Assembly: GCA_019118605.1 (NCBI GenBank)
Contig: DWYP01000040.1
Span: forward strand, 43,621 to 107,620
Source: Candidatus Alistipes faecavium
GTDB lineage: Bacteria > Bacteroidota > Bacteroidia > Bacteroidales > Rikenellaceae
Length of the DNA: 64,000 nucleotides
Reading direction: 5' to 3'
Positions 1 to 64,000 of this stretch are shown in pieces. Below the pieces are notes generated by a model. The model saw only the letters and a program-made list of their open reading frames with translations. It did no database searches and was not told where the DNA came from. The first letter of the stretch is position 1, and each line of letters starts with the position of its first letter. A program made the position numbers and the translations under genes.

Positions 1-208
1 CGGAACGCACAAAAAGGCAACCTTTCCGGGGTTCCCGCTCCGGATGGGTGCCGGTTTCCCGGGGGAGGGGATCCCTGCACACAGACTGCGGGACCGGCTT
101 TGCGGAGGCGCATTCGTGGCAGGGAAAGGCTTTTCTTTTGACATCTTTTTGATAAAATCTCGCGAAAACCATTGGTCGGAAGGCAAAAAAAACGTAATTT
201 TATCGTTG

Positions 209-3200
209 ATGAACTCACTGCAAACGGGAAATAAACGCGAAACAGTGCCTTTCGGATCCTTCCATCCTGTTGATTCGCACCGGGTTGCCGGTCGAAGTAC
301 GGGCAATGTGCGGCCGGATTCCGGCAGGGCTCGGTACGACGGCTCCGGACCTTCGCCTGCGGGCCGACACCTCTTGTATATTGTGCTCTGCGGGCTGGGG
401 AGCCTGCTTTGCGGATCCGCATCGGCGGCCCATGCTGCGAAGAACCGCGGCGACGCCTACATCTTCAACGAAATCGACCACCAGCAGAGCCTCTCGCACA
501 GTTCGGTGATCTGCATCTACAAGGATTCCGACGAATTGATGTGGTTCGGTACCTACGACGGCGTGAACTGCTTCGACGGCCAGAATATGGAGGTCTTCCG
601 CGCCGACTTTTCCAAACCGCAGACCCTCGACAACAACGTCATCTTCGGCATCGACCGTGCCGACGGGAACTGCCTGTGGATCACCACGCAGAGCGGTGTG
701 AACCGCTTCTCGCGCGACAACCGCCGCGTGGAGGCCAACTATGCCTTCGCCTCCGAGTTCCACCTCTGCTCCAATACCAACGGCAACGCGTGGCTCGTGA
801 GCGCCGACAGCGTGGCCTACTACAACACCCGTCTGCAATGTTTCGTCGGGGTTCCCGACCTCGGTTTCCGGGTCAGCGATCCCGGCGCGCAGTCGTTCAT
901 CACCGGTTCGGGCGAATTGTGGCTTTTCCCCGACTCCGCGCAGACGGGCGACGCCTTCCGTCTCTCGGTCGACTCCTTTGACCGCGAAAGCCCCGACGGC
1001 GGCGTGAGCGTCTCGACGGCTCATTTCCACCACCGCGCCGTCGAATCGTTGTTCTGCCAGGACGACAAGACCTTCTGCTTCATCGACTCCAACAAGGACC
1101 TCTACATTTACGATGTCTGGCGGCAGACCAAGGTCTACATCCGCAACCTTTCGCCGCTGCTCGGCAAATACGGCCCGGTGGTGGGCATCTGCCCCTTCTA
1201 CGACGACCTGATGATCGCCTTCCGCACCAACGGGCTCATGCGCCTGAAGGCCACCGAGTCGTACCGCGAGGAGATCATCGACCGCAACCTGCGGATCTTC
1301 TGCCTGTACAAGGACTCCGATCAGGGGGTTCTCTGGATCGGGGTCGACGGCAAGGGCGCCATGATGTACATGAAACGCCACTCCATCGCGACGAACCTGC
1401 TCACGGCACACCTTTCGCAGAATTTCACGCGTCAGGTGCGTTCCATCCTGACCGATGCGGACGGCTCGCTGTGGTTCGGAACCAAGGGCGACGGCCTGGT
1501 GCGCATCCTCAACTACGGCGAGGACATGGGCCCCGACAAGGCCGAGGTCTTTTTCCCCGACAAACGGCAGAGCGTGCGGACCTATACGCGCGACGACACC
1601 GAATTTGCGGTCTATTCGCTTCAGGAGAGCCGTTTCATGGACGGCTTCTGGGTCGGTTCCGGACCCGCCGGGCTCTATTACTACCTCCACGGCGAATCGA
1701 GCCTGCGGCATCTGGATCTTCCCGCAGGGAGCTGCCTCGAAGAGGTCCATAAGGTCTACGAGGCCGATGACTCGACGCTGTATGCGGCGACGCGGGACGG
1801 ATTCTATCGGCTGCGCCTGGAGAGGAACAACGACGGCATCTCGGCCCGGAGCCTTCGCCGTTTCCGTTTCTACCACGAACAGCAGGAGCTGTCGACCTTC
1901 TTTTCGATGATCGTCGAAGGAGACTCGATTCTCTGGCTGGGGAGCCGCGACCGGGGGCTCGTGCGCTTCGACCTCTCCACCGACGACTATTGGATCCACT
2001 CCCTGCGCGAACTGACCGGACGCCCGGTCGACGACGTGCTCTGCATGCGCTGGGCGCGGAACGGCGACCTGCTGGTCGGCACTTCCGCCGGTCTTGTGCG
2101 GATGCGCTTCAACGGAAAGAAGATCGAAACCTTCTATGCGGGGCGTGAGCAGGGTCTTATCAACGACATGATCCACGGAATCCTCGAGGATGAGGACGGG
2201 TTCCTGTGGCTGAGCACCAACAAGGGGCTCATCAAGTTCAATCCCGGCGACGGATCCTCGCACTCGTTCTATTACAGCGGCGGGGTGCAGATCGGGGAGT
2301 TCAGCGACGACGCCTACTACGAGTGCCCCTATACGGGACGGCTCTTCTTCGGCGGCATGGACGGACTGCTCTACCTCGAAAAGGGCGGGTCGGAAGCTCC
2401 GGGTTATTATCCCGACATCCTGCTGCGCAAACTCCGCTTCGGTTCCCGGAACGTGAACCTCTCCGATTACTACAATCCCGCCATGGGGGTGCGTTTCAAG
2501 TCTCCCGAGCGGGACTTTACGCTCTCGTTCGCAGTTCCGGACTATGTCTCCGGATCGGATATCGAGTACTCGTGGAAGCTCGAAGGCTACGACCGGGAGT
2601 GGTCGCCGTTCGGGGCGCAGCACGAAGCCACCTATTCGGATATCCCCGTCGGGGAGTATGTTTTCCACGTGCGCTACCGGAAGGATATTTTCGACTCGCG
2701 GGCCAAAAGCCTTTCGGTTCCGCTCCGGATCCTGCCGCTGTGGTACCAGACGGCTCTCGTGCGCTCGCTCATCGTGATGCTGGTGATCGCGGCGGTTCTC
2801 GTCTTTGTCTACCTGCTGCGGGGCTCGATCCGCCACAAACGGGTCATCAACGAACTGCTGCGCATCGAGAGCGGAAACGCTTCGAGCAAGAAGGCGCTGT
2901 GCGACAACCGGGAGGTTGTTTCCGGACTGACCTCTATCTACCGTGCATGCGCGGTGCCGCAGGCGGGAGCCGGAATGCCGTCGGCTCCGAATGCCGATGC
3001 CATCAAGGAGGCGGTGCTGTCGCTTCTGCTGCCTGCCGGGGAGCTGCATCCCGGAGCGTTGAAAAATTCCCCCCCCCGAGTCTATTCCGTGGTCGGGAAT
3101 GTCCGCATCCGGGAACTTTCGGATGAGGCCCTGCGCCTCTCCGTGCGGCAGGGCACCGAAGTGGGGAACATCGAGGTCGACATTCCCGAGACGTTCACCT

Positions 3201-4321
3201 TCCCGGTCTACAAGCACGCTTTCCGCCTCTTTTTCAATTATATCTATCTCTTTGCCGGCGGGCTCCGGCGTTTCACCGTTTCGGTCTCCGAGTCGGAAGG
3301 CATGATGACCGTGTCGTTCCGCTCGTCGCGCACCCTGTTGAAAAGCCTTCAGGAGCAACTCTCGGACGACTTCGCCCCCTCGCCGGAGCACGGGGAACCG
3401 GAGGATTCCCTGCCGGTGTTCCTGCACCGGCTCGTGCGCGTGATGATGGTCCAGCTCAACCCCGTCGTGGCCTATTCCGACATCGATTCGGTACTGAGCC
3501 TCTCGTTCCTCCCCGCGAAGATCGCCCCCGAGAAGCCCTCCCTCGACCGGAAGATCGTGCTCCTGCTCGAAGACCATGACGAGATGTACTGGCTGCTCGA
3601 CGACATCCTTTCCGACGAATATGTCGTCTATCAGGTTCGGAGCATCCAGCAGGCGGTCGAGTTCATGGAGACTTCGCAGCCTGCGGTCTTCCTCGTCGAC
3701 CTGATGATCTATTCCGAGTCCGAGGAGGCCTTCATGGAGTTCGTCAACAGCAACGGATCGCTGCTGGCGAAGGTCGCCTTCGTGCTGATGTTCCCGTGGC
3801 GGGGCTTTTCGTTCGTGCGCCGGGAGCTGATCCTGCGGGCCGACGCCTTCGCCGTCATGCCCTACGACATTGCCTTCCTGCGCGAGATCGTCCATCATGC
3901 CGTGTACGGTAGGGCCGGGGTCAAGCAGATGCGCGTCGACGGACTGAGCGAACAGGTGGCAGGAATGATCTCCTGCACCACGAGCGAGCAGGTGGAATTC
4001 ATCCGCAAGATGGTCGCCATCATCGAGGAGAACATCGACCGCGAGAACCTGGGCTCCTCGTTCATCGCCGACTGCCTGGCAATGAGTTCGCGCCAGTTCT
4101 ACCGCAAGTTCAAGGAGGTCTCGGACTATTCGCCGGCCGAATTCATCAAGAACTACCGTCTGGAGAAGGCTGCCGTGCTGTTGCTCGGCAACATGCCTAT
4201 CAAGGAGGTGATCGTCGAGATCGGAATCACCAGCCGTTCCTATTTCTACCGGGAATTCACGGCGCGGTATGGCATGACTCCCAGCGACTACCGGAATCTG
4301 CATAACGGCCGCACGGAGTGA
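209..4321 (+). CDS. Hybrid two-component system (HTCS)-type regulator: sensor beta-propeller repeats, Y_Y_Y-like domain, TM helix, degenerate kinase/receiver region, C-terminal AraC HTH
   Basis: Propeller motifs (LMWFGTYDGVNCFDG, SLWFGTKGDGLVRI, FLWLSTNKGLIKFNP), TM segment LVRSLIVMLVIAAVLVFVYLL, AraC HTH (SSFIADCLAMSSRQFYRKFKEVSDYSPAEFIKNYRLEKAAVLL...SRSYFYREFTARYGMTPSDYR). ORF is open from 44; in-frame ATG at 209 is a plausible start. Confidence 0.85.
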   Translation: MNSLQTGNKRETVPFGSFHPVDSHRVAGRSTGNVRPDSGRARYDGSGPSPAGRHLLYIVLCGLGSLLCGSASAAHAAKNRGDAYIFNEIDHQQSLSHSSVICIYKDSDELMWFGTYDGVNCFDGQNMEVFRADFSKPQTLDNNVIFGIDRADGNCLWITTQSGVNRFSRDNRRVEANYAFASEFHLCSNTNGNAWLVSADSVAYYNTRLQCFVGVPDLGFRVSDPGAQSFITGSGELWLFPDSAQTGDAFRLSVDSFDRESPDGGVSVSTAHFHHRAVESLFCQDDKTFCFIDSNKDLYIYDVWRQTKVYIRNLSPLLGKYGPVVGICPFYDDLMIAFRTNGLMRLKATESYREEIIDRNLRIFCLYKDSDQGVLWIGVDGKGAMMYMKRHSIATNLLTAHLSQNFTRQVRSILTDADGSLWFGTKGDGLVRILNYGEDMGPDKAEVFFPDKRQSVRTYTRDDTEFAVYSLQESRFMDGFWVGSGPAGLYYYLHGESSLRHLDLPAGSCLEEVHKVYEADDSTLYAATRDGFYRLRLERNNDGISARSLRRFRFYHEQQELSTFFSMIVEGDSILWLGSRDRGLVRFDLSTDDYWIHSLRELTGRPVDDVLCMRWARNGDLLVGTSAGLVRMRFNGKKIETFYAGREQGLINDMIHGILEDEDGFLWLSTNKGLIKFNPGDGSSHSFYYSGGVQIGEFSDDAYYECPYTGRLFFGGMDGLLYLEKGGSEAPGYYPDILLRKLRFGSRNVNLSDYYNPAMGVRFKSPERDFTLSFAVPDYVSGSDIEYSWKLEGYDREWSPFGAQHEATYSDIPVGEYVFHVRYRKDIFDSRAKSLSVPLRILPLWYQTALVRSLIVMLVIAAVLVFVYLLRGSIRHKRVINELLRIESGNASSKKALCDNREVVSGLTSIYRACAVPQAGAGMPSAPNADAIKEAVLSLLLPAGELHPGALKNSPPRVYSVVGNVRIRELSDEALRLSVRQGTEVGNIEVDIPETFTFPVYKHAFRLFFNYIYLFAGGLRRFTVSVSESEGMMTVSFRSSRTLLKSLQEQLSDDFAPSPEHGEPEDSLPVFLHRLVRVMMVQLNPVVAYSDIDSVLSLSFLPAKIAPEKPSLDRKIVLLLEDHDEMYWLLDDILSDEYVVYQVRSIQQAVEFMETSQPAVFLVDLMIYSESEEAFMEFVNSNGSLLAKVAFVLMFPWRGFSFVRRELILRADAFAVMPYDIAFLREIVHHAVYGRAGVKQMRVDGLSEQVAGMISCTTSEQVEFIRKMVAIIEENIDRENLGSSFIADCLAMSSRQFYRKFKEVSDYSPAEFIKNYRLEKAAVLLLGNMPIKEVIVEIGITSRSYFYREFTARYGMTPSDYRNLHNGRTE

Positions 4322-4453
4322 TCTCCATGCTTCGCGGCATCCCCTTCGGCCCGATTTTCCATCCCGGTACCGCACCGCCCGCCCCCTCGGCCCGGCCGCC
4401 TTTTGGCCGATTGTCGCCCGGCCCGGCATAACTCTTCGTCCCGGCACACGCCC

Positions 4454-4541
4454 GCCCGACATTTCCTGCCCGCGTCACACCTGCCCGCGTCACACCCGCC
4501 CGACATTCCCCGCCCGCGTCACACCTGCCGCCCGATGGCCC
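4454..4541. repeat. Imperfect direct repeat of about 44 bp (two copies) with an internal CCCGCGTCACACC motif present three times
   Basis: GCCCGACATTTCCTGCCCGCGTCACACC... at 4454 and GCCCGACATTCCCCGCCCGCGTCACACC... at 4498. Confidence 0.75.
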
Positions 4542-4879
4542 GCTCCGAAGGGCGTCGGAATCCTCCCTCCGGACGCTGCATATGTCACTTTCCATCCGCC
4601 CGTGCCGCACCGACGCCGCGGGCGTTTCCCCGCTCCCCGCCTGCCGCAATGCGTTCCCCACCGCCGTCCGCAGTGTGCTCTGTTTGCCCCGCATTGTGTG
4701 CCCTGTTTGGACACATGCACTCATATTGTGTTGATTGTCAGAATCGAACGTTGTGCGCTGAATGACATCCGTGTTTCCTGAATGGATGTTCTGAATTTGG
4801 TTGCCATTTTGGCAGGACTGGGAACGCCCAAACGTTTTTTTTGCCGTAATATTGTGATATAACCTAAACTATCAAACAT

Positions 4880-7800
4880 ATGAGTAAATGGTATGAAAAG
4901 GTTAGACATTATGCAAAAGCATTCTGTTTAATATTTGTGTTGCAGGTCGGAGTTCCTGCCGTGTACGCTCAGGACATGTCCGTTACCGGACGTGTCACCA
5001 ACGAGAAAGGTGAACTGATGGGCGGTGCCACGGTCGTGGAAAAAGGAACCCAGAACGCTGCTGTGACGGACCTCAACGGTCAGTACACGCTCCGTCTGAA
5101 GACGGAAGACCCTATTCTCGAGTTCTCCTTCCTGGGTTACAAGTCGCAGGAGGAGCGGGTCGGAGCACGCCGGGTGATCGACGTCGTGCTCTCCGAGGAT
5201 GTCTCGGAACTCGATGAGCTCGTAGTGGTCGGCTACGGCCGTCAGCGTAAGGTCTCCGTCGTCGGAGCCCAGTCGACGATGCGCGCCGCCGACATCAAAA
5301 CCCCTACGGGCAACCTTTCGTCGGCCATCTCGGGCCGTATCGCCGGCGTTGTCTCGGTACAGCGCAGCGGTGAGCCCGGACACGACGATTCGGACATTTG
5401 GATCCGCGGTATCTCCACCTTCACGGGCCAGAGCTCGTCGCCGCTGATCCTCGTCGACGGTGTGGAGCGCAGCTTCAACAACATCGACCCCGAGGACATC
5501 GAATCCTTCACCGTCCTGAAGGATGCATCCGCAACGGCCGTTTACGGTGTGCGCGGTGCCAACGGTGTCATCATCATCAAGACCAAACCGGGTAAGGTCG
5601 GCAAACCCCAGATCAGCTTCGACTACTACGAGAGCTTCACGCGCATGACGAAGGTTCCCGAGATGGCCGACGCCTATACTTATATGGCGGTAGCCAACGA
5701 GGCCTATGCCAACGCCTATCCGGATGCCAAACCGCTCTACTCGCCCGAGTACATCGTTGCCACGAAGAAGGCCCACGGGGTGCTTCCCAACGACAACCCG
5801 CGCATGTACAACGAGTACCTCTACCCGAACGTAGACTGGATGAGCGAGATCTTCAACAAGTGGGGACACAACCGCCGCGCCAACGTGAACGTCCGCGGAG
5901 GTCTTCCCAGCGCCAACTACTACGTGTCGTTGAGCTACTACAACGAGACCGGTATGACGAAGAACTTCGAGCTGGAGAACTACAACACCGCGATGACCTT
6001 CGACCGTTACAACTTCACGACCAACGTGAACCTGAAGCCTACGACCACCACCACGGTCGATGTCGGCGTTTCGGGTTACCTCTCGGCGGGCCACTATCCG
6101 CAGCAGAGCGCCGCGACGCTCTTCTCCTCGACGATGGAGATCAACCCCGTCTACCTTCCGAAGACCATGCCCGACGGATCGCTTTCGGGTATCCAGGCCA
6201 ACGGTGACCTCCGCAACCCCTACATGGACCTTGCCAAGCGCGGTTACTACCAGGAGTTCAAGAATACGATCAATTCGAACATCCGCGTGACGCAGGACCT
6301 CGGTTTTGCCGAATGGAGCAAGGGATTCAACATCTCGGCCCTGGTGGCGTTCGACGCCTACAACTCGCGCACGCTGAACTATAACCGCTGGGACGACATG
6401 TTCTACTTCGCCGCCGACAAGGATCCCAACACGGGCCTTTGGGTTGAGGACACGGTCTTCAACGAGGAGGACGGCAGCTACAACATGACGCGTATCCGTC
6501 AGGGCAACCAGCAGCTCGAGTTCGGTCAGAAATCCAGCGCCAACCAGACGGCATACGTCGAGGCGTCGCTCAACTACGACCGCGCCTTCGGCAAGCACCG
6601 CGTGGGCGGACTTCTTCTCTACAACCAGAAGGTCTACCGCAACCTCACGGCTTCGGACATGACCAGCTCGCTGCCCTACAAGAACAAGGGCTACGCCGCA
6701 CGTCTGACCTACTCCTACGACGACCGTTACCTGGTAGAGGCCAACCTCGGTATCAACGGCTCGGAGAACTTCTCGCCCGAGAACCGCTACGGTGTCTTCC
6801 CGGCATTCGGTCTGGGTTGGGTCGTATCGAACGAGTCGTTCTGGGGCACTCCTTCGTGGATCTCCTACCTGAAACTCCGCTACACGATCGGATGGGTAGG
6901 TAGCGACACGACGACTGACCGCCGTTTCATGTATCAGGCCGTGATGGGCTCGAACGGTATCTACGGAAACCGCTTCGGCGAGTCGTACGGACTGACCAGC
7001 GGCTGGAGCATCCTCAAGTACGGTGTGGATGTAAGCTGGGCGCGTTCGCGCAAGCAGGATGTCGGTATCGACGTCAACTTCTTCAAGGATCGCCTGTCGC
7101 TGACCGTCGATCTGTTCCACGAGTATCGTGACAAGATCTTCCTGCGCCGTCAGGTCATTCCCGAGTACGCAGGTTTCGTGGAGAACCCCTACGCCAACCT
7201 GGGTATCGTCGAGAACAAGGGTATCGAGGCTCAGCTGGAGTATACGCAGCCCTTCGGACAGCATGTCTTCCTGACCGTCCGCGGAAACTTCGCATGGAAC
7301 AAGGACAAGATCATCGAGGACGACTCGCCGAATCCGGCCTATCCGTGGCTTGAGACCCGCGGCACGAACGTCAACGGCCGTTGGGGATACATCGCCGAGG
7401 GCCTGTTCACGAGCCAGGAGGAGATCGACGAGCACGCCACGCAGTTCGGAACGCTCCATCCGGGTGACATCAAGTACAAGGACCTGAACAAGGACGGACG
7501 TATCGACGAGAACGACATGACGCTCATCGGTCAGGGCGACGTTCCGCAGATCTACTACGGCTTCGGCTTCGACCTCCAGGTGCACAACTTCTCGATCGCC
7601 GCCCTGTTCCAGGGTATCGCCAAGGCCGACCGCTGCCTCTCGGGCCGTTCGATCCATCCCTTCTCGGGCCAGAACGGTCTGGACAACCTCTACGCCAACA
7701 TCGACGACCGCTGGAGTCCCGATGATCCGACGAACCAGGATGTCTTCTATCCGCGTCTGACCTACACCGGAGAGTCGAACACCAACAATACGCAGACCAG

Positions 7801-8038
7801 TACGTGGTGGCAGAAGGACGTGAGCTTCCTGCGCCTGAAGCAGCTCACCATCTCCTACCGTCTGCCGCAGCGCTGGATGAACAAGTGCTTCCTGAAGGAC
7901 GCCTCCATCTACCTGATGGGTACGAACCTCTTCACGCTGTCGAAGTTCAAACTCTGGGATCCGGAGCTTAACACGAACAATGGTACGAGCTATCCCAACA
8001 CGTCGAGCTATTCGATCGGAGTACGGTTCAGCTTCTAA
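4880..8038 (+). CDS. SusC/RagA-family TonB-linked outer membrane protein
   Basis: Carboxypeptidase-D-like N-terminal domain (VTGRVTNEKGELMGGATVVEKGT), TonB box/plug (DELVVVGYGRQRK...ILVDGVERSFNNIDPEDIESFTVLKDASATAVYGVRGANGVIIIKTK), C-terminal barrel strand ending in F. Confidence 0.97.
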   Translation: MSKWYEKVRHYAKAFCLIFVLQVGVPAVYAQDMSVTGRVTNEKGELMGGATVVEKGTQNAAVTDLNGQYTLRLKTEDPILEFSFLGYKSQEERVGARRVIDVVLSEDVSELDELVVVGYGRQRKVSVVGAQSTMRAADIKTPTGNLSSAISGRIAGVVSVQRSGEPGHDDSDIWIRGISTFTGQSSSPLILVDGVERSFNNIDPEDIESFTVLKDASATAVYGVRGANGVIIIKTKPGKVGKPQISFDYYESFTRMTKVPEMADAYTYMAVANEAYANAYPDAKPLYSPEYIVATKKAHGVLPNDNPRMYNEYLYPNVDWMSEIFNKWGHNRRANVNVRGGLPSANYYVSLSYYNETGMTKNFELENYNTAMTFDRYNFTTNVNLKPTTTTTVDVGVSGYLSAGHYPQQSAATLFSSTMEINPVYLPKTMPDGSLSGIQANGDLRNPYMDLAKRGYYQEFKNTINSNIRVTQDLGFAEWSKGFNISALVAFDAYNSRTLNYNRWDDMFYFAADKDPNTGLWVEDTVFNEEDGSYNMTRIRQGNQQLEFGQKSSANQTAYVEASLNYDRAFGKHRVGGLLLYNQKVYRNLTASDMTSSLPYKNKGYAARLTYSYDDRYLVEANLGINGSENFSPENRYGVFPAFGLGWVVSNESFWGTPSWISYLKLRYTIGWVGSDTTTDRRFMYQAVMGSNGIYGNRFGESYGLTSGWSILKYGVDVSWARSRKQDVGIDVNFFKDRLSLTVDLFHEYRDKIFLRRQVIPEYAGFVENPYANLGIVENKGIEAQLEYTQPFGQHVFLTVRGNFAWNKDKIIEDDSPNPAYPWLETRGTNVNGRWGYIAEGLFTSQEEIDEHATQFGTLHPGDIKYKDLNKDGRIDENDMTLIGQGDVPQIYYGFGFDLQVHNFSIAALFQGIAKADRCLSGRSIHPFSGQNGLDNLYANIDDRWSPDDPTNQDVFYPRLTYTGESNTNNTQTSTWWQKDVSFLRLKQLTISYRLPQRWMNKCFLKDASIYLMGTNLFTLSKFKLWDPELNTNNGTSYPNTSSYSIGVRFSF

Positions 8039-8058
8039 CACATTAAAACAGTAAACCA

Positions 8059-10014
8059 ATGAAAAAGATCATTAAATCGAGTATATTGGCACTGACGTTG
8101 AGCTTCGGGCTTGTCGGGTGCGACTTCTTCGAGGAGATGCCGGGTGTTCAGCTCGACCTGGACGATACGTTCGCGAACTACTCCAAGACCGAGCAGTTCC
8201 TCAACAACATCTATTCCTACGCTGCCGACGACAATACGGGCGAGCGTTTCTATACGAGCTATGCGGACCGCTACGGCGGCATCTGGATGGCCGGTTCGAT
8301 CGAGGCGAACTGGAGCTGGGACTGGCACAACTCCCACAAGTGGAACCTGAGCCAGACCTCCCCGTCGTCGGAGTACGTGACCTTCTGGTACGACCACTTC
8401 TATCAGGGTATCAACAAGGCGTCGATCTTCATCCAGCGCGTCGACGGCAACCCGGAGCTCTCCGAGACCGAAAAGAAAGTCTGGAAGGCCCAGGCCCGCG
8501 GCATGCGCGCCCTCTACTACTTCCACCTGTTCCGCCTCTACGGCCCGATCGTCATCCTGGGCGAGGAGCCCGTTGACACCGGCGCCGAGCTGAGCTCGCT
8601 ACTCAAGCCCCGCAATACGGTGGACGAGTGCGTGGAGTTCATGACCACCGAACTCGATGCGGCAGCCAAGGACCTTCCGGCACGCTACACGGGCGTGAAC
8701 TACGGACGTATCGACGCCGGCGCCTGCAAGGCCTACAAGGCGAAGATCCTGCTCTACGCCGCGAGCCCCTTCTACAACGGCAACAAGGATCTTGCAAGCG
8801 TGAAGAATCCCGACGGCACGAACCTCTTCCCGCAGGAGGAGGATGCCTCGAAGTGGGAGACCGCCAAGGCGGCATTCGAGGACTTCTTCAATGAGTACGG
8901 CGCCAACTACGCCCTGCACGAGGTGTATACCGGCGGCAAGTATGACCCCTACGAGTCGTACCGTCAGGTGACGACGGGCTGCGAGCTGACGAGCAAGGAG
9001 AACATCTTCATCCGCGAGGTATGGCACGGCGAGCTGAACTACGCCGTCACCCCCTACCACAACGGTTACCGCAACGGCTACGGCATCGACGGCGGTCTGG
9101 GTCTGGGTACGAGCCAGGAGATGGTCGACCTCTTCTTCACCGACAAGGGCCGGCGTATCGAGGACGACCCCGACTACAAGGATTACGGGCTGAACACGAC
9201 CCCGTCGGCCGAATACTACGGCTGGGACGAGGATTACAACGACCCCGTCGTTCCTACGCGCAACTACTTCAAGAAGAACACGAACCTGACGCTGAAGCAG
9301 TGGGCCAACCGTGAGCCGCGCTTCTATGTCTGCGTGACCTACAACGGCTCGACGTGGCTCAACACCGAGACCACGGCCGGAGAGGTGACCACCGAGCTCT
9401 ACTACAACGGCAACTCGGGCAACGCCGTAGCCAGCCACGACTGCCCCTACACGGGTTACGGCATGCGCAAGACGGCCCGTTCGAGCAAGGAGGCCGGCCG
9501 CGACAACCACTTCTCGTGCAACCTGCGTCTGGCCGAAATGTACCTCGGTTACGCCGAGACGCTGAGCGCCACGGACGACTTCGACGGAGCGCTGGAGTAT
9601 GTAAACAAGGTGCGTAGGCGTGCCGGTATCGCGGAATACGGCGACGGCGCAGGGCAGATCTCGTGCCCCAAGAACCGCACCGATGTCGACAACCGTATCC
9701 GCCGCGAGCGCATGGTTGAGCTCTGCTTCGAGTCGGCCCGCTTCTTCGACGTGCGCCGCTGGAAGATCGCCAACGGCGAGTCGGATGTGAACGGCCAGGG
9801 CGACGGATGGGTATACCCGACCTACCACACCGGCGGCGAGGGCGGCGACCTCCATGGACTGGACTACCGTTCGGATCCTCCGCAGTTCTTCCAGAAGGTT
9901 GTGATGCAGACCCGTACGTTCGAGCCCCGTCACTACCTGATGCCTATCCCCGATGCCGAGGTGCGTCGTAACCCGCTGATGGTTCAGAACTACGACTGGA
10001 ACGCTGAAGTATAG
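8059..10014 (+). CDS. SusD/RagB-family surface nutrient-binding lipoprotein
   Basis: Lipobox LSFGLVGC; SusD TPR motifs (KKVWKAQARGMRALYYFHLFRLYGPIVIL; IRRERMVELCFESARFFDVRRWK); C-terminal HYLMPIPDAEVRRNPLMVQN. Confidence 0.97.
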   Translation: MKKIIKSSILALTLSFGLVGCDFFEEMPGVQLDLDDTFANYSKTEQFLNNIYSYAADDNTGERFYTSYADRYGGIWMAGSIEANWSWDWHNSHKWNLSQTSPSSEYVTFWYDHFYQGINKASIFIQRVDGNPELSETEKKVWKAQARGMRALYYFHLFRLYGPIVILGEEPVDTGAELSSLLKPRNTVDECVEFMTTELDAAAKDLPARYTGVNYGRIDAGACKAYKAKILLYAASPFYNGNKDLASVKNPDGTNLFPQEEDASKWETAKAAFEDFFNEYGANYALHEVYTGGKYDPYESYRQVTTGCELTSKENIFIREVWHGELNYAVTPYHNGYRNGYGIDGGLGLGTSQEMVDLFFTDKGRRIEDDPDYKDYGLNTTPSAEYYGWDEDYNDPVVPTRNYFKKNTNLTLKQWANREPRFYVCVTYNGSTWLNTETTAGEVTTELYYNGNSGNAVASHDCPYTGYGMRKTARSSKEAGRDNHFSCNLRLAEMYLGYAETLSATDDFDGALEYVNKVRRRAGIAEYGDGAGQISCPKNRTDVDNRIRRERMVELCFESARFFDVRRWKIANGESDVNGQGDGWVYPTYHTGGEGGDLHGLDYRSDPPQFFQKVVMQTRTFEPRHYLMPIPDAEVRRNPLMVQNYDWNAEV

Positions 10015-10033
10015 CACGGATCGCTGCGGCGGC

Positions 10034-10061
10034 GGTTGCGGGGCCGGAGGGCTCCGCAACC
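10034..10061 (+). other. Intergenic hairpin between susD and the downstream lipoprotein gene
   Basis: GGTTGCGG ... CCGCAACC inverted repeat in the intergenic RNA, no T-run. Confidence 0.4.
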
Positions 10062-10118
10062 CCGGGCCGCAACGTGTCAGGACAGCAATTTAACAAACAG
10101 CCAATAAAGAAAACAGAT

Positions 10119-11621
10119 ATGAAAAAATGGATGATAGCCTGCATGGCGCTGCTGCTTGCAACGGCATGTAAGGACGAAATAGACCACTCGGGCGAGGTGC
10201 ATGCGACGGCAGTCGAGCTTTACTCGGTCGAGGTGACCACGGCCATGTTTGCCGCCGAGATGTACGGTGACGGCATCACCGAGCGCGGCATCTGCTGGTC
10301 CGAAGAGCAGAACCCCACGACGGCGGATTCCAAGATTACGGATGCCGGGACGGGCGCCGGCGCCTTCACGACGCAGATCACCGGTCTGGAGCCTTCGACG
10401 ACCTACTATGTACGGGCCTATGCCATCGCACACGGCGATGCGGAGCATCCCTATTACAGCTCGCAGTTCGAGTTCACGACCTGCGACGAGCTGACGGCAG
10501 CGATCTCCTCGGCTACGGCGTCGCTGGATTACATCGTGGCTGAATTTACGGTAGCAGGCGGAGTCAATTACTGGATTGTCAAGGAGTGCGGAATTGCCTA
10601 CGGCACCTCTGCCAATCCGACGGTCGCCAATGGAAAAGCATCGATCGAAATCAAAAGCGGAGATCCTGACCGTGGTGATTTTTCGGTGACGGCATCGAAT
10701 CTGCGCGAGGGCGTAACCTATTATTTGCGTCCCTTTGTTTCGTATGCCACCGATGTGGATGCTCCTCTTACCACGGTTTATGGTGAGCAGACCTCCGTGA
10801 AGACCCTTACGCAGGCCGAGTTGCGCCAGCTCTTCGTCGACCGCCTCGAGGCCTCGCAGCTGACTTACGGTTCGGTTTATCTGAACAATAATTTCGTCAT
10901 GCACTACAGCCTCGACCTGGATGCCAACACGGTGGCTGTTTCCTACATCGACGCTTCGAGCAATCAGGATGTCAAGCATGTGACCCGGTCGATTGCGTTC
11001 AACGACGACTATTCGAAACTGGAGTGGACGTCCGTAACGTCCGGGAGCACGGAGTTTGCGGGTATCGGACTCGACGGTGCAACCTTCAACCTCTATCCCC
11101 TCGGAAGCGCTGACATGCAGTTCCAGGCCTCGATGACCTCGGACGAGATTTACAGCATCTTCGTGAAGAGCGATTTCGGCGGTATCAGCCGCGTTTCGGA
11201 GCTGCACCGCGGTGAATATCATCCCTCGGTTCCCCAAAGCATTCACGACGTAGCCGGCAACTGCACGGAGTTCAACGGCGACAACGGCGGTTTCATCACC
11301 CATCCGAGTACCTACCTGCTCTTCAAGAACAAGACCGACAACACCGGAAAGCCGATCATCCCTGTAACGAAGGATGTCGCAACCTTTACCTTCGGCGAGT
11401 ACACCTATCCTTACGGAGGCAGCCTGACGGACGATCAGGTGAAGGCCGTCGAGGAGGGTCTCAAGCCGGTAACCGACATCCTCTACGATACGGACGGCGT
11501 GATCATCGTCAAGGAGACGGTCAACACGCTGACTCCGAAGCAGGGCGGATTCTATTACTACATGCTCTCGTCGAAGGGCACCGGCTGGCTGAAATGGTAC
11601 CTGCGCGAATACGGAAAATAG
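10119..11621 (+). CDS. Surface lipoprotein with FN3-like repeats and an uncharacterised C-terminal domain; SusE/F-positional
   Basis: Lipobox MALLLATAC; FN3-like motifs (TGLEPSTTYYVRAYAIAHGD); position after susCD. Confidence 0.75.
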   Translation: MKKWMIACMALLLATACKDEIDHSGEVHATAVELYSVEVTTAMFAAEMYGDGITERGICWSEEQNPTTADSKITDAGTGAGAFTTQITGLEPSTTYYVRAYAIAHGDAEHPYYSSQFEFTTCDELTAAISSATASLDYIVAEFTVAGGVNYWIVKECGIAYGTSANPTVANGKASIEIKSGDPDRGDFSVTASNLREGVTYYLRPFVSYATDVDAPLTTVYGEQTSVKTLTQAELRQLFVDRLEASQLTYGSVYLNNNFVMHYSLDLDANTVAVSYIDASSNQDVKHVTRSIAFNDDYSKLEWTSVTSGSTEFAGIGLDGATFNLYPLGSADMQFQASMTSDEIYSIFVKSDFGGISRVSELHRGEYHPSVPQSIHDVAGNCTEFNGDNGGFITHPSTYLLFKNKTDNTGKPIIPVTKDVATFTFGEYTYPYGGSLTDDQVKAVEEGLKPVTDILYDTDGVIIVKETVNTLTPKQGGFYYYMLSSKGTGWLKWYLREYGK

Positions 11622-11651
11622 TCGAATAACCCGAACTGAAAGATAATGCCG

Positions 11652-11689
11652 AGCAGGGTCGGAAGAGGCATTCCGGCCCTGCTTTTTTA
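11652..11689 (+). terminator. Rho-independent terminator
   Basis: AGCAGGGTCGG-loop-CCGGCCCTGCT followed by TTTTTT. Confidence 0.8.
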
Positions 11690-11720
11690 AAACAACAGAT
11701 CCCAAATCCGCATTTCCGAC

Positions 11721-14051
11721 ATGTCATACCCGAAACTTCTTGCCCTTGCGGCCCTCTGTGCCGCCTGCTGCGGCCCCGTCCGGGCTCAAGAGACCCCGGC
11801 GTCGTGGGTGGATCCCTTCATCGGCACCATCCGCATGGGACACACCTTCCCGGGGGCCTGCGTACCCTTCGGGGGCGTTCAGCTGAGCCCCGACACCTCG
11901 ACCGTGCCCCACAACATCGACGGCGTCTACCAGGGCGAAGTCTACCGCTACTGCGCGGGCTACCAGTGGGACGATCCCACGATCGTAGGTTTCAGCCATA
12001 CGCACCTCAGCGGCACGGGCCACTCCGACCTTGGGGACGTCCTGCTCATGCCCCAGACGGGCGAGCGGCGGCTCGAGCCGGGGGATGCCGGGCAGCCGGG
12101 TTCGGGATACCGGTCGCGGAAGGACGCCTCCTCGGAGCACGCCGTTCCGGGCTACTATGAAGTGCTGCTCGAGGACTCGGGCGTGCGGGCCGAGCTGACG
12201 GCCACCGAACGCACGGGACTGCACCGCTACACCTTCCCGAAGGATTCGCTCCGGAGGATGATCGTCGACCTCGAGCACGGCATCTACAACTACGACGGAA
12301 AAACCCTCTGGGCGGGGATCCGCGTCGAGAACGACACGCTGATCACCGGCTACCGCCTCACGAACGGCTGGTCGCGCGAGAACTACACCTACTTTGCGGC
12401 GACGTTCTCGCGGCCGATCGCCCGTTACGGTTACAAGGATCGTCAGAAACCCCTCTACACGGGCTTCTGGCGCAAGTTCGACGTCGAGCACGATTTCCCC
12501 GAGATGGCGGGGCGCAAGCTGGTCGCATGGTTCGAGTTCGACTCCTCGGAGGAGCCGCTCGAGGTGCGCGTGGCTCTTTCGGCCGTAAGCACCGAGGGAG
12601 CCCTGCGGAACCTTGCAGCCGAGACCGCCGGGAAGTCGTTCGACACGATCCGCAGCGAGGCGTTCGCGAAGTGGAACGACGCGCTGGGGATCTTCACGAT
12701 CGAGGGCACGCCCGAACAGAAGGCGATGTTCTATACCTCGCTCTACCATACGATGATCAACCCGTCGGTCTACATGGACGTCGACGGACGCTACCGCGGG
12801 CTGGATCACAACATCCATACGGCGGACGGCTTCGTGAACTACACGGTCTTCTCGGTGTGGGACACCTACCGGGCGCTGCATCCGCTGTTCAACCTCATCA
12901 ACCGGCAGCGCAACACCGACATGATGCGTTCGATGCTGGCACACTATACGCAGAGCGTCCACGGGGCGCTTCCCGTGTGGTCGCACATGGGCAACGAGAA
13001 CTGGTGCATGATCGGCTACCATTCGGTCTCGACGCTTGCCGACGCCCTTGCCAAGGGGCTTCCTCTCGACCGTGAGCTGGCCCTCGAGGCGATGGTCAGC
13101 TCCTCGAACATCGCCTACTACGACGGCATCGACGAGTACCGCGCGCTGGGATACGTTCCCTACGAGCGGAGCGGCAGCGGGGCCTCGATGACCCTCGAAT
13201 ACGCCTATGACGACTGGACGATCGCCCGCACGGCCGAGCAGTCCGGGGCCGATTCGCTTGCGGAGGCCTACCGCCGCCGCGCGATGAGCTACCGCAACCT
13301 TTTCGACCCGACGCTGGGCTTCGTGCGCCCGCGCATGCGCGACGGGTCATGGAAGGAGCCGTTCGATCTGATGGAGACCCACGGCCAGGGATTCATCGAG
13401 GGCAACTCGTGGAACTATTCGTTCTATGTTCCGCACGACGTGCGGGGGCTGATCGACGCCATGGGCGGCGACCGGCGCTTCGTCGAGCGGCTCGATTCGC
13501 TCTTCACGATGCACCTCCCGGACGCCTTCTTCGCCAACACCGAGGACATCACGCGCGACGGCCTGATCGGCAACTACGTCCACGGCAACGAGCCGAGCCA
13601 CCACATTCCCTACCTCTACGCCTGGACGTCGCAGCCGTGGAAGTCGCAGTACTGGCTGCGCGAGATCATGGACCGGATGTACGTCGACGCGATCGACGGG
13701 CTGTGCGGCAACGACGACTGCGGGCAGATGTCGGCGTGGTACATCTTCGGCGCGATGGGCTTCTATCCCGTGTGCCCGGGTTCGGACCAGTATGTGCTCG
13801 GGGCCCCGTACCTCCCGCACATCACGCTGCGGCTCGAGAACGGCCGCACGCTGGAGATCAAGGCTCCGGGGGTAAGTGCCCGGAACCGCTACGTGCGGGG
13901 GGTGACCTTCCGCGGCGAGAAGCTCTCGCGGATGTACCTCACGCACGACGAACTCATGCAGGGCGGGGTGCTGGAGTTCCGCATGGGCGCGACGCCCGAC
14001 CGGCGCCGCGGCACGGCTGCGGCCGACAAACCCGCCTCGATGACAAAGTAA
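11721..14051 (+). CDS. Glycoside hydrolase family 92 alpha-mannosidase
   Basis: WVDPFIGT...GHTFPGACVPFGGVQLSPDT, FSHTHLSGTGHSDLGDVLLMP, GNEPSHHIPYLYAW, GNDDCGQMSAWYIFGAMGFYPVCPGSDQYVLGAP, which are GH92 signature blocks. Confidence 0.96.
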   Translation: MSYPKLLALAALCAACCGPVRAQETPASWVDPFIGTIRMGHTFPGACVPFGGVQLSPDTSTVPHNIDGVYQGEVYRYCAGYQWDDPTIVGFSHTHLSGTGHSDLGDVLLMPQTGERRLEPGDAGQPGSGYRSRKDASSEHAVPGYYEVLLEDSGVRAELTATERTGLHRYTFPKDSLRRMIVDLEHGIYNYDGKTLWAGIRVENDTLITGYRLTNGWSRENYTYFAATFSRPIARYGYKDRQKPLYTGFWRKFDVEHDFPEMAGRKLVAWFEFDSSEEPLEVRVALSAVSTEGALRNLAAETAGKSFDTIRSEAFAKWNDALGIFTIEGTPEQKAMFYTSLYHTMINPSVYMDVDGRYRGLDHNIHTADGFVNYTVFSVWDTYRALHPLFNLINRQRNTDMMRSMLAHYTQSVHGALPVWSHMGNENWCMIGYHSVSTLADALAKGLPLDRELALEAMVSSSNIAYYDGIDEYRALGYVPYERSGSGASMTLEYAYDDWTIARTAEQSGADSLAEAYRRRAMSYRNLFDPTLGFVRPRMRDGSWKEPFDLMETHGQGFIEGNSWNYSFYVPHDVRGLIDAMGGDRRFVERLDSLFTMHLPDAFFANTEDITRDGLIGNYVHGNEPSHHIPYLYAWTSQPWKSQYWLREIMDRMYVDAIDGLCGNDDCGQMSAWYIFGAMGFYPVCPGSDQYVLGAPYLPHITLRLENGRTLEIKAPGVSARNRYVRGVTFRGEKLSRMYLTHDELMQGGVLEFRMGATPDRRRGTAAADKPASMTK

Positions 14052-14078
14052 ACGAACCCAAACATAACATTTTGCTCC

Positions 14079-14855
14079 ATGAAAAAGACCTTTTTGTATT
14101 CCATTTGTCTTCTGACGGGTCTGACGGCCTGTTCGATGAAGCCCAAGTCGGTGGAATCGGCTTGGAAGAACTACGATGTCGGGAAGATCGTCTTCGAGGA
14201 CAAAGCCGCGGGCACCCGGGGCTCGGAGATCTACCATAGCATCATCGCCGATCCCGAGGCGTACATCGCCGAGCAGGCCCGCACGGTGCTTGCCACGCTC
14301 TACGATTCGCCCGAAGACAGCATCACGGCCGTGCGGCGCATCCATTACACGCTCGAGGATGTCGACGGCATTTCGGCCAAGGGCGGAGGCGGCGGCAACG
14401 TCGACATCTTCTACAGCACGCGCCACGTGGAGAACTCGTTCCGCGACGGGGACCGCGACAAGGTGCTCTTCGAGACGCGCGGCGTGCTGCTCCACGAGCT
14501 CACGCACGCCTATCAGCTCGAACCCCAGGGTATCGGCTCCTACGGCACGAGCCGCGTGGTCTGGGCCTTCATCGAGGGCATGGCCGACGCCGTGCGCGTT
14601 GCCAACGGCGGCTTCGGCCCCGATGCGCGTCCCAAGGGCGGGAACTACATGGACGGGTACCGCACGGCGGGCTATTTCTTCGTGTGGCTGCGCGACAACA
14701 AGGATCCGAAATTCCTGAGCAAGTTCAACCGCAGTACGCTGGAGGTGGTGCCCTGGTCGTTCAACGGCGCCGTGAAGCACGTGCTGGGCGAGGAGTACGA
14801 CATCGACTCGCTGTGGCGCGAGTATCAGATCGCCGTGGGCGACATCGCGCTCTGA
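14079..14855 (+). CDS. Basic secretory protein (BSP) family putative zinc peptidase, lipoprotein
   Basis: LLTGLTAC lipobox; HELTHAYQLEPQGIGSYGTSRVVWAFIEGMADAVRVANG, matching the BSP/PF04450-type HExxH arrangement. Confidence 0.8.
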   Translation: MKKTFLYSICLLTGLTACSMKPKSVESAWKNYDVGKIVFEDKAAGTRGSEIYHSIIADPEAYIAEQARTVLATLYDSPEDSITAVRRIHYTLEDVDGISAKGGGGGNVDIFYSTRHVENSFRDGDRDKVLFETRGVLLHELTHAYQLEPQGIGSYGTSRVVWAFIEGMADAVRVANGGFGPDARPKGGNYMDGYRTAGYFFVWLRDNKDPKFLSKFNRSTLEVVPWSFNGAVKHVLGEEYDIDSLWREYQIAVGDIAL

Positions 14856-14864
14856 CCATGCGGC

Positions 14865-14914
14865 AAATCGTTCCCGGAACGGAAAATTTCCCGCTCCGGG
14901 AACGATTTTGATAA
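14865..14914 (+). terminator. Hairpin terminator after the BSP gene
   Basis: AAATCGTTCCCGG ... CCGGGAACGATTT inverted repeat followed by a short T-rich stretch. Confidence 0.65.
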
Positions 14915-14917
14915 AAC

Positions 14918-14937
14918 GTGCGTACCTTTGTACGCAC
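14918..14937 (+). promoter_or_regulatory. Perfect 8-bp inverted repeat enclosing a Bacteroidetes -7 element (TACCTTTG), upstream of GH29
   Basis: GTGCGTAC-CTTT-GTACGCAC; TAnnTTTG at 14923-14930; GH29 ATG at 14964. Confidence 0.6.
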
Positions 14938-14963
14938 ATGATTGAAAAAACACCGAAACAACC

Positions 14964-16346
14964 ATGAAAAACCTCCTTTGCCTCCTCCTGTGCGCTTTTG
15001 CAGGAGATGTCCTGGCTGCCGGGTCGCGTCCGCTGCACGATCTGCAGCAGGATTTCGTCGATACGCGTTTCGGAATGTTCATCCATTTCAACATGCCGAC
15101 CTACGTCGATCAGGACTGGCCCGATCCGGACGCCTCCCCGGAGCTGTTCAACCCCTCGAAGCTCGACTGCCGCCAGTGGGCGCGCGCCGCGCGGTCGGCG
15201 GGGATGACCTACGGCTGCCTGACGACCAAGCACCACAGCGGATTCTGCATCTGGGACACGCAAACCACACCCTACAATGTGATGAACAGCCCCTGCAAGC
15301 GGGATGTCGTCCGTGAATACGTCGATGCGTTCCGTGCCGAGGGGCTCGGGGTGTCGCTCTACTACTCGATCCTCGACACGCACCACCGGCTGCGTCCGGG
15401 ATGGATCACTCCCGAGCACGTGCAGCTCGTCAAGGCGCAGTTGCGGGAGCTGCTGACCCGCTACGGGCCGATCCAGGCGATCATCATCGACGGATGGGAT
15501 GCCCCCTGGTCGCGCATCTCCTACGACGAGATTCCCTTCGAGGACATCTACCTGCTCATCAAGTCGCTGCAGCCCGAGTGCCTGGTCATGGATCTCAATG
15601 CGGCGAAATACCCCGCCGAGGGGCTGTTCTATACCGACATCAAGTCCTACGAGCAGGGGGCCGGGCAGCATATCTCGAAGGAGGCCAACCGCCTTCCGGC
15701 GCTTTCGTGCCTGCCTCTGCAGGCCAACTGGTTCTGGAAGACGAGCTTCCCCACGACGCCCGTCAAGTCGCCGGCGCAGCTCGTCGACGAGAACATCATC
15801 CCGATGGGCAATGCCTACTGCACGTTCCTGCTCAACGTGGCCCCGAACCGTGACGGGCTCTTCGACGACAATGCGCTCGAGGCCCTGAAGGAGATCGGGC
15901 GTCGGTGGAAGAACCCCGGACACGTGGCGGACCTTCCGGAGTCGGAGGCGCCCGTCATCGCCTCGAACCTGGCCAAGGGACGCCCCGCGGAGGGCAGCTG
16001 GAGCTACGATACGGCGATCATGGACTTTGCCAACGACGACGATTTCCACTCGTCGTGGGTCTCGAACCCCGAGGTGGAGACGCCGTGGCTGGAGATCCTG
16101 CTCGGGCGCGAGCAGCCGCTGAACGCCGTCGTCATCACCGAGGGCGGCGACCCGCGCATCGAGGAGTACCGCCTCGAATACCGTCTCTGCGGCGAATGGC
16201 ACCCCATCGACACCGCGCCGAAGGCGGGGCGTGTGAAGATCCACCGCTTCGACACGGTATGGGGCGACGCCGTGCGTCTGACGATCCTCAAGGCTTCCGA
16301 CACGCCCCTCGTCGCGGAGCTGGGCGTCTACCGCGAACGGAGGTGA
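14964..16346 (+). CDS. Glycoside hydrolase family 29 alpha-L-fucosidase with C-terminal F5/8 type C-like domain
   Basis: FVDTRFGMFIHFNMPTY, AGMTYGCLTTKHHSGFCIWDT, GLGVSLYYSILDTHH, QAIIIDGWDAPWSRISYDEIPFEDIY; discoidin-like C-terminus. Confidence 0.9.
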   Translation: MKNLLCLLLCAFAGDVLAAGSRPLHDLQQDFVDTRFGMFIHFNMPTYVDQDWPDPDASPELFNPSKLDCRQWARAARSAGMTYGCLTTKHHSGFCIWDTQTTPYNVMNSPCKRDVVREYVDAFRAEGLGVSLYYSILDTHHRLRPGWITPEHVQLVKAQLRELLTRYGPIQAIIIDGWDAPWSRISYDEIPFEDIYLLIKSLQPECLVMDLNAAKYPAEGLFYTDIKSYEQGAGQHISKEANRLPALSCLPLQANWFWKTSFPTTPVKSPAQLVDENIIPMGNAYCTFLLNVAPNRDGLFDDNALEALKEIGRRWKNPGHVADLPESEAPVIASNLAKGRPAEGSWSYDTAIMDFANDDDFHSSWVSNPEVETPWLEILLGREQPLNAVVITEGGDPRIEEYRLEYRLCGEWHPIDTAPKAGRVKIHRFDTVWGDAVRLTILKASDTPLVAELGVYRERR

Positions 16347-16392
16347 CGCGTCGCGAAGGCATGCAACTTCAAACCTAAACATAAACTGAAGA

Positions 16393-19300
16393 ATGATGAA
16401 AAAAAGCACCATCCTGTTGGGTCTGGCCCTCCTCGTATTCGGCGGGTCGGCCGTGGCCCAGAAACCTTACAAGGTTTACATGGTCTCGAACGCCCACTTC
16501 GACTCGCAGTGGAACTGGGACGTTCAACGCTCGATTTCGAAGTACATTCCCAAGACGCTGGATCAGAACCTGCTCCTGCTGTCGAAGTACCCCGACTACC
16601 TGTTCAACTTCGAGGGCGGTATCAAGTACCAGTGGATGAAGGAGTACTTCCCCCATCAGTATGAGCTGATGAAGCAGTACATCCGCGAGGGCCGCTGGCA
16701 TGTGACCGGCAGCACGTGGGACGCCACCGACCCGAACATCCCCTCCACGGAGTCCTTCACGCGCAACATCCTCTACGGGCAGCACTTCTACCGCGACGAG
16801 TTCGGCGTCCAGGGTACGGACATCTTCCTCCCGGACTGCTTCGGATTCGGATGGACGCTCCCGACGATCGCCTCGCACTGCGGACTGATCGGCTTCTCGA
16901 CGCAGAAGCTCATGTGGCGCCACCGGCCGTTCTACGGCAACAGCAAGATCCCGTTCGAGATCGGCCTGTGGGAGGGTGTCGACGGCTCGCGCATCATGGC
17001 CGTGATGGACGCCCACAACTATACGACCAAATGGCGCTATGAGGATCTGAGCAAGAGCCGGCAGCTCACGCGCATGGTTTCCGAGAGCCCGATCAAGACC
17101 ATCTACCACTATTACGGTACGGGCGACATGGGCGGCGCTCCGACGATCGAGTCGGTGCGTGCCGTGGAGGCCGGCGTGCACGGAGACGGCCCGATCGAGA
17201 TCATCAGCGCCACGAGCGACCAGCTCTTCAAGGATTACCTTCCCTTCGACAAGCATCCCGAACTGCCGGTTTGGGACGGAGAGCTGCTCATGGACGTACA
17301 CGCCACGGGCTGCTATACGTCGCAGGCTGCGATGAAGTACTACAACCGCCGCAACGAACTGCTGGCCGACGCCGCCGAGCGCAGTGCCGTGGCCGCCGAC
17401 TGGCTCGGTGGGGTAGCCTACCCGCAGCAGACGCTCACCGAGGCGTGGAAGCGCTTCATCTGGCACCAGTTCCACGACGACCTGACCGGCACGAGCATTC
17501 CCCGTGCCTACGAGTTCTCGTGGAACGACGAGCTGCTTTCGCTCAAGCAGTTCTCGAATGTCCTGACCACGTCGGTCGGCGCCGTATCGCGTGCGCTGAA
17601 CACCGATGTCAAGGGTACGCCGCTGGTGATCTACAACGCCGCCGGCTTCCCCGTCACGGAACTCGTTGAGGCGACGGTGCCGGCCCGCAGCGAGCGCGTC
17701 GGCATCTACGACGACAAGGGCGCCCGCGTGGCGCATCAGGTGCTGGGCTTCGAGGACGGCATGCTGCACGTGCTCTTCAGCGCCAAGGTCCCGGCTGCGG
17801 GATATGCCGTCTACGAGGTGCGTCAGGGCGGCAGCCGGAAGGCCACCTCGGCCCTGAAGGCGAGCGAGACGTCGCTCGAGAACGGCATCTACAAGGTTTC
17901 GCTCGACGCCAACGGCGACATTTGCTCGATCGTCGACAAGCGCAACGGACGCGAACTGGTGCAGGAGGGCAAGGCCGTGCGCCTGGCGCTCTTCACCGAA
18001 AACGAGTCGTTCAGCTGGCCCGCCTGGGAGATCACGAAGAAGACCATCGACTCCGAGCCGGTATCGGTTACCGGGGACGTGAAGATCTCGGTTGTGGAGC
18101 AGGGCCCGGTACGCGCCTCGGTATGCGTGGAGCGCACCTACGGCGAGTCGACCTTCCGCCAGTACATCACCCTGACAGAGGGAGGTCAGGACGACCGCAT
18201 CGACATCCGCAACGAGGTGGACTGGGCTTCGACCAACACGCTGCTGAAGGCCGAGTTCCCGCTGAGCGTTTCGAATCCGAAGGCAACCTATGACCTGGGC
18301 GTGGGCTCCGTGGCCCGCGGCAACAACACCGAGACGGCATACGAGGTGTACGCCCAGCAGTGGGCCGACCTGACCGATGCCGACGGTTCGTACGGCGTTT
18401 CGGTGCTCAACGACAGCAAGTACGGGTGGGACAAACCCGACGACCATACGATCCGTCTGACGCTGCTCCATACGCCGAAGACCCGCGGCGGCTATTCGTA
18501 TCAGAACCGCCAGGACTTCGGGTACCATACCTTTACCTATTCGATCGTCGGACACGAGGGTGATTTCCGCCAGGGCGGCACGGTGGCCAAGGCCGAGGTG
18601 CTGAACCAGCCGCTCACGGCCTTCGTTGCCGCGAAGAACAAGGGTGCGCTGGGCCGCAGCTTCTCGTTCGCGGCCTCCGAAAACGACAAGGTGGCCATGC
18701 GAGCGCTGAAGCATGCCGAGGATGGCGACGGTTATGTCGTGCGGTTCTACGAGACCGCAGGCCAGGAGGCTCAGGAGGCTGTTGTGGCCTTCGCCGGGGA
18801 GATCGTTTCGGCCAAGGAGCTCAACGGTGTGGAGGATGAGATCGGCGACGCGTCGTTCTCGGGCAACAAGCTCACCTTCACGATCCAGCCCTATGCGATG
18901 AAGACCTTCAAGGTGCAGCTCGCCGCGCCGGCCGCTACGGTCGCTCCGGTATCCTGCGAGCCCGTGGCACTGCCCTACAACCTGAAGACCGCGTCGTACA
19001 ACCCCTACCGTTCGGACGCCAACTTCGACGGCAAGGGCAAGTCGTATGCCGCCGAACTCTTCCCCGAGACGCTCGAATTCAAGGGCGTGCGCTTCGAGTT
19101 CGGAGCTCCGGAGACCGAGAACGGCGTGAAGTGCCGCCGCGACACGATCGCGCTGCCCGCGGGCAACTACAACAAGCTCTACATCGTCGCCGCCTCGACG
19201 CGCCACGACAACGAGGCCGTCTTCACGGTCGACGGCAAGGAGTATCCCGTGCTGGTTCCCTACTACGGAGGCTTCATCGGCCAGTGGGGCCATACGGGCC

Positions 19301-19995
19301 ACACCGAAGGCTACCTGAAGAGCCCCGACGTGATCTTCTGCGGCACGCACACGCACGACATGATCGCCAACGAGGACGTGCCCTACGAGTTCACCTACAT
19401 GTTCTGCACGGCCCTCGACATTCCGGCCGGCTCGCGCGAACTGATCCTTCCCGACGACCAGCGGATCGTGGTGTTCGCCGTTACGGCCGCCGAGGATCAC
19501 ATCAATACGATCGCCCCGGCGTGCGACCTGCTGCGCGTGTCGCTTCCCTCGACGGGAGCCGAGGAGGGCGGGGTATATGCCCAGAACCTCGTCTTCGGCA
19601 GGCCCGTGATCGCCCGTTCGGGTGAGGTGAACCGTTCGGAGCGCGCCGAAATGGCCCTGGACGACAACACCGAGACGAAATGGTGCGACGTGAGCGGTGC
19701 GCGACCGAAGTACCTCGACGTCGACCTCGGCGCGGAGCAGACGCTCCACGGCTGGACGGTGATGCACGCCGGACTGGAGTCGCTCGACTACATCACCAAG
19801 GAGTACAGCCTGCAGGTGCGCATGACGCCCGACGAGGAGTGGAAGACCGTCGACCGGGTTTCCGACAACACGGCGCTGGAAACCGAGCGTCTGCTGCAGG
19901 AGCCTGTGCAGGCGCGTTACGTGCGGCTGCTCGTCACGAAGCCCGACCAGAGCGAGGGCAACACCGTGCGGATTTACGAATTTTCGGTCTATTAG
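16393..19995 (+). CDS. Glycoside hydrolase family 38 alpha-mannosidase with C-terminal F5/8 type C-like domain
   Basis: KVYMVSNAHFDSQWNWDVQRSI, LFNFEGGIKYQWMKEYFP, GRWHVTGSTWDATDPNIPSTESFTRNILYGQHFYRDEFG, FLPDCFGFGWTLPTIASHCGL, which are GH38 signature blocks. Confidence 0.95.
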   Translation: MMKKSTILLGLALLVFGGSAVAQKPYKVYMVSNAHFDSQWNWDVQRSISKYIPKTLDQNLLLLSKYPDYLFNFEGGIKYQWMKEYFPHQYELMKQYIREGRWHVTGSTWDATDPNIPSTESFTRNILYGQHFYRDEFGVQGTDIFLPDCFGFGWTLPTIASHCGLIGFSTQKLMWRHRPFYGNSKIPFEIGLWEGVDGSRIMAVMDAHNYTTKWRYEDLSKSRQLTRMVSESPIKTIYHYYGTGDMGGAPTIESVRAVEAGVHGDGPIEIISATSDQLFKDYLPFDKHPELPVWDGELLMDVHATGCYTSQAAMKYYNRRNELLADAAERSAVAADWLGGVAYPQQTLTEAWKRFIWHQFHDDLTGTSIPRAYEFSWNDELLSLKQFSNVLTTSVGAVSRALNTDVKGTPLVIYNAAGFPVTELVEATVPARSERVGIYDDKGARVAHQVLGFEDGMLHVLFSAKVPAAGYAVYEVRQGGSRKATSALKASETSLENGIYKVSLDANGDICSIVDKRNGRELVQEGKAVRLALFTENESFSWPAWEITKKTIDSEPVSVTGDVKISVVEQGPVRASVCVERTYGESTFRQYITLTEGGQDDRIDIRNEVDWASTNTLLKAEFPLSVSNPKATYDLGVGSVARGNNTETAYEVYAQQWADLTDADGSYGVSVLNDSKYGWDKPDDHTIRLTLLHTPKTRGGYSYQNRQDFGYHTFTYSIVGHEGDFRQGGTVAKAEVLNQPLTAFVAAKNKGALGRSFSFAASENDKVAMRALKHAEDGDGYVVRFYETAGQEAQEAVVAFAGEIVSAKELNGVEDEIGDASFSGNKLTFTIQPYAMKTFKVQLAAPAATVAPVSCEPVALPYNLKTASYNPYRSDANFDGKGKSYAAELFPETLEFKGVRFEFGAPETENGVKCRRDTIALPAGNYNKLYIVAASTRHDNEAVFTVDGKEYPVLVPYYGGFIGQWGHTGHTEGYLKSPDVIFCGTHTHDMIANEDVPYEFTYMFCTALDIPAGSRELILPDDQRIVVFAVTAAEDHINTIAPACDLLRVSLPSTGAEEGGVYAQNLVFGRPVIARSGEVNRSERAEMALDDNTETKWCDVSGARPKYLDVDLGAEQTLHGWTVMHAGLESLDYITKEYSLQVRMTPDEEWKTVDRVSDNTALETERLLQEPVQARYVRLLVTKPDQSEGNTVRIYEFSVY

Positions 19996-20002
19996 CAGCT
20001 CT

Positions 20003-20026
20003 CCGGCTCCGGTTTTCCGGAGCCGG
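20003..20026 (+). other. Intergenic GC-rich hairpin between GH38 and the calpain-like gene
   Basis: CCGGCTCCGG-TTTT-CCGGAGCCGG, no T-run. Confidence 0.45.
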
Positions 20027-20078
20027 GGCCCTGCGGGCCGTATGATAACAACCGAGTAAAACAGAACGTGAAAAAATA

Positions 20079-21659
20079 ATGCAGATGAGAAAAACCTTTC
20101 AGCCCGGGTTCGGGCCCGGTCTTGTGAAGTGGCTGTTGTGTCTCGCCCTGTTTGTCCCGATGAGCTTTCTGACGGCCTGCTCCGAGGATTCGGAAGGGGA
20201 AGGCGATCCTGAGCCGGAACCCAATTCCGTACGTGTGTCGTCGACCACCACGCGCATGCCTTCGGGCGGCACGCTTTCGACGGAGTTCGCCGACTCGCCC
20301 GCAGGCTGCGGCATCGCGCAGATCGTCGACAACAACAACAGCACGAAGTTCGTTACCTCGCATACGTCGTTTCCGATCTTCTGGAGCGGCAACGAGGCGG
20401 TTTCGGTCAACAGCTACTCGCTGACCTCGGCCGACGACCGTCCCGAGTGCGATCCGAAGACGTGGGCGCTGTACGGCTCGGCGGACAACGTTTCGTGGGT
20501 GCAGCTCGACCGCCGCGAAAACCAGACGTTCACGGCGCGCAAGCAGAAACTGGAGTTCACCTTCTCCAACACGCGGCCGTACCGTTACCTCAAGCTTGAG
20601 ATCGAGACAAACAACGGCGGCGATGCCACGCAGATCGCCGAGTTGAGCATCATCGAGATCGTGCTGAACATCGACGATCTGATGCAGTACGCCTACAGCT
20701 TCACCGAGAGCGCAAGCACCCCGATGGGCTCCCACTACGCCAACAAGCACGAGACGACGGATGCCGACCGAGCATGGCTTGCCGATGCGTCGAACGAGCC
20801 CGAGGTGCCGGCCACGAACCGTCCGAACCTTTCGTGGAAGGAGTTTCCCGTGCTGCTCTATCCGACGGCCGGCATTCCGAGTCCTGCCGACGTGAACCAG
20901 CGGGGCATCAGCGACTGCTGCGCCGTGGCGGTGCTCGCATCGTTTGCCTACATCTATCCGGAGTTCATCAAGGCGATCATCACCGACAACGGCGACAATA
21001 CCTTTACCGTGGCGATGTTCGACCCGCAGGGCAAACCGGTGGACGTGACGGTAAGTTCGGTGTTCCTTGCCGATGCCAACGGCACGATCCAGGCTGCGGC
21101 GGGCAAGAACGCCGTGGCCTGCTGGTCGACGGTGCTCGAGAAGGCCATCATGAAGTGGAACGCCATCTACAAGGTGAACCCCGACATCAACGGCATCGGC
21201 ACGGAAGTCGTGGCTCCCCTGTTTACGGGCAACGGAAGCAGTTTCGCCTTCGACCGCGGGGTGCTCGAGAACGAGGACCTGGCACGCGCCGTGCGCGTCA
21301 GCCTGTGGCAGGGGAAGATTATCGTCGGAGGTTTCCATCCCGGGGATATTCCCGTCGACGGCTCCAAGACCGTTTCGGGACACGCCTATACGCTGATGCA
21401 CTCGGCCGACAAGTCGGCGTTGTTCACCATGCGCAACCCGTGGGGCGGCAACCCGGATGTCGACGGCTCGGCCGACGGCGTGCTGAACATTCCCGATGAC
21501 CTGGACGTTGCTCCGACGATCGACCTGCGGATCGTTGAGCCGGGCAAGGCCGCCCAGTACGGAACGGGCGTCACGGAGGCGTATATTCCGCCCGCCTTTG
21601 CGCCGGGGACGATCCTGATGTGCGTATCTCCCGAAGTGCTGAGGTATTCGGGCCGATAG
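20079..21659 (+). CDS. Calpain-like (family C2) cysteine peptidase lipoprotein with F5/8 type C-like N-terminal domain
   Basis: Lipobox PMSFLTAC; discoidin-like segment; catalytic triad-like motifs NQRGISDCCAVAVLASFAYIYPEF (Cys), SGHAYTLMHSAD (His), TMRNPWGG (Asn). Confidence 0.75.
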   Translation: MQMRKTFQPGFGPGLVKWLLCLALFVPMSFLTACSEDSEGEGDPEPEPNSVRVSSTTTRMPSGGTLSTEFADSPAGCGIAQIVDNNNSTKFVTSHTSFPIFWSGNEAVSVNSYSLTSADDRPECDPKTWALYGSADNVSWVQLDRRENQTFTARKQKLEFTFSNTRPYRYLKLEIETNNGGDATQIAELSIIEIVLNIDDLMQYAYSFTESASTPMGSHYANKHETTDADRAWLADASNEPEVPATNRPNLSWKEFPVLLYPTAGIPSPADVNQRGISDCCAVAVLASFAYIYPEFIKAIITDNGDNTFTVAMFDPQGKPVDVTVSSVFLADANGTIQAAAGKNAVACWSTVLEKAIMKWNAIYKVNPDINGIGTEVVAPLFTGNGSSFAFDRGVLENEDLARAVRVSLWQGKIIVGGFHPGDIPVDGSKTVSGHAYTLMHSADKSALFTMRNPWGGNPDVDGSADGVLNIPDDLDVAPTIDLRIVEPGKAAQYGTGVTEAYIPPAFAPGTILMCVSPEVLRYSGR

Positions 21660-21696
21660 GCCGCCTTGCGGCTCTGTGCCCGGGCTTTCGGAACGA

Positions 21697-21732
21697 CGCA
21701 TCCGACAGACAACCTGTCGGATGCGTTTTTTT
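21697..21732 (+). terminator. Rho-independent terminator closing the glycan-utilisation locus
   Basis: CGCATCCGACAG-ACAAC-CTGTCGGATGCG followed by TTTTTTT. Confidence 0.92.
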
Positions 21733-21954
21733 GTATGATTTGTCGCTACGATGCATCTTTTGTTACCGACCTTTTGGCATTTCACGCTTTTTTTCATAAC
21801 TTGCTTCATATTCGGTGTGAGGGGATCTGTGGTTTTGTAATCCGGGAGTTTGTGATCATTTCGGAGTAACCAGACCTCTCAGATTTTTTTGTCGTGTGAT
21901 GCCGCTTTTCGGAACAGCAGGGCATGCTACTGACCCATTTAAATATAAGCTATC

Positions 21955-23628
21955 ATGAAGGAGCGATTGGCAAATCTGGATACGATTGTTTCTCTCATTC
22001 TCGCCTTTGTTACGGTTGTTGAGTGGATATTGAATATCCCGGGTCGATATATCCTTGTCAGTCTCATCTCTGTCCTCGCCTTGTGGCTCGCAATCATGGT
22101 TGTCATCTTGATGAGGATCCCATGGAATGCCTCTTTCCGTCCTGATCTGTTAAACTGGCGATCGACAGGATGGAGACAGTTGTTTCCTGTTCTGTTTCAT
22201 CGTCCCCTGTATGAGAGCAAATACGTCAGTCCCAATTTTGATAGTCAGTTTATGGAAGACCGTATTTTCGATGCAAAATTTATTGATTGCATTACGGTGA
22301 TCATCGAGGATGATCCTGTTGGGTTTATCGACAATCTCGGATGCATGTTTCCCGTTATGGCTGTTACCGAGAATTCGAGTCATTCGGAACTTCTCTCCGA
22401 GATGCAGGCTCTTGAATCGGAAATCCTTCATCGGAAACTTTTTTTCGTGGCGACTCCGAGCCGGCGGCTTGACGAGGAGAAATCCCGGATCCTCAACGAT
22501 CGGATCGGACAAGCCCTCAAGGCTTTTTCGCAAAGGATCCCTTCCGGATTCCGTATTGTCAGCAAAATTGACTCGTGTCTTCGTTCCAATTATGAGCCCG
22601 AGTACAACGGAATAAAGAGTGGATTCGGGGACTTTTCGCTTGAAGTGCTGATTCCTTCTTATGTCGAACAGGGGCGTGTGACCGTACATGGGGAGCAATA
22701 CATCCGTCAGGACGAGCAACTCGTTCCGATCCACGAATCGGAATTTTCCTCATTCAAAGGCTTGGAATTCCGGAATTCGAATCTTGCTCTGTGGGCGGAA
22801 AGGAAATGCCGTCACCTGGGGTCGCGGAAGAACGTCGGGCTTGTCGATATAGACCTTTTGCGCAGCCACAGCGCAGAGGAGATCGCAACGCGCATAGCGA
22901 ACCGTCCGCCACAGGTGAAGATGATGGTTTTCGACAGCCAGGACAGTTATGACCTTTCGAAGATCCTGCAGATTCTCTTTCTGCTCGAAACCCGGGAGGA
23001 GCGGATCTTTTACAAGTTTGGTCCCAGTATGATCAATCGGATTGCAGCCCAATATGCGTCGCTTCTTTCGTCTCCCGGGGTTATCCCCGTGTCGGGAATC
23101 CGCCCCGAAGACAGGGGCATGTTCATAGCCGGCTCTCTTTCGACCAAGACGAAACTTCAGATTGCGGACCTTCGCGACGAACCTCAGATGTCGATTGTGC
23201 TGATCTCCGAAGAAGAGATCGATCATGCGGATCTCCAGCACATCATCGACAAGAAGACCAAGAAGATCATGGAGAAGAATCGTCGGGGCGACAATGTCAT
23301 TCTGACAACGGAGTTTTGGAAACGAAACGACAATGAATACCCGACCTTGGACAAGCGTGACAAGGTGCTGTCCCTGTTTGCCAGGATTGCGAGCAACGTG
23401 CAGATCATGGAGAATCGCTGGTTTCTTTTCAAGGGTAGCGATACGGCGTTATATACGCTTACCAAGGGATTGAATATCAAATCATTCTATTATTGCGGTC
23501 AGTATATACCCGGGGTTATACACTGCCAATGCGCCATGGGAGAAAATCAAATGAAGTCTTTCTTCATCGTCGGCGGGAATGTAGGAAATAACAGTATCCT
23601 TGTCGATTTTATAAAAAAGATGTCCTGA
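21955..23628 (+). CDS. Membrane-anchored, divergent four-carbon acid sugar kinase (DUF1537/OtnK)-like protein
   Basis: Two N-terminal TM helices, then motifs in family order: IIEDDPVGF (DDLTGA position), SKIDSCLRSNYEPE (DSTLRGN), LIPSYVEQGRVTVHGEQYIRQDEQLVPIHESEF (PAFPxxGRTTVxGxHYVxG...ETEF), FLFKGSDTALYTLTKGLNI (GGDTA), QYIPGVIHCQC...FFIVGGNVGN (PGVPL...KxGGFG). Confidence 0.7.
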   Translation: MKERLANLDTIVSLILAFVTVVEWILNIPGRYILVSLISVLALWLAIMVVILMRIPWNASFRPDLLNWRSTGWRQLFPVLFHRPLYESKYVSPNFDSQFMEDRIFDAKFIDCITVIIEDDPVGFIDNLGCMFPVMAVTENSSHSELLSEMQALESEILHRKLFFVATPSRRLDEEKSRILNDRIGQALKAFSQRIPSGFRIVSKIDSCLRSNYEPEYNGIKSGFGDFSLEVLIPSYVEQGRVTVHGEQYIRQDEQLVPIHESEFSSFKGLEFRNSNLALWAERKCRHLGSRKNVGLVDIDLLRSHSAEEIATRIANRPPQVKMMVFDSQDSYDLSKILQILFLLETREERIFYKFGPSMINRIAAQYASLLSSPGVIPVSGIRPEDRGMFIAGSLSTKTKLQIADLRDEPQMSIVLISEEEIDHADLQHIIDKKTKKIMEKNRRGDNVILTTEFWKRNDNEYPTLDKRDKVLSLFARIASNVQIMENRWFLFKGSDTALYTLTKGLNIKSFYYCGQYIPGVIHCQCAMGENQMKSFFIVGGNVGNNSILVDFIKKMS

Positions 23629-23704
23629 TTGCCGTCTGCGGGTTGTGTCTGTCGATCCGAGGCGCCGAATGATGTGGTTGCGATTTACTCTGATTTTGCC
23701 TATA

Positions 23705-24109
23705 ATGATGAAAAACATGATCTCTGCGAAATGGATCCTGTTCGCGGCGGCGACAGCCTGTGTCGTTGCGGCGGCGGCAGCCCCGGGGGCGAAGCCGGAA
23801 CCCCGGACCTCTGAAACGACGGTGTCGGTTGCCGATTTCGGCGCCGTTCCCGACGACGGGAAGGACGATACGCGCGCCCTGCGCCGCGCCGCGGAGTATT
23901 GCCGCACGCACCCCGAGACGACGCTCCTCTTCCCGGCCGGGACCTACCGCCTGCGGGATGCCGCGGCCGAACGCGCAGGCGTGTGCGGGAGGGAGCTGCT
24001 GCAGGGAAAGGGGACAGGCAAAGACTTCGGCCCCTTCCTTCGGCGGGAAACGGGCGCGGACAATGCATCCGCCCCTTCCCCGGAAGGCGCGCAGGTTCCT
24101 TGCAAATGA
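23705..24109 (+). pseudogene. Truncated N-terminal fragment of a pectate-lyase/GH28-like right-handed beta-helix protein
   Basis: Signal peptide then TVSVADFGAVPDDGKDDTRALRRAAEYCRTHPETTLLFPAGTYRLRD, typical pectate_lyase_3 start; beta-helix body absent. Confidence 0.6.
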
Positions 24110-24128
24110 GGAAAATAGGCCCGTATGC

Positions 24129-24170
24129 GTGCGAGATCCTATTTTATGTGTGCGATATCCTATTTCATGA
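24129..24170. repeat. Tandem 21-bp direct repeat (18/21 identical) upstream of the surface operon
   Basis: GTGCGAGATCCTATTTTATGT then GTGCGATATCCTATTTCATGA. Confidence 0.85.
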
Positions 24171-24212
24171 ACAATAATTTGATATTTGACTGTCATAATA
24201 AATTTTAATTAT

Positions 24213-24220
24213 TATATTTG
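24213..24220 (+). promoter_or_regulatory. Bacteroidetes -7 promoter element TATATTTG
   Basis: Matches TAnnTTTG; a TTTG at 24185-24188 lies 24 nt upstream, longer than the usual 19-21. Confidence 0.55.
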
Positions 24221-24328
24221 TAAAGGTTTTTCTTATCAAAAACGGACATATATTGGTGAATACTTGCTCTTTGGAATAGCATATTCCGTGCAAGTACGGA
24301 TTGTATCGTGGAACTAAAATATTAACAT

Positions 24329-24940
24329 ATGGTAAAAAAACTACTCGTCTCGGCATGCTTCGTTGTCTTTTGCCTGTTTGGATCGCAAGCCCAGACAGTA
24401 AAGGCTACCGTGGGAATCAAGGGCATGGGTATCGCCACCATGCCTAATACCGAGCTTGAGCCTACGACCAAGGTGCAGTTCGGAGGTGGCGGCGGCGCTT
24501 TTGCCGGAATGCTCGTCGGAAAGACCCTGGGCATTCAGGCCGAAGCCCTGTACTCTTACCAGATGGCGAGCTTCGACTACGACAACGGGTATCGCTCCTC
24601 GACCTACAAGACGACAAAACAATACGTCCATATCCCCGTATGCCTCCAGCTCTGGTGCGGCCGGAACTTCGCCTTCGAGTTCGGCTACGAGCAGGCTATT
24701 GCCATGTCGGGACGTATCGACGACGGCGATACGGTGCGTCCGGATGCCGGAATCCTCGATTACGGCAGTCTTGTCGGTGGCATGGTCATCAACATGGGCA
24801 AGGTGGTGTTCCTGAACATCCGCTATGTCCATGCCCTGCAGAACAGCTATGTGATGATGGTCGATCCGAGCAAGGCGCAGTCCCTGCAGGTCAGCCTCGG
24901 ATTCAGATTCTATACAAGCAGGAAGTCGGTATTCAAATAA
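24329..24940 (+). CDS. Outer-membrane beta-barrel protein (PorT/OMP_b-brl-like)
   Basis: Signal peptide, ~200 aa, alternating beta-strand pattern, C-terminal barrel strands (LQVSLGFRFYTSRKSVFK). Confidence 0.65.
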   Translation: MVKKLLVSACFVVFCLFGSQAQTVKATVGIKGMGIATMPNTELEPTTKVQFGGGGGAFAGMLVGKTLGIQAEALYSYQMASFDYDNGYRSSTYKTTKQYVHIPVCLQLWCGRNFAFEFGYEQAIAMSGRIDDGDTVRPDAGILDYGSLVGGMVINMGKVVFLNIRYVHALQNSYVMMVDPSKAQSLQVSLGFRFYTSRKSVFK

Positions 24941-24964
24941 CCCAAACCAGGCAAGATCACGATC

Positions 24965-27229
24965 ATGAAAAGATTCCTCATATTAGCAGCCGTCGTGTTG
25001 ACAACCGTACGGTGTACCCATTCGTATGAAGAGGGGATGTCCGGTTCGTTCCCGTTCATCGAGCTCATGTCGTCCAGCGAGCTGGTGTTCGACGCCCAGG
25101 GAAGCGAATCGAGTCTCACGGGAACAATCCTTATCCATACCAACATGGATCTCTCGGCCTCGGTCTCCTACCTCGAATTCGACGGGAACTGGGTCAACGA
25201 AGTCCGTATCGAAAGCATGGGCAACGAGACGTCCGTTTATGTCCAGCTGAGCCCCAACACGCTTCGCTCCTCGCGCGCCGCGATCGTCAACATCCTGGCC
25301 GACAATCAGCCCACCGGGCTCGAGGTCTACGTACGGCAGAACGCTTTCGAGATGAACGGCGTGACGAACGTTCACGACGGAGACCTCTATATCTCCAGCC
25401 AGTCCGATGCCGACAACTGCATCTATACCGACATCGAAGGGCGCCTGATCCTCGGGCAGACGAACTCTTCGTCCTATTACTGGAGGGCGCTCAGCGACAA
25501 CCGCCTCTTCTTCACCGACAACGACATCCAGAGCCTTGCAGGGCTTGAATTCATCCAGCGTGTCGAAGGCGGCTTCGTTGCCGGCGGCCTGAGCTACCTC
25601 GACGCGATGTGGGACTTCCCGCAGGGACTGACGTTCCCGCTGGTCGAGTTCGTCGGCTGCAATCCCAACCTGCTGTATTCGTTCGAGTGCGTGACCGACG
25701 AGCTCTACATCTCGGAGTGCAGCCAGTTCTACTCCCTGGAATTCCTGAACGCGATCCACGGGGTGAAGAAGCTCTACATGCAGAACAACTTCGTGTCGGA
25801 CCTCTACGGCATCGGCAGCGCTTCGGAGCTCCAGGAGCTGCACTTCGTCCGGAACTCCTGCTCCGGGGATATCTCCCAGCTGGCGCCGCTTTCGCATCTG
25901 GCGCTCCTCGACCTCTCGGAAAACGCCTTCGAGAGAATCGACGGCATCGCCATGCTGTCGGGGCTCGAGACCCTCGACCTGAGCGGGAACAACATCGGCA
26001 ACATCAACGAACTGGCCGACATGAAGTGGCTGAAGTCGCTCGACATCTCCTCTCTCCCGATCTCCCGCTATCAGGCGAACTACGTGAGCGAGTCGCTGCC
26101 CGGTACGGTCGTGAAGGCCTCCAACCCGACCAGCGACAACGTGTCGCTGTCGCTCTCGCCGACGGTGCTCGATTCCGACCGGGCGCAGCTCTCGGTGAGC
26201 ATCTCGGGCATGTACAGCGGCTTTGAGGCCGGGGTCGTGCTGGTGAAGGGCACCGAGTTCGACTTCTCGGCGCGTCAGCTCGTGGAGTCGATCTATACGA
26301 ACGGACAGTTCACCCTCGATGTTCCGGGTCTTGAGTCCGGTACGACCTATACGGCCTGGCTTTACACGATCGACGGCAACGGACGGATCTACCTCTCCGA
26401 CCGTGCGTCCTTCACGACGAACACCGAGATCATCTACAAATACACCTTTACGGCGAATATCCCCTCCTACGACAACACCGCGCAGAGCGGCACGATCGGT
26501 TCCATCCGGGGTCTGCGCCTGTACAACAACAACTCCACGCTGATGACCGAGAACGTCAATCCCGTGGCCGGCATGGGCAGCAGCTATTCGTTCTCCACGA
26601 ACGAGGGGCAGTGCGACCTGATGCTCTACGGGCTGGGCACGGGCTCGAATACGGTGCAGATCGAATACTCCTACGGCGATACGGGCGCGCTGTGGGCCAT
26701 CAGCAGCGAGAATGCCGCGGGCGGCCAGGGCCTGGGCACCGACATCGTGGTTGCAGCCACCTCGGAGGTGCTCGAGACGGACGTCGTGAAGGACATCGAC
26801 TTCATCCGTCCCGTGGCGCAGGTGGCGATCACCGCCGAATTCGAGAACCTTGAGACCGTGGCGGCCGTCACGTCGATCCAGATGACCATGGACAACATGT
26901 ACGGCAAATACACCTTCGGAAGCGGCCAGAGCGGGACCTACAGCGGCACTTCGACGTGTTCCTTCTCGGCAGTCACGACCTCCGGATCCACGATCCAGAC
27001 GCTGGTTCCGGGCGCCTATGTCTTCCCGAACATCAGCTCGGGAACCAGCAGCGCGGAGGTAGTCCTCACCCTTTCGGACGGAAGCCGGAACATGATCCAG
27101 ACGAAACTTCCCGAACATATCTCCGCGAACAACCAGTACAACATAAACATCGCGATCGCATACAACCGTACGACCGGCAGTTTCACGGTCGAGGAGATCG
27201 AGGTCGTGGAGGACGTAATCGAATTTTAA
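24965..27229 (+). CDS. Lipoprotein: BACON-like + leucine-rich repeats + FN3-like + fimbrillin-like C-terminus
   Basis: Lipobox VVLTTVRC; LRR motifs (LALLDLSENAFERIDGIAMLSGLETLDLSGNNIGNINELADMKWLKSLDIS); fimbrillin-like C-terminal half. Confidence 0.65.
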   Translation: MKRFLILAAVVLTTVRCTHSYEEGMSGSFPFIELMSSSELVFDAQGSESSLTGTILIHTNMDLSASVSYLEFDGNWVNEVRIESMGNETSVYVQLSPNTLRSSRAAIVNILADNQPTGLEVYVRQNAFEMNGVTNVHDGDLYISSQSDADNCIYTDIEGRLILGQTNSSSYYWRALSDNRLFFTDNDIQSLAGLEFIQRVEGGFVAGGLSYLDAMWDFPQGLTFPLVEFVGCNPNLLYSFECVTDELYISECSQFYSLEFLNAIHGVKKLYMQNNFVSDLYGIGSASELQELHFVRNSCSGDISQLAPLSHLALLDLSENAFERIDGIAMLSGLETLDLSGNNIGNINELADMKWLKSLDISSLPISRYQANYVSESLPGTVVKASNPTSDNVSLSLSPTVLDSDRAQLSVSISGMYSGFEAGVVLVKGTEFDFSARQLVESIYTNGQFTLDVPGLESGTTYTAWLYTIDGNGRIYLSDRASFTTNTEIIYKYTFTANIPSYDNTAQSGTIGSIRGLRLYNNNSTLMTENVNPVAGMGSSYSFSTNEGQCDLMLYGLGTGSNTVQIEYSYGDTGALWAISSENAAGGQGLGTDIVVAATSEVLETDVVKDIDFIRPVAQVAITAEFENLETVAAVTSIQMTMDNMYGKYTFGSGQSGTYSGTSTCSFSAVTTSGSTIQTLVPGAYVFPNISSGTSSAEVVLTLSDGSRNMIQTKLPEHISANNQYNINIAIAYNRTTGSFTVEEIEVVEDVIEF

Positions 27230-27241
27230 ACGGGACGAACC

Positions 27242-30160
27242 ATGAAAGTGAAAAACATATTGATCGGTATCGCCGCCGCCCTGGCGGCAGTCTCCTGCAA
27301 CGTGGAGGACGAGGCGGTCCTTCCCGGCGCGGCGTCGGACGGGCTGTTGAAGATCCGGCCGCGGCTGCAGCAGCTCGACGTGCAGACCCGCAACGCGGAG
27401 AATGCGCTCATTGCCTACATCCCCGATTCGCTGAAGAATGCGCGGGTGCAGCCCATCGCCTCCTCGATGATCCGCGAGAACGTCTACTACTACAACCTTC
27501 CGGAGACCGCCACGTCGGTGCTGTTCACGAACCTCGCCAGCACCGCGGAGGAGAATGTCCGCTTCGGACTCGAGGAGACCGGCGGCCTGATGGTCGTGCT
27601 CCGGGACAGCACCCGTGCGGAACTCTCGCAGGAGATCCTTCTCGGGGGCCTTTCGGGCATTCTGGCGGGCAATGCGACTCCCTACGACGTCTCGATCCGG
27701 CGTCTGTCGTCGAAGATCACGGCCAGGCTCGTGCTGACGGATGCCAACGGCACGCCGCTGGAGGATACGGCCGAGCAGCTTCTGGCGGCTTCGGTGGCGA
27801 TCGACAGCCTGGGCACCTTCGTGCGCATCCACGACGATTTCACCACGGAAGGGTGCGGCTATACGACGCTCGAGAGCACGTTCTCTGCGGATGCGTCGTC
27901 CTTCACGACTCCGACCTACGACATCATCCCGGGCCGGGAGCGCCCGCGGTGCCGCCTGACGATCACCGACAAGAGCGGCACGGTGAAGACCTACACCAAG
28001 GAGCTGGACCAGCCCCTCGAAGCGAACCGCAACTATATGGTGACGTTCCGCCTGCGGCAGGTCAACGGGAATGTCAGCTTCACCTTTGAGGACGTGTCGG
28101 TCTCGACCTATTCGACGACCGCCGGCATGGACGATGTCGACATGTTCTCGATCTCCGGGAATCCTTCGGTCGGGAAGCAGGCCGGGGACTCCACCAATCT
28201 GTACATCACCCCTCGTCTGAACTACACCTGGGACTATGAACTGCGTTCGGGCAGCGAATACTTCAGTGTGGTACGTATCGGCAACATGCTGACCGTCAAG
28301 GCCCTTTCCGACAACGAGAGCGAGGCGCGCGTGGGTGTGATCCGTCTCACCTCCTCCAATGCCGACGAATATATGGATGTGACTGTGAGCCAGTCCAACG
28401 TCACGCGTCAGACCATCCGTCTGACGAAGGCACACAGCTCCTCACTCGATTTGTATGTCGACGGGACCAACGTGACGATCACGGGCGGGAATGTCAATAT
28501 GAGCTACGAAGGCCGCAACAATACGAATGTCTCGATCAGCAATGACGACCTGCCTCTCGGCGAGGTGCTCACCATCAGCGGAGACGAACTCTACTCGCTG
28601 ATAGCGAGAGCAGGTTTTCTCAATACGCTTTCCGACAGTTTCGCGTTCGAAAACTGCGTAGCATTGCAGTCGCTCGAGATTAGCAGCTCGGATGCGACGC
28701 TGGATGTCTCCTCCCTTCCGGCACTGACGAATCTCAAAATCAATTCCTCCGCCTTGACGTCGATGACCTTTGCCGAGGGCCAGCCCGTATCGAATCTCAG
28801 CATTTCATCCTGCCACAACATCGAAAGCCTCGATCTGACCAATATCTCGGCCTCGCTGCGGAACCTGACCGTTTCCTCGTGCGACAAATTCTCCTCGCTG
28901 ACGATCTATCCGAGCGATTTCAGCGGCGAGAAGCCCCTCGAGAAGGTGAACTTCGAGAGTTGCAACAGCCTGCTGGGCATGAGCCTGCTGAACTATACCC
29001 GGCTGCGGGAAGTGTCGTTCAACAGCTGCCGCAACATGGGAACGATCAATCTTTCGGGCTGCAGCTCGCTCTACGAGTTCTACCTTTACGGCTGTTCGGC
29101 GGCCTACGTCAACCTGAGCGACTGCGCTTCGATGCAGCTGCTGCGGCTTCAGTCCGTATCGCTGGGCGAGCTCAATCTTGCGGGCACGCCGCTCGAGAAG
29201 ATCGACATGATCACCTCGGTCACCGTCTCGAAACTCGATGTCTCGGGCATGACCTCGCTCAAGACCATCGAAGGGAACTTCACCTGCTCGACGTTCAATG
29301 CGAGCGGCTGCACCTCGATGGACATGATCGACAGCCGGATCTACAGCGTCAAGGACCTGAACGTCAGCGGCTGCTCCTCGCTGCGGAATCTCTCCTTCTC
29401 GGTCAATACGAGCGATCCGGTCATCCTGGACCTCTCGGGCCTCTCGCAGATCGAATCGCTGACCGTCAGCGACCTGAATGTCGCCGCGGACCTGAGCGGG
29501 CTCAAGTCCCTCAAGTCCCTGTCGCTCTCCTCGCTGCGGAATGTGGCGTCGCTGGATCTTTCGGCGTGCGAGTCCCTCGAGACGTTCTCGTGCAGCAGTT
29601 CCACGCGCGACCTCACCTCCCTGGCGCTTCCGCAGAGCCTGCAGAGCTTCTCGCTCGATTACTCGGGTCTCGAAACGCTGTCGCTTGCCGGCTATGCCAA
29701 CCTGAAGGACTTCCGCATTGTGGGCACTTCCCTGCAGACGGTGGACCTTTCGGGCTGCACGGCGCTCGTGAAATGCAACTTCTACAACAACAGCTCCCTG
29801 ACGTCGATCGACCTGGGCAGCTGCAGCTCGCTCGCCGAAGTGAACCCGGACTACGAGAACGGTTACAACCGGTCGGTGACGTCGATCAACCTCTCGGGCT
29901 GCTCGTCCCTTACGAAGTTCTCGTTCTCCAATGCGGCGCTGACGTCGCTGGATCTCAGCTCGAGCACGCTTCTGAGCGCCGTGAACGTGAAGAACAACAA
30001 TTTCGATGTCGACGGCGTGAACAACATGCTCCGGACCCTTCCCGACCGGTCGTCGAATACGGCAACGGGTGTCGTTTATCTGTACGGGAACCCCGGCGTG
30101 GAGGGCTACGATACGAGCATCGTTGCGAACAAGAACTGGTATATTGATACAACCTTATAA
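27242..30160 (+). CDS. Lipoprotein: FimB/Mfa2-like N-terminus, BACON-like segment, long C-terminal leucine-rich-repeat region
   Basis: Lipobox AALAAVSC; MIRENVYYYNLPETATSVLFTNLAS...YDVSIRRLSSKITARLVLTD; many LxxLxLSxCxxL repeats. Confidence 0.65.
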   Translation: MKVKNILIGIAAALAAVSCNVEDEAVLPGAASDGLLKIRPRLQQLDVQTRNAENALIAYIPDSLKNARVQPIASSMIRENVYYYNLPETATSVLFTNLASTAEENVRFGLEETGGLMVVLRDSTRAELSQEILLGGLSGILAGNATPYDVSIRRLSSKITARLVLTDANGTPLEDTAEQLLAASVAIDSLGTFVRIHDDFTTEGCGYTTLESTFSADASSFTTPTYDIIPGRERPRCRLTITDKSGTVKTYTKELDQPLEANRNYMVTFRLRQVNGNVSFTFEDVSVSTYSTTAGMDDVDMFSISGNPSVGKQAGDSTNLYITPRLNYTWDYELRSGSEYFSVVRIGNMLTVKALSDNESEARVGVIRLTSSNADEYMDVTVSQSNVTRQTIRLTKAHSSSLDLYVDGTNVTITGGNVNMSYEGRNNTNVSISNDDLPLGEVLTISGDELYSLIARAGFLNTLSDSFAFENCVALQSLEISSSDATLDVSSLPALTNLKINSSALTSMTFAEGQPVSNLSISSCHNIESLDLTNISASLRNLTVSSCDKFSSLTIYPSDFSGEKPLEKVNFESCNSLLGMSLLNYTRLREVSFNSCRNMGTINLSGCSSLYEFYLYGCSAAYVNLSDCASMQLLRLQSVSLGELNLAGTPLEKIDMITSVTVSKLDVSGMTSLKTIEGNFTCSTFNASGCTSMDMIDSRIYSVKDLNVSGCSSLRNLSFSVNTSDPVILDLSGLSQIESLTVSDLNVAADLSGLKSLKSLSLSSLRNVASLDLSACESLETFSCSSSTRDLTSLALPQSLQSFSLDYSGLETLSLAGYANLKDFRIVGTSLQTVDLSGCTALVKCNFYNNSSLTSIDLGSCSSLAEVNPDYENGYNRSVTSINLSGCSSLTKFSFSNAALTSLDLSSSTLLSAVNVKNNNFDVDGVNNMLRTLPDRSSNTATGVVYLYGNPGVEGYDTSIVANKNWYIDTTL

Positions 30161-30168
30161 GACCGGCC

Positions 30169-31065
30169 ATGAAAAGACTATTTTATCCTGTCATATTATC
30201 TGCGCTGGCGATGACGATCGCCGCATGCGAGAAGGAGCGCGGGACGGATCCAGCCCCTGCTCCGGAACCTGCGCGGCATGCCGTGAGCGTCACTCCCGAG
30301 ACGTCGCTGCTGGGCAACGGGACGACGGTCGATGTCCTGCAGGATCCGATCTATGCCTACGCCTTCAACTCCGAGGGTCAGAGCGACGGGCTGGCCATCA
30401 AACCTTCGTCGATCAGCAACGGGTCATACACCTACATGATCCCCACGGATGCCGCGACGCTGATCTTCAGCAACCGGATGAGCGACGATACGATGAACGT
30501 CGTTTCCGAGGGCGACAGCCTGGTCTTCATCTACACGAGCATTAACACGAAGGATCTTGTGGCCGGGACCGTAGCTGTCACGCAGGGAAGTTCCTCGTAC
30601 GGGGTGAACCTCCGGCGTCTGACCGCGAAACTGGACCTCGAACTGGAGATGAAGGCCACGGACGGGACCATCCTGGACTGCCACGATTACATGCAGTATG
30701 CTTCGGTGCAGGTTTACAGCCAGGCCAAGAGTACTTCCATCAACGTTCATGGGGAGGTGAAACTCTCGGAAACCCCGATTCCCTATCCGTTGACCCCGGG
30801 CCTTCAGACAACTCCGGGTACCTATCTGTATCCGATCTGTTCGGATATTTCCATCTTCCCGACCGCTCCCGGATGGCCCGAGACGATCGAACTGACGCTT
30901 GTCAACCAGGAGGGCGCGGAGTCGACGCTCAGCAGGACGCTCGACTATGTCTTCGAGGCCAACAAGCACTACAAACTCAGGCTCAGCATGAAACGTGTCG
31001 AGACGGGCTCGCAGTTCGTCATCGACGAGATCGTGAACGAGGAGCTGACGGTGGATCTCAACTGA
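30169..31065 (+). CDS. FimB/Mfa2-like fimbrillin-associated lipoprotein
   Basis: Lipobox ALAMTIAAC; IYAYAFNSEGQ...YTYMIPTDAATLIFSNRM...SYGVNLRRLTAKLDLELEMKATDG resembles the preceding protein. Confidence 0.55.
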   Translation: MKRLFYPVILSALAMTIAACEKERGTDPAPAPEPARHAVSVTPETSLLGNGTTVDVLQDPIYAYAFNSEGQSDGLAIKPSSISNGSYTYMIPTDAATLIFSNRMSDDTMNVVSEGDSLVFIYTSINTKDLVAGTVAVTQGSSSYGVNLRRLTAKLDLELEMKATDGTILDCHDYMQYASVQVYSQAKSTSINVHGEVKLSETPIPYPLTPGLQTTPGTYLYPICSDISIFPTAPGWPETIELTLVNQEGAESTLSRTLDYVFEANKHYKLRLSMKRVETGSQFVIDEIVNEELTVDLN

Positions 31066-31091
31066 AGGAGGAGAAATAAAACGTTAAAGCC

Positions 31092-31883
31092 ATGAAAATC
31101 AATACGAACAATATGAGATGCGGCTTGTTCTGCGGTTTGATCCTGCTGCTGGGGGTTTCGTGCCAGAAGACGGTTGTCGGGGATGAGGGAACGGCGCTGG
31201 AGACGACGACCATCCATTTCATTCCCGAGGAACTCGACATCGACGTGGAACCTGCGTCGCGGGCGGTGCTCGGAGAGACGGACATCTACTGTTACGCCTT
31301 TGTCAACAATACGCTCGTGGAGGGATACCCTGCCAAGCAGACCGAGATCAACAACGGCGTCTACTCCTTCATTATCCCCAAAAGCACCAACACGCGCCTG
31401 TGTTTCGTGATCAAGCCCGACTGGCTCGGATGGAAAACCAGTTCCGGGAATGTGATATTCGATATCTGGTGGATGAACCGTGAAGAGATTGAACTCTACA
31501 GTTCCTACTCGCAGTGGTACGACACCTCTTCCGAAGGGGTTCAGACCATCAGCGCGTCGCTCAATCAGCAGCATTACGACATTCACCTGCGCTTCCAGTT
31601 CATCAATTTTCCCTCCGATCCGAAGGACGTCATCAAAGACCTTTACCTTACGTTGAGCGACGCCGTCGGCCTGAACTTCTCGCTGGACGAGCTGCAGCCG
31701 GAGACCGAGGGAGGTGTGGAGTATCTGTCCACGGACCTGCATGCGCTGATCCCGAGCGGCAGCGGCTCGGGGCTTTACGCGGAGTTCTACACCGTCTTCG
31801 GAGTCCGCCGGGCGTATATACGCAACATTACGTCCGTGGAGTCGAAAATTACCGTGACGGTCAACTACGAAAATCTGAGATAA
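31092..31883 (+). CDS. FimB/Mfa2-like lipoprotein
   Basis: Lipobox LILLLGVSC; IYCYAFVNNTLVEGYPAKQTEINNGVYSFIIPKSTNTRLCFVI pattern shared with neighbours. Confidence 0.5.
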   Translation: MKINTNNMRCGLFCGLILLLGVSCQKTVVGDEGTALETTTIHFIPEELDIDVEPASRAVLGETDIYCYAFVNNTLVEGYPAKQTEINNGVYSFIIPKSTNTRLCFVIKPDWLGWKTSSGNVIFDIWWMNREEIELYSSYSQWYDTSSEGVQTISASLNQQHYDIHLRFQFINFPSDPKDVIKDLYLTLSDAVGLNFSLDELQPETEGGVEYLSTDLHALIPSGSGSGLYAEFYTVFGVRRAYIRNITSVESKITVTVNYENLR

Positions 31884-31915
31884 AACATTATAACCCAAAT
31901 TAACCCAACAAAAAG

Positions 31916-32602
31916 ATGAAAGCAAAAGTAATTCTTTCGGCTCTTTTCGCCATTTCGATGCTCCTTGCCGCCGGCGAGGTTGAGGCCCAGGTTGCCACCA
32001 AGAAGGAGGTCAAGCAGGTCCAAAAACACGAGAAATTCCTGAACAAGCAGATCAAGGAGAAGGCCATCAAGCAGGCCCGCAAGGAGGCCAAGCGCCTCGA
32101 GAAGCAGGGCTACAAGGTTCCCGTGGGCCAGATTCCGCTGGCCAAGCAGCTGGAGAACTCGTGGCAGGCGCAGTATGAGATCGACGGCGACGGCTATCCG
32201 TACTACTTCACCGCCACGGCCTCGACCGTCGGCAGCAACTACACCGCCACGCAGATGCAGGCCGTGAATACCGCGAAGCTCGATATCGCCGGACAGATCC
32301 AGACGCAGGTCAACCAGCTCATCGAGGCGAAGATCGCCAACAACGAGATCAGCAAGGAGGATGCCGTGTCGATCAACTCGTTCGTGAGCGCCAGCAAGAG
32401 CGTGATCTCGAATTCGCTGGGCCGTGTGCTGAAGCTCGTGGAGATCTACCGCGTGCTCGACAACGGCAACAACGAGGTGATGGTAACCCTCGGTTACAAC
32501 ACCGACCTCGCCATGAAGGAGGCGATCAAGGCCATGCAGAAGACGCTCGATGCCGATGCCGACAAGCTGATGGACGAGCTGAACCTCCTGTTGGAGAAAT
32601 AG
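31916..32602 (+). CDS. LPP20-like exported protein
   Basis: Signal peptide; TQMQAVNTAKLDIAGQIQTQVNQLIEAKI...VLKLVEIYRVLDNGNNEVMVTLGYNTDLAMKEAIKAM pattern. Confidence 0.5.
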   Translation: MKAKVILSALFAISMLLAAGEVEAQVATKKEVKQVQKHEKFLNKQIKEKAIKQARKEAKRLEKQGYKVPVGQIPLAKQLENSWQAQYEIDGDGYPYYFTATASTVGSNYTATQMQAVNTAKLDIAGQIQTQVNQLIEAKIANNEISKEDAVSINSFVSASKSVISNSLGRVLKLVEIYRVLDNGNNEVMVTLGYNTDLAMKEAIKAMQKTLDADADKLMDELNLLLEK

Positions 32603-32612
32603 TCCGAGGCTT

Positions 32613-33407
32613 ATGAAAAGGATCTTTCTGCTGACCTTTTGTCTGCTGACAGTGTGGGCCCTTCATGCCGGCGAGACGACCGTCAAGGTTCGGAAAGCGG
32701 TCGGGAGATGGGAGGTCAGCGGAGACCTTTCCATGGCCGAAGCGGAAGAGAGGGCGCTCAACGAGGCGAAAAAGGACGCGTTGAGCAAGGCCGGAGTCAT
32801 GGAAAACGTCTGGTCGGTCTTCGGACAGGTTACGTCCGACAACGGAACGGAATTCGCCGAGGCCTATTCGTCGGTGAGCATCCTGGCGATGAACGGCCTT
32901 GTGAATGTCACCAGCAAGGAGGTCGAGGATCTTTGGGATCCTGTGGCGCGCAAATTCTTCAAGGTCGTCACCATCGACGCCACGGTGACCAAGAGCGACA
33001 TCCGCGAGGATCGGAGCTATGTGCTGGAGGTAAACGGCATCGAACCCGTCTACAAGGAGTCCGACCTGTTCCGCTGTTCGCTCAAGGTGCACGGGGCCGA
33101 TTCCTACGTGAAGTTTTTCTGGTTCGGGGACTCGGGCGCCGACATGATCTATCCGAACGAGTACGAAGGGAACCAACTCTTCAAGGCCGGTAAGACGTAT
33201 GACTTTCCGCTGACGGATGCGGTCGAGATGGTGATGTCGAAAGCCGATGCGAAGGCCGAGGTCGAGAAGGTGAACGTGATCGTCGTGGCGACCAAGAAGG
33301 ACTATCCGTATATCGGCGAGAAGGACTACCTCTCCATCCTGAGCTGGATCTTCAATCTTCCGGCCGACCAAAGAACATTGTATTACCATATGACTTTAAT
33401 CAAATAA
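32613..33407 (+). CDS. Exported protein with DUF4384-like domain and LPP20-like N-terminus
   Basis: Signal peptide; AEAEERALNEAKKDALSKAGV; LKVHGADSYVKFFWFGDSGADMIYPNEYEGNQLFKAGKTYDFP resembles DUF4384. Confidence 0.55.
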   Translation: MKRIFLLTFCLLTVWALHAGETTVKVRKAVGRWEVSGDLSMAEAEERALNEAKKDALSKAGVMENVWSVFGQVTSDNGTEFAEAYSSVSILAMNGLVNVTSKEVEDLWDPVARKFFKVVTIDATVTKSDIREDRSYVLEVNGIEPVYKESDLFRCSLKVHGADSYVKFFWFGDSGADMIYPNEYEGNQLFKAGKTYDFPLTDAVEMVMSKADAKAEVEKVNVIVVATKKDYPYIGEKDYLSILSWIFNLPADQRTLYYHMTLIK

Positions 33408-33408
33408 C

Positions 33409-36039
33409 ATGAAGCGGTTTCTTTGTCTGATCATCATGATCTTCTGCGCGGCGACATACGGCGCGCATGCGGATAATTTCAAATGGATCAAGGAAATCCG
33501 TTACGAGCAGATCCGGCCCTACAGCGACGGGATGAGTGCCTTCATGCAGAACAAGAAGTGGGGCTACATCGATACCGAGGGCAATGTGGTCATCGAGCCC
33601 GTGTACGACGAGTGCCGCGACTTCAAGAACGGGGTGACGATCGCCAAGCTGAAGGGCAAATGGGGCGTCATCGACAAGAAGGGCAACTGCTCCTCGGGTT
33701 TCATCTTCGATGCCGTGAACGACTTTTCGGACGGCCTGGCCTATGCGAGCGCCGGGAAGAAGCTCTATTTCGTCAAGGAGAGCGGCTCGATGCAGGTGCT
33801 CTCCGACGACTACATCTACGGCAACTTCACCGAGGGCATGGCCCCGTTGATGAGCAAGAAGAAGAACAAGTGGGGCTTCATCAACTCCAACGGCATCATC
33901 GTCATCGAACCCAAATACGATACCGTATACAACTTCAGCAACAACACCGCGCTGGTCAAGAAGAGCGGCAAGTACTACTATATCAACCGCAAGGGCGGTC
34001 GCAAGAATGTGGATCTGTCGATCATGCAGCCGCTGAAGTACGTGAACGGCTATGCGAAGATCAATGTCGCTTCGGGCGTCGGGTTCATCGACAAGGAGTT
34101 CAAGGTGCTCCCGATTTACGGCAAGGAGGCCACGGACTTCAACAAGGAGGGCACGGCCGTGATGCTCATGGAGGACAAATCGGTGATCTATATCAACGGT
34201 TACGGAAAACCCGTGCTGAAGACCGACTGGGACCGTGTGGGCAACTTCTACAACGGCCTGGCCTGGGTTTCGAAGAACGGCAAGTACGGATACATCAACA
34301 CCCGCGGCGAGCTGGCGATCGACACCCTTTTCACGTCGGCGAGCGACTTTTCGGAGGGTATCGCCTTCGTCTCGGCGAACGGACGCTTCGGCAGCATCAA
34401 GAAACTGAATCCCGGGGAGGTGATCCCGCAGCTTCAGATCAACGGGATCAACATCCACGACGCCAACAACAACGGGAAGGTCGAGGCCGAGGAGAAGTTC
34501 AGCATCAATGTGGCGCTGAGCAATCCCACGAGCGAGAGACTTCAGGACGTGACGTTCCAGTTCGCTTCGCAGCAGGATGTCGCCGACTGGTTCCAGTTCG
34601 ACAACCAGATGGTTCAGATCCCGGAGCTGCGCGCCAACGCCGATACGGTGATTACCTTCACCGGAACGGCCAACCTGTCGCTGATCTCCTCGGATATCAA
34701 GATGAAGTTCCGCGGTCTGGCAAGCAATACGTTCGATCCCGTGGAGAGCGATTTCGAGTTCGAGGCCCTGGGTATCAACGCCTGCCGTCCGGTGATTACC
34801 CGCTATTGGGTCTACAAGGACAACCACACGCAGATCGGTCTGGGCGACGAGGTCAACCTCATGATCGCCATCAAGAACGACGGAAAGGACATGGCCAAGA
34901 ACGTTCAGGTCGACCTCCAGTGGCCTGTCGGCATCTCCTCTCCGCAGGGGAGCCTTTCGGTTCCGTTGATCCGCCCGGGCGAGACGAAGGAGCTCACGGC
35001 GCACTTCGTGGTCGATTCGCTCTATGCGGACGGACTCACGGTGGTGGCCAAACTTTCGGAGTACACCCGGCAGCACCGGGATGTCAAGTATCTGTCGTTC
35101 TATACGGGGCGCATGAATGCCGAGGTGAACCTCGAAGGCGGCGGCCCGATGATGTACCAGTACGAGCCGCAGTATTTCGCCCAGAACGTGGCTGTTCCGA
35201 CGACCCCACAGGTTGTGACCGTCGACGAGGTGACGCAGGACGTGGGCAAGGAGAAGGCGCTGGATTCGGAGCTGCTTGACGGCATCTCGCGTGTCAACAC
35301 CCCCGATCCGAACAAATTCGCCCTTGTCATCGGCAACGAGGATTACAACTCCTTCAAGCAGACCACGAGCTACGAGGTCAATGTGGATTACGCCGCCAAG
35401 GATGCCACGGCCTTCGCCGAGTACGCCAAGGACTACATGGGCGTCCCGGAGAGCAACGTGATCCTGCTGAAGAACGCCACCTACGCGCAGATGAATTTCA
35501 ACATCAACAAGCTGATGATGATGAGCAAGACGAACCCCGGGAACGTCAAGCTGTACATCTTCTACGCCGGGCACGGACAGCATGACGTGGACAGCAAGGA
35601 GACCTATCTGATTCCCGTGGACGTGAGCATCTCGTCGCCGACGGCGGGCATCAAGCTCGAAAAGCTCTATGCCGACCTCGGGGAGAGTAAGGCCAAGCGG
35701 AGCATGGTGTTCATGGATGCCTGCTACAGCGGGGTAGGGCGCGGTATCGTCATCAAGCCCAAGGAGGCGCCGATCAGCGGCAACATCGTGGTCTTCACGG
35801 CTACGTCGTCGACGCAGCGTTCGATGCCCTACCAGGAGAAGAAGCACGGACTCTTCACCTACTACCTGCTCAAGACGATCCGGGACAACAACGGAAACAT
35901 CTCCGTGGGCAGTCTTTACGATTCGGTGAAGAAGGAGGTGGTGAAGAACTCCATCTGGATCAACAATTCGGAGCAGACCCCGGAACTTCTCAACGGCCAG
36001 AACATCGACTCCGGCTGGGAGAACTGGACGATCTATTAG
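33409..36039 (+). CDS. Exported WG-repeat protein with C-terminal caspase (C14-like) domain
   Basis: Signal peptide; WG repeats (KKWGYIDTEGNVVIEPVYDECRDFKNG; KGKWGVIDKKGN; NKWGFINSNGIIVIEPKYDTVYNF); caspase block KFALVIGNEDYN...KLYIFYAGHGQ...SMVFMDACYSG. Confidence 0.88.
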   Translation: MKRFLCLIIMIFCAATYGAHADNFKWIKEIRYEQIRPYSDGMSAFMQNKKWGYIDTEGNVVIEPVYDECRDFKNGVTIAKLKGKWGVIDKKGNCSSGFIFDAVNDFSDGLAYASAGKKLYFVKESGSMQVLSDDYIYGNFTEGMAPLMSKKKNKWGFINSNGIIVIEPKYDTVYNFSNNTALVKKSGKYYYINRKGGRKNVDLSIMQPLKYVNGYAKINVASGVGFIDKEFKVLPIYGKEATDFNKEGTAVMLMEDKSVIYINGYGKPVLKTDWDRVGNFYNGLAWVSKNGKYGYINTRGELAIDTLFTSASDFSEGIAFVSANGRFGSIKKLNPGEVIPQLQINGINIHDANNNGKVEAEEKFSINVALSNPTSERLQDVTFQFASQQDVADWFQFDNQMVQIPELRANADTVITFTGTANLSLISSDIKMKFRGLASNTFDPVESDFEFEALGINACRPVITRYWVYKDNHTQIGLGDEVNLMIAIKNDGKDMAKNVQVDLQWPVGISSPQGSLSVPLIRPGETKELTAHFVVDSLYADGLTVVAKLSEYTRQHRDVKYLSFYTGRMNAEVNLEGGGPMMYQYEPQYFAQNVAVPTTPQVVTVDEVTQDVGKEKALDSELLDGISRVNTPDPNKFALVIGNEDYNSFKQTTSYEVNVDYAAKDATAFAEYAKDYMGVPESNVILLKNATYAQMNFNINKLMMMSKTNPGNVKLYIFYAGHGQHDVDSKETYLIPVDVSISSPTAGIKLEKLYADLGESKAKRSMVFMDACYSGVGRGIVIKPKEAPISGNIVVFTATSSTQRSMPYQEKKHGLFTYYLLKTIRDNNGNISVGSLYDSVKKEVVKNSIWINNSEQTPELLNGQNIDSGWENWTIY

Positions 36040-36094
36040 CGTTGCGGGCCCGGATCTGATTCCGGGCGTCCGCAGGGGCCTACACACAAGGAGC

Positions 36095-36146
36095 CAGCAA
36101 GAGAAGGCCTCTTCCCATACGGAAGAAGCCTTCTCTTGCTGTTTTG
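36095..36146 (+). terminator. Rho-independent terminator closing the surface/caspase operon
   Basis: CAGCAAGAGAAGGC ... GCCTTCTCTTGCTG followed by TTTT. Confidence 0.85.
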
Positions 36147-36242
36147 GGGCTCCGGAGCTTGTTCCTGGAGATGCCTTTGAAACTTGCCGGAACCGTCCGG
36201 AGGACGTGCCGTTTCAGCATTTCAGCATTTCTGCGTCCGGCC

Positions 36243-36345
36243 GCGGTTCGGCCGCGGTTCGATTGCGGTTCGATTGCGCCCGGCCGCGGTTCGATTGCGT
36301 CGGTTATGCCCGGCTGCGGTTCGACTGCGGGTCGGCTGCGCCCGC
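36243..36345. repeat. Degenerate tandem repeats of an ~11-bp unit GCGGTTCGATT
   Basis: GCGGTTCGGCC GCGGTTCGATT GCGGTTCGATT GCGCCCGGCC GCGGTTCGATT ... GCGGTTCGACT GCGGGTCGGCT. Confidence 0.8.
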
Positions 36346-36395
36346 GGGATCCGATCCGAAGACGGAGCCGCCGCAACTCCCCGGGCCCCCGCGGA

Positions 36396-37367
36396 TCAGT
36401 AGGTGTTGGTCATCTCTTCGGGTACGCAGATATAGAAATCCGCACGCCCGAACTGCTCCTCGGAAAGCGCGTCGATCTGTTCCTGCCTGACCGAGGCGAT
36501 CGTCGCCACGCGGGTTCCCGGGCGGTAACGCTCCAGATAGGGAATGATGCCGCCCATGAAATCCGAGTGGTAGTTCCCGTTGAAATGGAGGAATTTCCCG
36601 TTCTCCTTCAGGTTGCGGGCGATGAACCACGCCATGGTTGCATCCTTCACGGCCTGCGCCTCGGCCAGCCGCCGCGTATCGGATCCCTGCCCGAGCATGG
36701 CCATCATCCCGAAGGCGGCCTCGCTCTGCTCCTCGTCGTAGGTGAAGGGAATCGGCAGCGGCGCGATGTAGCGTTTTGCCTCTTCGGAGAGGGAGTCGAG
36801 AATTCCCAGCCCGTTTTTCCTGACGCTGTTGGCGTAGCGTCGGGGGACGTTCGTCGCCACGAACGGAATGCCGTGCTCCTTGGCGAAGAAGACGATCGGG
36901 TGGTAGTCCGTTTCGTAGTTGTCCCACAGCCGCGCTTCGGCGCCGAAGCGGTCCGGAGAGATCAGCCGCTGCATGTATTCGTCGAGAATCAGCTGCGTGT
37001 CGCTTTCGAGCATCTCGGCGCCCATGGTCAGCCGTTCGCCGTGACGGGCGTAGAGCGCCCGGGTGATCTCCAGCTCCAGCCAGTGGGTGATCGGGCAGTT
37101 GTGCACCTCGCCCACGAAAACGGCGTCGCTCGGCGCCAGGCGGTCGATCAGCTCCCCGAAGGAGATCTCGCGCCCTTCGTTGTCGAACAGCGCATAGGCT
37201 CTCAATTCTCCCGGGCGATGTTCGGGTGCGGCGTTCTCGGCAGGAGCGGATTCGCTTGCAGGTTTGCGGTCGCTTCCCGTACCGGGGCGGAGCGGGGTGC
37301 CGATGGCCGAAGACATCGGCGCCAGCAGGGCCGTGCAGAGCAGCAGCCTAACGATCGGATGTGTCAT
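36396..37367 (-). CDS. ChaN-like (haem-binding uptake / DUF399) exported protein
   Basis: PSDAVFVGEVHNCPITHWLELEITRALYARHGERLTMGAEMLESDTQLILDEYM...TNVPRRYANSVRKNG, ChaN family motifs. Confidence 0.85.
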   Translation of the reverse strand: MTHPIVRLLLCTALLAPMSSAIGTPLRPGTGSDRKPASESAPAENAAPEHRPGELRAYALFDNEGREISFGELIDRLAPSDAVFVGEVHNCPITHWLELEITRALYARHGERLTMGAEMLESDTQLILDEYMQRLISPDRFGAEARLWDNYETDYHPIVFFAKEHGIPFVATNVPRRYANSVRKNGLGILDSLSEEAKRYIAPLPIPFTYDEEQSEAAFGMMAMLGQGSDTRRLAEAQAVKDATMAWFIARNLKENGKFLHFNGNYHSDFMGGIIPYLERYRPGTRVATIASVRQEQIDALSEEQFGRADFYICVPEEMTNTY

Positions 37368-40212
37368 CTTTCAGTTTTTCCTTGCTCAGATACAACAATA
37401 CGTAATATTCCGGGTCGAGCATCAGCTCGAAGTCCTTCCGCAGCTCTTCGGGGGTGATGGATTCGAGGATGCCGTCGTAGTCCTCGAAGTCGGCGAGCGA
37501 CTCCCCATTGCGGATCACTCCGACCAGGGTGTTGCGCCACCCCGTTGCGGCGTCGTCGGTCAATGTTTCGCGTTTCGCGATCAGGAACGAACGCTTGAGG
37601 TTCTCGAGTTCCTGCGGGGAGATCTCCTTTGTCCGCAGATCGGAGACGATCGTGCGCAGGAGCGTGTCGATGGTCTCCATGTTGCGGTTGTCGGCCGAGG
37701 CATTGATGTCGAAACAGAAGTTCCGGCCGGGAATCCCTTCGTAAAACAGGGCGATATAGGGTGAGTAGACCAGCGACTCCCGCTCGCGGAGGATGGAGAT
37801 CAGGCGGTTGCGGAGGATGTCCCGCATGAGCTTCAGTTTCAGACTGCCGCGCAGCGAGGGCTCGTAGTGCCCCAGATAAAGGTAGTCGAAGAGTGTCTGG
37901 GTCTGGTTGTCGTTGTCGAAACCTTCGACCATCCGGTGTCCGGGCATCGTACGTGTCCGGTACCCGAATTCCGGGCCGTGGGCGCGGAAGGGGATCGGCG
38001 CGAAGGCCGCCGCGAACTGCCGCGACAGCGAATCGGGGTCGAAATCTCCGGTCACCACCGCACAGTATCCCTCCGTCGGGGTATAGAGCCTGCGGTAGAA
38101 GTCCGCGATCGAATCGAGGTCGAGGGCCCGGACGATCTCCTCGCGGGAGCGCGACGGCTCCTTGCGCGGAACGGTGGCCCCCGTGAGTTCGTCCATGCGT
38201 GCCGAGAGCCGGCGGTCCGAAGCCCGCTGCAGCATACGGCTCAGGATCGACTCCTCCTGGTCTTCGAGCATTTCGCTGCGAAGTTCCTCGAATTCGTCGT
38301 AGCGGAGTTCCGGGTCGAAGATCTTCTCCCGGACGAGATTGAAGAATTCCGGGGCGGATTCGGCCGGAGTCATGCCCATGAATCCGTGCCAGTGGTTCTC
38401 CAGCGTCATGGACAGGGCGATGTCGTTGCGGTAGAGGTATTCCGAGAGTTGTTTCGGATCGGCCTTGGCGATGCCTCCCATCTCCATGTATCCGGCCGTT
38501 CCTTCGAGCAGCGGGTATTGTTCATCGGGGATCGACGAGGTGCCGTAAGGCGCGAGGAGCGTGAAGAGCACCTTGCCGCCGCCGGGCGTCGGGCGCATGA
38601 TCAGGCGCATGCCGTTCCGCAGCAGCACTTCGCGGGCTCCGAGTCCCGGGTATTCCCGGGCCGTGGCGATCATCGATGCGTCGAACGGCGGCCGCACGGC
38701 CAGGCAGGCGGGCGTTTCGACCGGTAGCGCCTTTTCGGGCCGCTCCCGGGGGGTGTATACGTAGGGCTCGCAGGGCGTCTCCGCACCCCGATGCCAAGCC
38801 TCGTCGACCTCCTCCGGGCGCAGGGTCTCTCCGAGTCCCGGATGGCTGTGGCAGGCAACCCGCACGGCCGTGTCGTAAAGGTCAAGACGTTCGCGGAGCA
38901 TCTCCTGCAGCAGCGACCCGGGCGTCGCCGCCACGGAGTCGATAATCCGGCGGTAGAGGACCGTGTCGCGGATCGTACGGTCGCCGGCCAGCACATAGTC
39001 CGTGAAGTCGTCGCACCAGGCTGCGGAACTTTGCGGGGCGTCGATTTCGACGTGTGCCAGGCGCTTGCAGCGGCGTGTGCGGATGTCGTCGAGCTCCGCC
39101 TCGTCCCACCCTTGCGAAACAAGGTCGTGCAGGGCCGAGGAGAGCGTCGCGAGGGATTCGAGCAGCGCTTCCCGGGACTCTCCCGAGGCCGTCACCGTGA
39201 AATGGTTCTTGTCGCTCAGGTACCATGTATCCGAAACCGATGAGCGGATGCCGCGCCCGCGCAGCCGGGCCGACACGGCTTCCACCATCAGCTCCTCGCG
39301 GACCTTGGCCACGGCGTCGCCCAGCGTGCGGACGGTGATGCCCGGGTGGGGTATCATCACCTCGATCTGCGTGCGGTCGAAGAGCGAATCGCGCACTTCG
39401 GCCACCCGGGTCCCCGGGGCGTATTCGAGGGGGAATACTTTGAAATTGCGGGCCTTGCGGGGCGCAAGGGATGCAAAGCGTTCGCGGATCCTGCGCTCCA
39501 TCTCCGCGGGTTCGAAGTCCCCGACGGCCACGATCGTCGCCAGCGACGGGACATACCATTTGCGGTAATATCCCTCGAGCGCCGCGGGGGTGATGCTCCG
39601 GATGTCCTCGATCGTTCCGAGGGGCATGCGGCGGGCATAGATTCCCTCGCCGATCTTCAGGTCGTAGAACTCGTCCCCGACGTCGTATCCCCGCAGCTCC
39701 TCGAGGATGATGCCCCGTTCGGTCTCGATGCGTTCGGGTTCGATGGCCAGCCCGTCCATCCAGTCGCGCAGGATGAGCAGGGCGCTGTCCACGACCCCCT
39801 GGCGCCGGGAATCCGTCGGCACGGCGAAGAGGTAGATTGTCCGGTCCTGGCCCGTGAGGGCGTTGATGTCCACTCCGTACTTCATGCCCAGCGATTCGAG
39901 GTATTGCTGGAGGGATTTCCCCGGGAAGTGACGCGATCCGCCGAAAGCGACGTGTTCAAGAAAATGCGCACAACCCTTCTCTCTGTCGAGCTCCTGAACC
40001 GACCCGGCTTTCAATACAAGCCGGAATTCGATGCGCGAGGCCGGGAGGGGATTCTTGCGCAGGATGTAGTGCAGTCCGTTGGGGAGCACTCCTTCGCAGG
40101 TTCCCGGCGCCAGGCGCAGCGTGTCGGTCTGAGCCGCCAAAATACACGGAAACAGGGCTGCCAGGAGACCGGCAGCTGAGTTCCGGATGATTTTCTGAAT
40201 ACGTCCGCCCAT
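37348..40212 (-). CDS. M16-family zinc metallopeptidase (pitrilysin-like, two-lobed), exported
   Basis: CAHFLEHVAFGGSRHFPGKSLQQYLESLGMKYGVDINALTGQDRTIYLF (HxxEH), ETERGIILEELRGYD; second M16 lobe. Confidence 0.93.
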   Translation of the reverse strand: MGGRIQKIIRNSAAGLLAALFPCILAAQTDTLRLAPGTCEGVLPNGLHYILRKNPLPASRIEFRLVLKAGSVQELDREKGCAHFLEHVAFGGSRHFPGKSLQQYLESLGMKYGVDINALTGQDRTIYLFAVPTDSRRQGVVDSALLILRDWMDGLAIEPERIETERGIILEELRGYDVGDEFYDLKIGEGIYARRMPLGTIEDIRSITPAALEGYYRKWYVPSLATIVAVGDFEPAEMERRIRERFASLAPRKARNFKVFPLEYAPGTRVAEVRDSLFDRTQIEVMIPHPGITVRTLGDAVAKVREELMVEAVSARLRGRGIRSSVSDTWYLSDKNHFTVTASGESREALLESLATLSSALHDLVSQGWDEAELDDIRTRRCKRLAHVEIDAPQSSAAWCDDFTDYVLAGDRTIRDTVLYRRIIDSVAATPGSLLQEMLRERLDLYDTAVRVACHSHPGLGETLRPEEVDEAWHRGAETPCEPYVYTPRERPEKALPVETPACLAVRPPFDASMIATAREYPGLGAREVLLRNGMRLIMRPTPGGGKVLFTLLAPYGTSSIPDEQYPLLEGTAGYMEMGGIAKADPKQLSEYLYRNDIALSMTLENHWHGFMGMTPAESAPEFFNLVREKIFDPELRYDEFEELRSEMLEDQEESILSRMLQRASDRRLSARMDELTGATVPRKEPSRSREEIVRALDLDSIADFYRRLYTPTEGYCAVVTGDFDPDSLSRQFAAAFAPIPFRAHGPEFGYRTRTMPGHRMVEGFDNDNQTQTLFDYLYLGHYEPSLRGSLKLKLMRDILRNRLISILRERESLVYSPYIALFYEGIPGRNFCFDINASADNRNMETIDTLLRTIVSDLRTKEISPQELENLKRSFLIAKRETLTDDAATGWRNTLVGVIRNGESLADFEDYDGILESITPEELRKDFELMLDPEYYVLLYLSKEKLKDDTSDR

Positions 40213-40233
40213 GGTGTTTCGGGTAAAACGCGG

Positions 40234-41433
40234 TTATTTGGTGTAGGTGACCTTTACGACGGTGTAGTCGCTGGCGTAGGCGTGGTCCATGACGAACTGG
40301 AAGGTCATTATACCCTTCTCGACGTCGATGTGTCCCTTGCTCTCGACCCAGTTGCCGTATTCGTAGTTGTCCATGTCGGCCCCGTAGTAGAAGAGGTAGA
40401 ATGTCGGGTTGGCGAAGCCTCCCTGGTCGTAGATCTCCTGCATGTCGGCATCGCCCTTGTCGAGGAGCTCCTTCTGACGGTCCCAGGCCGAGAAGGAGTA
40501 TTCGAACGGCACGATGACGTACGTGTCGCCGTAGGAATCCTGCTGCTCGCCGAGGATCTCGAGGTCGGCACCCGAAGCGGAGAGGTTCGTGCACTTGATT
40601 CCGTCGAGCGAGGCGTTGAAGGTCTCTTCGCTCTTGGAGTTCCAGCCGATGCGATCCATCAGGCGCTGGTTGGCGCTCTCTTCGCCCTGCTGGGTCCAGT
40701 ATTCGTCATCGTCGATCGTGTTCTGGCGGAATACCCAGTAGAGATATTCGGTCAGTCCCATGGGGTTGTCGACCATCTTCAGCACGGGTTGCTCGGCCGT
40801 GGACTCCTCGCTGAGCGTAATGATCGTCTGTCCGTCGATCTGCCGGGTCTCGGGCGTGGCAAAATCCTGGGTCGTGCCCTCTCCGGGGATCTGGAGCGTC
40901 GTCGAGCACTTCATGATTCCGAGGAACTCATTGAGGTCTATTCCGAACTTCGTCTTGTAGCCTTCGATGAGCGCCTTCTGCTCCTCGGTCAGCGTGGGGA
41001 TCGCCGGATTCGGATTGACGCGGATCTGCAGTGCCTCGGCAAGTTCCATGCCTTCGGGCAACTGTGCGGGGTCGGCCCCGATGGCGATATATACGCTTTC
41101 CGAGAGAATGTTCATGGCGTTGGAGACAACCTGGAACGATGCGGTTTTCTCTCCGGCGGCAATCGTGACGGGGTTGCCCTCCATGTGGATGACCTCCTGC
41201 TTGTCGTCCTCGAAACGGAACGTGAGCGTCGTGGCCTTCTGAACCGACGAGGTGAGGGTCACCTCCACCGTCAGCGGCGTCGTGTCGGACTCGGTCATGA
41301 CGGCGTTGTTGTTCTCGGCCGTGAGGTAAATCTTGTTCGTTCCGGAGTATCCGGTCTCCTTCTTCTCGTTGCAGGAGGTCGTGGCAAACGCCGTCAACAG
41401 TATGCCCAGCGCGGTGATAAATGCTTTTTTCAT
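40234..41433 (-). CDS. SusD-adjacent surface lipoprotein (DUF4929-like), function unknown
   Basis: MKKAFITALGILLTAFATTSC lipobox; Calx-beta/BACON-like N-terminus; position after susCD. ORF extended by track to 41523. Confidence 0.6.
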   Translation of the reverse strand: MKKAFITALGILLTAFATTSCNEKKETGYSGTNKIYLTAENNNAVMTESDTTPLTVEVTLTSSVQKATTLTFRFEDDKQEVIHMEGNPVTIAAGEKTASFQVVSNAMNILSESVYIAIGADPAQLPEGMELAEALQIRVNPNPAIPTLTEEQKALIEGYKTKFGIDLNEFLGIMKCSTTLQIPGEGTTQDFATPETRQIDGQTIITLSEESTAEQPVLKMVDNPMGLTEYLYWVFRQNTIDDDEYWTQQGEESANQRLMDRIGWNSKSEETFNASLDGIKCTNLSASGADLEILGEQQDSYGDTYVIVPFEYSFSAWDRQKELLDKGDADMQEIYDQGGFANPTFYLFYYGADMDNYEYGNWVESKGHIDVEKGIMTFQFVMDHAYASDYTVVKVTYTK

Positions 41434-41501
41434 TTTCTTCGTGTTTTGAATTTGTATGATGGTTAGATTTTTATTGCCATTTTGTTCCGGCGTCCCGGAG
41501 G

Positions 41502-42914
41502 TCAGTTCTCGATCTTGGGCCATCCGTCGTTCTGGGTAACGTTCTCGTTGTAGAAGTACTCCTCCTGCGGGATGGGCAGCGTCCAGCGGTAGTCCTTGGC
41601 GTCGAAGCGCTTGTTGCTGTTGCCCTGGTTCCAGTCGGCGAGCACGCCGCTGCGGTAGCGCTTCAGGTCGAAATAACGCTCCCCTTCGCCCACGAACTCC
41701 TTGCGTTTCTCTTCGAGTACGGCGCGCAGCAGGTCGTCGCCCGAGAGCGATTCGTCGAGCTGCGGGGCGCCGCGCCGTGCAAGGAATTCGTCGATTGCCG
41801 TGCGGGCCTCTCCGTCATGTCCGCCCATCCGGCAGCAGGCCTCGGCGAGCACGAAGCAGGCCGTCGCCGTGCGGAGCTTGTGGATGCAGGTGATTTCCGT
41901 CGTCTCCCAGTTCATGCGGTTGTACTTGCCCATGCAGCGCATCGTGATGGTCTCTCCCACGGTCTCCCCGGGGAACTCTTTCGGATAGACGCTTTGTCCT
42001 CCGCGTATGTCTTCCGGGGTGTAGAGATCCGCAAGGCTCTTTGCGACCTCCAGGAAATCGCCTTTCTCGGTGTCGTAGCGGATGTCGAGGTAGAAGGGTA
42101 CGGTCGTATGCCGCGAGAAGAGACTCTCGGGCCCGGCCCCGCCGTTCCACAACTGGAGGTAGTTTGCCTCGGAGAATACGCCGTAGCCTCCGGCCGTGGA
42201 GAGCACGAGCCGGGCCCATTCCGCCGCCTTCTCGTATTGCCCGGCGTAGAGCTCCACTTCGGCAAGCAGGCAGCGCACGCCCTGCTGCGAGATCCAGTAG
42301 GCCGTTTCGGGTGCGTTCTCCGTGCCGACGGCCTCGGTCAGGAGCGTCCGGATGCGGGAGATGCAGTCGGCGATGCTCGAGCGTTTGAGGAACCCGAGCT
42401 CGAACTCCTCCTTGAGGATGATGCCGTCGCGGTCCGCGCCTTCGGAGATGTCCGGGGCGAAGAGCCGCAGCAGGTCGAAGTAACAGTAGGCCTTCAGGGC
42501 CTTTGCCTCGGCATTGACGGCTTCGAGCTGAACCTGTTCGCTCTCGACCTGCGGATGGATCTTTGCCGTGCGTTCGAGCGTGGCGTTGGCAATGGCGATC
42601 GTCTCGTAGTAGCTCTGCCAGAGCGAGAGGGCCAGATTGGTGAGCGGCTGCGTCTGCCATTTGTAGAGGTTCCCGAGGTCGCTGTTGCGGGAGATCAGCG
42701 ACGTGGTCTCGAAATCGTCGCCCAGGACCGAGAGATCGAATTCGGGATTGGGCAGGCGGTCGTATGCCGATGCCAGCAGCTCGCGGGCGGTCGTTACGGA
42801 GGTGATGGCCGAGGGGTCGGAGAGCTGGTTCTCGTAGGGAATGTCCAGGTTGCACGCTGCAGCGCCGAACGCCGCAATCATGCCCGAAAGGCCGTATCGG
42901 AGTATTTTGCGCAT
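41502..42914 (-). CDS. SusD/RagB-family lipoprotein
   Basis: Lipobox MIAAFGAAAC; EAKALKAYCYFDLLRLFAPDI; LEEKRKEFVGEGERYFDLKRY; RWTLPIPQEEYFYNENVTQN. Confidence 0.93.
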   Translation of the reverse strand: MRKILRYGLSGMIAAFGAAACNLDIPYENQLSDPSAITSVTTARELLASAYDRLPNPEFDLSVLGDDFETTSLISRNSDLGNLYKWQTQPLTNLALSLWQSYYETIAIANATLERTAKIHPQVESEQVQLEAVNAEAKALKAYCYFDLLRLFAPDISEGADRDGIILKEEFELGFLKRSSIADCISRIRTLLTEAVGTENAPETAYWISQQGVRCLLAEVELYAGQYEKAAEWARLVLSTAGGYGVFSEANYLQLWNGGAGPESLFSRHTTVPFYLDIRYDTEKGDFLEVAKSLADLYTPEDIRGGQSVYPKEFPGETVGETITMRCMGKYNRMNWETTEITCIHKLRTATACFVLAEACCRMGGHDGEARTAIDEFLARRGAPQLDESLSGDDLLRAVLEEKRKEFVGEGERYFDLKRYRSGVLADWNQGNSNKRFDAKDYRWTLPIPQEEYFYNENVTQNDGWPKIEN

Positions 42915-42927
42915 GGTCGTCGGAATG

Positions 42928-45900
42928 TCAGAAGGTGAGACTGATATTGAAGGTCAGCACGGGCTGCATCGTGCCGGCCAGCGAGCCTGTTTCGGGATCC
43001 GACTCCTTGTAGGGGGTGATCATGAAGAGGTTCGAGGCCTGGAATGCCATGCTGGCATACTTGATGAAGCCTCCGCAGTTGCGCTCGAGCCACGCGGAGG
43101 AGATCCTGTAGCGGAGCGAGAGCATCGACATCTTGAAGTAGTCGCTCTTGCCGACGGTCATCGTGTTGGGGTAGTTGAGCGAGGCGATGGCCGACGAGCT
43201 GAAGAAGGGCGAATGGTAGACCTTGTTTTCGTCGCCTCGCGCGAACCACATGTCGCCGACCTGCCCCCGGATGGCGTTCTTGTTGGCGTCGTCCACGGTG
43301 CGGACGTAGCTGTAATTGTAGGGCCGGACGCCTCCGAAGACGTAGTAGAAGTCCATGTCGAGGTCGAAACTGCGGTATGAGAGGCTGACGTTGAGCGAAC
43401 CGCTGTAGGGCGGGGTGCTGTGTCCCAGAGCCACGATGTTCTCCTTGACGGGCGTCTCCGTAGCGGGTATTTCGCGTCCGTCCGCACCCTTGAAGACCGG
43501 GAGTCCCGAAATGGGGTCTATGCCCAGGGATTCGAGCCCGTAGAGCATGTCGTAAGCCTTTCCGATCTCATAGTCCGGGATGATCGATTCGGCGCTGGCG
43601 TAGATCCGGTCTGCGTAATAGAGATCCACGACCTTGTTGCGGTTGTAGGCCAGCGATCCGCGCAGCCAGAGGCGCCACGGCTCCCGGTCGACGGCCTTCA
43701 CCGATGCGGAGAGTTCATATCCCTCGTTGCGCAGCACGCCGATGTTGCGCAGCATGGTCGAGAAACCGTTCGAGAGGGGAATGGGTACCGCAAGCAGGGC
43801 ATCGCTCGTTTCGCGGCGGTAGAAGTTCACGCCGAGGGTCACGCGCTTGAAGAGTTCGAGCAAGAGCCCTGCGTCGATCGACGCCGTCTGCTCGGGCTTG
43901 AGCCCCGTGTTGTAGAAGGCCTGGAGTTCCAGCAGACGGGCGTCTCCGTAGAAGTCCGTCGAGTAGGAGAAGGTGCCGATGGCCGAGGCCGACGACACGC
44001 CCGAAAGGTTTGCCATTTTCCCGAACGATCCCTTGAGGTTGAGCGAGGTGATGACGCGGCTGTCGCGCAGGAACCCGTAGCGGCTCGGAGTCCATCCCAC
44101 GCCGACGGCCCAGGCGCTGTTCCAGCGCTTGTCGGCCGGGAGGATCGACGATGCGTCGGCCTTGTAGGTGGCGAAGAGGTCGTATGTCGCGTCGAACGAG
44201 TATCCGAAGACCAGGCCGAATCCCAGCTGTGCGCTCTTCTCCTTGAGCGATCCGACCGAGGGCTTGCGGTTCCCGGTAATCGACTGGTTGATCGCCGCAG
44301 GCGACATCTGCGTGCCGACGCCGTATCCCGTGATCGAGACATTGTCCTGATCGGTGAGATAGTAGTCCATGTTCCCGCCGATGGTCAGATCGTGCCGTTC
44401 GGCGAAGACGCGGTTGTAGGTGAGTCGGATGTTCGACGAGACGTTGGTCGTGACGTTTTTGTTCTTGGTCAGGCGGCCCCGTTCGTTGATGGCCGCTCCC
44501 GACTTGCGCTCCTCGATTGAGGTCGAGGGGAGCAGCGAGAGCCCCTCGTCCAGCACGAAGTCCACACCGGCCACGGCATCGACATCGAGCCCCTCCAGCG
44601 GGTGGAGGTTGAGCGATCCGCTCACTCCGGCGTGCTTGTCGGTCGATTTGCTCCGGTACTGGCTCAGCAGGTCGTTGTAGGTGTACTCGGAGGATTCGTT
44701 GGAGAAGGATACCAGGGTTCCGGTTTTCGTTTCGTAGGGGTTGAGCTGGTAGACGAGGTCCGTCGGGGAGAAGGCGCTTCCGTTGGGGGTGTTCGTCACC
44801 GAATATCCGGCGTCGCTGGCCAGCGAGAGGTAGCCCCAGCGGCCCAGTCGCTGATCGAGGCTCATGCGCGTGGAGATGCGCTGCACGTCGTTCCCGGGGA
44901 CGCGTCCTCCCTGCTGGGAGTAGTTCGCCGAGATAAAGTAGGATGTGTTCTCGTCGCCTCCTCGGATGCTGAGGTTGTGCTTCTGGTAGATGTTCGGGCG
45001 GATGAGCTCGCGGAACCAGTCGGTGTTGATTCCCCGCAGGGAGTCGAGTACCTCCGCGCCCCGGGCGATCATCTCCTCCAGCCCGGGGTCGTTCGAATAA
45101 TACTTGCGGTAGTAGTCGGCGCTGTAGCGGTATCCGGGGGTGGAGGAGTTCTGCAGCAGGCGTTCGAGTTCGAGTTTCTCGGCGCTTTGCATCATCTCCA
45201 CGCCGCGGCGGCCGCGGAGCGTGACTCCGATGCTGAAGTCGTAGTTCACCTTGAGCACTCCGTCGGGGTTTCCGCGCTGGGAGGTGATCTCGATGACGCC
45301 GTTGGCGGCCTTCACACCGTAAAGGGCGCAAGCCACGGCATCCTTGAGAACCTTGATCTCCTCGATGTCGGCGGGGTTGAGCGTCAGGAAGGCCTCCGAG
45401 GAGATGACCTGTCCGTCCATGACGTAGAGCGGTTCGTTGGCTGTATCGCCGGCCCGGAACGAGGAGTTTCCGCGCAGCCGGATCTGGGGCTTGGATCCCA
45501 GGTCTCCGGTGTTGGTCACGATCAGTCCCGGGACGGAACCCTGCAGTGCGAGCGACATGTCGATCATCGGCTTGTCGTTCAGCCGTTCCATGTCCACGCG
45601 CTGCACGACGCCCGATTTTGCGCGGATATCTATTTCATTGATGTTGCGGCGTGCGACGACGACCACTTCGCTCACGTTGGTGGCATCCTGCTGCATGGCG
45701 GCATCCAGGGTCTTTTGCCCGTCGTATTTCATGGATACCTCCTTCATTCCGATGAAGGTGAAGAGGACGATGTCTCCCATTGCCCACTCTCCGCGCAGCG
45801 TGTAATGCCCTTCGGTATCGGTGACGGTTCCCTGCATGGTGCCTTTGATCCGCACGGTGGCGCCCGGAAGAGGTTGCCCGTGGTTGTCGGTCACGGTTCC

Positions 45901-46011
45901 GGAGATTTCATATCTTTGTTTGGCGGGTTTTTCCTGCTCCTGCGCGCGCACGCTGCCGGACGACAGCAGAAGAATACACAGGGCGAGAACGGCGAGGTAG
46001 AGTTTGTTCAT
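42928..46011 (-). CDS. SusC/RagA-family TonB-linked outer membrane protein
   Basis: EISGTVTDNHGQPLPGATVRIKGTMQGTVTDTEGHYTL; VSEVVVVARRN; LYVMDGQVISSEAFLTLNPADIEEIKVLKDAVACALYGVKAANGVIEIT; C-terminal F. Confidence 0.95.
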   Translation of the reverse strand: MNKLYLAVLALCILLLSSGSVRAQEQEKPAKQRYEISGTVTDNHGQPLPGATVRIKGTMQGTVTDTEGHYTLRGEWAMGDIVLFTFIGMKEVSMKYDGQKTLDAAMQQDATNVSEVVVVARRNINEIDIRAKSGVVQRVDMERLNDKPMIDMSLALQGSVPGLIVTNTGDLGSKPQIRLRGNSSFRAGDTANEPLYVMDGQVISSEAFLTLNPADIEEIKVLKDAVACALYGVKAANGVIEITSQRGNPDGVLKVNYDFSIGVTLRGRRGVEMMQSAEKLELERLLQNSSTPGYRYSADYYRKYYSNDPGLEEMIARGAEVLDSLRGINTDWFRELIRPNIYQKHNLSIRGGDENTSYFISANYSQQGGRVPGNDVQRISTRMSLDQRLGRWGYLSLASDAGYSVTNTPNGSAFSPTDLVYQLNPYETKTGTLVSFSNESSEYTYNDLLSQYRSKSTDKHAGVSGSLNLHPLEGLDVDAVAGVDFVLDEGLSLLPSTSIEERKSGAAINERGRLTKNKNVTTNVSSNIRLTYNRVFAERHDLTIGGNMDYYLTDQDNVSITGYGVGTQMSPAAINQSITGNRKPSVGSLKEKSAQLGFGLVFGYSFDATYDLFATYKADASSILPADKRWNSAWAVGVGWTPSRYGFLRDSRVITSLNLKGSFGKMANLSGVSSASAIGTFSYSTDFYGDARLLELQAFYNTGLKPEQTASIDAGLLLELFKRVTLGVNFYRRETSDALLAVPIPLSNGFSTMLRNIGVLRNEGYELSASVKAVDREPWRLWLRGSLAYNRNKVVDLYYADRIYASAESIIPDYEIGKAYDMLYGLESLGIDPISGLPVFKGADGREIPATETPVKENIVALGHSTPPYSGSLNVSLSYRSFDLDMDFYYVFGGVRPYNYSYVRTVDDANKNAIRGQVGDMWFARGDENKVYHSPFFSSSAIASLNYPNTMTVGKSDYFKMSMLSLRYRISSAWLERNCGGFIKYASMAFQASNLFMITPYKESDPETGSLAGTMQPVLTFNISLTF

Positions 46012-46149
46012 ACGAGCGGTTTTTGGTTCGTATCAGCGGGTGTTCGGATGGGCGTGAAGATATTTTCGGGCCTTGGAATACAGTGTTTTGGCGTAATTTT
46101 GGCGTATTTAGGTCTTATTTTGAAAATCGTTCGGGATAAAGCATTTTCG

Positions 46150-46157
46150 CAAATATA
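46150..46157 (-). promoter_or_regulatory. -7 promoter element TATATTTG for the minus-strand SusC locus
   Basis: Plus-strand CAAATATA about 140 nt upstream of the SusC start; no convincing -33. Confidence 0.35.
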
Positions 46158-46280
46158 TAGAAATTTATATTAAAATTCCACCATTTTTCCTCTGAAATCT
46201 TCAAAAGGTTCAGACTTTTGGCTTGTCGGCAAAAGCCCGCGTCCCGGCTTCGGGGCGGACGTTTCCCGGCCGCGGTGTTC

Positions 46281-46328
46281 AAAAAAAGAGCGTCGGGTTC
46301 CGTCGCAGGGAGGACGGAACCCGACGCT
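46281..46328 (-). terminator. Terminator for purC
   Basis: Perfect 16-bp stem AGCGTCGGGTTCCGTC/GACGGAACCCGACGCT; on the minus strand followed by CTCTTTTTTT. Confidence 0.9.
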
Positions 46329-46397
46329 TCTTCTTTTCTTCCGGCGAGTTCTTTCGGCCGGGATGCGCGCCGTGCGGCGGCGTATGGCGTACCGGGC

Positions 46398-47357
46398 CTA
46401 TTCGAGGCCTTTCAGGCACTCGGAGACGTTCTTCTCGATTCTTCGGAGAATGGTCTGCGTGTCGGAGGCTTCGGGGGCCTTCACGAACGCCTCTCCGGTG
46501 ATCTTCTCGTAGAGTTCGACATAGCGGTCGGTGATCCCTGCCACGATCTCCGAGGTCATCTCGGGCACCTGCTGCCCCTGCTGTCCCTGGAATCCGTTTG
46601 CCATGAGCCACTCGCGGACAAACTCCTTCGAGAGCTGCTTCTGCCGCTCGCCGCGGGCCAGTCGCTCGGCATACCCCTCGGCGTAGAAATAGCGCGACGA
46701 ATCGGGCGTATGGATCTCGTCCATGAGGTAGATGACGCCGTCCTTCTTGCCGAACTCATACTTCGTGTCCACGAGGATAAGCCCCATTTTTGCGGCAATC
46801 TCGCTTCCGCGGCGGAATATTTCCCGGGTGTATTTCTCCAGCTGCTCGTACTCCTCGCGGCTCACGAGCCCCGAGGCGATGATCTCCTCCTTCGAAATGT
46901 CCTCGTCGTGTCCTTCGGCGGCCTTCGATGTCGGGGTGATGATCGGCTCGGGGAACTTCTGGTTCTCGACCATCCCTTCGGGCATCTCCACGCCGCAGAT
47001 GGTACGCTTCCCGGCCTTGTACTCTCTCCATGCGTGTCCCGAGAGGTAGCCGCGGATGACCATCTCCACCTTGAAGGGTTCGCATTTGCGGCCCACGGTG
47101 ACCATCGGATCCGGCATGGCGATCTTCCAGTTGGGGAGGATGTCGGCTGTCGCATCGAGGAACTTGGCGGCAATCTGGTTGAGAACCTGTCCTTTGTAGG
47201 GGATGCCCTCCGGGAGTACCACGTCGAAAGCCGAGATCCGGTCGGTCACTACCATGACCAGGTACTCGCCGTTGATGTCGTACACGTCGCGGACTTTGCC
47301 GGTATACTTGCTTTTCTGCCCTTCGAAGGCGAAATCGGTGCGTGTGATAGCGTTCAT
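46398..47357 (-). CDS. purC: Phosphoribosylaminoimidazole-succinocarboxamide synthase
   Basis: [93 protein letters not shown]. Confidence 0.96.
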
Positions 47358-47451
47358 TGTGCTTGGAGGTTTTTTCGTGTTGCAAAGATAGTGTTTTTGT
47401 GCGAAAAAGGAGTGCCCGGGCCGCTTTATGTTTTATTTTCGACGGCGCGAC

Positions 47452-47481
47452 TTGGAATTCCGTATTTTTTATTTATATTTG
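47452..47481 (+). promoter_or_regulatory. Bacteroidetes promoter (TTG-N19-TATATTTG)
   Basis: TTG at 47452, TATATTTG at 47474-47481, directly upstream of the CDS at 47498. Confidence 0.6.
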
Positions 47482-47497
47482 TAGTATATGACGTAAA

Positions 47498-48166
47498 ATG
47501 GTTGGGAACAGGCTTTTGCAGCGGATTCCGCTGTCGGGGGACACGGGCGGAAAGGTGATTATATTCGCGGTGGCGGCATTTTGTTGCCTGTTTGCCCCGA
47601 CCGGCTGCGGCAAAGGCGGCAAACAGTCGCCGGAGCCTCTGCCCGTGGAAGAGTTCCGCGACGGGGATCTTGCCTTCAGGCGCGGCATGGGGCTGACGAG
47701 CCGCGCCGTGCTGGCGGCCGACAGGCGCGGGGCTTATTCGCACGTGGGCATCCTCAAACAGCTCGACGGGACGTGGTGCGTGATCCATGCCGTTCCCGGG
47801 GAGTCCGATACCCGGAGCGGCGAAGAGCGGGTGAAGGTCGATGCCCTTGACGTTTTTTTTGCCCGCAGCCGGGCGGCCAGCGGCGCCGTGATGCGGGTGG
47901 AGGCCGCCCAGGAGCAGGCCTGCCGGGCTGCCCAAAGGGCCCTGGCACTGTATCAGGCAGGAGTGCTCTTCGACCACGAGTATGATCTGTCCGACACCGT
48001 GCGGATGTATTGCACCGAACTGGTGGAACACGTATATAAAAGGGAAGGCATTGATTTGTCGGAGGGTCGGCGGAGCAGGGTCGACATCCCCCTTTTCGAC
48101 GGGGAGTACCTGCTGCCGCACGACATCGCGCAGAACGAAGGGCTCCGAGTGATATACGAATTTTGA
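47498..48166 (+). CDS. YiiX/YebB-like NlpC/P60-family cysteine hydrolase (lipoprotein)
   Basis: GDLAFRRGMGLTSRAVLAADRRGAYSHVGILKQLDGTWCVIHAVPG...DHEYDLSDTVRMYCTELVEHVYKREGIDL; lipobox FAPTGC. Confidence 0.85.
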   Translation: MVGNRLLQRIPLSGDTGGKVIIFAVAAFCCLFAPTGCGKGGKQSPEPLPVEEFRDGDLAFRRGMGLTSRAVLAADRRGAYSHVGILKQLDGTWCVIHAVPGESDTRSGEERVKVDALDVFFARSRAASGAVMRVEAAQEQACRAAQRALALYQAGVLFDHEYDLSDTVRMYCTELVEHVYKREGIDLSEGRRSRVDIPLFDGEYLLPHDIAQNEGLRVIYEF

Positions 48167-48201
48167 CAGGGACATTCCATCACCCTTAAATACTAATGCT
48201 T

Positions 48202-48615
48202 ATGAAAAGAATTCTCAGTTTCACCTTGTGGATTGCGGCCATGGTTGTGATGGCCTCCTGCTCTTCGGGCTCGGGCAGTACGCCGGGCAAGGCGTTGGGC
48301 AAATATGTGGATGAGCTGAAGTCCGGCAACTACGAGAACTTCGTGGAGGGCTTTGCGCTCGAGGAGGGTATTCCTGCCGAGCAGGCGCAGCAGCAGAAGG
48401 CCATGCTGGCGAGTCTCGTAGGGGAGAAGGCCTCCCAGGAGTATGAAAAGAAAGGCGGCCTCAAAGGCTTCGAGATCGTCTCCGAGGAGATTGCCGAGGA
48501 CGGGAACAGCGCCGTGGTGACCTTCAAACTGCAGTTCGGCGACGGCACGGACAGCGAAGACACCCAGAAGATGGTCAAGCGGGACGGGAAATGGCTGATG
48601 GATGCCGATAAATAA
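48202..48615 (+). CDS. DUF4878-like small lipoprotein
   Basis: MKRILSFTLWIAAMVVMASC lipobox; KYVDELKSGNYENFVEGF...VVTFKLQFGDGTDSEDTQKMVKRDGKWLMDADK. Confidence 0.75.
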   Translation: MKRILSFTLWIAAMVVMASCSSGSGSTPGKALGKYVDELKSGNYENFVEGFALEEGIPAEQAQQQKAMLASLVGEKASQEYEKKGGLKGFEIVSEEIAEDGNSAVVTFKLQFGDGTDSEDTQKMVKRDGKWLMDADK

Positions 48616-49325
48616 TCCCGGGCGCCGTTTCTGAAGCGACGACCGCCCGCACGGCAGCAATTTGCCGTGGCATTATAAAATATTTTGTGTAAATGGAAAA
48701 TACGGGATTCAAATAGGGTTCCGTATTTTTTTATTTATACATTTACCAAATGAAGAAGATTATGAAAGAAAAGAATCAAGTATTGCACGGATAAATCCGA
48801 TAAAAGCCCGGGAGAAATCAAAATGGCTGCCAGCCGTCAGGCAAGGAGAACCCAACAAGTCTGCCGTAAGAAATACTTCTGTTTGTCATCGTTGTCCCCT
48901 CCGTCTGTATAGTTCTGTTTCTTCTCCTTGTCTTCGCCGTTCCAGCTGCAGTCATTGCCGCTGCTGCCGGAACCGCCGCCGCTTGTCGGGGCGATATGTG
49001 GCTGTATGATGAGTTCGGCTGTCGCTGCCAGCCGAAACATTGCCGCCTGCCGTATACGTCCCGCTGAAGAATTCGGAAACCGTTGCACCCTGCCCCCCTC
49101 TTCTTGTCTGCGAGGTGCCTGTTAAAAGAGATATTATGCTACCCCGAAAGAATTTTTGTGGCGGACGGGCAAGCCTGAACCAAAACGACTTTGGCTGGTA
49201 TTATATCCTTAATCAAGGTCGCCATTGTCGAGGATATTCCGTTAAAAATGTCTCCATAATGATATGACCGAATGAAAATAGAAACGGCATCTCGGATGTG
49301 GAACTCAAAAAAATCTTGATTTTGT

Positions 49326-49356
49326 TTTGCCAATAAAAAAAAATTACACATCTTTG
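49326..49356 (+). promoter_or_regulatory. Promoter for the TetR/exporter operon (TTTG-N19-CATCTTTG)
   Basis: TTTG 49326-49329 and CATCTTTG 49349-49356 with 19-nt spacing. Confidence 0.5.
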
Positions 49357-49359
49357 CAT

Positions 49360-49388
49360 TAACAATTTTGTTAGATAATATTGTTAAT
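49360..49388. promoter_or_regulatory. Candidate TetR-family operator
   Basis: Perfect palindrome TAACAA-TT-TTGTTA (49360-49373) plus a further half-site ATTGTTAAT (49380-49388) between promoter and TetR start. Confidence 0.6.
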
Positions 49389-49400
49389 ACAGAATCTGAA

Positions 49401-50042
49401 ATGCATGAACAAGAAAAAAACAACACGGAACAGCTGATTCTGGAGGCTGCCGAGCAGGAATTTTTCACCAAGGGATTCGGTGGCGCGCGCACGGCTGTGA
49501 TCGCCGAGAAAGCGGGTGTAACGCATGCCATGCTGCACTACTATTTCCGTAAAAAGGAATATCTGTTCGAGCGCATAGTCGCAAAAAACATCTCGCTCCT
49601 TGCGCAGACGATTACCGCGGCTGTAGGTAATTCCGATTTGCCGATTGTGGAACGGCTGAAATCGGGTGTCGCCGCGCACTTCGATCTCATTGCCGCCAAT
49701 CCGCAGTTACCCCGGTTCTTTCTCAACGAGGTACTGTCGCGCCCCGAACATTACCACATCCTGTATGAACGGATAATAAAAGAGGTGAGTGAAAACCTCT
49801 TCGCGAGCCTGCAGAAAGATGTGGACGAAGCGTCCGGACGCGGAGAAATCGAGCATGTGGACATACGGATGCTCTTCATCAGCCTCTTGTCGCTCAACAT
49901 ATTTCCGTTCATCGTCTATTCATTCATCGAACCAGTATCGGGTGAACTGCTGGACGGCATGATGGCCGACCGGGAGAAATATCTTGCCATGCGCAAGGCG
50001 GAGAACATCGAAATGATCCTGCGAAGAATCAAAAAACAATAG
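49401..50042 (+). CDS. TetR/AcrR-family transcriptional regulator
   Basis: LILEAAEQEFFTKGFGGARTAVIAEKAGVTHAMLHYYFRKKEYLFERIV, TetR HTH. Confidence 0.93.
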   Translation: MHEQEKNNTEQLILEAAEQEFFTKGFGGARTAVIAEKAGVTHAMLHYYFRKKEYLFERIVAKNISLLAQTITAAVGNSDLPIVERLKSGVAAHFDLIAANPQLPRFFLNEVLSRPEHYHILYERIIKEVSENLFASLQKDVDEASGRGEIEHVDIRMLFISLLSLNIFPFIVYSFIEPVSGELLDGMMADREKYLAMRKAENIEMILRRIKKQ

Positions 50043-50045
50043 ACT

Positions 50046-51323
50046 ATGAAACGATTTGTCTTCTGTTTGCTGCTCGCCATTCCGATGACAAGGCTCGCCG
50101 CCCAGTCGCTTGACGAGTGTCGGCGTTTGGCGCGGGAGCACTATCCCGAAATTCGGCAGTACGACCTGATTGCACAAACCGAGCAGTATGATCTCTCGAA
50201 TGCCGCAAAGGCCTGGATTCCGCAAATTGTCCTCTCGGGACAAGCGATGTGGCAGAATGTTGCCGTAAATTTCCCCGAAGCCTTTTCCGAGATGCTGGCA
50301 CAGCAAGGCCTGCACATTCCGGGCATGCGCAAGGATCAATACAAGGTGGCGCTGGATGTTTCCCAAACTATCTGGGACGGCGGGCAATCCAAAGCCAACC
50401 GGACGATTGCCGAAGCGGATGCCGCCGAACAACGCAGTCGTCTGGATGTAAGCCTGTACGATTTGCAGGCGAGAGTGGACGGTCTCTATTTCGGGATTCT
50501 GCTTTTGGACGAACAGGTTGCACAGGTCGAGGCGAAGATCGGGTTGCTGGAGAGCAACTTGTCCCGGATGCAGGTGTACCGCAAAAATGGAGTCGCCATG
50601 CAGGCCGACGTGGATGCCGTCGAGGCGGAGTTGCTTGCGTCGCGTCAGTCCCTCGGCCAGATAGAGGCCTCACGTGCGAGTTATCGCCGCATGCTGGAAC
50701 TGTTCATAGGATGTCGATTGAGAGACGATGCACTGGAAAGACCTGTCCTGCGCGAAGCGAAAAGCCATCTTTCCGCACACCCCCAGCTCGCATGGTACGA
50801 TGCCCAACATGAAAAGCTGGAGGCCCAGCGCGATGCGGTCAGGAGCTCGCTGACACCCCGATTCAGCGCCTTTGCACAGGGCTTTTACGGCTACCCGGGA
50901 TTGGACATGTTCAAAAGCATGGTGTCGGCGGATTGGCAGTTAAATGCCATTGTCGGAGTGAGGATGTCATGGAATATCGGAGCATTCTACACCAAGCGGA
51001 ACAATCTCGGGAAGATCGACGCCGCGCAGCGGCAGATTGACGTGCAACGCGACATATTCCTCTTCAACACACAGGTACAGACGGCACAGGACGACGGGGA
51101 GATTGCCCGTTTGCGCAAGGCCGTGACGGAAGATACCCGGATCGTGGAGCTGCGGCGCTCGGTACGCATGGCCGCGGAATCAAAACTCGAAAACGGAGTT
51201 ATCGACGCAACGGACCTGCTCCAAAAGATTACCGACGAAACTTCCGCCATACTGAACCGCAGCACCCACGAAATAGAACTGCTGCAGGCCGTGTACAGAT
51301 TGAAACACACATTAAATCAATAG
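50046..51323 (+). CDS. TolC-family outer membrane efflux protein
   Basis: SLDECRRLAREHYPEIRQYDLIAQTEQYDLSNAAKAWIPQIVLSG; paired coiled-coil segments; final position with HlyD/ABC. Confidence 0.88.
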   Translation: MKRFVFCLLLAIPMTRLAAQSLDECRRLAREHYPEIRQYDLIAQTEQYDLSNAAKAWIPQIVLSGQAMWQNVAVNFPEAFSEMLAQQGLHIPGMRKDQYKVALDVSQTIWDGGQSKANRTIAEADAAEQRSRLDVSLYDLQARVDGLYFGILLLDEQVAQVEAKIGLLESNLSRMQVYRKNGVAMQADVDAVEAELLASRQSLGQIEASRASYRRMLELFIGCRLRDDALERPVLREAKSHLSAHPQLAWYDAQHEKLEAQRDAVRSSLTPRFSAFAQGFYGYPGLDMFKSMVSADWQLNAIVGVRMSWNIGAFYTKRNNLGKIDAAQRQIDVQRDIFLFNTQVQTAQDDGEIARLRKAVTEDTRIVELRRSVRMAAESKLENGVIDATDLLQKITDETSAILNRSTHEIELLQAVYRLKHTLNQ

Positions 51324-51328
51324 ATGCC

Positions 51329-52213
51329 ATGAAACAGATTTCATATATCGCCCTGGCGATGCTTGCCGTATCGTGCGGCTCCAGTACCCCATACGATGCC
51401 CAGGGCACCTTCGAGGCAACCGAAGTGGTCGTTTCCTCAGAAGCGACGGGGCGCATTCTCTATTTCAATGTCGAGGAGGGTATGCCCGTAACCGAGGGAG
51501 CTGTGGTCGGTGCGATCGACAGCATACAGCTCCATTTGCAGCGCAAGCAACTTTCGGCGCAGCTCTCGGCCCTCATCGGCAGCCGTCCCGACATCCAGGC
51601 GCAGGCAGCGTCGCTGCGCGAACAAATCGCCAAGCAGCAGACCGAATGCCGCCGGGTTAAGAACCTGCTGCGCGATGGGGCGGCGACGCAGAAACAGCTC
51701 GATGACATCGAAGCGCAGATTCGTCTGTTGGAGAGCCAGCTCACGGCGACGCTTTCGACCCTCGGCAAGAATACGGCCTCCATCAACGACAATGCGGCGG
51801 CCCTGGAGGCGCAGATCGCCGCACTCGACGACCGCATCGCCAAATGCCGCATCCAGTCGCCCGTTGCCGGTACGGTGCTGGTGAAATATGCCGAAACCGG
51901 CGAGCTCGCATCCGTCGGCAAGCCTCTGATGAAAATCGCCGATCTGGACCACATCTATCTGCGGGCCTACTTCACCTCCGACCAGCTCGGGCGCTTCGGC
52001 CTCGGAGACGAGGTGCGCGTGGTGGCAGACTTCGGCGGCGACGAACGTTACGACTACGAGGGGCGTATCATGTGGATTTCATCCGAGAGCGAATTTACCC
52101 CGAAAACCATCCAGACGAAAGATTCCCGGGCCAATCTGGTTTATGCGGTGAAAATTGCGGTTGAAAACGACGGCCGGCTGAAAATCGGTCTTGCGGGAGA
52201 TGTCCTGTTATGA
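51329..52213 (+). CDS. HlyD/YbhG-like periplasmic adaptor lipoprotein
   Basis: Lipobox MLAVSC; GTFEATEVVVSSEATGRILYFNVEEGMPVTEGAVVGAID; coiled coil; SPVAGTVLVKYAETGELASVGKPLMKIADLDHIYLRAYFT. Confidence 0.92.
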   Translation: MKQISYIALAMLAVSCGSSTPYDAQGTFEATEVVVSSEATGRILYFNVEEGMPVTEGAVVGAIDSIQLHLQRKQLSAQLSALIGSRPDIQAQAASLREQIAKQQTECRRVKNLLRDGAATQKQLDDIEAQIRLLESQLTATLSTLGKNTASINDNAAALEAQIAALDDRIAKCRIQSPVAGTVLVKYAETGELASVGKPLMKIADLDHIYLRAYFTSDQLGRFGLGDEVRVVADFGGDERYDYEGRIMWISSESEFTPKTIQTKDSRANLVYAVKIAVENDGRLKIGLAGDVLL

Positions 52214-53109
52214 ACGCCATAGACATACGGAGCCTCTCAAAGCGTTTCGGTCGGGTGCAGGCACTCGATGCGGTGTCGTTTTCCGTCGGGAAAGGCGAGC
52301 TGTTCGGACTGATCGGCCCCGACGGTGCGGGCAAAACAACGCTGTTCCGCCTGCTCACCACGCTGCTCACCCCCGACAGCGGCACGGCCTCGGTCGATGG
52401 GTTCGACATCGTAAACGACTATCTTTCAATCCGATCGCGTGTGGGCTACATGCCAGGCCGTTTTTCGCTTTATCCGGACCTGACGGTCGAGGAGAATCTC
52501 GATTTCTTCGCCGCCCTGTTCGGTGTTAGGGCCCGGGAATCGTACGACCTTGTCGCTCCGATTTACAAGCAGATCGAACCGTTCCGCACGCGCCGCGCCG
52601 GGAAACTTTCGGGCGGAATGAAGCAGAAACTTGCGCTTTCGTGCGCATTGGTACACCGCCCGAGCGTGCTTTTTCTCGACGAGCCTACAACGGGTGTCGA
52701 TGCCGTGTCGCGCGGCGAGTTCTGGGATATGCTCGCCTCTTTGCAGCAGAAAGGCATTACCATCCTCGTCTCGACCCCGTACATGGATGAGGCGTCGCGT
52801 TGCGACCGCATTGCGCTCTGCAACGAAGGCCATATTCTGGGGATCGACACGCCAAACGACATTGTCCGCCGGTTCGATGCGCCGCTCTATGCGGTACGGG
52901 CCTCGAACATGTACGCACTGCTCTCGGCGGCCCGGAGGATCGAAGGCGTTGCGGAGTGCTACCCCTTCGGGGAGGTGCATCATCTGGTGACAGACCGGGG
53001 TTTCGACCCCAGTCGGTTCCTGGGGCAGCTGAACGAACTGGACGGCCTCTCCATCGAACCGGTCGCACCGACCATCGAGGACATATTCATAAAATGGATG
53101 AAACGATGA
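52210..53109 (+). CDS. ABC transporter ATP-binding protein (YbhF N-terminal half-like)
   Basis: Walker A GPDGAGKTT, signature LSGGMKQKLALSCAL, Walker B VLFLDEPTTGVD. Confidence 0.95.
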   Translation: MNAIDIRSLSKRFGRVQALDAVSFSVGKGELFGLIGPDGAGKTTLFRLLTTLLTPDSGTASVDGFDIVNDYLSIRSRVGYMPGRFSLYPDLTVEENLDFFAALFGVRARESYDLVAPIYKQIEPFRTRRAGKLSGGMKQKLALSCALVHRPSVLFLDEPTTGVDAVSRGEFWDMLASLQQKGITILVSTPYMDEASRCDRIALCNEGHILGIDTPNDIVRRFDAPLYAVRASNMYALLSAARRIEGVAECYPFGEVHHLVTDRGFDPSRFLGQLNELDGLSIEPVAPTIEDIFIKWMKR

Positions 53110-53846
53110 ACGACATAGTCATATCCGTGCGTAATCTGACGAAATGTTTCGGCGACTTCGTAGCCGTCGACCATATCTCGTTCGATGTGTACCGAGGGGA
53201 GATTTTCGGCTTCCTCGGAGCAAACGGTGCGGGGAAGACCACCGCCATGCGGATGCTTTGCGGATTGAGTTTCCCCACCTCGGGCGAGGGGTCGGTTGCC
53301 GGTTGCGATGTGCGATGCGAAGGCGAGCGGATCAAACGCCATATCGGGTATATGAGCCAGCGTTTTTCGCTGTACAACGACCTGAGCGTTTGGGAAAACA
53401 TGGATCTTTTTGCCGGAATCTACGGGCTGTCGAAAAAGGAGACGGCCGAACGCGCCGCAGAACTGCTCGAGAAACTGGATTTCGTCTCGGAGCGCGACAC
53501 CCTTGTGGGGGCATTGCCGCTGGGCTGGAAGCAGAAGCTGTCGTTCGCTATCGCCACCATCCACCGCCCCGAGGTGGTTTTTCTGGATGAACCTACCGGC
53601 GGCGTCGATCCCGTGACGCGCCGCCAGTTCTGGGAGATGATCTACGAGGCCGCAGACGCGGGTACGACGATATTCGTGACGACCCACTATATGGATGAGG
53701 CGGAGTACTGCTCGCGCGTGTCGATCATGGTCGACGGCGAGGTGCGGGCGTTGGATACGCCCGCCCGGCTGAAACAACAATTCGCCGCCGGATCGATGGA
53801 TGAGGTCTTCCGCATCCTGGCCCGGGGCGCCCGACGTGGAGAGTGA
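53106..53846 (+). CDS. ABC transporter ATP-binding protein (YbhF C-terminal half-like)
   Basis: Walker A GANGAGKTT, Walker B VVFLDEPTGGVD; ATGA overlap with preceding gene. Confidence 0.94.
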   Translation: MNDIVISVRNLTKCFGDFVAVDHISFDVYRGEIFGFLGANGAGKTTAMRMLCGLSFPTSGEGSVAGCDVRCEGERIKRHIGYMSQRFSLYNDLSVWENMDLFAGIYGLSKKETAERAAELLEKLDFVSERDTLVGALPLGWKQKLSFAIATIHRPEVVFLDEPTGGVDPVTRRQFWEMIYEAADAGTTIFVTTHYMDEAEYCSRVSIMVDGEVRALDTPARLKQQFAAGSMDEVFRILARGARRGE

Positions 53847-53852
53847 CCTGTT

Positions 53853-54947
53853 ATGAAAAATAATTTCCTTTCATTCGTAAAAAAAGAGTCGTTGCACATC
53901 CTGCGCGACAGGCGGACGATGCTCATCGTGGTGTTGATCCCCGTCGTGCTCATGGTGCTGTTCGGCTTCGCCATATCGACGGAGGTAAACGATATCAAGG
54001 TTGCGGCGGTTGCCCCCGACCGGACGGATGGCGTGCGGGATGCCGTCGAACGACTGGCCCGGAACGATTATTTCACCTTCTGCGGTTATACGGACAACAG
54101 ATCCATCGATGCGCTGCTTCGCTCGGGCAAGGCCGATGCCGTCGTGGTATTCGCCGCGGACTTTGACCGCCGCATGCAGTCGGCGGCATCGGGCCTGCCG
54201 TCGCCCCCGGCCATTCAGCTGATTCTTGATGCCTCAAACGTCAATACGGCAGGCGCTGCGACGGCCTATCTGCAGGGGGTGTTGCTGGGTGCGGAGTCGC
54301 AGCAGTCGCTGTTCGAAACCCGCATGCTGTTCAATCCGCAAATGAAGAGCGCATTCAACTTCGTTCCGGGAATCATGGGCCTGATATTCATCCTCGTATG
54401 CGCCATGATGACCTCCGTGTCGATCGTCCGTGAAAAGGAGGTGGGCACGATGGAGGTATTGCTCGTGTCGCCTGTCCGTCCGTTCAAAATCATCTTCGCC
54501 AAGATGATTCCCTATTTTGCCATCTCATGCTGCGTATTGATCCTGATCCTCCTGCTTGCACGCTACCTGTTGGAGGTGCCTATGAGCGGCGGTGTGGCCG
54601 GTATTTTCTCGCTGTCGCTCCTATACCTGGTCCTCTCGCTGTCGCTCGGGCTGCTCGTATCGACCATTGCCCGCACGCAGGTTGCGGCGCTGCTCATCTC
54701 GGCCATGGTGATGATGATGCCCATCTTGATGCTTTCGGGCATGCTGTTCCCTATCGAAAATCTGCCGAAATTCTTTCAGGCGGTGTCGCTCCTCATTCCG
54801 GCTCGCTGGTATATCGACGCCGTACGCAAGATGATGATCCAGGGAGCATCGGTCGTCGAGGTCTGGCAGGATTGTGTCATCCTGTTCTGCATGACCGCCT
54901 TGGTGCTCGGCGTCTCGCTCAAAAAATTCAACGACAAACTGGAATAG
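53853..54947 (+). CDS. ABC-2 type permease (YbhS/YbhR-like)
   Basis: FVKKESLHILRDRRTMLIVVLIPVVLMVLFGFAI...SIVREKEVGTMEVLLVSPVRPFKIIFAKMIPY, multiple TM helices. Confidence 0.93.
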   Translation: MKNNFLSFVKKESLHILRDRRTMLIVVLIPVVLMVLFGFAISTEVNDIKVAAVAPDRTDGVRDAVERLARNDYFTFCGYTDNRSIDALLRSGKADAVVVFAADFDRRMQSAASGLPSPPAIQLILDASNVNTAGAATAYLQGVLLGAESQQSLFETRMLFNPQMKSAFNFVPGIMGLIFILVCAMMTSVSIVREKEVGTMEVLLVSPVRPFKIIFAKMIPYFAISCCVLILILLLARYLLEVPMSGGVAGIFSLSLLYLVLSLSLGLLVSTIARTQVAALLISAMVMMMPILMLSGMLFPIENLPKFFQAVSLLIPARWYIDAVRKMMIQGASVVEVWQDCVILFCMTALVLGVSLKKFNDKLE

Positions 54948-54950
54948 TCC

Positions 54951-56054
54951 ATGAGAACATTCAAGGTTTTATTACGCAAAGAGTTCCTGCAGATCCGCCG
55001 CAATTCATTCCTTCCGCGGTTGATTGTCGCGTTCCCGGTTCTCATTATGCTGATTATGCCGCTGATTATGACGATGGATGTCCGCAACGTCAATGTCGCC
55101 GTCGTGGATCTTGACCGTTCCGCCACTTCACGCCGCATCGCTTCGCATATCAGAGCCTCGGAATATCTCTCGTTTACGGTGGCGGCCTCCGACTTCCAGC
55201 TTGCCATGAAACATCTGGAAAAGGGGACGGCAGATGCCATCGTGGAGATTCCATCCGCCTTCGAGCGGGACATGGCCGCCGCCCTGCCCGAACGCATAAG
55301 CATCACCGCCAATGCCGTCAATGCGACCAAAGGTTCGATGGGAATGCAGTATCTCGTGCAAACGATCTCGCGCACACTCTCGGAGTTGAAAGCCGAAAAG
55401 AGTCCCGTCGGAGCCGCGGAGCTGATTACGGTGCAGAACCGCTTCAACCCCACGTTGAACTATCGTCATTATATGATTCCCGCATTGATGATTATGCTTT
55501 TTATTCTCATCTGCGGATTCCTTCCGGCACTCAGTATCGTGGGCGAAAAGGAGAGCGGAACCATCGAGCAGATCAATGTCACTCCCGTCAGCCGGTTTAC
55601 CTTCACCCTTGCCAAATTGCTGCCGTATTGGTTGATCGGTCTGTTTGTGCTGACTGTGGCAATGTGTTTGGCATGGGCCGTATATGGTCTCACGCCGGAG
55701 GGGACGGTCGGCTCCATTTATCTGGGAGCCATCCTGTTCATTCTAACCATATCGGGGTTCAGCCTGACCGTCGCCAATTTTTCCGAGACCATGCAGCAGA
55801 CGATGTTTGTGATGTTTTTCTTCATCATGATCTTCATGCTGATGAGCGGTCTGCTGACCCCGATCGATTCAATGCCTGCGTGGGCCCGGAAAATCACGGT
55901 TGTCCTGCCGCCCCGCTACTTCGTCGAAATCCTGCGGTCGGTCTATCTGAAAGGCGCGACCCTCGCCGAATTATGGAACAACTATCTTGCATTGGGTATT
56001 TTCGCCACTCTGTTCAACACGCTTGCCGCCGTAACCTATAAGAAACAGGCATGA
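54951..56054 (+). CDS. ABC-2 type permease (YbhS/YbhR-like)
   Basis: LLRKEFLQIRRNSFLPRLIVAFPVLIMLIMPLIM...SIVGEKESGTIEQINVTPVSRFTFTLAKLLPYWLIGL. Confidence 0.93.
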   Translation: MRTFKVLLRKEFLQIRRNSFLPRLIVAFPVLIMLIMPLIMTMDVRNVNVAVVDLDRSATSRRIASHIRASEYLSFTVAASDFQLAMKHLEKGTADAIVEIPSAFERDMAAALPERISITANAVNATKGSMGMQYLVQTISRTLSELKAEKSPVGAAELITVQNRFNPTLNYRHYMIPALMIMLFILICGFLPALSIVGEKESGTIEQINVTPVSRFTFTLAKLLPYWLIGLFVLTVAMCLAWAVYGLTPEGTVGSIYLGAILFILTISGFSLTVANFSETMQQTMFVMFFFIMIFMLMSGLLTPIDSMPAWARKITVVLPPRYFVEILRSVYLKGATLAELWNNYLALGIFATLFNTLAAVTYKKQA

Positions 56055-56180
56055 TCGAATCGTATTGCGAGGAATTATTACTTGAAAGAGACCGGCAAAT
56101 ACGTTGCCATTACGCCATAAATATCATAGTCGTATTGCACTCCTCATGTCCAACTCGCCCCTCTCCATACACCGCAAACC

Positions 56181-56939
56181 ATGATACGCATTGTCCTTAA
56201 TCCAAAATACGAACACCTGCGTGAAGCAATCACGCAATTGGTTCATCCATTCCGGTTTGCCCGCAGCGGGGAGACGCTCCACGACGGACGCAATACGATC
56301 AAACGCTTCGATTGCGACGGAGCGTCGCTTGCCGTCAAACGGTATGGGCATATCTCTCCGTTGAACAGGGTCGTCTATGGCCTCCTGCGTTGCAGCAAGG
56401 CCGAACGGGCCTATCTGCATGCCGCGAGATTGCGCAATCTGGGGATCGATACGCCCGAAGAGGTGGCCTTTGTCGAGGAGCGGCGCTACGGGATCCTGCG
56501 GGCAAGCTATTTCATCTCGCTCTATTCGGATTATCGTCCGGTCATGGAGGTGATTGAGGAAACAGCTCCGGATGCAGATGTCCAGATGTGCCTGTTTGAC
56601 CAGCTGGCCAATTTCATTTATCATATCCACTGGGCAGGCATCCTCCACCGCGATCTGAATATCGGCAATATCCTTTGTGCGGAAAGTCTTCCCGGGAGGT
56701 TTTCCTTTCAACTCATTGATACGAACCGGATGGAGTTCCGACAGCATCTCTCCATGCAGATGCGCATGCACAACCTGCGGAGACTTTCATGCCCGCTGAC
56801 GATCTACCTCGCCATTTTGGAAAGTTATGCCCTGATTGTCCGCGCCGAACGTGATTCGCTGCAACTCAAGGGTGTTTGGTATCGGCTGCTCTTCGAAAAC
56901 AGGAAACGGTTCAAATCCCGGGTCAGAAGGTTGCTGTAA
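56181..56939 (+). CDS. WaaP/Kdo-kinase-like lipopolysaccharide kinase family protein
   Basis: GETLHDGRNTIKRFDCDGASLAVKRYGHISPLNRVVYGLLRCSKAERAYLHAARLRNLGIDTPEEVAFVE...GILHRDLNIGNILC (HRDLxxxN kinase loop). Confidence 0.85.
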   Translation: MIRIVLNPKYEHLREAITQLVHPFRFARSGETLHDGRNTIKRFDCDGASLAVKRYGHISPLNRVVYGLLRCSKAERAYLHAARLRNLGIDTPEEVAFVEERRYGILRASYFISLYSDYRPVMEVIEETAPDADVQMCLFDQLANFIYHIHWAGILHRDLNIGNILCAESLPGRFSFQLIDTNRMEFRQHLSMQMRMHNLRRLSCPLTIYLAILESYALIVRAERDSLQLKGVWYRLLFENRKRFKSRVRRLL

Positions 56940-57146
56940 AACTACTTCCACAAATCTTTGAAGCGTACTCTGCTCCTCTCTCGATTACTGTGTGATTCCG
57001 GTCTTGACCCCGAGGGCGTCGCATGCATAGTCGTAAATCGCCGGCTAACAGGCAACTGATCGGTAAAGTCGGATTCAACGGCTGCAATTTTCGGGTTGTA
57101 CCGCTCGATTTTTTGCCGCGATTCGATTTTTGGCGCTACCATTTAA

Positions 57147-57187
57147 CAAGGCTTCCGGAGTTTCAAACTCCGGAGGCCTTGTTTTGT
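57147..57187. terminator. Bidirectional-looking hairpin terminator
   Basis: ACAAGGCTTCCGGAGTTT / AAACTCCGGAGGCCTTGT followed by TTTG. Confidence 0.65.
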
Positions 57188-57802
57188 CCCTGCCCATTTG
57201 TTTTTCTCCCTTTATCCGAATTTCTATTTGTCCCGGCCGAGTGGTGTCGTGTCTTTTCCGGATGCGACGACAGTATGCTGGCATTCAGCATTGTAGGAGT
57301 GCTGCAGTCCACTTCCGCCGTGTTCCGGCCGACGGTTTTGAGTGGTGTTTGCCTGTGCGGCAAGCGCCTCGCGGTAGCGGAGCTTTTGCCAGGTGCGGGG
57401 AAGTTTCGAGACCGTCAGGTTGCGGGCTACGCCCAGCTCCGAAGCCTTGTTTGTGGTCTCTCCCTTGCGGAGCGGGCAGCCCCGGAGCACCTCTTTGCTG
57501 TCGCGCCTTTCGGCTGCGGAATAACCCCTGCGGACAAGCGCTTCGCGGGTCTCGTTCTACAAATAGGGGAGTAATACCCGCAATACCCTCATGCAGGCAC
57601 TACTTATCTACCTGCCTCTCGATAAACAAAATTAAGGCCAATCTAATAAATCGGCCATCCTGGATATATAATGTTTCGATGAATGGGAAAAGAGAGTAAG
57701 TTCGAACTTCTCGGATTTGCCCCGCTTTTGCAGCCCTCTACATGTGCTCGTGTCGCATTTTTTGCGTAATATTGCATGTTGGACAGACAGCTGCAGAAGA
57801 TT

Positions 57803-58369
57803 ATGGAGATCCATAATTTGTTAGATGCCAAATCGAGGTCGGAGTTGCGCGAGTGGCTTCGGCAGAACCACGACAAGGAGCCGGAATGCTGGGTGGTGGT
57901 CAAGCGGGGACGCCCCGTTGATGACGACACCTTCTGGTATGTCGATGCCGTGGAGGAGGCCCTGTGTTTCGGCTGGATTGACAGCACCACCAAGAAGATC
58001 TCCGAAGAGGTGACAGCCCAGAAACTTTGTCCCCGAAAGCCTCGCAGCAACTGGTCGGAACTGAACAAGGAACGATGCCGCCGCATGGAACGGCTGGGGC
58101 TGATGACCGATGCGGGACGGGCCGTCTTGCCGGATATGAGCGAAACCGGATTTTCCATCGATCCCGATATTTTGCACGAGTTGCAGTCCGACCCTGTTCT
58201 TTGGGAAAACTTCTGCCGTCTGCCGGATCTCTACAAACGGGTGCGGATTGATACTATTCAGATCAAAAAGAACCAACCCGAACTTTTTCGGAAACGCCTC
58301 GACAAATTTCTCGAAAACACCCGCAAAGACATTCTCTATGGCGAGTGGAACGACAACGGGCGGTTGTGA
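57803..58369 (+). CDS. YdeI/OmpD-associated family protein
   Basis: SRSELREWLRQNHDKEPECWVVVKRGRPVDDDTFWYVDAVEEALCFGWIDSTTKKI...LCPRKPRSNWSELNKERCRRMERLGLMTDAGRAVLPD. ORF track starts at 57776. Confidence 0.85.
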   Translation: MEIHNLLDAKSRSELREWLRQNHDKEPECWVVVKRGRPVDDDTFWYVDAVEEALCFGWIDSTTKKISEEVTAQKLCPRKPRSNWSELNKERCRRMERLGLMTDAGRAVLPDMSETGFSIDPDILHELQSDPVLWENFCRLPDLYKRVRIDTIQIKKNQPELFRKRLDKFLENTRKDILYGEWNDNGRL

Positions 58370-58375
58370 GTTCAG

Positions 58376-58640
58376 CTCCTTGGGGGCGTCCCTGCTCGGT
58401 GTCGATGTAGAGGATGCCCCGCTTCTCCTCGGGGAAGGAGGCGCGGTAGTGGAGCACCGTGCCGTTCGCCAGGGCCGCCGCGGTGAGGGCCGCGACGTTG
58501 AAGGTCTTCTTGCTCTTGGCCTTTCCGATCGAGGCGCTGAAGTTGCCCATCGTCCCGATCACGGAGCCGTCCACCCGGAGCACGGCGGGCGACTGCTCGC
58601 AGGCGTCCGCTGCCCGCACGGCCGCCTCCTCGAAGCTTTG
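58376..58640 (-). pseudogene. Truncated AAA/RepA-like ATPase fragment of an integrative element
   Basis: SVIGTMGNFSASIGKAKSKKTFNVAALTAAALANGTVLHYRASFPEEKRGILYIDTEQGRP: Walker A (GKAKSKKT) and Walker B (ILYIDTE); ends next to the YdeI stop codon. Confidence 0.7.
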
Positions 58641-58846
58641 CGCGGGCGGGGTTTTGCGGGAGACTCCAGCCACTTGTCCAGCTCGTCCCGATAGATGTAG
58701 AGGTGCTTGCCCTGTTTGATGACGGGGATGTTGTCCTTCTTGACCTTGTAGTAGAAGGTCGAAAGGGGCATCCGGAGGTATTCGCACGCCTCCTGCACCG
58801 TCATTGGGACGTACGTGTTCTCCTGGGGAGTGCTCTGCCGCGAGAT
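58641..58846 (-). pseudogene. Excisionase-type helix-turn-helix protein fragment
   Basis: STPQENTYVPMTVQEACEYLRMPLSTFYYKVKKDNIPVIKQGKHLYIYRDELDKWLES (HTH_17-like), running out of frame into the ATPase fragment. Confidence 0.7.
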
Positions 58847-58922
58847 GTATTTTAAAAGGATTATTGTAATATGTGGAAAAAGTTGTAACTTTATTTAATT
58901 CCAGCTCTAAAAAACATAGAAA

Positions 58923-59861
58923 ATGATACCTCAATTTGAACAAATTAGAATACAAGCGTTGAAAATACTAAAGTCAGGGGCTGTTATGAGGGCCAAAGAT
59001 TTTCGAGTTCCTTTGGCAGAACATTTTCATTTGACAGATGACGAGATGAATGCTTGGTATCCTTCAGGTAATGGCGAAATATTTTTAGATCGTATTTCTT
59101 GGGCTTTGTCTTATCTATTTATCGCTGGTTTAGTTGAAAAACCCAAGCGAGGCGACTATAAAATTAGCGATAAAGGGTCGGCTATGCTCGAATCATGTTC
59201 CGATGAACAGATAAGTGAGTATATTAAGGCAACTGTTAACGCACGGACTCCAAAGAAAAATTCTAAAAATAAATTAGAAGAAGTATCCGATGCGACCGAA
59301 GAGAATGAACCTACTCCTCAAGAACGTTTATATAATTCGTATGATAATATAAAGCAGTCCATCCAATCAGAGATTCTTACGACGATACTTAGCAAAAAAC
59401 CACAAGAATTAGAACGGTTAGTCGTGAGATTACTTCAAGCAATGGGATATGGGGGAGAAGTAAAAAACTCTGGATTTATTACAAAACTTTCTAATGATGG
59501 AGGCATTGATGGCATTATAAAAGAGGACATTCTTGGTTTTAATTATATTTATATTCAAGCCAAGCGATATGCTTTAGGCAATAATGTAGGACGTAATGAG
59601 GTACAAAGTTTTGTAGGAGCTGTTGCTGGGACTTCATCTAAAAAGGGCGTTTTTATTACCACTTCTGATTTTACAAAAGGAGCAACAGATTATGTTGATA
59701 GCTTGAATGGTTCGCCAACTATCATTTTGATCAATGGGCACCAGTTAACAGAATATATATATGATTTCGGATTGGGTCTCCAAACAGAAATGACATTTAA
59801 GGTAATGAAAATGGACAGTGATTATTGGGATTCAATGGAAGAAGACAAAAGCGACAAATAA
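58923..59861 (+). CDS. Mrr-type restriction endonuclease
   Basis: N-terminal winged-helix-like Mrr_N; catalytic PD-(D/E)XK block NDGGIDGIIKEDILGFNYIYIQAKRYA; RNEVQSFVGAVAGTSSKKGVFITTSDFTKGATDYV. Visibly AT-rich relative to flanks. Confidence 0.9.
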   Translation: MIPQFEQIRIQALKILKSGAVMRAKDFRVPLAEHFHLTDDEMNAWYPSGNGEIFLDRISWALSYLFIAGLVEKPKRGDYKISDKGSAMLESCSDEQISEYIKATVNARTPKKNSKNKLEEVSDATEENEPTPQERLYNSYDNIKQSIQSEILTTILSKKPQELERLVVRLLQAMGYGGEVKNSGFITKLSNDGGIDGIIKEDILGFNYIYIQAKRYALGNNVGRNEVQSFVGAVAGTSSKKGVFITTSDFTKGATDYVDSLNGSPTIILINGHQLTEYIYDFGLGLQTEMTFKVMKMDSDYWDSMEEDKSDK

Positions 59862-59868
59862 TTTTGCA

Positions 59869-60221
59869 TCATTTCCTCCAGACTGGAATCGAGGCTGGTT
59901 TTTGACCCCCATCACGCGGTCGAACTCCACTTTTAGGAAGCGGACGAAGCGCCCGTTCTTCTCTCGTGGAATCTGGTGGAATTGCAGCACGCCGTACACC
60001 GCGTCGCGCGAGAGGTTGAACCGCTCCATCGCCTCCTTGACGGGGTAGTATTCGGCCTTGCTCTCCTCCGCGGTGCTCTTCGAGAGGTCGAAGTGTAGCT
60101 TCGAGTAGTAGATCTTTGCAGCCTGGGCGAACGAGAAGAAGTTTTGCCCCTCGGCAGCTTGTCGCGGTTGAAGTAATTCCTGCGCCCGCTTCAACTGAAG
60201 TCGGCGTTCCCGAATCCGCAT
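59869..60221 (-). CDS. Helix-turn-helix (excisionase-like) protein of a decayed integrative element
   Basis: EYYPVKEAMERFNLSRDAVYGVLQFHQIPREKNGRFVRFLKVEFDRVMG; C-terminal end reads into the 3' end of mrr. Confidence 0.6.
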
Positions 60222-60246
60222 ACGATCTGGAAAGCACGTAAAAACA

Positions 60247-60271
60247 AAAGTCGCTGATATACAGCGACTTT
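60247..60271 (-). terminator. Hairpin with minus-strand T-run, likely the 3' end of a lost upstream (integrase-position) gene
   Basis: AAAGTCGCT-GATATAC-AGCGACTTT; on minus strand followed by TTGTTTTT. Confidence 0.5.
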
Positions 60272-60543
60272 ATTCTAAATAGTTATGGTTGATTACGGCT
60301 GTTTACAAGCCGTCATTTGCCGACGCAGAAAAGCGTTGTAACTCGTTAATTTTCTGTTAGTTATAGCGTTAACCGATACCATAAAAAGACACGCTGTAAA
60401 GAGGCGGCAAAACCTTGTTTGACGCTTCATTTCAGGTGTCTGATATTCTCGGAAAAATGTAAAATTCGGGTTCGGAGTCCGAATTTTGGAGGTTCATTTC
60501 CCGCTCCGAACCGGGGATTCATCCGGGAAGAACGAGATCTTTT

Positions 60544-60999
60544 TTAAGCCTTGTTTTGGTGCTTTTTCAGAACCTCCACTCTGGATTCAAAGTGCTGTTT
60601 GCCCGACAAGGCTCGCTCCTCGGCTTTGCGTTGTCGGATGCGTCCGACCCAATCCGGTGCAATTTCAATCGAGACAATCCATACAACCTGCATGGAACAG
60701 TACAGCAGAATTTGCACGGGAAACGAAAACTGCGTTTCGGCAGGAAACAGCCAGTTGTACGTTGCCAAAGGGACGAATGCATTGACGATTAACATCAAGG
60801 CTTCTGTTTCTCGTTGCCGGCGTGTATATCCGAGGTGTTTCCAGGCGATCAGCATTAAAAGCACGTTGATCCCGAGCAATGTCCAAACGATTGGCCACGG
60901 CTTGATAACCGCTGTTTCCGGGTGCGAGTTCATGATGAACCAAGCCGGAATAACAGGGACCAGTCCGTTTATCAGCAGCGTGAAAACCTTGAAAGCCAT
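60544..60999 (-). CDS. Small multi-spanning membrane protein, function unknown
   Basis: About four hydrophobic segments (FKVFTLLINGLVPVIPAWFIM; IVWTLLGINVLLMLIAW; ALMLIVNAFVPLATYNWLF; FPVQILLYCSMQVVWIVSI). Confidence 0.6.
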   Translation of the reverse strand: MAFKVFTLLINGLVPVIPAWFIMNSHPETAVIKPWPIVWTLLGINVLLMLIAWKHLGYTRRQRETEALMLIVNAFVPLATYNWLFPAETQFSFPVQILLYCSMQVVWIVSIEIAPDWVGRIRQRKAEERALSGKQHFESRVEVLKKHQNKA

Positions 61000-61194
61000 C
61001 GTGAAGCCTATTTGCTCTTGAATCCAAAGTTAGGAAAATATTTCGAATTCTCGCTTTGTTTATGAAAATTGATGCCAATTTTTCTGATTGGCAAATTGTT
61101 TGTCGTTTACCTATCATCCCGACGGAGGCGATCGGTAAAGTACAGGTACAGGTAACACTGAAAAAGAATGTCTAACTTAAAACCGCAATTTGTT

Positions 61195-61764
61195 ATGAGA
61201 AGTATCACAACATTCGATCTGCAGTATGCACACCGTTTCTACGGTTTTCAAGGAGAGGCTCAGTATCTCCACGGCCACACGGGACAGTTGACCATCGAGG
61301 TGGAGGATAGCATCGAGGCGGGCGTGAACATGGTTTACCCCTGCAACGAGATTCAGAAGGTAGCGTGGGACGTGCTCCGGAATTTCGACCATGCGCTGGT
61401 TCTGCGCGAGGATGACCCGCTGCTGCCGGCCGTTTTGGACGTCTACGAGAAGCAGGGCATCCGCAACGGACACCCGCAGAACAAGATGAAGGGCCCGGCC
61501 TTCAAGACGGAACTGGCCACGGCCTATCCCGATTGCCGTCTGGTAGTCACGAAGGAGACGCTGACGGTTGAGGGGATGATCAAGATTGTCTACGACCTGC
61601 TGAAGGATAAGCTCAACATTGCCAAGATCACCTTCACGAGCGGTGTGAATGCGGCCTCGGCGGAGTTCGTGACCAAGAACGACATCGACCGTTGCCCGCT
61701 GTGCGGCGTTGCACTCAACGAGGAGGGTGTATGTCCGAAGTGCGGGTATCGCAAGAAGAAGTAA
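61195..61764 (+). CDS. 6-pyruvoyl-tetrahydropterin synthase / QueD-like protein with C-terminal zinc ribbon
   Basis: FDLQYAHRFYGFQGEAQYLHGHTGQLTIEVED; NFDHALVL; C-terminal CPLCGVALNEEGVCPKCGY. ORF track starts at 61168. Confidence 0.8.
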   Translation: MRSITTFDLQYAHRFYGFQGEAQYLHGHTGQLTIEVEDSIEAGVNMVYPCNEIQKVAWDVLRNFDHALVLREDDPLLPAVLDVYEKQGIRNGHPQNKMKGPAFKTELATAYPDCRLVVTKETLTVEGMIKIVYDLLKDKLNIAKITFTSGVNAASAEFVTKNDIDRCPLCGVALNEEGVCPKCGYRKKK

Positions 61765-61788
61765 CCGTCACACACTGTGGATAGGGTA

Positions 61789-61822
61789 GTCGGGTCCCGA
61801 TTTTCGGGACCCGACTTTTTTG
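61789..61822 (+). terminator. Rho-independent terminator
   Basis: GTCGGGTCCCGA-TTT-TCGGGACCCGAC followed by TTTTTT. Confidence 0.93.
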
Positions 61823-61863
61823 TTTGATACCTTCTGGCCGGTTGCAGTGTTTCATGGTGAATA

Positions 61864-61894
61864 TTGCTTAAATGGAAGATATTGATTATATTTG
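61864..61894 (+). promoter_or_regulatory. Promoter of the HipBA operon (TTG-N20-TATATTTG)
   Basis: TTG 61864-61866 and TATATTTG 61887-61894. Confidence 0.6.
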
Positions 61895-61937
61895 TAAGGA
61901 ATACTATTTTATTTGTTTTGTGGTATAAATAGCATTT

Positions 61938-62255
61938 ATGAATAATATGATAGCGTTTGATGTCTTAAATCCAGGTGAGGTGGCCATGCGGATTGCGGCG
62001 AGAGTCAAAGCTCGGAGATTGGAGCTGGATTTGACGCAGGAGGGTTTGGCTGTGAGAGCAGGAATCAAGTTCGCAACCTATCGCAAATTTGAGCAGACGG
62101 GAGAGATCTCATTGAAGGGGCTGCTCCAGATAGGCTTTGCCTTGAATGCTCTTTCGGAGTTCGACGCTCTTTTTGCGCAGAGGCAATATCAATCGCTCGA
62201 TGAAGTCTTGAACGAGCAAAGTGTCACGCGTAAACGAGGCCGGAAAAATGAATAG
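61938..62255 (+). CDS. HipB-like XRE-family antitoxin
   Basis: ARVKARRLELDLTQEGLAVRAGIKFATYRKFEQTGEISLKGLLQIGFAL, HTH; overlaps HipA by 8 nt. Confidence 0.85.
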   Translation: MNNMIAFDVLNPGEVAMRIAARVKARRLELDLTQEGLAVRAGIKFATYRKFEQTGEISLKGLLQIGFALNALSEFDALFAQRQYQSLDEVLNEQSVTRKRGRKNE

Positions 62256-63336
62256 CATCAAACAAATCGAAGTTCTTCTTGCGGATCGGTTGGTGGGTCG
62301 TCTGGCTCTGACCAAGGAGGGGTTGTGTGCATTTGAATATGCTCCCGATTGGCTCGGTTCGGGTTTCTCCATTTCTCCCTTTGAGTTGCCTTTGCGAAGC
62401 GGTGTTTTTATTGCCAAACCGCGTCCGTTTGAGGGAGGATTCGGTGTCTTCGATGATTGCCTGCCCGATGGATGGGGCCTCCTTATCCTGGATCGCTACT
62501 TGCAGCAAAAGGGAATCAATCCTCGCGCGCTTACTCTGCTGGATCGCCTCGCATTGGTTGGGTCATCGGGACGTGGGGCCCTGGAGTTTCGTCCGGATCA
62601 TAGTGTCGTGACGCGACAGGATTATGCCGATTTCGAGAAGCTGGCATTGGAAGCAGAGCGGATATTGGACAGCGACGAATATAAGGGGGAAGGCATCGAG
62701 GAGTTTCAAGATCGTGGTGGCTCTCCGGGTGGCGCACGTCCCAAGATCTTCGCCCGTTATGAAGGCAAAGAGTGGCTGGTAAAGTTTCGAGCCAAGAGAG
62801 ATCCGCAGAGTATTGGTGTGGATGAATACCGCTATTCGTTGCTTGCTAAAGAGTGCGGAATCGAAATGCCTGATACGCGGCTTTTCGAAGGCAAGTACTT
62901 CGGCGTGGAGCGTTTTGACCGAACGCCTCAAGGCAAGTTGCATGTTGTTAGCGTGGCTGGTCTTATCGGTGCTGATTATCGGTTGCCCAGTATCGACTAC
63001 AAGCATATTTTTCAGGTGTGCGCCGTGCTGACGCATAGCGTAGCCGAATTGTGGAAAGTCTATCGACTGATGGTGTTCAATTATCTCATCGGCAACAAGG
63101 ATGACCACGCTAAGAACTTCGCCTTTATTCATCGGGATGGCGATTGGCGTTTTGCTCCGGCCTATGACTTGTTGCCCAGCGATGGCATTAACGGTTTTCG
63201 CACGACCTCAATCAATGACAGTATCGAACCGACGAAAGACGATCTTTTGGCAGTGGTAGCAAAGGCTGGGTTGAATGAGCAAGAGGCGGATACAATGTTT
63301 GATAGGGTACGAGAGCGGGTTAGTAATAAGAGATAA
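62248..63336 (+). CDS. HipA-like serine/threonine kinase toxin
   Basis: FGVFDDCLPDGWGLLILDR, RGGSPGGARPKIFA, WLVKFRAKRDPQSIGVDEYRYSLLAKECGIEMPDTRLFEG..FGVERFDR, NYLIGNKDDHAKNFAFIHRDGDWRFAPAYDLLPS. Confidence 0.95.
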   Translation: MNSIKQIEVLLADRLVGRLALTKEGLCAFEYAPDWLGSGFSISPFELPLRSGVFIAKPRPFEGGFGVFDDCLPDGWGLLILDRYLQQKGINPRALTLLDRLALVGSSGRGALEFRPDHSVVTRQDYADFEKLALEAERILDSDEYKGEGIEEFQDRGGSPGGARPKIFARYEGKEWLVKFRAKRDPQSIGVDEYRYSLLAKECGIEMPDTRLFEGKYFGVERFDRTPQGKLHVVSVAGLIGADYRLPSIDYKHIFQVCAVLTHSVAELWKVYRLMVFNYLIGNKDDHAKNFAFIHRDGDWRFAPAYDLLPSDGINGFRTTSINDSIEPTKDDLLAVVAKAGLNEQEADTMFDRVRERVSNKR

Positions 63337-63379
63337 TTATAAAATAAGATCTGAACTCATTTAAAGAAATTACATAATC

Positions 63380-64000
63380 ATGAGTGTTTTGGAACTACTA
63401 CCGAATATTAATGTCGTAAAATCCACTAAGCTGGATAGTCGGTCAATATTGTTCCTAAAGACATTCCTTCCTGATAGTCTTGTTGATTGTCGTCAACTTC
63501 AAGAAGGTGGCACCTTGCCGAATATTGACGGTTATCTTGATGTCCTTTGCCCCGACGGAAGAGCACGAGAAAAAATTTCGGTTCAAGTCAAGCATCTTAC
63601 ATATCCGGAGAAAAAAGGGAAAGTGTATTATGATATTCCCATGTCGATCTATGCATATGCGGAACGGCATAGAGGCGAACTTGTCCTTTTTATAGCTTGC
63701 GATTATGACTCTCGCATATTCTATTGGCGGAATATTGATACGTCTGCTATCGAAGAGTTTAGAAATAAATCTGATCGTATCCGAACTAAGGCGAGATATT
63801 ATTTTAAAGACAACGAAAAATGTGGTGAAAAGAATGTTGAAGCGACCATCGAGCTTTGGCGTCAGTTGTACAAACAGAAGATGGAGTCCATCAAGGATGA
63901 TAAGTGTCTGGCAAACCGATTTGCTTCGCGGCAAAAAATGTACTTCAATGCCGTTTCTTCCGAGTTGCATGGGGTGAGAGACTCGCATATACCTCGACAC
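63380..64000 (+). CDS. Partial ORF (runs off window): putative PD-(D/E)XK/DUF4365-like nuclease
   Basis: Manual translation from ATG 63380: MSVLELLPNINVVKSTKLDSRSILFLKTFLP...GGTLPNIDGYLDVLCPDGRAREKISVQVKHLTYPEKKGKVYYDIPMSIYAYAERHRGELVLFIACDYDSRIFYWRNID; DGYLD...VQVK nuclease-like core. No stop before 64000, absent from the supplied ORF track. Confidence 0.6.
   Translation, partial: MSVLELLPNINVVKSTKLDSRSILFLKTFLPDSLVDCRQLQEGGTLPNIDGYLDVLCPDGRAREKISVQVKHLTYPEKKGKVYYDIPMSIYAYAERHRGELVLFIACDYDSRIFYWRNIDTSAIEEFRNKSDRIRTKARYYFKDNEKCGEKNVEATIELWRQLYKQKMESIKDDKCLANRFASRQKMYFNAVSSELHGVRDSHIPRH

Follow-up and report, generated by a model that had tools for sequence, protein, structure and literature searches.

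An operon of fimbrillin-fold lipoproteins and an exported WG-repeat caspase, conserved in several Bacteroidales genomes

What could an exported caspase be doing in one operon with a set of pilin-like lipoproteins? The question is raised by eight co-directional genes (g1-g8; 24329-36039, forward strand) found in Candidatus Alistipes faecavium, within a stretch of 64,000 nucleotides that was analysed as a whole (hereafter the window; Table 1). An initial annotation, made from the letters alone, had described eight co-directional reading frames spaced by about 1-32 nt, all coding for exported proteins and four of them with lipoboxes, and all of this proved to be present: the gaps from g1 to g8 measure 24, 12, 8, 26, 32, 10 and 1 nt, and (as judged by eye) the signal peptides of g2-g5 end in a lipobox Cys in all five genomes that carry the full set, those of g1, g6, g7 and g8 being of the ordinary kind. 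The strong downstream terminator that it proposed was likewise recovered, as a terminator-like hairpin. Its upstream boundary (tandem repeats and a promoter) held in part: the repeat exists and is short (21-nt unit, 24124-24169, 2.2 copies only), and the promoter is plausible only, since TTTG stands 24 nt upstream of the Bacteroidota-type -7 element TATATTTG, slightly more than the spacing usual in the Bacteroidota promoter consensus (TTTG and a -7 element).

Table 1. Positions in the window of the operon genes and of their boundary signals
Feature	Position	Strand	Description	Evidence
Possible promoter	24185..24220	+	TTTG (24185-24188) and TATATTTG (24213-24220), spacing 24 nt	read from sequence
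g1	24329..24940	+	outer-membrane beta-barrel protein, 203 aa	PF13568 28.6 bits (cut-off 27); 53-55% identity in four genomes
g2	24965..27229	+	lipoprotein, 754 aa	LRR_4 38.4 bits; C-terminal fimbrillin-fold domain
g3	27242..30160	+	lipoprotein, 972 aa	LRR_EndoS 62.9 bits; N-terminal fimbrillin domain, BACON-like domain, C-terminal LRR
g4	30169..31065	+	fimbrillin-fold lipoprotein (Mfa2-like), 298 aa	Mfa2 PF08842 19.7 bits (under the 21.2 cut-off)
g5	31092..31883	+	fimbrillin-fold lipoprotein, 263 aa	AlphaFold2 pLDDT 75; Foldseek
g6	31916..32602	+	exported protein without a named family, 228 aa	65-69% identity in four genomes
g7	32613..33407	+	exported DUF4384-type protein, 264 aa	PF14326 26.4 bits (under the cut-off of 27)
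g8	33409..36039	+	exported caspase, 876 aa	PF14903 191 bits; PF07705 25.9 bits; PF00656 70.5 bits
Terminator-like hairpin, then GTTTT	36096..36140	+		-43.3 kcal/mol including the outer stem, z -5.7

The operon is flanked by a truncated pectate-lyase-like ORF on one side and a ChaN-type gene on the other. The former (154 aa, 23645-24109, just 5' of the operon) matches only the first part of the pectate-lyase-like family PF12708 and looks like a gene truncated at the operon boundary. Just 3' of the terminator, between convergent genes, lies a degenerate tandem repeat (36243-36344; unit of ~30-32 nt) with a GCGGTTCGATT core. A second exported cysteine peptidase is encoded no more than 16 kb from the operon, as a lipoprotein (20079-21659) with a calpain/papain-like domain (PF00648) and perhaps also one of the F5/8 type C kind. 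Long antisense ORFs (e.g., 24983-28435, minus strand) were rejected as genes, their GC3 being ~0.5 vs 0.7-0.9 in the operon genes; they are by-products of G+C-rich codon positions.

Profile comparisons and one structural model show that the four lipoproteins share a single type V pilin (fimbrillin) fold, to which LRRs are fused in g2 and g3. The profile of g4 matches those of g3, g5 and g2, aligning with the N-terminus of g3 (283 columns) at 99.3% (1.5e-20), with the C-terminal part of g2 at 97.8% (7e-13), and with g5 at 96.5% (9.6e-10). The domain search gave no family match for g5 (nor for g6), and the g5 model retrieved fimbrial and cell-adhesion structures of Bacteroides in Foldseek, with 3t2l, 4ecn, 4eps, 5nfi (Mfa2) and 5dhm (Mfa4) among the hits, at probabilities of 0.99-1.0. 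On account of the low superposition scores obtained with the Bacteroides LRR protein BT_0210 (4ecn) and with Mfa2 (TM 0.24-0.26, 9-11% identity, in spite of a probability of 1.0 for both), this likeness should be read as a statement on fold class only. The presence of FimB/Mfa2-like and fimbrillin-like lipoproteins, and of LRRs in g2 and g3, had been anticipated in the initial annotation; the fold is borne out by the profiles, the g5 model and Foldseek, and the repeats by the LRR_4 and LRR_EndoS matches.

As its fimbrillin domain is N-terminal and its LRRs are C-terminal, g3 has the domain arrangement of a tip subunit of type V pili (PMC12632263), with the LRRs as the putative binding domain; its orthologues match Mfa_like_1 (3.8e-6) and BACON. 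In g2 the N-terminal region (with a BACON match in four of the five orthologues) is followed by the LRRs, a possible Fn3 domain and the fimbrillin-fold domain, and matches covering most of its profile were limited, in a sample of 247 genomes, to the window's own genome.

Read from its genes alone, the operon has in common with the type V pili of Bacteroidia (FimA/Mfa1 family) subunits that are lipoproteins of fimbrillin fold, one of which (g3) has its putative ligand-binding domain at the C-terminus, and a conserved Arg/Lys behind the first strand (g3 and g5); clan CD proteases are known to mature the pilins of this class (PMC5954841, PMC12632263). Unlike every type V pilus operon whose description we found, it also encodes a C14 caspase, a DUF4384 protein, g6 and an outer-membrane barrel, and its g2 has the fimbrillin domain at the C-terminus, behind the LRRs, in reverse of the tip layout.

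The caspase (g8) carries WG repeats (six stretches), CARDB-like domains and, at its C-terminus, a Peptidase_C14 domain, whose YAGHG and DACYSG motifs are invariant across five orthologues. With the His-Cys dyad (Cys772) intact and a clear match to PF00656, the exported WG-repeat caspase that had been recognised from its HG and DACYSG motifs is confirmed. His, Cys and two Asp were kept in 31-32 of 32 Bacteroidales C14 domains (both Asp, at the positions expected in an acidic S1 pocket, in all 32), and we take the two Asp positions of g8 to match the S1 pocket residues of metacaspases. These acidic residues predict cleavage after Arg or Lys, as in the characterised non-metazoan C14 enzymes (PMC5756287). 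The domain search of g8 found no C25 domain and no type IX sorting domain (the protein ends with the C14 domain), and because this sorting domain is absent the caspase may stay in the periplasm, while pilins mature at the surface.

The closest points of comparison are the prokaryotic orthocaspases, some of which, in cyanobacteria, contain DUF4384 or WD40 domains (PMC7475262); they likewise have a C14 p20 domain with a His-Cys dyad and DUF4384 and WD40 as recurrent partners. Here, however, DUF4384 is a separate exported protein, and g8 combines its C14 domain with WG repeats, CARDB domains and a signal peptide. Further clan CD proteases are gingipain R (C25) and clostripain/fragipain (C11), which cut after basic residues and act on type V pilins or surface lipoproteins; they belong to other families, g8 being a C14 enzyme with a presumed substrate. 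Among the papers searched we found none that links type V pili with caspases, and none that links WG repeats with bacterial caspases; the parts are of known kinds, and no description of their combination was found.

The DUF4384 assignment of g7 is strengthened by a relative (L126, 5210-6079) that clears the PF14326 cut-off with 28.6 bits. The AlphaFold model of g7 was poor (pLDDT 39) and was set aside, and a sequence search of solved structures gave no matches for g6, g7 or the caspase. Profile comparison detected no kinship between g6 and g7; a single protein of 334 aa (L115, 9334-10335), with a C14 caspase nearby, matches both profiles, and this natural fusion suggests that g6 and g7 may work together.

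Is the operon more than a chance assembly? The scan for g8, which covered contigs of GTDB representatives, recovered four orthologues (59-62% identity): one in Candidatus Cryptobacteroides faecavium, one in Ca. C. avicola and one in each of two uncultured Bacteroidales. In all four genomes (L032-L035) the eight genes are present in the same order. The neighbourhood check that the initial annotation had put forward hence came out in its favour for the near relatives of the caspase. An acetyl-CoA hydrolase gene adjoins the operon in L032 and L033 and a topA-like gene (identified by eye) in L034 and L035, which, with the window included, makes three kinds of chromosomal site in five genomes. The same order in four independent genomes is more than chance would give and, since the sites differ, the parts travel together: the eight genes are one conserved unit. 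That the whole block recurs elsewhere suggests that a caspase and the surface fibres of bacteria may be linked in a way not yet described.

This eight-gene set occurs rarely: of the 180 genomes available for the window's genus, only the window's own has a clear g7 (a second one has a distant match, 4e-12), and in the genus of L032 g7 was found in five of 151 genomes, three of these matches being strong. Operon and host have the same GC content in each genome (57.7 vs 57.8% for the window; 48-50% in the relatives), which rules out a recent transfer as judged by composition, so that any transfer is old. Plasmid and phage cargo were also discarded: g7 had no match in plasmids, and the C14 domain had one weak (25%) match in phages.

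The genes of the set diverge at very different rates. Within L032-L035 identities reach 83-93% for g6, 71-81% for g7, 68-77% for g8 and 66-75% for g1, and 29-47% only for g2-g5; between the window and these four genomes they are about 60-69% (g6-g8), 53-55% (g1) and 24-36% (g2-g5). With 24-47% against 53-93% for the other four genes, the lipoproteins are the variable face of an otherwise conserved set. This pattern (24-47% vs about 60-93% for g6-g8 in the same genomes) would also fit the main rival to an adhesin, namely an envelope sensor with the caspase as its output, in which LRR/fimbrillin lipoproteins bind a ligand, the barrel and g6/g7 relay the signal and the caspase cuts an unrelated envelope target, the variable front being an exchangeable sensor. 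The acetyl-CoA hydrolase site, occupied by g1-g7-g8 only in one genome and by all eight genes in two, points the same way, as do the WD40, WG or TPR repeats that distant caspases carry as alternative binding parts and the likely signalling peptidases described beside sensing domains (PMC3482391). Nevertheless, all parts are exported and no signal route is known for them, the operon has no obvious inner-membrane signal protein, and fast divergence is normal for adhesins too; we regard such a sensor as rather unlikely.

The genome with the reduced set (L136, from the genus of L032) is informative in its own right. At the same acetyl-CoA hydrolase site it has g1-g7-g8 only, with a g8 of 39% identity that retains the WG, CARDB and C14 domains, and two fimbrillin-like lipoproteins are encoded within 10 kb, in the opposite (convergent) direction. 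As only g1-g7-g8 stand at the site of two full copies, the fimbrillin genes appear to be cargo that an older module has taken up. In the sample of 247 Bacteroidales genomes, 23 have a relative of g7 and 28 a relative of g6. A C14 caspase lies close by at 15 of 40 loci chosen by g6 or g7 alone, in spite of the low number of such genes per genome (a single C14 gene in that of the window, one or two in each of L032-L035). The other neighbours of g6/g7 relatives are WD40 propellers, WG proteins, DUF4384 proteins, TPR proteins and further small families; in the 97 proteins that neighbour g6/g7-type loci, none of the 25 commonest families is a fimbrillin or LRR family. Since most g6/g7/C14 relatives are without fimbrillins, the older job of this core would be something other than fimbrillins. 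The partners that the initial annotation had assigned to the caspase are accordingly kept in near relatives and reduced to g1 and g7 in the 39% relative, and the fimbrillin/LRR proteins are not constant companions of this caspase type: distant exported C14 caspases are accompanied by DUF4384, g6-like, WD40, WG or TPR proteins. In two loci (L123, 220-4995; L128, 8318-14720) an exported caspase is followed by one or two stand-alone WG-repeat proteins; the layout resembles a duplication of the binding part, and in L128 the signal peptides closely resemble each other.

One could go further and suppose that g1-g6-g7-g8 serve a general envelope function (e.g., stress-responsive turnover of outer-membrane proteins) and that the fimbrillins are only co-transcribed, with no direct contact to the caspase. 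The fimbrillin-free loci just described are consistent with this, and so is L135, which keeps g6-g7 with no caspase found beside them. We nonetheless consider it unlikely, as the eight genes stay joined in five genomes and three kinds of site despite the divergence of g2-g5, and as L136, a genome with no more than 6 Mfa_like_1 matches, has its two fimbrillin-like lipoproteins within 10 kb.

Type V pili rely on proteolysis. We tentatively prefer to see in the operon a type V pilus-like adhesin that bears LRRs and is accompanied by a dedicated exported caspase, which processes or controls it; we hold this reading as possible. The joint travel of the eight genes, the shared fold of g2-g5, the conserved Arg/Lys and the acidic S1 residues are the reasons for it, and action of the caspase on the fimbrillins would be the most economical mechanism. 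From these data we infer a surface location, a specificity and a substrate for g8, and roles for g1, g6 and g7, along the following lines. The g2-g5 proteins would be synthesised as lipoproteins and transported to the surface of the outer membrane, where g3, with its C-terminal LRR domain, would form the ligand-binding tip, and g4 and g5 the stalk or anchor subunits. The caspase, held at the outer membrane by its own WG/CARDB domains together with g7, g6 and the barrel g1, would cut the fimbrillin subunits after an Arg/Lys, within the loop that follows their first strand, and this cut would license, time or reverse their assembly. The model for such a cut is what two other clan CD proteases, gingipain (C25) and clostripain (C11), do to known type V pili; to our knowledge, neither is encoded with pilins.

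The candidate cleavage site is an Arg/Lys at one aligned position (Arg50 in the window's g3), found in g3 and g5 of all five genomes and in g4 of four (the window's g4 being the exception); the next residue is Ala or Ser in 13 of 14 cases. In the g5 model this residue (Arg57) falls in the loop between the predicted strands 38-50 and 66-71, and for g2 no comparable basic site was identified. Mfa1 is cleaved at Arg49, just N-terminal to the putative donor strands, and arginine gingipains are required for its normal polymerisation (PMC5954841). The two fimbrillin-like proteins of L136 have a T-K near residue 50, and the basic site is therefore probably general for fimbrillins and not specific for a g8-type caspase.

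A dedicated role for g8 is also weakened by the C11 clostripain-family protein encoded in all six genomes checked, since surface clostripain is described as the type V pilin protease in Bacteroides (recent review, PMC12632263); no C25 gingipain-type protease was matched in the six genomes, nor in the control genomes, so that such proteases may nonetheless be encoded there. Further Mfa_like_1 matches outnumber the one or two C14 genes found in the window's genome and in each of L032-L035: the genome of the window has 3, none of them on the contig of the operon, and the remaining genomes have 6-19. Most fimbrillins are therefore encoded without a neighbouring caspase, which, together with the missing Arg/Lys of the window's g4, takes further weight from a dedicated role. 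The stricter proposal of a self-contained caspase-matured fimbria, that is, a class of type V pili with its own C14 caspase in place of a shared gingipain or clostripain, and with g6/g7 and the barrel as holding and export parts, appears doubtful to us. If the preferred reading of a caspase-controlled adhesin is true, the operon ties pilus assembly to a dedicated protease and offers a natural substrate on which exported bacterial caspases can be tested. Beyond the operon itself, the data point to a broader and apparently undescribed Bacteroidales module of exported caspase, DUF4384 and g6-type proteins, in which the binding parts are exchanged between genomes.

A variable exposed part joined to a conserved effector part, a patchy distribution and the occurrence of bacterial caspases in conflict systems (PMC7159879) could also bring to mind defence or cell death, with the caspase as an executioner freed upon contact of a phage or toxin with the variable proteins at the surface. 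We deem this very improbable: all parts are exported, in contrast to intracellular caspase effectors, PADLOC matched none of g1-g7 and assigned g8 to a generic caspase model only, and no further defence gene was noticed closer to the operon than an Mrr gene 23 kb away. This Mrr-type restriction endonuclease (58923-59858; Mrr_N 74.9 bits, Mrr_cat 104.5 bits) has a GC3 of 0.28 vs 0.6-0.9 in most genes and was probably acquired recently. The same low-GC stretch encodes a HipA-type toxin kinase (62221-63333; HipA_C 156.9 bits).
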